A stretch of DNA of 32,059 nt, taken from an uncultured Ectothiorhodospiraceae bacterium. GTDB taxonomy: Bacteria > Pseudomonadota > Gammaproteobacteria > Nevskiales > Oceanococcaceae. The notes under the pieces are model-generated. The model saw nothing but the letters and a program-made list of their open reading frames with translations, did not search any database and was not told where the DNA came from. Positions within the stretch are counted from its first letter, which is position 1; each line of letters begins with the position of its first letter. Shown in pieces: positions 1 to 32,059 of the stretch. The stretch spans positions 1-32,059 of the forward strand of contig CAKZQS010000030.1 of NCBI GenBank assembly GCA_937141935.1. Reading direction: 5' to 3'. The translations under genes were made by a program, and so were the position numbers.

Positions 1-152
1 CGGGGCAGGCAGGGGGCTCGGGGCAGGGCCCGCGTATGGCTCCAGTGGCGCGGGCCGCTGATCGCTCCTGCGCGAGGCTAAGGCTCGGCGCCGATTGTAG
101 CCAGCACCGGCGCCGCATGGACGTCGCGGGCGCCACGCGGGATACTGCAGCC

Positions 153-623
153 ATGACCGGCATGCCGCAGGATCGCGCCGCCTCACAGCAGGCGGAGTTC
201 GCCGTGCACGGACGCTATGCGCTGCGGCGCCGCGGCCGGGTAATCGAGGTGGATGTCCACGACGCGTGGAACTACGAGTGCATGCGCCGCTTCGCCGATG
301 ACCTGAAGCGCGCGGCGGCACCGCTGCTGCCGTCGCCCTGGGCGGTGCTCTGCGACTTGCGCCAATGGCAGCTGACGGTGCCGGAAGCCGACAGCATCAA
401 CGAGGAACTGCAGCTGTGGTCGCGCGAGAACGGCCAGCGCTGGCGCGCCTATGTGATGCCGGATTCGTTGCTGGTGGCCGACCGCATCGAGGAATACTCG
501 CAGCCGATTGCCGGTGACATCGAAGAGCGCAGCTTCGCAACGCCGGCCGAAGCCCGCGGCTGGCTGCAATCGCTGGCGCTGTATGCGGCCGACCCGAGCG
601 CCCCCGAGGGCGGCGATCGCTGA
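153..623 (+). CDS. Uncharacterised 156-aa protein, STAS-like fold possible
   Basis: I do not recognise a named family. The product is a soluble protein without signal peptide or membrane segment. Its core (a YALRRRGRVIEVDV strand, a helix with MRRFADDL, then WAVLCDLRQW) has the strand-helix-strand feel of SpoIIAA/STAS-like small proteins that compare or bind a partner, and it ends in a charged helix (TPAEARGWLQSL). An in-frame ATG exists at 36, but residues from there to 153 are low-complexity and Arg/Ala-rich, so the ATG at 153 (or 162) is preferred; no strong ribosome binding site precedes either. The gene converges on olsB with a 27-nt gap. The STAS assignment is inference from pattern only. 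Confidence 0.55.
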   Translation: MTGMPQDRAASQQAEFAVHGRYALRRRGRVIEVDVHDAWNYECMRRFADDLKRAAAPLLPSPWAVLCDLRQWQLTVPEADSINEELQLWSRENGQRWRAYVMPDSLLVADRIEEYSQPIAGDIEERSFATPAEARGWLQSLALYAADPSAPEGGDR

Positions 624-650
624 GCGCGGCCGGCGGCGCAGGCCCCGGTG

Positions 651-1397
651 CTAACCGGCGAGCTTGGGGCCGAGGAAGCGGCGGCGGTAGCGCGGGTGCA
701 GCTCCTTGATGTTGAGCAGCATGAACACGTCCACGCAGTGGAAGTCCTCGTCCCAGTACACATCGCCGCAGGAGCGCGCGCCCAGGCTGACGTAGGCCTT
801 GACCAGCGGCGGCATGCGGCCGCGGCCCTCGGCCTCCACCGGCCGCTGCGGGTAGCTCTTGTGCGAGCGCACGCGCAGGTCCGGCGCGGTCAGGTAGCGC
901 TCGTTCATGGCCTGCAGCACGCGCAGGGCCTCGTCCTCGTCTTCCAGGCCCACGCTGGCGCAGCCAAAGAGGTAGTCGATGCGGTTGCTGGCGACGTAGT
1001 CGGCCAGGCCCGACCACAGCGTGGCGATGGTGGCGCCGTTGCGGTAGTCGGCATCGACGCAGGTGCGGCCCACCTCGAGCTGGCGGCCGACCAGGGCCTT
1101 GATCGGGCCGATGTCGAATTCGTGCTCGGAGTAAAAGCCCCCGGCCTGCGCGGCGCGCTCGCCGGTCAGCAGGCGGGTGCAGGCCACCACGCGGTCGTGC
1201 TCGTCGCGCACCAGCAGGTGCTCGCAGTGCGCATCCAGCGCATCGGCGTCCAGACCCTGGTCGCCGCCATCGATCTGTGCGCCCATTTCTTCGGCAAAGA
1301 CGCGGTAACGCAGGCGCTGCGTTTCGACAATGCTGTCAGCGTCGCGGGCCAGTTCGACGCGAAATCGCGGCAAGGCCTGGGCGGCGGAGTGGGCCAT
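651..1397 (-). CDS. olsB: L-ornithine N-alpha-acyltransferase OlsB-like (GNAT superfamily)
   Basis: Predicted to transfer a 3-hydroxyacyl chain from acyl-ACP to the alpha-amino group of ornithine, the first step of ornithine-lipid synthesis at the inner membrane. The 248-aa protein has the COG3176 (OlsB/'hemolysin-like acyltransferase') pattern: RLRYRVFAEEMGA near residue 28, a HLLVRDEHDRVVACTRLL strand pair, the acyl-donor site region LEVGRTCVDADYRNG, and DYLFGCASV. The start is firm: AGGAGG lies six bases before the ATG. Three GTGAC-type repeats with 11-bp period lie 60-88 bp upstream, resembling a tandem Pho box, which fits the known phosphate-starvation induction of ornithine lipids in other bacteria. 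No olsA-type second acyltransferase is in the window. Some OlsB-like GNATs have other acyl acceptors, so the substrate is inferred. Confidence 0.82.
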   Translation of the reverse strand: MAHSAAQALPRFRVELARDADSIVETQRLRYRVFAEEMGAQIDGGDQGLDADALDAHCEHLLVRDEHDRVVACTRLLTGERAAQAGGFYSEHEFDIGPIKALVGRQLEVGRTCVDADYRNGATIATLWSGLADYVASNRIDYLFGCASVGLEDEDEALRVLQAMNERYLTAPDLRVRSHKSYPQRPVEAEGRGRMPPLVKAYVSLGARSCGDVYWDEDFHCVDVFMLLNIKELHPRYRRRFLGPKLAG

Positions 1398-1456
1398 CGC
1401 GGGCCTCCTGCTCGTGATCAGTGCGGCTCAAATTAGGGCGCCGCCATGTCATCAGG

Positions 1457-1485
1457 GTGACGTGGCGGTGACGCTATTGTGACAG
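1457..1485 (-). promoter_or_regulatory. Candidate tandem Pho box upstream of olsB
   Basis: Read on the minus strand, three 7-mers CTGTCAC, GCGTCAC and ACGTCAC are separated by AATA and CGCC, giving an exact 11-bp period. The PhoB box consensus is two CTGTCA(T/C) direct repeats with a 4-bp AT-rich spacer, so the first two units match well. The site overlaps the last codons of the upstream royal-jelly-family gene and ends 60 bp before the olsB start. A TAATTT at 1430-1435 could be a -10, but it lies about 21 bp from the last repeat, further than in classical Pho promoters. Confidence 0.5.
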
Positions 1486-2640
1486 CGCCGCGGGCTGCGG
1501 GTCGCGCAGGCGCAGGATGTGCCAGGGCGCGCCGGCCGCCACCGCCGAGGGCGGCCGGCCAATGATCTGGTGCAGGCCGGAGGCGGTGATGTACAGGTCG
1601 CCCCGCGGGCCCTGCGACAGGCCATCGGGCCAGCGCAGCCGCTCGTCGCGCAGCAGCGTGCGCAGCCGGCCCTGCGCGTCCAGGTGCTGGATGGCGAAGT
1701 GCTCGGGGTCGGTCAGCCAGATGCCGCCGGCGCCGTCGGCCAGGATGCCGTCGCTCATGGTTTTCAGCGCGAAGCGCTCGGCCCGTGCCGCGCGCGCGGC
1801 CGGGGTCAGGCCGGTGTCGCGCAGCCAGCGGCTGCGCACCCGCCACAGGTAGTTGTCGCTGACCGGCGCGTAGTACAGCCACTGGCCATCGGCGCTGAGC
1901 GCAATCGAGTCCACGCCGGGGCGGATCGCCACCAGGCCGAAGGCCTCCATGCGCCGGCCGCCGACCTCGGGCAGGTAGCGGTCGGCCGCCACGCTCTCGT
2001 GCGCGGCAATGGCCCGCCAGGCGCGGCGCTGGGCCACGTCGTAGACCACCAGCGCCGGGTCCAGCGCGAAGAAGCTGGCATCGGCGATGTACAGCCACTG
2101 GCCGTCGGGACTGATCTGGAAGTCGTTGTAATGCGAGCCCAGGCCGGCGATCTCGCGCGGGAAGGCGAACTGCTGCTGCAGCGCGCCGCTGTCGGCATCA
2201 AAGGCTAGCAGGCGCGGACGGTGCAGGCCGTGAAAGCCGGTGTCCAGCACCCACAGGCGTCGCCGTTCGCGGTCCAGGCGCAGCGACAGCACCTCGTGCA
2301 GCGCGTGCTCGGCCGTGCCGCCCGGCTGCCACTCGGCGCCGGGCCAGGCGCGCCAGTCGCCCTTCTCCCACAGGGCCAGGTTCACCGCGGGCCGGGCCTC
2401 GGGGTGAAAGCTGAAAAAGATGCGTTCGGGCGTATCGACCGCCAGGTTGCCGGGCGGCTCGGGCAGCGCCGCTACGATTTCCAGCTGGCTCGCCGGCAGC
2501 AGGGGGGCCGTGCCGCGTTCGGGGAAAGGCGCGCCGCCGCCGTAGCGCCACTTCAAGGCGAGGGCCAGCAGCGCCAGCACGACCAGCAGCACCAGCAGCA
2601 GCCGGCCCAGCATCCGCAGCAGCCGCGCCAGCGCGCGCAT
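1474..2640 (-). CDS. Membrane-anchored major royal jelly / yellow family beta-propeller protein
   Basis: A 388-aa protein with an N-terminal hydrophobic anchor (about residues 8-29) followed by a periplasmic six-bladed propeller. Family hallmarks are RLWVLDTGFHGL, the SHYNDFQISPDGQWLYIAD blade, ALVVYDVAQ, DSIALSADGQWLYYAPVSDNYLWRV and DGILADGAGGIWLTDPEH. This combination is the MRJP/yellow signature rather than generic SMP-30, although the folds are related and a lactonase-like activity cannot be excluded. The biochemical role of bacterial members is not established. Its ATG overlaps the stop codon of rnt (TGATG), so translation is probably coupled. The 3' end carries the putative Pho box of olsB. 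Confidence 0.75.
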   Translation of the reverse strand: MRALARLLRMLGRLLLVLLVVLALLALALKWRYGGGAPFPERGTAPLLPASQLEIVAALPEPPGNLAVDTPERIFFSFHPEARPAVNLALWEKGDWRAWPGAEWQPGGTAEHALHEVLSLRLDRERRRLWVLDTGFHGLHRPRLLAFDADSGALQQQFAFPREIAGLGSHYNDFQISPDGQWLYIADASFFALDPALVVYDVAQRRAWRAIAAHESVAADRYLPEVGGRRMEAFGLVAIRPGVDSIALSADGQWLYYAPVSDNYLWRVRSRWLRDTGLTPAARAARAERFALKTMSDGILADGAGGIWLTDPEHFAIQHLDAQGRLRTLLRDERLRWPDGLSQGPRGDLYITASGLHQIIGRPPSAVAAGAPWHILRLRDPQPAALSQ

Positions 2641-3335
2641 CAGTCGCCCTGCGGGCCGGTGGCCGGTGCCGCCTTCGCCGCCGCGGCCGAGGCCTGGCCC
2701 TGCGTCTGCTGCTCGTACACCGGGCGCAGCGCGTTGATCATGTGGCAGAAGAGCTCGGCGGTGATCTGCGCGTCATAGCGGGCCGAATGCGCCTCGGCGT
2801 CGTCCCAGGGCAGGCCCACGGCCTCCACCGCGCGGCGCAGCACGGTCTGGCCCACGACGGCCCCGCCCAGCGTCGCGGTGTCGAAGACCGAGAAGGGGTG
2901 AAAGGGGTTGCGCTTGATGCCGCAGCGGGCAATGGCCGCGTTCAGAAAGCCCTGGTCGAAATGCGCGTTGTGCCCGACCAGCACCGCGCGGGTGCAGCCC
3001 TGGGCCTTGATGGCCTGCCGCACCACCTTGAACATGCGCCCCAGCGCATCACATTCCTTGACCGCGGCACGCAGCGGGTTGAAGGGCTTGATGCCGGTGA
3101 TGGCCAGCGCCGCATCCTCGATGTTGGCGCCGGGGAAGGGCTCCACATGGAAGTGCACCCGCTCGTCGATGCGCAGCCAGCCATCCTCGTCGAAGGCCAC
3201 CGTGCAGGCGGCCAGTTCGAGCAGGGCGTCGGTGGCGCTGTTGAAGCCGCCGGTTTCCACGTCGACGATGACCGGCAGAAAGCTGCGAAAGCGCGAAGCC
3301 ATCAGGCTGGCCGGCGCGGCGCCGGGCTCGATCAT
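2640..3335 (-). CDS. rnt: Ribonuclease T
   Basis: A 3'-5' exoribonuclease that trims tRNA and other stable RNA 3' ends and turns over the tRNA CCA end. The 231-aa sequence follows E. coli RNase T closely: DEDD catalytic residues in VIVDVETGGFN (D25, E27), GHNAHFDQGF and AHSARYDAQIT, plus the family stretches RVHFHVEPFPGANIEDAAL, FKVVRQAIKAQG and KRNPFHPFSVFDTA. The ATG at 3335 gives an N-terminus of family length; an internal ATG at 3302 is also possible and neither has a strong ribosome binding site. The C-terminal 25 residues are an Ala/Gln-rich extension. The frame stays open far upstream across argG, but that part is antisense and not coding. It is divergent from argG. Confidence 0.9.
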   Translation of the reverse strand: MIEPGAAPASLMASRFRSFLPVIVDVETGGFNSATDALLELAACTVAFDEDGWLRIDERVHFHVEPFPGANIEDAALAITGIKPFNPLRAAVKECDALGRMFKVVRQAIKAQGCTRAVLVGHNAHFDQGFLNAAIARCGIKRNPFHPFSVFDTATLGGAVVGQTVLRRAVEAVGLPWDDAEAHSARYDAQITAELFCHMINALRPVYEQQTQGQASAAAAKAAPATGPQGD

Positions 3336-3443
3336 CTCGGGGGCGTCCAGATCCACTACAGCAAGGCGGGCACAGGGCCTGCAAGGGTAGCCCATGGCCG
3401 CGGCCCGCGCAGGTGCGCGCGGCGGCGCACCGGGCCTGCGCCT

Positions 3444-3449
3444 TATAAT
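3444..3449 (+). promoter_or_regulatory. -10 element of argG
   Basis: A perfect TATAAT sits 31 bp before the argG ATG in an otherwise GC-rich divergent region shared with rnt. No convincing -35 hexamer is present at 16-18 bp. Transcription would begin near 3456, leaving a leader of about 24 nt without a Shine-Dalgarno sequence. Confidence 0.55.
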
Positions 3450-3479
3450 GTCAGGCTGCTTTGAATCCGCCCTTCGCTC

Positions 3480-4682
3480 ATGTCCGCCATCCGCAAAGTT
3501 GTGCTCGCCTATTCCGGCGGGCTGGATACCTCGGTCATCCTCAAATGGCTGCAGGACGAATATCAGTGCGAGGTGGTCACCTATACTGCCGACCTCGGCC
3601 AGGGCGAGGAGGTCGAGGAGGTGCGCCCCAAGGCCGAGGCGCTGGGCGTGAAGGAGATCTTCATCGAGGATCTGCGCGAGAGCTTCGTGGCCGACTATGT
3701 CTGGCCGATGTTCCGCGCCAATGCGATCTACGAGGGTGAATACCTGCTGGGCACCTCCATCGCGCGCCCCTGCATCGCCAAGGGCCTGGTCGAGGCCGCC
3801 CGTGCGACCGGCGCCGATGCCATCGCCCACGGCGCCACCGGCAAGGGCAATGACCAGGTGCGCTTCGAGCTGGGCGCCTATGGCCTGATGCCGGAGATCC
3901 GCGTGATCGCCCCCTGGCGCGAGTGGGACCTGAACTCGCGCGAGCGGCTGCTGGCCTACGCCGAGCAGCATGGCATTCCCATCGCCAAGAAGGCCGACGG
4001 CGGCTCGCCCTATTCGATGGATGCCAACTGCCTGCACATCTCCTATGAGGGCGGCGAGCTGGAGGACCCCTGGACGGCCCCCGACCCCGCCATGTGGCGC
4101 TGGACGGCCGACCCGCAGCAGGCCCCGGACAGCCCCGAGGAGATCAGCATCCAGTTCGAGGCCGGCGACGCGGTGGCCGTGAACGGTGAGGCGGGCACCC
4201 CCTTCGCCATCCTCGACCGCCTCAACGCGCTGGGCGCCAAGCACGGCATCGGCCGCATCGACATCGTCGAGAACCGCTACGTGGGCATCAAGTCGCGCGG
4301 GGCCTACGAGACGCCCGGCGGCACCATCCTGCTGCGCGCGCACCGGGCCATCGAGTCGATCACGCTGGACCGCGAGGCGGCCCACCTGAAGGACTCGCTG
4401 ATGCCGCGCTACGCCGAGATGATCTACAACGGCTACTGGTTCGCGCCGGAGCGCGAGGCGCTGCAGGCCCTGATCGACCGCACCCAGCGCACCGTCAACG
4501 GCGAGGTGCGCCTGGCGCTGTACAAGGGCCAGGTGCAGGTGCTGGGCCGGCGCTCGGAATCCGATTCGCTGTTCGATGCCGCGATCTCGACCTTCGAGGA
4601 CGACCGCGGCAAGTACGACCAGAAAGACGCCGCGGGCTTCATCAAGCTCAACGCCCTGCGCCTCAAGCTCGGCCGCCGTTAA
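3480..4682 (+). CDS. argG: Argininosuccinate synthase
   Basis: Condenses citrulline and aspartate with ATP to argininosuccinate in the penultimate step of arginine biosynthesis. The 400-aa protein is the common short bacterial form. Visible signatures are the N-type ATP pyrophosphatase P-loop [15 protein letters not shown] at residues 9-23, the [11 protein letters not shown] segment, [13 protein letters not shown], the aspartate/citrulline site [11 protein letters not shown] and YETPGGTIL. The ATG at 3480 gives the canonical [14 protein letters not shown] start. No ribosome binding site is obvious in the short leader. The next gene begins 43 bp downstream and may be cotranscribed, but nothing links it to arginine metabolism. 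Confidence 0.97.
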
Positions 4683-4725
4683 ACCGCAGCCCCATTCCGG
4701 CCTGCACGGCCCCAAGGACCGCCCC

Positions 4726-5214
4726 ATGTCCGATCCCAATCCGCTGTCGCGCAACCTGCACGTCGGCTTGGCGCTGTATGTGAGCTTCGTCTTCATCCAG
4801 AGCCTGTTCTTCAAGTTCGCCGGCTCGCCGGAGACGGTGTACATCTTTGAGCAGAAGCTGGATCCCTGGGCCGCCTCGCTGGGCTTTCCCGGCCTGTTCG
4901 CGCCGGGCGGCATCTTCTCGGCCGTGGTGATCGGCAGCGTCGAGCTGCTGGCCGCCGCGCTGCTGCTGCTGGGCACCTTCGTCGCCCGGCTGCGCGTGCT
5001 GCAGGGCCTGGGGGCGCTGCTCGGCCTGGCCGTCATCAGCGGGGCCATCGCCTTCCACCTGTTCACGCCACTGGGCATCGCGGTCAAGAACGCCGACGGC
5101 ACCAGCGACGGCGGCACGCTGTTCATCATGGCCTGCGGCGTGTGGGTGGCCTGCGCCGTGCTGCTGGCCATGCGCCGCGAGATGCTGCTGCCCGGCTCGG
5201 CGCGGTCGCGCTAA
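4726..5214 (+). CDS. DoxX-like integral membrane protein
   Basis: A 162-aa protein with four hydrophobic segments, approximately residues 11-27, 57-84, 88-110 and 130-150. The pattern of small helices with VELLAAALLLLGTF and GAIAFHLFTPLG in the middle resembles DoxX/DUF4870-type small inner-membrane proteins, whose molecular roles are varied and mostly unclear. The start at 4726 is preceded by AAGGA with normal spacing. It follows argG by 43 bp and is read in the same direction. The family assignment is by overall pattern and is tentative. Confidence 0.65.
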   Translation: MSDPNPLSRNLHVGLALYVSFVFIQSLFFKFAGSPETVYIFEQKLDPWAASLGFPGLFAPGGIFSAVVIGSVELLAAALLLLGTFVARLRVLQGLGALLGLAVISGAIAFHLFTPLGIAVKNADGTSDGGTLFIMACGVWVACAVLLAMRREMLLPGSARSR

Positions 5215-5352
5215 GCAAACGCCGCTTCGTCAGCGCGTCCCTAAGCCCCGGACTCGCAAGAAATTACGATGGTTTTCGGCGCCGCGCGCGCCTAAGATCG
5301 GCCTCCCCGCGCAGGGATTGCGCGGGGCCATGTCATGCCGAGGAGACCCATC

Positions 5353-6906
5353 GTGCTTCGACCGCTATTGCTTGCCGGCCTGGCGGCCGGCCTGAGCCTG
5401 CCCGCGCAGGCCTTCGACAAGAAAGCCGCCACCGCGCGCGCCGTAGATACCATCCTGCAGCTGGGCCTGGACGACCTGCGCCGCAACCACGACGCGCCCG
5501 TGGCCGCCAAGGACGAGGAGCCGGCGCCGGACGTCGACGGCCCGATCATCGGCATGCCGCCGCTGCAGGACCTGCTGGTCGGCCGCATGGATGTGTGGCT
5601 GAACCCGGTGTACTGGGAAACCTGGGTCCGCGAGGCGCTGCTGAACGGCAATGTGCAGATCCCCTCGCCGACCGACATCGTCAAGCCCGAGGCCTGGACG
5701 CCGAATGTTGACGTGGCCAATGGCGATTACATCTCGCCGCTGCCCAAGGCGCTGCAGGACACCAGCCAGCTGACCTACGAGTGGGATGGCGCCACCAAGA
5801 CCGTGGCCGACTTCGTCACCACCACCGAAACCGACATGATCAACTTTGTGGTCAACGGGGCGCTGGTGGACGAGATCTACAACAACGGCTACCAGCAGCA
5901 CACGCGGCACCAGCCCTGGTCGGTGACCAAGACCTTCATCGCGGCGACGGTGGGCATCGCGTTTGATGAGGGGCACATCAACGACCTGCAGGAGCCTATC
6001 GAGCTGTACATCGAAGAGCTGGCCGGCACGCCCTGGGAGGGCGTGAGCATCGAGGACATCCTGCAGATGGAGTCCGGCGTGCACTGGGACGAGGACACCC
6101 CGGTGCTGGCGCAGAACACGCAGGTGGAGCAGTGGATTCAGGTGCTGCTCGACGTGCAGACGCAGGGCGCGCTGGGGCAGACCCGCAACGAGTTTCTCAA
6201 AGCGCTGCCCGCGGCTTATGAGGCCGGCACGGAGTTTCGCTACAACAGCGGCAACACCCAGGTGCTGGCCTGGATGCTCGAGATCATCTACGACCAGCCC
6301 TACAACGAGATCATTTCGGAGAAGCTGTGGCAGCCGATGGGCGCCTACGGCGACGCCAAGATGATCGCCGATCGGGTGGGGGGCGTGATCGCCTCGCAGG
6401 GGCTGTATGCCCGCGCGCACGACTTCTCGCGCTTTGGCGAGGTGATGCGCAACCGTGGCCTGAACTCCGACGGCCGGCGCATCCTGCCCGACTACTGGGT
6501 GGACTGGATGACGACGATCACCGAGGTCTCCGAGGGCCGCTATGGCTACCAGACCTGGTCCTCGACGGCGGGCGAGGGCGCCTACAAGGCCAGTGGCTTC
6601 CAGGGCCAGAAGATCACCGTGCTGCCGGCCAAGTGCATGACGGCGGTGCGCATGTCGCACAGCTTCGGGCTCGATTACCGCGAGGGCAATGATCCCTTCG
6701 ACCCGAATGCCTATGGCTTCTCCACCAATTTCAGCGCCGACGAGTGGGCGACGATGGTCAAGTCGGTGTCCGAGCAGATCGGCGGCTGCGGGGCCGGTGG
6801 GCGTGTCGAGGAGAACCAGGCCGCGGCGGCCGTGAATGGCGGTGGCGGTGCGCTGGGCCTGTTCGGCCTGGCCCTGCTGCTGTTGCTGGGCGGGCGCCGC
6901 CGCTAG
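5353..6906 (+). CDS. Secreted serine hydrolase (class C beta-lactamase / NylB-EstB type) with GlyGly-CTERM tail
   Basis: A predicted exported esterase/amidase of the serine beta-lactamase-like superfamily. The GTG at 5353 is chosen because GAGGAGA lies six bases upstream; an ATG at 5335 is in frame but lacks such a site. Residues 1-20 form a signal peptide (LLLAGLAAGLSLPAQA). The nucleophile motif is SVTK (S190, K193) and the second motif is YNS (Y297). The region before SVTK (ADFVTTTETDMINFVVNGALVDEIYNNGY) resembles 6-aminohexanoate-dimer hydrolases. The C-terminus is a textbook GlyGly-CTERM: GGGG, a hydrophobic stretch and a terminal RRR, the signal normally cleaved by rhombosortase in cells with type II secretion. 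The substrate is unknown. Confidence 0.85.
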   Translation: MLRPLLLAGLAAGLSLPAQAFDKKAATARAVDTILQLGLDDLRRNHDAPVAAKDEEPAPDVDGPIIGMPPLQDLLVGRMDVWLNPVYWETWVREALLNGNVQIPSPTDIVKPEAWTPNVDVANGDYISPLPKALQDTSQLTYEWDGATKTVADFVTTTETDMINFVVNGALVDEIYNNGYQQHTRHQPWSVTKTFIAATVGIAFDEGHINDLQEPIELYIEELAGTPWEGVSIEDILQMESGVHWDEDTPVLAQNTQVEQWIQVLLDVQTQGALGQTRNEFLKALPAAYEAGTEFRYNSGNTQVLAWMLEIIYDQPYNEIISEKLWQPMGAYGDAKMIADRVGGVIASQGLYARAHDFSRFGEVMRNRGLNSDGRRILPDYWVDWMTTITEVSEGRYGYQTWSSTAGEGAYKASGFQGQKITVLPAKCMTAVRMSHSFGLDYREGNDPFDPNAYGFSTNFSADEWATMVKSVSEQIGGCGAGGRVEENQAAAAVNGGGGALGLFGLALLLLLGGRRR

Positions 6907-7204
6907 ACCGGAGCGGGACCGGCGCTCGACCGTAGCGGAGTCAACACGGGGAATAACCCTGCGGCACCGCGCCGGCCCTGAGCGGCCGCGGCGCGCGGGG
7001 GATGGCGGGGAGAGACGGGCGGGAGAGTCCGGCGGCGGCGCGGGGAGGCGCCGTTGCCCGGACGCTTCGCCCCCGGCGGGGCCGCGGCACGGACCCCCCT
7101 GAAGCCGACGGCTGGGGCACGAGGTGTTGGGCCCGAGGCGTTGGGCCCGAACGGTCGGGCCCCGTGGGGCTGGCGCGGCGCCGGCGTTGCGGTGGCTGTT
7201 CGGG
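6907..7204. other. GC-rich convergent intergenic region with direct and inverted repeats
   Basis: These 298 bp separate two convergent genes. No frame with plausible protein character is present. The right part holds a near-duplicate GTTGGGCCCGA at 7126-7136 and 7140-7150, and a perfect inverted repeat GGGCCCGA-ACGG-TCGGGCCC at 7143-7162. The hairpin could stop transcription from either side, but it has no T-tract. I see nothing else in the rest. Confidence 0.4.
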
Positions 7205-8008
7205 CTAGCCGAAGACCACCATGCACTGGCGGCTCAAGGCCACCACGCCGCCATCCGGGGCGTAGACCGCCAGCGACTGGTGGGTGTAGCCGCCGGCGGC
7301 CGCGTCCATGTGCACGTCGACCTGCCAGCCCTCCAGCCCGCTGTCGGCCGGGGCCTCGCGCACGAAGTTGAGCATCCAGGTCAGCGTGCTGCCCGGCGTG
7401 GGCTTGCGCATCTGCGCCAGCGCCACCGGCGGCGGGAAGTCGGCAAAGGCGATGACCTGGGCCAAGCCCACCCGCGGCTGCGGGTCGCGCAGCGTCAGGC
7501 GAATGTGCTGGCGGCGGGCCTCGGCCTTGCCGCTGAAGGGGTACTCGCCGGCCAGCCAGTGCGCTTCGAAGTTCTGCAAAAAGGCCGGCATCATGCCCTC
7601 GACATAGGGCATCGGCGGGGGCAGCGTGTCCGGCATCGCGGGCGGGCGGGGGTCGTCGGCCTGCACGACGGACTCGCGCAGCGCCCCGAAAATGCCGATG
7701 AAGATCGCCAGCGTGGCCTCGCCATCGACGATGCGGGTTTCGACGTGCGCGGTGTTCTTGCCCCGGCGCACTAGCTGGCTGCGCAGCCGCACCGGGCCGG
7801 CGGGCACCGGCGCGCACAGCGTGGCCTGCAGCGTGCGCAGCGGCAGGCCTTCGGTCAGCGGCTGCATGGCCTCGACGGCCAGCGCGGCCTGCAAGCCGCC
7901 GTACAGGCTGCGGCCCTGCAGCCAGCGCTCGTCGGTCTGCGCCTGCATGCGCGCGCCGTCGGCGCCCTCCGCACGCAGGGTGGCCAGCACTTCGCTCAGG
8001 GCACTCAT
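7205..8008 (-). CDS. Acyl-CoA thioesterase family protein (double hotdog, TesB-like)
   Basis: A 267-aa cytosolic protein resembling the thioesterase-superfamily (4HBT_3/TesB-like) double hotdog fold. The first half has RWLQGRSLYGGLQAALAVEAM, where a GG-containing helix start is typical of the first hotdog, and RSQLVRRGKNTAHVETRIVDG, the equivalent of the conserved substrate strand. The second half has FADFPPPVALAQM, STLTWMLNFVRE and GYTHQSLAVYAPDGGVVALSRQ, the hallmark end of this family. It presumably hydrolyses acyl-CoA to free acid and CoA. Its ATG overlaps the upstream hydrolase stop by 4 nt (ATGA), so the two are translated together and probably act in one lipid- or aromatic-acid-related pathway, which is inference. 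Confidence 0.8.
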   Translation of the reverse strand: MSALSEVLATLRAEGADGARMQAQTDERWLQGRSLYGGLQAALAVEAMQPLTEGLPLRTLQATLCAPVPAGPVRLRSQLVRRGKNTAHVETRIVDGEATLAIFIGIFGALRESVVQADDPRPPAMPDTLPPPMPYVEGMMPAFLQNFEAHWLAGEYPFSGKAEARRQHIRLTLRDPQPRVGLAQVIAFADFPPPVALAQMRKPTPGSTLTWMLNFVREAPADSGLEGWQVDVHMDAAAGGYTHQSLAVYAPDGGVVALSRQCMVVFG

Positions 8009-8928
8009 GCGGCCGCGTGCTCTGTGACGTGCTGCAGCAGCACCCCGCTGAGACGTCCGGTCAGCGCGGGCGGGAAATCGTGGCCCCAGCCGGGGAAGGG
8101 TTCCAGCCGGGCGCCGGGGATCACCCGCGCCAGGTGGCGGCCGCCGGAGACGTTGACCAGCGGGTCGGCCTCGCCGTGCAGCACCAGCGTGGGCATATCC
8201 AGCTGGCGCAGCGCCGGGCTGCGGTCGGGCTGGTTCATGATCGCCGCGTACTGGCGCAAGAAGCCGGCCGGGTTCTGGGCCCGCTCCAGGATGGCGCGCA
8301 GGCGGCTCTCGATGACCTCGGGCGGTGTCGGGTAGCCCGGTCCGGACAGCGCCGTCCACGAGCGCACCGCCGTGCGCAGCACCTCGTCAAAGTCGCGGCT
8401 GCGCGGCGCGGCGGTCACCACCTTCAGCGTCGACTGCTGCGGCATGCCCTTGGTGCGCTTGCCCGAGGTCGTCATGATCAGGCTCAGCGACTCCACCCGC
8501 TGCGGGGCACGCAGCGCGACGAGCTGGGCGACCATGCCGCCCATCGAGGCACCGACGATGTGCGCGCGCGGAATCTCCAGCGCGTCCATCAGGCCGATGG
8601 CGTCGTCCGCCAGGTCTTCCAGCGTGTAGGCGCTGGGCAGGCGGGCGCCGAAGAACCAGCGCAGCATGTCCCACTGCCCCGGCAGGCGCACGGGGCCCGC
8701 CGCCTCCATCGAGGTCGAGTGGCCGGCGTCGCGGTTGTCGAAGCGGATGACCCGGCAGTGCTGATTCAGCGCCGCGACCAGGTCCTCCGGCCAGTGCAGC
8801 AGCTGGCAGCCCAGGCCCATGATCAGCAGCAGCACCGGGCTGTCCGGCTGCGGGCCGGGGCGGTCCTCGTAGCAGAGTTCGACGCCGTCGTTGACGGCGA
8901 CCTTCAGATGCGGCGGGTTGGCAGTCAT
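8005..8928 (-). CDS. Alpha/beta-hydrolase fold protein
   Basis: A 307-aa soluble hydrolase with an intact catalytic triad: nucleophile elbow GASMGG (S128), acid in LHGEADPL (D255) and histidine in GWGHDFPP (H283). The oxyanion-hole region LLLIMGLGCQLLHWP and the FDNRDAGHS motif are those of the haloperoxidase/TAP-like esterase group commonly annotated as 'alpha/beta fold hydrolase'. No signal peptide is present. It is the first gene of a two-gene unit with the thioesterase. Candidate substrates are small esters or lactones; the sequence does not decide. Confidence 0.85.
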   Translation of the reverse strand: MTANPPHLKVAVNDGVELCYEDRPGPQPDSPVLLLIMGLGCQLLHWPEDLVAALNQHCRVIRFDNRDAGHSTSMEAAGPVRLPGQWDMLRWFFGARLPSAYTLEDLADDAIGLMDALEIPRAHIVGASMGGMVAQLVALRAPQRVESLSLIMTTSGKRTKGMPQQSTLKVVTAAPRSRDFDEVLRTAVRSWTALSGPGYPTPPEVIESRLRAILERAQNPAGFLRQYAAIMNQPDRSPALRQLDMPTLVLHGEADPLVNVSGGRHLARVIPGARLEPFPGWGHDFPPALTGRLSGVLLQHVTEHAAA

Positions 8929-9067
8929 CGGCGGGGCCGGTGCGGATTCAGCCCCGCAGTGTAGCGAGCGCCTGCCGCCGCCGCCGTGCGGCGGGACCCG
9001 GCCGCGCCCGCCGTGTCCACGCCGCAGTTGCCGTGGCGGCGCCCCAGGCGCCGCGGCTGTTCGAATG

Positions 9068-9084
9068 AAATCGCCTGCGGCGAT

Positions 9085-9086
<2 letters not shown>
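9068..9086 (-). terminator. Hairpin at the 3' end of sulP
   Basis: A perfect inverted repeat AAATCGCC-TGC-GGCGATTT overlaps the sulP stop codon. On the minus strand the stem ends in TTT, so it may serve as a short intrinsic terminator or 3' stabiliser. A second perfect 8-bp repeat, GCGGCGCC-CCA-GGCGCCGC, lies just beyond at 9036-9054. Confidence 0.4.
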
Positions 9087-10620
<1,534 letters not shown>

Positions 10621-10660
10621 TGCGGGCTCCGGCGGGCCGCGCCGGCCTGCGGGCCGGGCA

Positions 10661-10762
10661 GCAAAAAAAGCGACCCCCGCGGCGCCTGGCGGCGTCGCGC
10701 TGCGGCATCAATCGGGTTGATGAGTGCGTTGGGGGAGGGCGCAGCCACATGCGTGCTGCGGT
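10661..10762 (-). ncRNA. Candidate ~100-nt small RNA or attenuator leader upstream of sulP
   Basis: Between a near-consensus minus-strand promoter and a T7-tailed terminator lies about 100 nt with clear RNA architecture. From the 5' end: a 6-bp hairpin CGCAGC/GCTGCG (10740-10760) starting two bases after the predicted +1; a C-rich unpaired stretch CCCTCCCCCAACGCACT; a perfect 6-bp hairpin CATCAA-CCCGA-TTGATG (10706-10722); and the terminator (10663-10698). A short hairpin-capped RNA with an exposed C-rich patch resembles trans-acting sRNAs that pair with Shine-Dalgarno sequences. Alternatively it is the sulP leader with conditional termination. I recognise no named family. Confidence 0.45.
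10663..10698 (-). terminator. Intrinsic terminator between the rsx operon and sulP
   Basis: On the minus strand, a GC-rich stem closed by GCGAC (10694-10698) and GTCGC (10670-10674), with further CCGC/GCGG pairing inside, is followed directly by TTTTTTT (10663-10669). It ends 43 nt before the sulP start and lies downstream of the promoter at 10768-10796. Confidence 0.7.
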
Positions 10763-10767
10763 GCAAC

Positions 10768-10796
10768 ATTATCGGCGCGCGCGGCGGCCGTGTAAA
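10768..10796 (-). promoter_or_regulatory. Sigma-70-type promoter upstream of sulP / sRNA candidate
   Basis: On the minus strand, TTTACA (10791-10796) and GATAAT (10768-10773) are separated by exactly 17 bp. Initiation is expected near the A at 10762, directly before the first hairpin. It is the best two-element promoter I found in this GC-rich window. Confidence 0.6.
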
Positions 10797-10888
10797 GGGC
10801 GGGGTGGCTTGCGCGGCCCGGTGGCGGGGCCGAAATCCAGGCCGCGGGTCGGGCCGGCTGCTTTCGCCAGGCGCGCCGCGGCGGCCGC

Positions 10889-11608
10889 TCAGGCCGGCCC
10901 GGCGCGACCGACTGCCGTGTCGGCGGCGGTGTCCGCGGCGGGTGCCGGCCCCAGCGCCGCCAGCCGCGCCTGGGCGCGCTGCGCACGCCAGCGGTCGATG
11001 CCGTTTTTGCCGGCGATCAGGAAGCCGAGCACGATAAAGGCGCCGGGCGGCAGCGCCATCAGCAGCCAGCCGCTGTCGGCGATCTGCCAGGTCCAGTCGG
11101 CAGCCGCCGGGCCGAACATCAGCTGCGCGTCCGCCAGCAGCGTGCCGCGGCCCAGCACTTCGCGCACCGCGCCCAGCGCCAGCAGCACGCCGGTGAAGCC
11201 CAGCCCCATGGCCAAGCCGTCGAGCGCCGCCGGGCCCACGCTGTTGCGCGCGGCAAAGGCCTCGGCGCGGCCGATGATCGCGCAGTTGGTCACGATCAGG
11301 GGGATGAAGATGCCCAGCACCAGGTACAGCCCGTGCAGCCAGGCATTCATCGCCAGCTCGATGGCCGTGACGATGGCGGCGATGACCAGCACATAGACCG
11401 GGATGCGAATCTCCGGGCGGGTATAGCGGCGGATCAGCGACACGGTGACGTTGGAGCAGAGCAGCGTCAGCGTGGTGGCCAGGCCCAGGCCCAGGCCGTT
11501 GATCAGGGTGTTGGACACGGCCAGCAGCGGGCACAGCCCGAGCAGCTGCACCAGCCCCGGGTTGTTCTCCCACAGGCCCTTGCGCCAGAGTTCCGCGGCT
11601 TGGCTCAT
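10889..11608 (-). CDS. rsxE: Rsx/Rnf electron transport complex subunit E
   Basis: A membrane subunit of the ion-translocating ferredoxin:NAD+ oxidoreductase-like Rsx complex. The 239-aa protein has about six membrane helices and the RsxE-specific start [30 protein letters not shown]. The conserved cysteines in LLGLCPLLA and [14 protein letters not shown] are those that bind an intramembrane Fe-S cluster shared with RsxA in characterised Rnf structures. The C-terminal tail after GKNGIDRWR is Ala/Gly-rich. It is the last gene of the operon, its ATG overlapping the rsxG stop by 4 nt. It is distinguished from the paralogue RsxA by its N-terminal extension and length. Confidence 0.96.
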
Positions 11609-12318
11609 GCGCCCCCTCCGGGCGTATCGATGGCGGTGTACAGGCGCTCATGCGCCTGCGCGTGATAGGCCAGCGCCTCACGCACGGCGGCCACCACCGC
11701 GCGCGGCGTGATGGTGGCGCCGGTCAGCTGGTCAAAGGCCCCGCCATCCTTGCGTACGCGCCATTGCGTGTCCGGCGGGTCGCCCAGCGCGCGGCCGTTG
11801 AACTGCTCGATCCAGGTCGAGCGCGCGATCTCGATGGCATCGCCCAGGCCCGGCGTCTCGCGGTGGGCGACCACGCGCACGGCGGCCACGCGGCCGTCGC
11901 GGTGGATGCCCACCAGCAGGTCGATGTCGCCGGAATAGCCATCGCGGGTCGTCACCGGCAGGATCACCGCCACCGGCCGCCCGCCGCGGCGCGCGCGCCA
12001 CACGGTGTCGGCGCCGGGCCGCGACAGCGTCAGCGGCAGCTCGACCTCGATCGTGTCGTCCAGCAGGGCGTTGTCGAAGCTGTCGGCCGGCAGGATTTGC
12101 TGCAGCACGCGCAGCTGCTGCGCCGCCTCGGCCGCCTCGATCCGCGGCTGGGCCACCTGGTAGACGGCCGCCAGCAGCGCGACCGCGACCGCCGAGAAGG
12201 CCAGCAGGGAGCGGCTGGCGTACCAGGCGCCGGCGCGCAGCGTGTGCGCGGTCCGCGGGCCGCTGTCCACCGCGCCTTCGTCGCTGCCGCCGCTCACGGG
12301 GGTTTTCTCGTCGCTCAT
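11605..12318 (-). CDS. rsxG: Rsx/Rnf electron transport complex subunit G
   Basis: A periplasmic-facing flavoprotein subunit anchored by one N-terminal helix (about residues 33-54, [20 protein letters not shown]). The 237-aa protein carries the covalent FMN site in [17 protein letters not shown] near residue 200, where the second Thr of the (S/T)GATxT motif takes the flavin phosphate. The segment [37 protein letters not shown] is the FMN-binding-domain core. The ATG at 12318 overlaps the rsxD stop (ATGA). The same frame is open much further upstream, but that part is antisense-like filler within rsxD. Confidence 0.95.
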
Positions 12319-13322
12319 GGCCGCGGGGTCTGTGCCTTGCCGGTGCCGTAGACGCGCGTGGGCGTGTGCGCGTCGATCAGCGGCACCGCGATGTTCATCA
12401 GCAGCACCGCGAAGGCCACGCCGTCGGGGTAGCCGCCAAAGCTGCGGATGATCCAGGTCAGCAGGCCCACACCAAAGCCAAAGATGAGCCGCCCGCGCGG
12501 GGTGGTGCTGCCGGAGACCGGGTCGGTGGCAATGAAGAGCGCGCCGAAAATGCTGGCGCCGTAGAGCCAGTGAAAGCCCACGCCGGCGAAGCGGTCGGGG
12601 TCGATGGCCGAGGCGATCAGCGCCGGCAGCGCCATGCCCGCCAGCATCGCCACGGGGATGCGCCAGGAGATCACGCGTTGGAACAGCAGCCAGGCGCCGC
12701 CCAGCGCCCAGGCGGCCGCCAGCCACAGCGCCGGGGTCAGCGGCGTGCCCGGCAGCATCTCGCCCAGCGTGCGCTGCTGGGTCAGCCCGCTGCGCACCGC
12801 ATCCAGCGGGGTGGCGCCGGTCAGCCCGTCCAGCGTCCCGGCCGGGACGTCGCCGGCGATATAACCCAGCGGCAGCGCGCCCCAGCCCATGCCGGCCTGC
12901 GGCCATTGCGTCATGCTGACCGGCACGCTGATCAGCAGCATCACGTAGCCGAGCATCGCCGGGTTGAAGGGGTTGTAGCCCAGTCCGCCAAAGAGCTGCT
13001 TGCCGATGGCAATGGCGAAGGCGCCGCCCAGCAGCGGCTGCCACCAGGGCAGCCAGGGCGGCAAGGACAGGCCGAGCAGGATCGCGGTCAGCAGCGCCGA
13101 GCCATCGAAGAGATGACGTTGCAGCGGGCGCCCACGCCAGCGCAGCAGCAGGGCCTCGGTGGCCAGCGCGCCCAGCGCCACCAGCGCCAGGTTCAGCAGC
13201 AGCCCCGGGCCCCAGACCCACACGGCCACCGCGGTGCCCGGCAGCAGGGCCAGCAGCACATGGCCCATGACCGCGGGCACGCCGCGGGGCCGGCGCAGCC
13301 AGGGGCTGGATTGCACGGCCAT
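12315..13322 (-). CDS. rsxD: Rsx/Rnf electron transport complex subunit D
   Basis: A polytopic membrane subunit of 335 aa related to NqrB. The covalent FMN attachment motif appears as DGLTGATPLDA near residue 168, as in E. coli RsxD. Other family blocks are NPFNPAMLGYVMLLISVPVSMTQWP, DPVSGSTTPRGRLIFG and RSFGGYPDGVAFAVLLMN. It has about nine helices. Its ATG overlaps the rsxC stop by 1 nt (TGATG) and its stop overlaps the rsxG start by 4 nt, so translation is coupled on both sides. Confidence 0.96.
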   Translation of the reverse strand: MAVQSSPWLRRPRGVPAVMGHVLLALLPGTAVAVWVWGPGLLLNLALVALGALATEALLLRWRGRPLQRHLFDGSALLTAILLGLSLPPWLPWWQPLLGGAFAIAIGKQLFGGLGYNPFNPAMLGYVMLLISVPVSMTQWPQAGMGWGALPLGYIAGDVPAGTLDGLTGATPLDAVRSGLTQQRTLGEMLPGTPLTPALWLAAAWALGGAWLLFQRVISWRIPVAMLAGMALPALIASAIDPDRFAGVGFHWLYGASIFGALFIATDPVSGSTTPRGRLIFGFGVGLLTWIIRSFGGYPDGVAFAVLLMNIAVPLIDAHTPTRVYGTGKAQTPRP

Positions 13323-14965
13323 CAGCTTTGGTCCTCGTCGCGCGCCGCGGCCTGCTGGCGACGCGCGCGGGCCTGCGCCGCCGCCACGGCGGGCGGTGTC
13401 TGCTCGGCCTGGGCCGGCTCCTTAGCGCCGGCCGGTGCCGGGTTGTCGGCGCTGGCCGCGGCGGCCTCGGCCTCGGCCTTGGCCTTCTGCGCGGCCTGCT
13501 TGGCGGCCAGCTGTTCGCGCTTGCGCCGGCGGGCCTCTTCCTTCTCGCGCTTCTCGCGCTCCAGGCGCTGCTGGCGGAACTCATGCCGCGCGCGGGCCTG
13601 GTCGGCCTTGATCTTCTCCTGCTCGGCCAGCCGGATCTCGGTCTTGGCGTAGCGGTAGTACTGCACCAGCGGGATGTCCGAGGGGCAGACCTGCGCGCAG
13701 CAGCCGCATTCGATGCAGTCGAAGAGGTTCAGCGTCTGGGTCTTGTCGAATTCCTTGGCCCGCGCATGCCAATACAGCTGCTGCGGCAGCAGCCCGGCGG
13801 GGCAGACGCTGACGCAGTCGCCGCAGCGGATGCAGGGCATGGGCTCGACCGGCGGCGCGAGGTCCTCGCTGCCGCCGACCAGGATGCAGTTGCTGCCCTT
13901 GACGATGGGCAGCGCGTCGTCGGCCAGTGCGACGCCCATCATCGGCCCGCCCAGCAGCAGGCGCTGCACGCCGGCCTCGCTGTAGCCGCCACAGGCCTCG
14001 ATCAGCGTGCGGATCGGCGTGCCGATGCGCACGCGCAGGTTGGCCGGCGCGCGCACGCCGGAGCCGGTCACGGTGACGATGCGCTCGGTCAGCGGCTCCG
14101 CCGCCGTCACGGCGCGCCAGATGGCCGCGGCCGTGGCCACGTTGTGCACGACGATGCCGATATCGATCGGCAGGCCCTCGCTGGGCACCTCGCGGCCGGT
14201 CAGCGTCTGGATCAGCTGGCGCTCGCCGCCCTGCGGGTAGCGCGAGGGCACCGGGACCACCTTCACGGCACGGTCGCCGCTGTCCTTGGCCGCCGCGCGC
14301 ATGGCCTCCAGCGCGCTGGGGTTGTGGTCCTCGATGGCGATCTGCACCTCGCGGGCGCGGATCAAATAGGCCAGCAGCCGGGCGCCGGCCACGATGGCCG
14401 GGGCGTCCTCGAGCATGGCCGCGCCATCACAGGAGATATAGGGCTCACACTCGGCGCCATTGAGGATCAGCGTGCCGACATGGGCGGTGTCCTTGGGGTT
14501 GAGCTTGACCGCCGCCGGGAAGGCCGCCCCGCCCAGGCCCACGATGCCGGCCTGGCGGATGCAGGCCAGCAGTTCCTCGCGCGGCAAGTCCTGCCAGTCG
14601 GCCTGCGGCGTCCACAGCGGCGCCTCGCGGCCGCGGTCCTCGCCATCCGCGGCCAGCACGATGCACAGCGCCGACAGCCCCGAGGCATGCGGGATCGGCC
14701 GCTCTTCAATCGCGCGGATCTCGCCGGAGGTGCTGGCGTGGATCGCCGCCGACACGAAGCCCTCGGCCGCGGCCAGCAGGTCGCCGCGGCGCACCCGGTC
14801 GCCCACCTGCACCACGGGTGTGGCCGCCTGGCCGACGTGCTGGCCCAGTGGGAAGACGAGTTCGTCCGGCAGCGGCGCGGCGCGCGTGCGCCCGGCCTCG
14901 CCATAGAGCTTGTGCCCGGGCAGCGCCAGGCCGCCGGGAAAACCGGCCTTGGCGCGGCCAAACAT
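13322..14965 (-). CDS. rsxC: Rsx/Rnf electron transport complex subunit C (short form)
   Basis: A peripheral NADH-dehydrogenase-like subunit carrying FMN/NADH sites and two [4Fe-4S] clusters. The 547-aa protein contains the glycine-rich RQAGIVGLGGAAFPAAVKL block and the NGAECEPYISCD motif near residues 170-185, then CIRCGDCVSVCPAGLLP and CIECGCCAQVCPSDIPL. The C-terminal 110 residues are a Lys/Glu/Ala-rich probable coiled coil. E. coli RsxC has a much longer repetitive tail (about 740 aa in total), so this is the compact version. The start [12 protein letters not shown] at 14965 overlaps the rsxB stop by 1 nt. Confidence 0.95.
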   Translation of the reverse strand: MFGRAKAGFPGGLALPGHKLYGEAGRTRAAPLPDELVFPLGQHVGQAATPVVQVGDRVRRGDLLAAAEGFVSAAIHASTSGEIRAIEERPIPHASGLSALCIVLAADGEDRGREAPLWTPQADWQDLPREELLACIRQAGIVGLGGAAFPAAVKLNPKDTAHVGTLILNGAECEPYISCDGAAMLEDAPAIVAGARLLAYLIRAREVQIAIEDHNPSALEAMRAAAKDSGDRAVKVVPVPSRYPQGGERQLIQTLTGREVPSEGLPIDIGIVVHNVATAAAIWRAVTAAEPLTERIVTVTGSGVRAPANLRVRIGTPIRTLIEACGGYSEAGVQRLLLGGPMMGVALADDALPIVKGSNCILVGGSEDLAPPVEPMPCIRCGDCVSVCPAGLLPQQLYWHARAKEFDKTQTLNLFDCIECGCCAQVCPSDIPLVQYYRYAKTEIRLAEQEKIKADQARARHEFRQQRLEREKREKEEARRRKREQLAAKQAAQKAKAEAEAAAASADNPAPAGAKEPAQAEQTPPAVAAAQARARRQQAAARDEDQS

Positions 14966-15516
14966 CAGGCGGCCTCCCGCGAGCGGCCCGGCTCGGGCCA
15001 GGTCCAGTTGCGCGGCGTGGGCGTGACCTCGTGCATCTCGATGCAGTCCACGGGGCAGGGCGGCAGGCACAGCTTGCAGCCGGTGCACTCGCTGGCCAGG
15101 ATCGTGTGCATCTGCTTGTTGGCGCCCAGGATCGCGTCGACCGGGCAGGCCTGGATGCACAGCGTGCAGCCGATGCAGCGGTCCTCGTCGATCCAGGCCA
15201 CCAGCGGCGCTTCCTGCGCCTCGCCGTTTTCGGGGTTCAGCGGCTTGGGCTCGCGGCCGAGCAGCTCGGCCAGCGCGACCACGCCATCCTCACCGCCGGG
15301 CGGGCACTGGTTGATGTCGGCCTCGCCCGCGGCGATGGCCTCCGCGTAGGGGCGGCAGCCGGGGTAGCTGCACTGGCCGCACTGGGTTTGCGGCAGGATC
15401 GCGTCGATCTGCTCGACCAGCGGGTTGCCCTCGACGCGAAAGCGCACGGCGGCCACGCCCAGCGCGATGCCGATAACGCTGGCCAGCAGGCCAAAGGCGA
15501 TCAGTGCGGCCAGCAT
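14965..15516 (-). CDS. rsxB: Rsx/Rnf electron transport complex subunit B (ferredoxin-like)
   Basis: The Fe-S electron carrier that feeds or receives electrons at the cytoplasmic face. The 183-aa protein has an N-terminal membrane helix (residues 1-26), the four-Cys domain [19 protein letters not shown] with a later CPPGG, and two ferredoxin motifs [16 protein letters not shown] and [16 protein letters not shown]. Length and motif order match E. coli RsxB. Both ends overlap the neighbouring genes by 1 nt (TGATG), so stoichiometry is likely set by translational coupling. Confidence 0.97.
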
Positions 15517-16091
15517 CAGGCGAGCCCCGCAAAGCCAAGAAAAGCCAGCGACATCAGGCCGGCGGTAATCAGGCTGATCGGCGCGCCCTGGAAGACCTCG
15601 GGCACGTCCGCCGCGGCGATGCGCTCGCGCAGGCTGGCGAACAGGATCAGCACCAGCGAAAAGCCCACCGCGGCGCCAAAGCCGTAGAACACGGCCTGGG
15701 CAAAGTCCAGCTCGCGGCGGGTGTTCAGCAGGGCCACGCCCAGCACCGCGCAGTTGGTGGTGATCAGCGGCAGGTAGATGCCCAGAACCTCATGCAGCAG
15801 CGGGCTGGACTTGCGCACCCACATCTCGGTCAGCTGCACCACGGCGGCGATGACGACAATGAAGGACAGCGTGCGCAGGTACTCCAGCCCCAGCGGCGCC
15901 AGGATGGCGTTTTCGACCACCCAGGAGCTGGCCGCGGCCAGCGTCAGCACAAAGGTGGTGGCCAGCGCCATGCCGGTCGAGGTGTCGAGCTTGCGCGACA
16001 CGCCCATGAAGGGGCACAGGCCCAAAAACTGGACGAGCACGAAGTTGTTCACCAGCACGGTGCTGAGCAGGATGAACCAGGCTTCGATCAT
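15516..16091 (-). CDS. rsxA: Rsx/Rnf electron transport complex subunit A
   Basis: First gene of the rsxABCDGE operon, a 191-aa six-helix membrane subunit. Recognisable blocks are [31 protein letters not shown] at the N-terminus and [18 protein letters not shown], whose cysteines correspond to the intramembrane Fe-S ligands. In E. coli the complex keeps SoxR reduced; in other bacteria it drives ferredoxin reduction by ion gradient. GGAGA lies 10 bases before the ATG. The metG stop is 75 bp upstream on the same strand, so read-through from metG is possible; a local CATAAA could be a -10 but has no clear -35. Confidence 0.97.
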
Positions 16092-16154
16092 GCGGCGGGA
16101 GTCTCCGCGAGGCGCGGCGGTTTATGCAAATTCACGAGAGCAAATCACCACAGC

Positions 16155-16171
16155 CATAACCAAAAGTTATG
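16155..16171. repeat. Perfect palindrome at the metG stop codon
   Basis: CATAAC-CAAAA-GTTATG is a perfect 6-bp inverted repeat in an AT-richer patch between metG and rsxA, including the metG stop codon. It has no T-tract after either arm, so it is a poor intrinsic terminator. It could be an operator for the rsx promoter or an mRNA-processing hairpin; the sequence alone does not decide. Confidence 0.45.
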
Positions 16172-17783
16172 AAAGCGCGGCCACGGCCGCCTCGTCCACC
16201 CGCGCCAGCAGGTTCTGATAGGGCGCGATTTCCACGCCCAGCAGCGGCGCTTCGCGCTGCGACCAATCCGGCAGGCCATGCAGCCACTCGCCCACCTTGG
16301 CGGTGGTGTCGGGCAGCGCCGGCGCCAGGTACAGCGACAGCAGGCGGAACAGGTTCAGCGCGGTGGTGCACACCGGCAGGACCTCGGCCGTACGCTGCGG
16401 GTCCTTGGCCAGTGCCCAGGGCGCGCGTTCGGCGACATAGGCATTGGCCCGGTCGGCCAGCGCCATGATCTGCCGCACCGCCGCGCCGCTTTCGCGCGCG
16501 GCATAGGCGGCGCCAATGGCCTCGCCGGCGGCGGCGAACTCGGCCACCAGCTCGGGCGCGTCCAGCGTGTCGGCCAGGCGGCCCCCGCCCAGCTTCTTGA
16601 CGAAGCCGGCGCAGCGGGCGGCGATGTTGACGTACTTGCCGACCAGGTCCGAGTTCACCCGCTGGCGGAAGTCCTCCAGGTTCAGGTCGATATCGTCGAC
16701 GCCGGCGCCGAGCTTGGCGGCGAAGTAATAGCGCAGGTATTCCGCCGGCAGCGCGTCCAGGTACTTGCGCGCGGTAATAAAGGTGCCGCGCGACTTCGAC
16801 ATCTTTTCGCCGTTGACGGTGACAAAGCCGTGCGCCAGCACGGCGCTCGGCGGCTTCAGGCCCGCGCCATGCAGCATGGCGGGCCAGAACAGCGCGTGGA
16901 AATAGGTGATGTCCTTGCCGATGATGTGCACGATCTCGGTGTCGTCATCGGCCTGCCAGGCCTGCCAGGGGTCCACGCCCTCGCGCTGGCACAGGTCCAT
17001 CCAGCTGGCGATGTAACCCACCGGCGCGTCGACCCAGACATAGAAGAACTTGCCGGGCGCGCCCGGGATCTCGAAGCCGAAGTAGGGCGCATCGCGGGAG
17101 ATGTCCCAGTCCTTCAGCCCGGCCTCGAACCACTCGCCCAGCTTGGCCCGCACCGCGGGCTGCAGCTCGGCGCTGGCCAGCCAGTCGCGCAGAAAGCCCT
17201 CGAGCTTGCCGAGCTGGAAGAAGTAATGCGTGCTGGGCTTTTGCTCCGGCGCCGCGCCGGACAGCGCGGAGCGGGCGTCGATCAGGTCCAGCGGCTCGTA
17301 GGTGGCGCCACAGACCTCGCAGGCATCGCCGTACTGGTCCGCCGCGCCGCAGCGCGGGCAGGTGCCGCGGATGAAGCGGTCGGGCAGAAACATGCCCTTG
17401 ACCGGGTCCCAGGCCTGCTCGATCTCGCGGCTGTCGATCAGGCCCGCGGCGTCCAGGGCCTGAAAGATGCGGCCCAGCGCCTGCTCGTTCTCGGCGCTGT
17501 GGGTGCTGTGGAAGTTGTCGAAGCCGATCCGGAAGTCGGCATAGTCGCGGCGGTGCTCGCGGCCGACTTCGGCCACCAGCTCTTCCGGGCTCACGCCGGC
17601 ATCCTGCGCCTTGAGCATGATCGGCGTGCCGTGGGCGTCGTGCGCGCAGACATAGCGCACGCTGTGCCCCTGCTGGCGCAGGGCACGGGCGTAGATGTCC
17701 GTCAGCACGGCCTCGCTGATATGGCCCAGATGCAGCGGGCCGTTGGCGTAAGGCAGGGCACTCGTGAGCAGGATGCGACGCAT
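16167..17783 (-). CDS. metG: Methionyl-tRNA synthetase, short form
   Basis: Charges initiator and elongator tRNA-Met. The 538-aa protein carries the class I signatures HLGH (residues 18-21) and KMSKS (residues 327-331), and the zinc knuckle CPRCG...CEVCG of the MetG1 type. The sequence ends at NLLARVDEAAVAALS, which aligns with the end of the anticodon-binding core of E. coli MetG; the extra roughly 130-residue C-terminal tRNA-binding/dimerisation domain is absent and no downstream DNA could encode it. The protein is therefore probably monomeric. The start at 17783 gives the family N-terminus MRRILLTSALPYANG. It is divergent from mrp across 108 bp. Confidence 0.96.
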   Translation of the reverse strand: MRRILLTSALPYANGPLHLGHISEAVLTDIYARALRQQGHSVRYVCAHDAHGTPIMLKAQDAGVSPEELVAEVGREHRRDYADFRIGFDNFHSTHSAENEQALGRIFQALDAAGLIDSREIEQAWDPVKGMFLPDRFIRGTCPRCGAADQYGDACEVCGATYEPLDLIDARSALSGAAPEQKPSTHYFFQLGKLEGFLRDWLASAELQPAVRAKLGEWFEAGLKDWDISRDAPYFGFEIPGAPGKFFYVWVDAPVGYIASWMDLCQREGVDPWQAWQADDDTEIVHIIGKDITYFHALFWPAMLHGAGLKPPSAVLAHGFVTVNGEKMSKSRGTFITARKYLDALPAEYLRYYFAAKLGAGVDDIDLNLEDFRQRVNSDLVGKYVNIAARCAGFVKKLGGGRLADTLDAPELVAEFAAAGEAIGAAYAARESGAAVRQIMALADRANAYVAERAPWALAKDPQRTAEVLPVCTTALNLFRLLSLYLAPALPDTTAKVGEWLHGLPDWSQREAPLLGVEIAPYQNLLARVDEAAVAALS

Positions 17784-17891
17784 CGCGAGGTTCACCGGGC
17801 GGGCGCAATCGAACCTGACATTCTGCCACAGCACCCCGCCGCGGCCGTGTGCGCTGCTAGACTGCGGTGTTCGCTTTTCGCCCCCATTGCC

Positions 17892-18955
17892 GTGGATCTG
17901 GACCGCCTGCGCGCGCTGCTTGCCGACTACCCCGAGGCCTGGCTGGCCCCGCTGCTCGAGGCCGGGCTGCAATCCGCCGACGAGACCGGCCTGCGGTTGC
18001 AGCTGCCGATCCCCTGCGGGCGCTGGGCGCCGGTGCTGGCCGGCCAGCTGGCCCGCCACCTGGCGCCGGCCTTCGCCGCCAGCCCGCGGGTCGAGATCGA
18101 CTGGGCGGTGGCCGCGCAGCCCGTGCAGGGCGCGCTGAAGCCGCTGCCGGGCATCAAGAACATCATTGCGGTGGCCTCCGGCAAGGGCGGCGTGGGCAAG
18201 TCCACGGTGACCGCCAACCTGGCGCTGGCGCTGGCCGCCGAGGGCGCCAGCGTGGGCGTGCTCGATGCCGACATCTACGGCCCCAGCCAGCCGCAGATGC
18301 TGGGCGTGGCCGGGCAGCGGCCGCAGATCATCGACAACCGCGCGATGCGCCCGGTGGCCGCGCACGGCATCGTGCTGAACTCGATTGGCCTGCTGATCGA
18401 CCCCGGCGACCCCACGATCTGGCGCGGGCCGATGGTGACCCAGGCGCTGCAGCAACTGCTGGCCGAGACGCAATGGCCGGAGCTGGATTATTTGCTGATC
18501 GACCTGCCGCCAGGCACCGGCGACACGCAGCTCTCGCTGGCCCAGCGCATCCCGGTCTCCGGCGCCGTCATCGTCACCACCCCGCAGGAGATCGCGCTGC
18601 TGGATGCGCGCAAGGGCCTGCGCATGTTCGAGAAGGTCGGCATCAGCGTGCTGGGCATCGTTGAGAACATGGCCGGGCATGTGTGCAGCCACTGCGGCCA
18701 CCTGGACGAGGTCTTCGCCGCCGGCGGCGCCGCGCGGCTGGGCGCCGAGACCGGCGTGCCGGTGCTGGGGGCCCTGCCGCTGGATGGCGCGATCCGCGCC
18801 CAGGCCGACGGCGGCGCGCCGACCGTGGTGGCCGCGCCCGAGTCCGAGGCCGCCACCCGCTACCTGCAGATCGCCCGCCGTGCCGCCGCCGAACTGGTGC
18901 GCGCCGGCGACGCGGATTTTCCCGAGATCGTCATCGAAACGGAGTCGCCGCCGGC

Positions 18956-18959
<4 letters not shown>
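17892..18959 (+). CDS. apbC: Iron-sulfur cluster carrier protein Mrp/ApbC
   Basis: A P-loop ATPase that holds and transfers [4Fe-4S] clusters to apoproteins. The 355-aa protein has an N-terminal MIP18/DUF59-like domain (residues 1-80, weakly conserved), the deviant Walker A GKGGVGKS at 97-104, the switch region [26 protein letters not shown], and the cluster-binding CxxC (C265, C268). The start is assigned to GTG at 17892; the frame is open far upstream only as antisense of metG. A TAGACT at 17858-17863 may be the -10. The stop overlaps the dcd start (ATGA). Confidence 0.93.
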
Positions 18960-19522
<563 letters not shown>

Positions 19523-19697
19523 GCCGCCGCGCTGCCGGCCCGGCTCACCCCGCCCCGGTTCGCCCCGGCCCGGCGACGTGATGCCCGATTGACGGGGCCG
19601 GGCTGCGCCTGGCGCGCTGGGCCGCGCCGAGCCGCACCGGGCGCGCCGGGCGCAGGGTGTCCTGCATTTTTGCCATTGCGGGCCGGGTCCGGCGCCG

Positions 19698-19725
19698 CCG
19701 ACAATAGAGCCTCGGGGCGTATAGA
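19698..19725 (+). promoter_or_regulatory. Possible promoter of the subtilisin-like protease gene
   Basis: CCGACA (19698-19703) and TATAGA (19720-19725) are 16 bp apart and 25 bp before the ATG. An alternative is TTGCGG (19676-19681) with GACAAT (19700-19705) at 18 bp. Either is moderate. Confidence 0.3.
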
Positions 19726-19749
19726 CCCCGCGAGAACCTGGAGAACCCG

Positions 19750-21288
19750 ATGCGAACCCCGATCCGCCTGCTGGCGCTGGCCACGCTGTGTGCCGTGCTG
19801 CCCGCCCATGCGCAAAACGCGCTCAAGCCCGCCTTCATTGCCTTCGAGCAGCTGCCCACGGGCATCGCCGAAGAGCTGACGCTGGCCGGCGTGGCCCAAG
19901 GCCGCGTGATTCCGACCATTAATGCGGTGTCGGTCCTGGCGCCGGAGAGCGTGCTGGCCCGCTATGCCGCCGACCCGCGCGTGCGTGCCGTCACGCTGCA
20001 GCGGCGCATCACGCTGCACATGCATGAGTCGCGCGGGCAGATCAACGCGGTGGGCATCGAGGAGGAGGAGCGCATCGCGCTGCCCGAGGGCGGCGAACTG
20101 CTGCGCGCGGGCGTGGATGGCAGCGGCGTGACCGTGGCCATCATCGACAGCGGCATTTTCGCGCCGCACCCCGACTTCGGCCTGCCGAACGAGAGCCGCG
20201 TGATCGCCGGGGCCAACTTCGAGGGTTCGCTGTATGCGCGCATGTCCGGCGTGCTGCCCGCCGACGTGTGGGACGCCTACGCCTCCGGCACCGCCGCGGT
20301 GGCGCTGCAGGACGAGGTGGGCCACGGCACGCACGTGGCCGGTACCGTCGGTGGCAGCGGCTTTGCCGCCTCCGGCCTGGATATCCAGGGCGTGGCCCGC
20401 GGCGTGAACCTGGTGTCGCTGAAGATCGCCAGCGCCGGCAACGGCGTCGTCGAGGACGTGGGCTTCGAGGCCAATGCCGTCGCGGCCATCGATTACATGA
20501 TTCGCAACCGCGAGGCGCTGGGCAATGTGCGCGTCGCCAACAGCTCCTGGGGGCTGCTGGCCGAAGAGGCGCAGGGGCTGCTCGGCCCGACCGACTTCGA
20601 CCCCGTGGCCGAGGTCGTGCGCGCCGCCGTCGAGGCCGGCATTGTCATGGTCTTCTCGGCCGGCAACGACGGCCCCGAGCCGGACACGGTGCGCCCGATC
20701 CCGAACGGCATGGACGAGGTGATTTCGGTCGCTGCGGCCTGCAAGGCCGGCGACGGCAGCTGCCCCGTGGGCGAGGTCACCGGCTTTTCCTCGCGCGGGC
20801 CGGCGGTCGATGTCACCGCGCCGGGCGACCAGATCCTGTCGACCAGCGCGCCCTCGATCCTGGAGCCCATTGGCCAGGCGCTCGAGGGTGACTACTTCGG
20901 CGACGCCCCGCAGGACCAGGTGCAAAACCGGGTGGCCTACGCGCGCCTGTCCGGCACCTCGATGTCCTCGCCGCATGTCGCCGGTGTCGTGGCGCTGATG
21001 CTGCAGGCCAACCCCGAGCTGACGCCGGCGCAGGTCAAGCAGCTGCTGGAGCAGACGGCGGTGGACATGGCCATCGACGGCCACCCGGAGCTGCTGCCCG
21101 GCTATGACGTCGCCTCGGGCCACGGCATGGTCGACAGCCGCGCCGCCGTGCTGGCCGCGCAGCAGTTTGCCGCCGCCCCGCCGGTCGAAAGCCGGGCTCA
21201 GGGCGCGGTGGGCAGCACGGGTGGTGGCGCCCTGGGGCCGGCCTTGCTGCTACTGCTGTGGGCCGGGCGTCGCCGCCGCCGCGCGTGA
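19750..21288 (+). CDS. Secreted S8 (subtilisin-like) serine protease with GlyGly-CTERM tail
   Basis: A 512-aa exported endopeptidase. The signal peptide (residues 1-21) ends in AHA. Residues about 28-95 form an I9-type propeptide (FIAFEQLPTGIAEELTLAG...YAADPRVRAVTL). The catalytic triad is complete: D133 in AIIDSG, H192 in GHGTHVAGT and S404 in SGTSMSSPHVAG; the oxyanion Asn lies in SAGNDGPEP. The C-terminus is a GlyGly-CTERM: STGGGALGP, a Leu-rich helix and RRRRRA. GGAGA precedes the ATG with six-base spacing. It probably leaves the cell by type II secretion after tail processing by rhombosortase, neither of which is in the window. Confidence 0.92.
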   Translation: MRTPIRLLALATLCAVLPAHAQNALKPAFIAFEQLPTGIAEELTLAGVAQGRVIPTINAVSVLAPESVLARYAADPRVRAVTLQRRITLHMHESRGQINAVGIEEEERIALPEGGELLRAGVDGSGVTVAIIDSGIFAPHPDFGLPNESRVIAGANFEGSLYARMSGVLPADVWDAYASGTAAVALQDEVGHGTHVAGTVGGSGFAASGLDIQGVARGVNLVSLKIASAGNGVVEDVGFEANAVAAIDYMIRNREALGNVRVANSSWGLLAEEAQGLLGPTDFDPVAEVVRAAVEAGIVMVFSAGNDGPEPDTVRPIPNGMDEVISVAAACKAGDGSCPVGEVTGFSSRGPAVDVTAPGDQILSTSAPSILEPIGQALEGDYFGDAPQDQVQNRVAYARLSGTSMSSPHVAGVVALMLQANPELTPAQVKQLLEQTAVDMAIDGHPELLPGYDVASGHGMVDSRAAVLAAQQFAAAPPVESRAQGAVGSTGGGALGPALLLLLWAGRRRRRA

Positions 21289-21329
21289 CTTTTTTCCTGC
21301 CGCGTGACGACGGCGGTCAGAACGCCTGC

Positions 21330-21417
21330 TAGACTCCCGGTACCGCGCCTGAGGTGCGGTCATCAGCACTCGGTTTTCGTTGCCATAGAGCGAGCCTGAT
21401 GGGGTACCGGTTTGACT
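21330..21417 (+). promoter_or_regulatory. Promoter and structured leader of the RRM protein gene
   Basis: TAGACT (21330-21335) is a likely -10, placing the start near 21342. From there the leader folds into an 8-bp hairpin ACCGCGCC-TGA-GGTGCGGT (21342-21360, with one G-U). The octamer CCGGTACC (21337-21344) is also perfectly complementary to GGTACCGG (21403-21410) beside the start codon and would compete with the hairpin if transcription began further upstream. No clear -35 is visible. Confidence 0.4.
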
Positions 21418-21732
21418 ATGGCACAGACGAGTTCGATGACTAATATTTATGTTGGAAACCTGTCCTTCCGGACGGATGATGATGGCCTGCGACAGGCTTT
21501 TGAAGCCTTCGGCACGGTGCATTCGGCCAAGGTTGTGATGGATCGCGAAACCGGCCGCTCGCGCGGTTTCGGTTTCGTTGAGATGCCCGACGGTGCTGCG
21601 GCTCAGGCTGCCATCGAAGGGACGAACGGCAAGGACCTCGACGGCCGCAACCTGCGCGTCAACGAGGCCCGTCCGCGCGAAGAGCGTCCGCGTAACGGCG
21701 GTGGCGGCTTCGGCGGTCAGCGCCGCTTCTGA
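21418..21732 (+). CDS. Single-RRM RNA-binding protein
   Basis: A 104-aa protein consisting of one RNA-recognition motif plus a short Arg/Gly tail. RNP-2 is IYVGNLSF and RNP-1 is RGFGFVEM, both with the aromatic residues that stack on RNA; the helix LRQAFEAFGTVHSAKVV and the end DGRNLRVNEARP are typical. The tail (EERPRNGGGGFGGQRRF) is RGG-like. Such small RRM proteins in bacteria are often cold-induced and thought to act as RNA chaperones. The start may be 21418 or the internal ATG at 21436 (MTNIYVGNLS), which is the commonest family start. The first 15 codons are markedly AT-richer than the surroundings, which favours open mRNA around initiation. Confidence 0.9.
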   Translation: MAQTSSMTNIYVGNLSFRTDDDGLRQAFEAFGTVHSAKVVMDRETGRSRGFGFVEMPDGAAAQAAIEGTNGKDLDGRNLRVNEARPREERPRNGGGGFGGQRRF

Positions 21733-21738
21733 TTCGCA

Positions 21739-21803
21739 TTGGGCGGCGCCTGGCGCCGCCCAACACGCGTTTCCGGGCCCGTGGCTTTGCCACGGGCTTT
21801 GTC
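21739..21803 (+). terminator. Two strong hairpins, the second a likely terminator
   Basis: TTGGGCGGCGCC-T-GGCGCCGCCCAA (21739-21763) is a perfect 12-bp repeat seven bases after the RRM stop. It is followed by GCCCGTGGC-TTT-GCCACGGGC (21777-21797) and TTTGTCGTTT. The second is a standard rho-independent terminator for the plus strand and may also work for the convergent purN. Confidence 0.75.
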
Positions 21804-21848
21804 GTTTCTGGGGCCTGGGTTTTGCCGCGCGAGCCGGGGCTGGCGCCC

Positions 21849-22508
21849 CTAGCGGGCGGCGTCGTAGTCCTCGAGCAGCGGCGCCTGCAGTGGCTCGCCG
21901 TCGAGTTCGGGTCGGCCATGGCGTAACCGCAGCCGGCCGCTGGTCAGCCAGCCCACCACCTCCGGGTAGAGGCGGCATTCGACCTCGGCAAAGATGCGCG
22001 CGGCCAGGCTGTCGGCCGTGTCCTCGGGCCCGATGTGAATCCGCCCCTGCTTGATCACCGGCCCGCCATCCAGCTCCGGCGTCACGAAGTGCACGCTGGC
22101 GCCGTGGGTGGCCTGGCCATCGTCCAGCGCGCGCTGGTGCGTGCGCAGCCCGCGATACAGCGGCAGCAGCGAGGGGTGGATGTTGAGCATGCGCCCGGTA
22201 TAGCGCTGCACGAATTCGCCGGTCAGCACCCGCATGAAGCCCGCCAGCACGACGGCCTCGGCGCCGCTGGCGTCAATGGCGCCGGCCAGGGCCGCATCGA
22301 ACTGCGGGCGGTCGGCATAGTCGCGGTGGTCGATCACCGCACTGGGAATGGCGTGCTCGCGGGCGATGTCCAGCGCGCGCACGCCGGGGCGGTTGCTCAG
22401 CACCAGGCTCACCTGGCCGCGGATCTCGCCGCGCCGCATGGCATCCAGGATGGCCGCAAGGTTGCGCCCGGTGCCGGAGACCAACACCGCCAGCCGGCGG
22501 CGCTTCAC
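21849..22508 (-). CDS. purN: Phosphoribosylglycinamide formyltransferase 1
   Basis: Transfers a formyl group from 10-formyl-THF to GAR in the third step of purine synthesis. The 219-aa protein has [19 protein letters not shown] (phosphate site), [10 protein letters not shown], the catalytic Asn-His-Asp set within [47 protein letters not shown], and the family C-terminal helix. In the first motif the usual SGSGSN appears as SGTGRN. The start is a GTG at 22508 that overlaps the purM stop (GTGA); the longer open frame upstream is a purM shadow. The C-terminal 25 residues extend slightly beyond the E. coli protein. Confidence 0.95.
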
Positions 22509-23530
22509 AGGTAGCGGACTTCGCGCTCGCCCTCGACGATCCGGCCGATGCGGTAGACCGTCTCGCCCGCGTCTTCCAGCTGCTGCTGGGCGGCCGCGGC
22601 GGCCGCTTCCGGCAGCACCACGGTCATGCCGATGCCGCAGTTGAAGGTGCGCCACATCTCGTCGGCGGCAACGCCACCGGCCTGCTCCAGCCAGCGGAAG
22701 ACCGCGGGGCGCGTCCAGGCCTGCGGGTCGATGTCCACGGCGCAGCCTTCGGGCAGCACGCGCGGCAGGTTTTCGCTCAGGCCGCCGCCGGTGATGTGGC
22801 ACAGCGCGTGCACCGGCTGCTGCTTGAGCAGGGCCAGCACCGCTTTCACGTAGATGCGCGTCGGGGCCATCAGCTGCGCGACCAGCGATGCCTCTTCGCC
22901 CGGCAGCGCCGCGTCCAGGTCCACGCCGCTGTCCGCGATGATCTTGCGGATCAGCGAAAAGCCATTGCTGTGCGGGCCGGACGAGGCCAGGCCCAGCACC
23001 ACGTCGCCGGCGGCGACCTGGCTGCCATCCAGCAGCGCGGCGCGCTCGGCGATGCCCACGCAAAAGCCGGCGGCGTCGAAATCGCCCGGCTGGTATAGCC
23101 CCGGCATCTCGGCCGTCTCGCCGCCAATCAGCGCGCAGCCGGCCTGGGCGCAGCCCTCGGCCACGCCGGCAATCACGCGCGCGGCCACCTGCCGCTCCAG
23201 CTTGCCGGTGGCGAAGTAATCCAGGAAGAACAGCGGCTCGGCGCCGGCGACCAGCACGTCGTTGACGCACATCGCCACCAGGTCCTGGCCCAGCCCGTCG
23301 AGGCGGTCGCTGTCGATGCCCAGGCGCAGCTTGGTGCCGATGCCGTCGGTGCCGGAGACCAGCACCGGCTCGCGGTAGCCCTGCGGCACGGCAAACAGGC
23401 CGCCAAAGCCGCCCAGCCCGCCAATGACTTCGGGGCGCTGGGTTTTGGCGATCAGGGGCTTGATGTCGTCGACCAGGCGGTTGCCTTCGTCGATGTCGAC
23501 ACCGGCGTCGCGGTAGCTGAGGGAGGCCAT
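22505..23530 (-). CDS. purM: Phosphoribosylformylglycinamidine cyclo-ligase (AIR synthetase)
   Basis: ATP-dependent ring closure of FGAM to AIR, the fifth step of purine synthesis. The 341-aa protein starts [25 protein letters not shown] as in the family, with [10 protein letters not shown], the nucleotide-binding [63 protein letters not shown] and [14 protein letters not shown] more distal in-frame start is possible but would overlap the divergent gene. Order purM-purN with a 4-nt overlap is the usual gammaproteobacterial arrangement. Confidence 0.97.
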
Positions 23531-23559
23531 GCGGGCGCTGCAATCCAAGGCGGGTGCGT

Positions 23560-23565
23560 ATTGTA
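23560..23565 (-). promoter_or_regulatory. Likely -10 of purM
   Basis: TACAAT on the minus strand sits 29 bp before the purM ATG in the 61-bp divergent gap with the DUF2066 gene. No convincing -35 is visible. I could not recognise a PurR operator. Confidence 0.35.
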
Positions 23566-23591
23566 ATCTGTGCCCCTGTCCGGGGTTGCGT

Positions 23592-24803
23592 ATGAGGGTC
23601 TGGCTAATGCCGCCAATGCTGGGGCGCCTGCTGCGCGCCGTCGTTTGCCTGCTGGGTATGGCGTTGCTGCCGCCCGCGTTTGCCGCCGACCCGGTGGCCG
23701 AGGTGCGCGTGGACGTGGCCGACCGCAGCAGCGAGGCCCGCGACGCCGCGCTGCGCCGCGCGCTGGAGCAGGCCGTGTTGCGCCTGGCCGGCGAGCGCGC
23801 CAAGACCGATTTCTGGATCGCGCCGGATGCCGTGCTCGTCAGCTACCAGTACCGCCGCGCCGACGCGCCGCCGGACGCGGCGAACGCGGAGCCTCTGGAT
23901 CTGGTGGTGCGTTTTGATTTGGCCGCGCTGCGCCGCGAACTGGGGCAGGCCGGCTTTGCCAGCTGGTCCGGGCCGCGGCCGAAGGTGCTGTTCTGGGTGC
24001 ATGGCCCGCAGGGCTGGGTTGATGCGCTGGAGCTGGGCGCGCGCTACCCCGCGCTGATCGAGGCGGCGCAGGCCTATGGCTACACGCTGCAGTTCCCGCA
24101 GCTGGACATCGCCGAGCGCCAGGCCGTGCAGGCCGAGGATGTCGGCTATGGCGCGGCCAGCCGCTGGCTCGATGCCAGCGCCCCCTATGGCTTGTCCTGG
24201 CAGCTGCTGGTGACGCTGCGCCCCGCCGCCAGCGCCGGGGGCGAGGACGCGGCACGCAGCCACGCCAGCGACTGGGTGCTAGCCGATGGCGAGCGCGTCG
24301 TCGAGCAGTTCTCGCTGCCGGCCCAGCCGCTGGACGATGCGGCGCAAGCCGCCTGGGGGCGGCTGACCGGGCGGGTGCTGGAGGGCGACCGTGTGCGCCG
24401 CCAGCTCGCCGCCGACCGGGCCTGGCAGGTGGAGCTGGCCGGCGTGCAAAGCGACGAGGATTTCCTGCGGGCGCTGTCGCTGCTGGAGCGCGACGACGTG
24501 GGTTACCGCGTGCTGGGCGCCGCGCCCGGTCGCTTGCTGCTGGCCCTGGAGTGGGCCGGCAGCGCGCGCGAACTGGAGCGCCAGGCCCGCGCCTGGGGCT
24601 GGGAGGAGGCGCGCCCCGCGGCGCCGCCCGTGCGGCCGGTGGATCTCGATGGTGACTTCGGTGCGCCGCCGCCGGCGTCGGACCCGGGGTCGGACCCGGG
24701 GTCGAACCCGGGCCAGGCCGGTTCGGCGCGGCCCGCTGCGGGCCGGGGTGAGGCCGGCCCGGCCGCGCCGGCGCGGCATCGCTTCCGCCTGAGCCCGCGG
24801 TGA
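23592..24803 (+). CDS. DUF2066 domain-containing exported protein
   Basis: A 403-aa protein of unknown function that sits between purMN and perM-hda in many gammaproteobacteria. It starts with a signal peptide ([20 protein letters not shown]), and several in-frame Met codons (23592, 23607, 23616) could serve as the start. The mature N-terminus [32 protein letters not shown] is the typical DUF2066 opening, and [16 protein letters not shown] and [31 protein letters not shown] are later conserved blocks. The last 60 residues are a low-complexity Pro/Ala/Gly tail containing tandem DPGS repeats. It overlaps perM by 4 nt. Confidence 0.82.
24678..24711 (+). repeat. 12-bp tandem repeat in the DUF2066 gene
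   Basis: Nearly three copies of TCGGACCCGGGG, the last with a single change (AACCCGGG), encode the peptide [11 protein letters not shown]. The array stays in frame, so copy-number changes would lengthen or shorten the tail without breaking the gene. Confidence 0.7.
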
Positions 24804-25864
24804 ACGAGCTGCCACGCATCCCGGCGGCGCTGTGGTGGCTGGCGGCCGCCGTCGCGGCGCTGTGGATGCTGCATCTGCTCGGCCCGATTCTGATGCCCTT
24901 CGTCTTCGGCGCCGGCCTGGCCTACCTGGGCGACCCGATGGTCGACCGCCTGGAGGATCGCGGGCTGTCGCGCACCGGTGGCGTGGTCGTCGTGTTCGTG
25001 CTGTTCACCTTGCTGGGGTTGGGCCTGCTGCTGGTGCTGCTGCCGATGCTCTTCGAGCAGACCCGCGACGCCGTGCAGAAGGTGCCGGCGCTGCTGGACT
25101 GGGTGCAGACCCGCGCGCTGCCGGCCCTGGGCATCACGCTGCCCGAGGGCGTCAGCCTGGGCGGCGACACGCTGCGTGCCTATGCGCTGGACCTGTGGTC
25201 GCAGATGGGCGGCGGCCTGCAGGCGCTGCTGGGGCAGCTCGGGCGCTCCGGCATGGGCGCGCTGGCCTTTTTGCTCAACCTGGTGATGATTCCGGTCGTC
25301 ACCTTCTACCTGCTGCGCGACTGGGACCGGCTCGTGGCGCTGATCGGCGCGCACCTGCCACGGCGCCAGGAGCCGGCGATCCGCCGCTTTTTCCAGGACG
25401 CCGACACCGTGCTCGGCGCCTTCATCCGCGGCCAGCTGCTGGTGATGGCGGCGCTGGGCACGATTTACACGCTGGGTCTGGCGCTGCTGGGGCTGAAGCT
25501 GGCGCTGCTGGTGGGGCTGGTGGCCGGGCTGCTGAGCTTCGTGCCCTATCTGGGCACCTTCCTCGGCGTGCTGATGGGCCTGCTGGCCATGGTGCTGCAG
25601 GACCCGGGCTGGCTGCCGCTGGTCGGCGTGCTGGCCGTCTTTGGCGTCGGCCAGTTGCTGGAGGGCGCGGTGCTGACCCCGCTGCTGGTCGGGGACCGCA
25701 TCGGCCTGCATCCGGTGGCCGTGATCTTCGCCGTGATGGCCGGCGGCCAGCTCTTTGGCTTTGTCGGTGTGCTGCTGGCGCTGCCCGCCGCCGCCGTGCT
25801 GGCGGTGGGCGTGCGCCGGGCCAGCGCGCTGTGGCTGGCCTCCGCCGCCTACGCTCGCCGCTGA
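24800..25864 (+). CDS. perM: AI-2E family transporter (PerM-like)
   Basis: An inner-membrane protein of 354 aa from the TerC/AI-2 exporter-like (PF01594) family, whose real substrates are uncertain. The topology is typical: two or three N-terminal helices (WWLAAAVAALWMLHLLGPILMPFVFGAGLAYLG...), a soluble amphipathic middle (residues 75-155), then five helices with the family motif LLSFVPYLGTFLG and the end LVGDRIGLHPVAVIFAVMAGGQLFGFVGVLLALPAAA. It starts with a GTG that overlaps the DUF2066 stop (GTGA) and ends in TGATG with hda. Position next to hda is conserved. Confidence 0.9.
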   Translation: MNELPRIPAALWWLAAAVAALWMLHLLGPILMPFVFGAGLAYLGDPMVDRLEDRGLSRTGGVVVVFVLFTLLGLGLLLVLLPMLFEQTRDAVQKVPALLDWVQTRALPALGITLPEGVSLGGDTLRAYALDLWSQMGGGLQALLGQLGRSGMGALAFLLNLVMIPVVTFYLLRDWDRLVALIGAHLPRRQEPAIRRFFQDADTVLGAFIRGQLLVMAALGTIYTLGLALLGLKLALLVGLVAGLLSFVPYLGTFLGVLMGLLAMVLQDPGWLPLVGVLAVFGVGQLLEGAVLTPLLVGDRIGLHPVAVIFAVMAGGQLFGFVGVLLALPAAAVLAVGVRRASALWLASAAYARR

Positions 25865-26511
25865 TGGCCGCGCAGAGCCAGCTCCCGCTCGAGGGCGGGC
25901 GCAAGCCGCGCTTTGCCAACTACGAGCCCGGCCCCAACGCCGCGGTAGTGGCTGCGCTGCGCGATTGGCTGGCCGACCCCGGTGCGGATCTGTGCCTGCT
26001 GCAAGGCCCGCCGGGCTGCGGCAAGACCCACCTGCTGCAGGCCGCGGGCGCGCAGTGGGCGGCGGGCGGCCGCCCCTGGCGGCTGCAGCCGGCGTTGCTG
26101 GGCAGCCTGCCGGCTGTTGAGACGCTGCGCGGCGGGCTGCTTTGCGTGGACGATTTGCCGGCTTTGCCGGCGACGGCGGCGCTGGAGCTGGCCCGGGCCA
26201 TCGACGCCGCGCGCGAGGGCCGCTGGCGGCTGCTGCTGGCCAGCGCCACGCCGGTGGATGCGCTGGATCTGCCCTTCGAGGATTTGCGCTCGCGGCTGCA
26301 GTGGGGCACGCGGCTGAACCTGAAGCCGCTCGACGAAGCCGCGCTGCGGCGGCTGCTGGCACAGCGCGCGCGGGAGCTGGGCGTGCGCTGGACCGAGCGC
26401 AGCAGCGAGTACCTGCTGCGGCGCCTGCCGCGCGAGCCGGGCGTGCTGCTGCACTGCCTGGAGCTGGCCTACCGCGCCGCCGTCAGCCAGCGGCGGCAGC
26501 TGGCGCCGCCG

Positions 26512-29790
<3,279 letters not shown>

Positions 29791-29851
29791 AGGCGGGTCA
29801 TCCTTGGTGAAAGCGGGGCAAGAGTAGCAAGCGCGGCGTTGGCCGCCGGTC

Positions 29852-30205
29852 CTAGAAGAGGGTGATCGGCACGCCGGCGGCGTCGGCGGCGTCGCGGTTG
29901 AAGGCGCGCATCTCCAGCACGCCGCGGGTCTGCAGCGAGGCGATCAGCAGCAGGCCGCTGGACGGGCGGGGCAGGGCGCTCTCGGCCGCGCTGGGTTCGG
30001 GCGGGCTGTCCGGGTGGGTCACCAGCGTGGCCAGCGCGTCCGTCCGCGTCTGCAGGGCGTCGGCCAGCGCCTCGGGCGGCAGCCATTGCACCCGGCCCTG
30101 CTGGAAATCGGGCCCGCAGATCAGGCCGGTGCGCGCCGCGTCGGGTGCGGCCTGCGCGCCGGCGAGGATGTCCTGGACCAGGGCGCGGGAGAAAACATGG
30201 CTCAT
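29852..30205 (-). CDS. Degenerate JAB/MPN (Mov34-like) domain protein
   Basis: A 117-aa protein with the layout of small bacterial JAB/MPN metalloproteases: an N-terminal helix VQDILAGAQAA, a strand GLICG, then VTHPDSPPEPSAAE and a final strand pair LLLIASLQTRGVLEMRAFNRDA. The metal site is broken. In the HxHPx6SxxD motif the first His is V62 and the Asp is E75, leaving only H64 and S72, and the usual acidic residue before the GL strand is A24. It is thus probably inactive as a peptidase. It lies 46 bp downstream of moeB, a familiar JAB-E1 pairing. Assignment to the JAB family is by motif spacing and context and is moderately sure. Confidence 0.6.
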   Translation of the reverse strand: MSHVFSRALVQDILAGAQAAPDAARTGLICGPDFQQGRVQWLPPEALADALQTRTDALATLVTHPDSPPEPSAAESALPRPSSGLLLIASLQTRGVLEMRAFNRDAADAAGVPITLF

Positions 30206-30251
30206 CGGGCGGGGCCGGGAGGGTAATCGGGGCTGCGCAGTTTAGGCCGGC

Positions 30252-30989
30252 TCAGCGCGCGCTGCCGCAGACGGCGCAGTCCGGGTCAGCGGCCAGGCCG
30301 GCCGGCGTGAGCGTGCCCGGCCCGGCCTGCCAGCGCCACAGGCGGTTGCCGCCGCCGCGCCCGGTCAGCATTTCCAGGGCCTGGGTGGCCTGCAGGCTGG
30401 CGACCACACCCACGCTGGGGCCCAGCACCCCGGCCTCGGCGCAGCGTTCGCCCTCGCTGTCCTCGCAGTCCGGGAACACGCAGTGGTAGCAGGCCTGGCC
30501 CGGCTGGCCGGGCTGCAGCGCCAGCAACAGGCCTTCGCGGCGGATCGCCGCGGCGCTGAGCAGGTTGCGGCGCGCCGCGACGCAGGCCGCGTTGAGCGCG
30601 TAGCGGGTGGGGAAGTTGTCGCAGCAATCCAGGACCAGGTCGCAATCGGCCAGCAACGCCGGCAGGGCCGCGGAATCCAGTCGCGCCGCGTGGGCCGCGA
30701 CGTCGACCTCGGCGTTGCGCGCGTGCAGGGCGGCCGCCAGGGCCACGGCCTTGGGCTGGCCCAGGTCGGCCTCGGTGTACAGCAGTTGCCGGTGCAGATT
30801 GGACAGCTCGACGCGATCGTCGTCGGCCAGCAGCAAGCGGCCCACGCCGGCGCCCGCGAGATAGGCGGCGGCCAGCGTGCCCAGCCCGCCGCAGCCGGCG
30901 ATCAGCACGCGGGCATCGGCCAGCGCCGCCTGGCCGGCCTCGCCCAGCCCGGGCAGCAGCAGCTGGCGGGCGTAGCGGTCCAGGCTCAT
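30252..30989 (-). CDS. moeB: MoeB/ThiF-type adenylyltransferase (E1-like)
   Basis: Adenylates the C-terminal glycine of a ubiquitin-like sulfur carrier (MoaD or ThiS). The 245-aa protein has the Rossmann motif VLIAGCGGLGTLAAAYLAGAG, the DDDRVELSNLHRQLLY loop, the DCCDNFPTRYALN block, zinc ligands CYHCVF and CAVCG, and the conserved Cys in RCAEAGVLGPSVGVV. GAGG lies just before the ATG at 30989. Position after prfA-prmC supports the MoeB label, but MoeB and ThiF are hard to separate and no moaD or thiS is present here. Confidence 0.88.
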   Translation of the reverse strand: MSLDRYARQLLLPGLGEAGQAALADARVLIAGCGGLGTLAAAYLAGAGVGRLLLADDDRVELSNLHRQLLYTEADLGQPKAVALAAALHARNAEVDVAAHAARLDSAALPALLADCDLVLDCCDNFPTRYALNAACVAARRNLLSAAAIRREGLLLALQPGQPGQACYHCVFPDCEDSEGERCAEAGVLGPSVGVVASLQATQALEMLTGRGGGNRLWRWQAGPGTLTPAGLAADPDCAVCGSAR

Positions 30990-31005
30990 CGCCTCGGCCC
31001 CGCGT

Positions 31006-31875
31006 TCATGGCCGCCGCCCCAGGCTGACGCGCTCCTGCCCGCCATAGTCGCGCCGGGTCTCGACCCCCACGAAGCCGGCCTGCGCCAGCAGCGCGCGGA
31101 CGGCGGCGCCCTGGTCGGCGCCGTGCTCCAACAGCAGCCAGCCGCCGCCGCGCAGGCGCGCAGGCGCGCCGGCAATGAGCTGATGCAAATCGGCCAGGCC
31201 CTCCTGCACGGCCACCAGTGCGCTCTGCGGCTCGTGCGCCAGCGCGGCCAGGTGCGCATCGCCCGGCGCGACGTAGGGCGGGTTGCTGAGCAGCGCATCC
31301 CAGGGGCCCGCCGGCAGCGCGGCGTACCAGTCGCCCCGGTGCCAGTGCACGGCCAGCCGCAACGCGGCGCCGTTGGCCTGCGCGACGCGCAGCGCCTCGG
31401 GCGAGGCGTCGCTGGCGTGGACATCCCAGGCTGGGCGCTCGGCGGCCAGCGCCAGCGCGATGGCCCCGCTGCCGGTGCCCAGGTCGGCCACGCGCTGCGG
31501 CGTGGCGGGCAGCGCGGCGAGCGCGGCATCGACCAGTGTTTCGGTGTCCGGCCGCGGGATCAGCGTGGCCGGCGTCACCTGCAGCCGCAGGCCATAGAAC
31601 TCGGCCTCGCCCCAGACATACTCGCGCGGCTCGCCGGCCATCCGGCGCCGCCACTGCGCGGCGGGCCAGGGCAGGGCGGGGCTGTCATCCAGGTGGGCGT
31701 AGAGCCGCGCGCGGGACCAGCCCAGCGCGCGGCACAGCCAGTCCTCGGCCTCGCGCTCGGGGGCGAGGCTGTGCGGCGCGAGGGCGCGGGCCAGGCTCTG
31801 CCGCCAGGCGCGCAGCGAGCCCGCCGGCAGCGTGGCGCCGTCCGTCGTCGTGGCCGGGATGGCGAGTTCGCCCAC
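31006..31875 (-). CDS. prmC: Release factor glutamine methyltransferase
   Basis: Methylates the Gln of the GGQ motif in peptide release factors. The 289-aa protein has the helical substrate-binding N-domain (residues 20-95), the FYGLRLQVTPATLIPRPDTETLVDAAL linker, the SAM motif VADLGTGSGAIALALA and the catalytic NPPY at 198-201. The start is GTG at 31875, nine bases after the prfA stop and without a Shine-Dalgarno sequence, so it probably depends on translational coupling. An N-terminal extension of about 15 residues compared with E. coli PrmC leaves the exact start open. Confidence 0.93.
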   Translation of the reverse strand: MGELAIPATTTDGATLPAGSLRAWRQSLARALAPHSLAPEREAEDWLCRALGWSRARLYAHLDDSPALPWPAAQWRRRMAGEPREYVWGEAEFYGLRLQVTPATLIPRPDTETLVDAALAALPATPQRVADLGTGSGAIALALAAERPAWDVHASDASPEALRVAQANGAALRLAVHWHRGDWYAALPAGPWDALLSNPPYVAPGDAHLAALAHEPQSALVAVQEGLADLHQLIAGAPARLRGGGWLLLEHGADQGAAVRALLAQAGFVGVETRRDYGGQERVSLGRRP

Positions 31876-31884
31876 GGCCGGGGC

Positions 31885-32059
31885 TCAGCCCAGCGCGGCC
31901 AGCGCCTGGGCCTGCTGCTCCTGCACCAGCGGGTCCAGCACCAGATCCAGCTCGCCGGCAACGACGGCCTCCAGCCGGTACAGCGTCAGGTTGATGCGGT
32001 GGTCGGTGACCCGGCCCTGCGGGAAGTTGTAGGTGCGGATGCGCTCGGAGCGGTCGCCG
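31885..32059 (-). CDS. prfA: Peptide chain release factor 1, C-terminal part
   Basis: The window edge cuts this gene; only the last 57 residues are present. [29 protein letters not shown] is the strongly conserved end of the RF1 superdomain, and the tail [16 protein letters not shown] matches RF1 rather than RF2 (RNYNFPQ-type context, C-terminal Leu/Ala/Gln helix). It is the first visible gene of the minus-strand run prfA-prmC-moeB. The GGQ loop and tripeptide anticodon lie beyond the edge. Confidence 0.93.

Follow-up and report, generated by a model that had tools for sequence, protein, structure and literature searches.

A conserved promoter and PhaR-type palindrome before the sulP anion transporter gene of an uncultured Ectothiorhodospiraceae bacterium

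The sulP locus and its promoter

The window, the whole 32,059-nt stretch of DNA that was analysed (72% G+C), holds on its minus strand a gene for a SulP/SLC26 anion transporter (Table 1), for which the closest solved chain is 5da0 (PDB; E = 1.9e-117). Rnf-type genes lie upstream of sulP, the nearest of them encoding an Rnf-Nqr subunit. An initial annotation made from the letters had described the DNA between these two genes as a cassette of promoter, hairpins, C-rich patch and terminator, and all of the elements that it listed are present on the minus strand at about the places it gave. The -35 and -10 boxes are separated by a 17-nt spacer on the minus strand and form the only sigma-70-like site in the 3 kb scanned, compared to 0.1 sites in shuffled sequence. 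The transcription start, which we infer from the promoter geometry, is close to the one originally proposed, though it is predicted to fall one base before the first hairpin, not two. A further element, which the annotation had not described, is a palindrome of PhaR type lying over the predicted start, the right half of which doubles as the 5' arm of the first hairpin (CGCAGC).

Table 1. Features of the sulP locus in window coordinates, with the basis for each
Feature	Position	Strand	Basis and remarks
Upstream gene, Rnf-Nqr subunit (rnfE position)	10889-11608	-	PF02508
-35 box TTTACA of the sulP promoter	10796-10791	-	Seen in the letters; sigma-70 scan
-10 box GATAAT	10773-10768	-	Letters; sigma-70 scan; orthologue alignment
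PhaR-type operator TGTTGCA-C-CGCAGCA	10754-10768	-	Published motif and orthologues; last -10 base to about +8
Predicted transcription start	10761	-	Promoter geometry, 7 nt past -10
First hairpin CGCAGC-(9)-GCTGCG	10760-10740	-	5' arm is the operator right half; 3' arm not conserved
C-rich patch CCCTCCCCCAA	10739-10729	-	Letters; pairing probabilities
Second hairpin CATCAA-CCCGA-TTGATG	10722-10706	-	-3.0 kcal/mol; not conserved
G+C-rich hairpin GCGAC...GTCGC plus T7, possible attenuator terminator	10698-10663 (hairpin 10698-10670, T7 10669-10663)	-	Letters; fold
Shine-Dalgarno GGAG of sulP	10627-10630	-	Letters; leader alignment
sulP, SulP/SLC26 anion transporter with STAS domain, 511 aa, TTG start	9085-10620	-	Pfam PF00916 and PF01740

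A block conserved before SulP orthologues

SulP orthologues were gathered from named genomes and from the order, in which 15 of 85 genomes had one at E ≤ 1e-150, with the loci L186, L188 and L190 counted once together with L054, L052 and L053, with which they share their genomes. Of the 15 order genomes that have a close SulP orthologue, 14 share one block before sulP. Its carriers are 14 distinct orthologues with SulP identities of at least 72%, and it is positioned 123–217 nt before the aligned SulP start. The block consists of a sigma-70-like promoter (-35 like T.GAC, -10 like GA.AAT) followed directly by a palindrome, TGYTGCA-N-YGCAGCA, that begins at or just past the last -10 base and covers the predicted start. 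A T.GAC-like -35 box occupies the same place in 11 of the 14 aligned orthologues, while L023 and L028 possess TGGACA 1–2 nt farther upstream and the window possesses TTTACA. With the aligned rows anchored on the block itself and the block marked by eye, mean information per column across the 14 orthologues was 1.00 bit inside the block, compared to 0.26 bit in the next 40 nt and 0.21 bit in the preceding 9 nt, which argues that selection acts on the promoter and palindrome and that both go with sulP.

The upstream neighbour does not share this constancy, as rnfE was found in the flank of SulP at only one of 110 loci, the window itself (flanks mostly 1.5–3 kb, some shorter). The footprint stays with sulP even where a different gene lies upstream, and the promoter is accordingly assigned to sulP and not to an independent small RNA gene. 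The promoter of the initial annotation is thus supported by phylogenetic footprinting, but as one that serves sulP. Judged by this comparison it is real and belongs to sulP, and the relatives suggest that a transcript start near 10762 is real as well. A DNA search of relatives with the 251-nt region as query had hits at E ≤ 1 in all 61 genomes; among the matches listed besides the window, there were short stretches only (best E = 6.3e-5 over 41 nt), most of them falling within G+C-rich parts of the query, with a best E of 0.219 in the same-genus genome G001. The leader in G001, the one same-genus genome compared, reads quite differently, and the pairwise alignment of the window with G001, which misplaced even the promoter, was left out of the comparison.

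Palindromes and the published PhaR motif

The PhaR motif of R. eutropha, YTKNTGCRNYGCANMAR, is degenerate and palindromic around a single central base (PMC12849132). The window palindrome fits this motif at 15 of 17 positions, with both mismatches at the outermost positions, and a fit as good was obtained in 4 of 300 shuffles. Sites with ≤2 mismatches to YTKNTGCRNYGCANMAR at the conserved place were found in 13 of the 14 orthologues, compared to two (L031 and L032) among 24 other SulP genes from the order, the 24 being those with a locus available, which five further SulP matches lacked. The site in L054 has 3 mismatches by hand count, and the scan chose another site there. The fifteenth order orthologue (L191, 65% identity), which was also counted among the 24 other SulP genes, lacks a PhaR-type site in the motif scan. 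Further, 10 of 75 more distant SulP loci hold a match with ≤2 mismatches, compared to 1.9 expected, and the most alike of these matching loci are L062, L067, L078 and L096. Among the sequences found by a PSSM of the palindrome were 10 from its own training set, and therefore the published PhaR motif is the independent test.

The phaP1 promoter of R. eutropha is described as having one PhaR site around the start, near -10, an arrangement that fits repression by steric hindrance, and the introduction of the same paper has this repression relieved when PHB draws PhaR away (PMC12849132). Common to phaP1, so described, and sulP are a degenerate palindrome, one central base and one site around the start; sulP differs in that its site, single and over the start, precedes an anion transporter gene and not a phasin gene, and in that PhaR binding is predicted. 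For S. meliloti, the AniA (PhaR) motif is given as palindromic with an NYGCRNYGCRN core, the gene SMa1961 as having a single AniA site between -10 and the start, and the AniA regulon as reaching beyond PHB genes (PMC12542648). By that account the sulP region resembles the AniA regulon in its palindromic motif and, through SMa1961, in its single site by the start.

A PHB_acc_N match was found in 19 of 21 genomes, including the genome of the window (C2:59253-59435), whose PhaR-type protein, with PHB_acc_N and PHB_acc, is encoded at L192:1948-2748 (minus strand). In 12 of the 21 genomes, a strict palindrome of the form TGYTGCANYGCARCA lies 98–210 nt ahead of a Phasin_2 match, a count that combines the lists of palindrome and Phasin_2 places and includes two Phasin_2 matches below the Pfam cut-off. 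The window genome possesses three strict palindromes (reversed-pattern control, 0), one at sulP, one before a thiolase gene and a third elsewhere. Of 38 Phasin_2 places, the 30 with loci were scanned for the published PhaR motif; nine had a site with ≤2 mismatches and 21 had none, the window genome's own among them, with a background of 8.75% of random 420-nt segments that were drawn from SulP loci, sites included. The site in one of the nine (L205) looks like chance. In the other eight (L212, L216–L220, L222 and L223), which had been singled out by their sites, the sites lie 108–193 nt before the Pfam-matched stretch and there is usually more than one.

Pfam was run on the ORFs beside 15 of the 26 palindrome loci (L132–L157), 20 ORFs of which 3 had no family, and the phasin match at L139 was below the Pfam cut-off. 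A PhaR-like palindrome adjoins CitMHS-family transporter genes, a second transporter type, in two genomes of the order (L145 and L151). At L157, the palindrome is situated between a mannose-1-phosphate guanylyltransferase-like gene and an ATP-cone ribonucleotide reductase gene.

The leader RNA and the control of sulP

With the leaders of the 14 orthologues placed side by side, nothing past the operator is conserved. Two perfect 6-bp hairpins in 102 nt, as in the window, are found in 10.5% of dinucleotide shuffles and in 15% of 102-nt window segments, and the 102-nt RNA folds no better than its shuffles (z = -0.12), 78 of 200 of which fold as well. The C-rich patch had been annotated as exposed. 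It is free while the growing RNA is no longer than ~85 nt; in the full-length RNA, five of its Cs are paired to the G-run at 10674-10678 (P = 0.87–0.92) and the other six of its 11 bases are mostly free. This C5:G5 fold (-37.3 kcal/mol) competes with a fold containing the U-adjacent GCGAC:GTCGC stem (-30.1 kcal/mol), which is ~7 kcal/mol worse. The stem and T7 of the proposed intrinsic terminator are present, the T7 being the longest run of Ts in the window with both strands considered, though the terminator is imperfect, its stem belongs to the poorer fold, and GCGAC...GTCGC plus T7 was not listed by a consensus terminator scan. An ATG at 10750 would open Met-Trp-Leu-Arg-Pro-Pro-Pro, its prolines encoded within the C-rich patch; it lacks an evident Shine-Dalgarno, is not conserved, and is given little weight as a real ORF start. 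In two Massilia species (L059 and L065), sulP has a strong hairpin and T run directly before its Shine-Dalgarno and is without a PhaR-type site of ≤2 mismatches.

Five of the 14 leaders (L026, L052, L054, L185 and L189) contain a leaderless ORF of 14–15 codons ending in Pro-Pro-TAG, for which the palindrome centre gives an ATG exactly at the predicted transcription start; the other nine, the window's among them, lack such an ORF. The bodies of the five ORFs are 10–38% identical over 21 nt, about the level of chance, and their last 9 nt are 78–100% identical. The ORF has a scattered distribution on the SulP tree, with 4 changes and as few in 227 of 500 shuffles, such that one gain with losses is indistinguishable from repeated gains; L187, the aligned part of which starts ahead of an in-frame stop, is missing from the tree. 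An ORF of 14–15 codons ending in Pro-Pro is opened by 14 of 31275 ATGs in the collected loci, a count that includes the five carriers as well as overlapping and duplicate loci. The pattern TTGCRATGCASCA-N24-36-CCNCCNTAG occurred in 0 of 369 genomes of the class, a sample that contained four genomes from the order but no carrier of the ORF, which gauges the chance rate and not the spread.

Overall, positions 10796-10620 (minus strand) are read as the promoter and 5' leader of sulP, with a PhaR-type operator through which PhaR probably represses the gene and a leader that may attenuate, a reading to which we assign a probability of about 0.72. The PhaR binding and direction of regulation that we infer would operate as follows. 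The PhaR-type operator overlaps the sigma-70 promoter at the start site, and this position over the start suggests that PhaR, a PHB-binding regulator encoded elsewhere in the genome, probably represses sulP when PHB is scarce; PHB granules would titrate PhaR, which would then leave the sulP operator. The sulP transcripts would carry a G+C-rich leader of ~140 nt, in which the hairpin-plus-T7 before the Shine-Dalgarno may lower read-through.

It is rather improbable that the palindrome instead binds a different regulator whose site is similar. Many of the palindromes do flank non-PHA families, namely CitMHS (L145, L151), TetR_N (L141), FMO-like (L146), DUF4282 (L147), LexA (L150), NTP_transferase and ATP-cone (L157), and BrkB (L132, L134, L137, L153), but the sulP palindrome fits the published PhaR motif, and the palindromes that precede Phasin_2 matches in 12 of 21 genomes include the very ones at L132, L134, L150 and L153. 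From sequence evidence, PhaR is the likeliest ligand. An independent trans-acting small RNA of ~100 nt under PhaR, with the C-rich patch acting against Shine-Dalgarno sequences, would make use of the promoter, the length and the T7, and a PhaR-controlled small RNA has been published in MmgR of S. meliloti, described as repressed by PhaR (AniA) (PMC12542648, PMC8401924). MmgR, however, is reported as a separate gene for a 77-nt RNA (PMC8401924), whereas the window promoter leads to a protein gene. The hairpins and C-rich patch, whose conservation in relatives had been proposed as a check on the small RNA, are neither of them conserved there, in line with the lack of conservation downstream of the operator; the fold is at the level of shuffles, five patch Cs are paired in the complete RNA, and CCTCC occurs in the first 60 nt of 2 of 14 leaders, compared to 1.8 expected. 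Rfam 15 gave no match across the window or among 19 sulP loci, nor for 10600-10860 under a permissive threshold, and for lack of a matching covariance model a known riboswitch or leader RNA family was set aside. With no conservation, a partly paired patch and hairpins within chance, a free-standing small RNA was rejected as the main explanation; a small-RNA reading of the cassette is unlikely, and one acting in trans under PhaR would seem very much so.

An attenuator in the sulP leader is possible, and would be compatible with PhaR control at the start: most transcripts would stop at the T7, and the choice between C5:G5 and GCGAC:GTCGC pairing would set read-through into sulP in response to a ribosome, a protein or another RNA. 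The conditional read-through that the initial annotation had offered as its alternative is compatible with the length of the T7, the two competing folds and the Massilia arrangement, as well as with the T runs of at least five within 130 nt of the aligned SulP start in 9 of 14 orthologues compared to 2 of 24 other SulP genes (Fisher p = 0.0005, for a comparison chosen after the runs were seen). It sits less well with the strict hairpin-plus-T terminators, which were found in only 5 of 14 leaders (2.1 expected from shuffles) and also in 5 of 24 other SulP genes, such that attenuation is weakly supported; among 77 further loci, 19 pass. Neither is there sequence conservation able to carry a shared alternative structure, and the consensus scan passed over the site. 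A more elaborate arrangement, which we consider doubtful, would have two controls of sulP stacked in the order, with PhaR on the start site and then a translation-sensing leader with a proline-arrest attenuator. TnaC is a leader ORF with C-terminal proline arrest. A C-terminal Pro-Pro is described as interfering with translation termination in E. coli (PMC3834316), and as in the proline-arrest leader ORFs of the YbeL-PP model, a short ORF ending in Pro-Pro-stop is present in 5 of 14 sulP leaders. The likeness is limited in that the window lacks such an ORF, that the carriers' ATG coincides with the predicted start inside the operator, and that arrest is putative. Under stacked control, the operator centre of the five relatives would supply the ATG of the leaderless ORF and Pro-Pro-TAG would be the expected arrest end, while in the window's lineage, where the ORF is absent, the C-rich patch (Pro-Pro-Pro codons from the ATG at 10750) would oppose the G-run of the terminator instead. 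If true, carbon storage and anion uptake would be tied by a repressor plus a proline-arrest attenuator. The Pro-Pro-stop leader ORF of the five relatives is a compact and testable candidate for a leaderless arrest peptide.

For the reading preferred here, a PhaR-type operator at the sulP promoter, the term SulP does not appear in the main text of the S. meliloti AniA regulon paper (PMC12542648) or of the other PhaR-regulon paper queried. No report of a PhaR–SulP link was found in a literature search that had most subscription papers outside its scope, and the predicted link of carbon storage to a SulP transporter looks new. If PhaR controls SulP, anion uptake would belong to the PHB storage programme in these bacteria.
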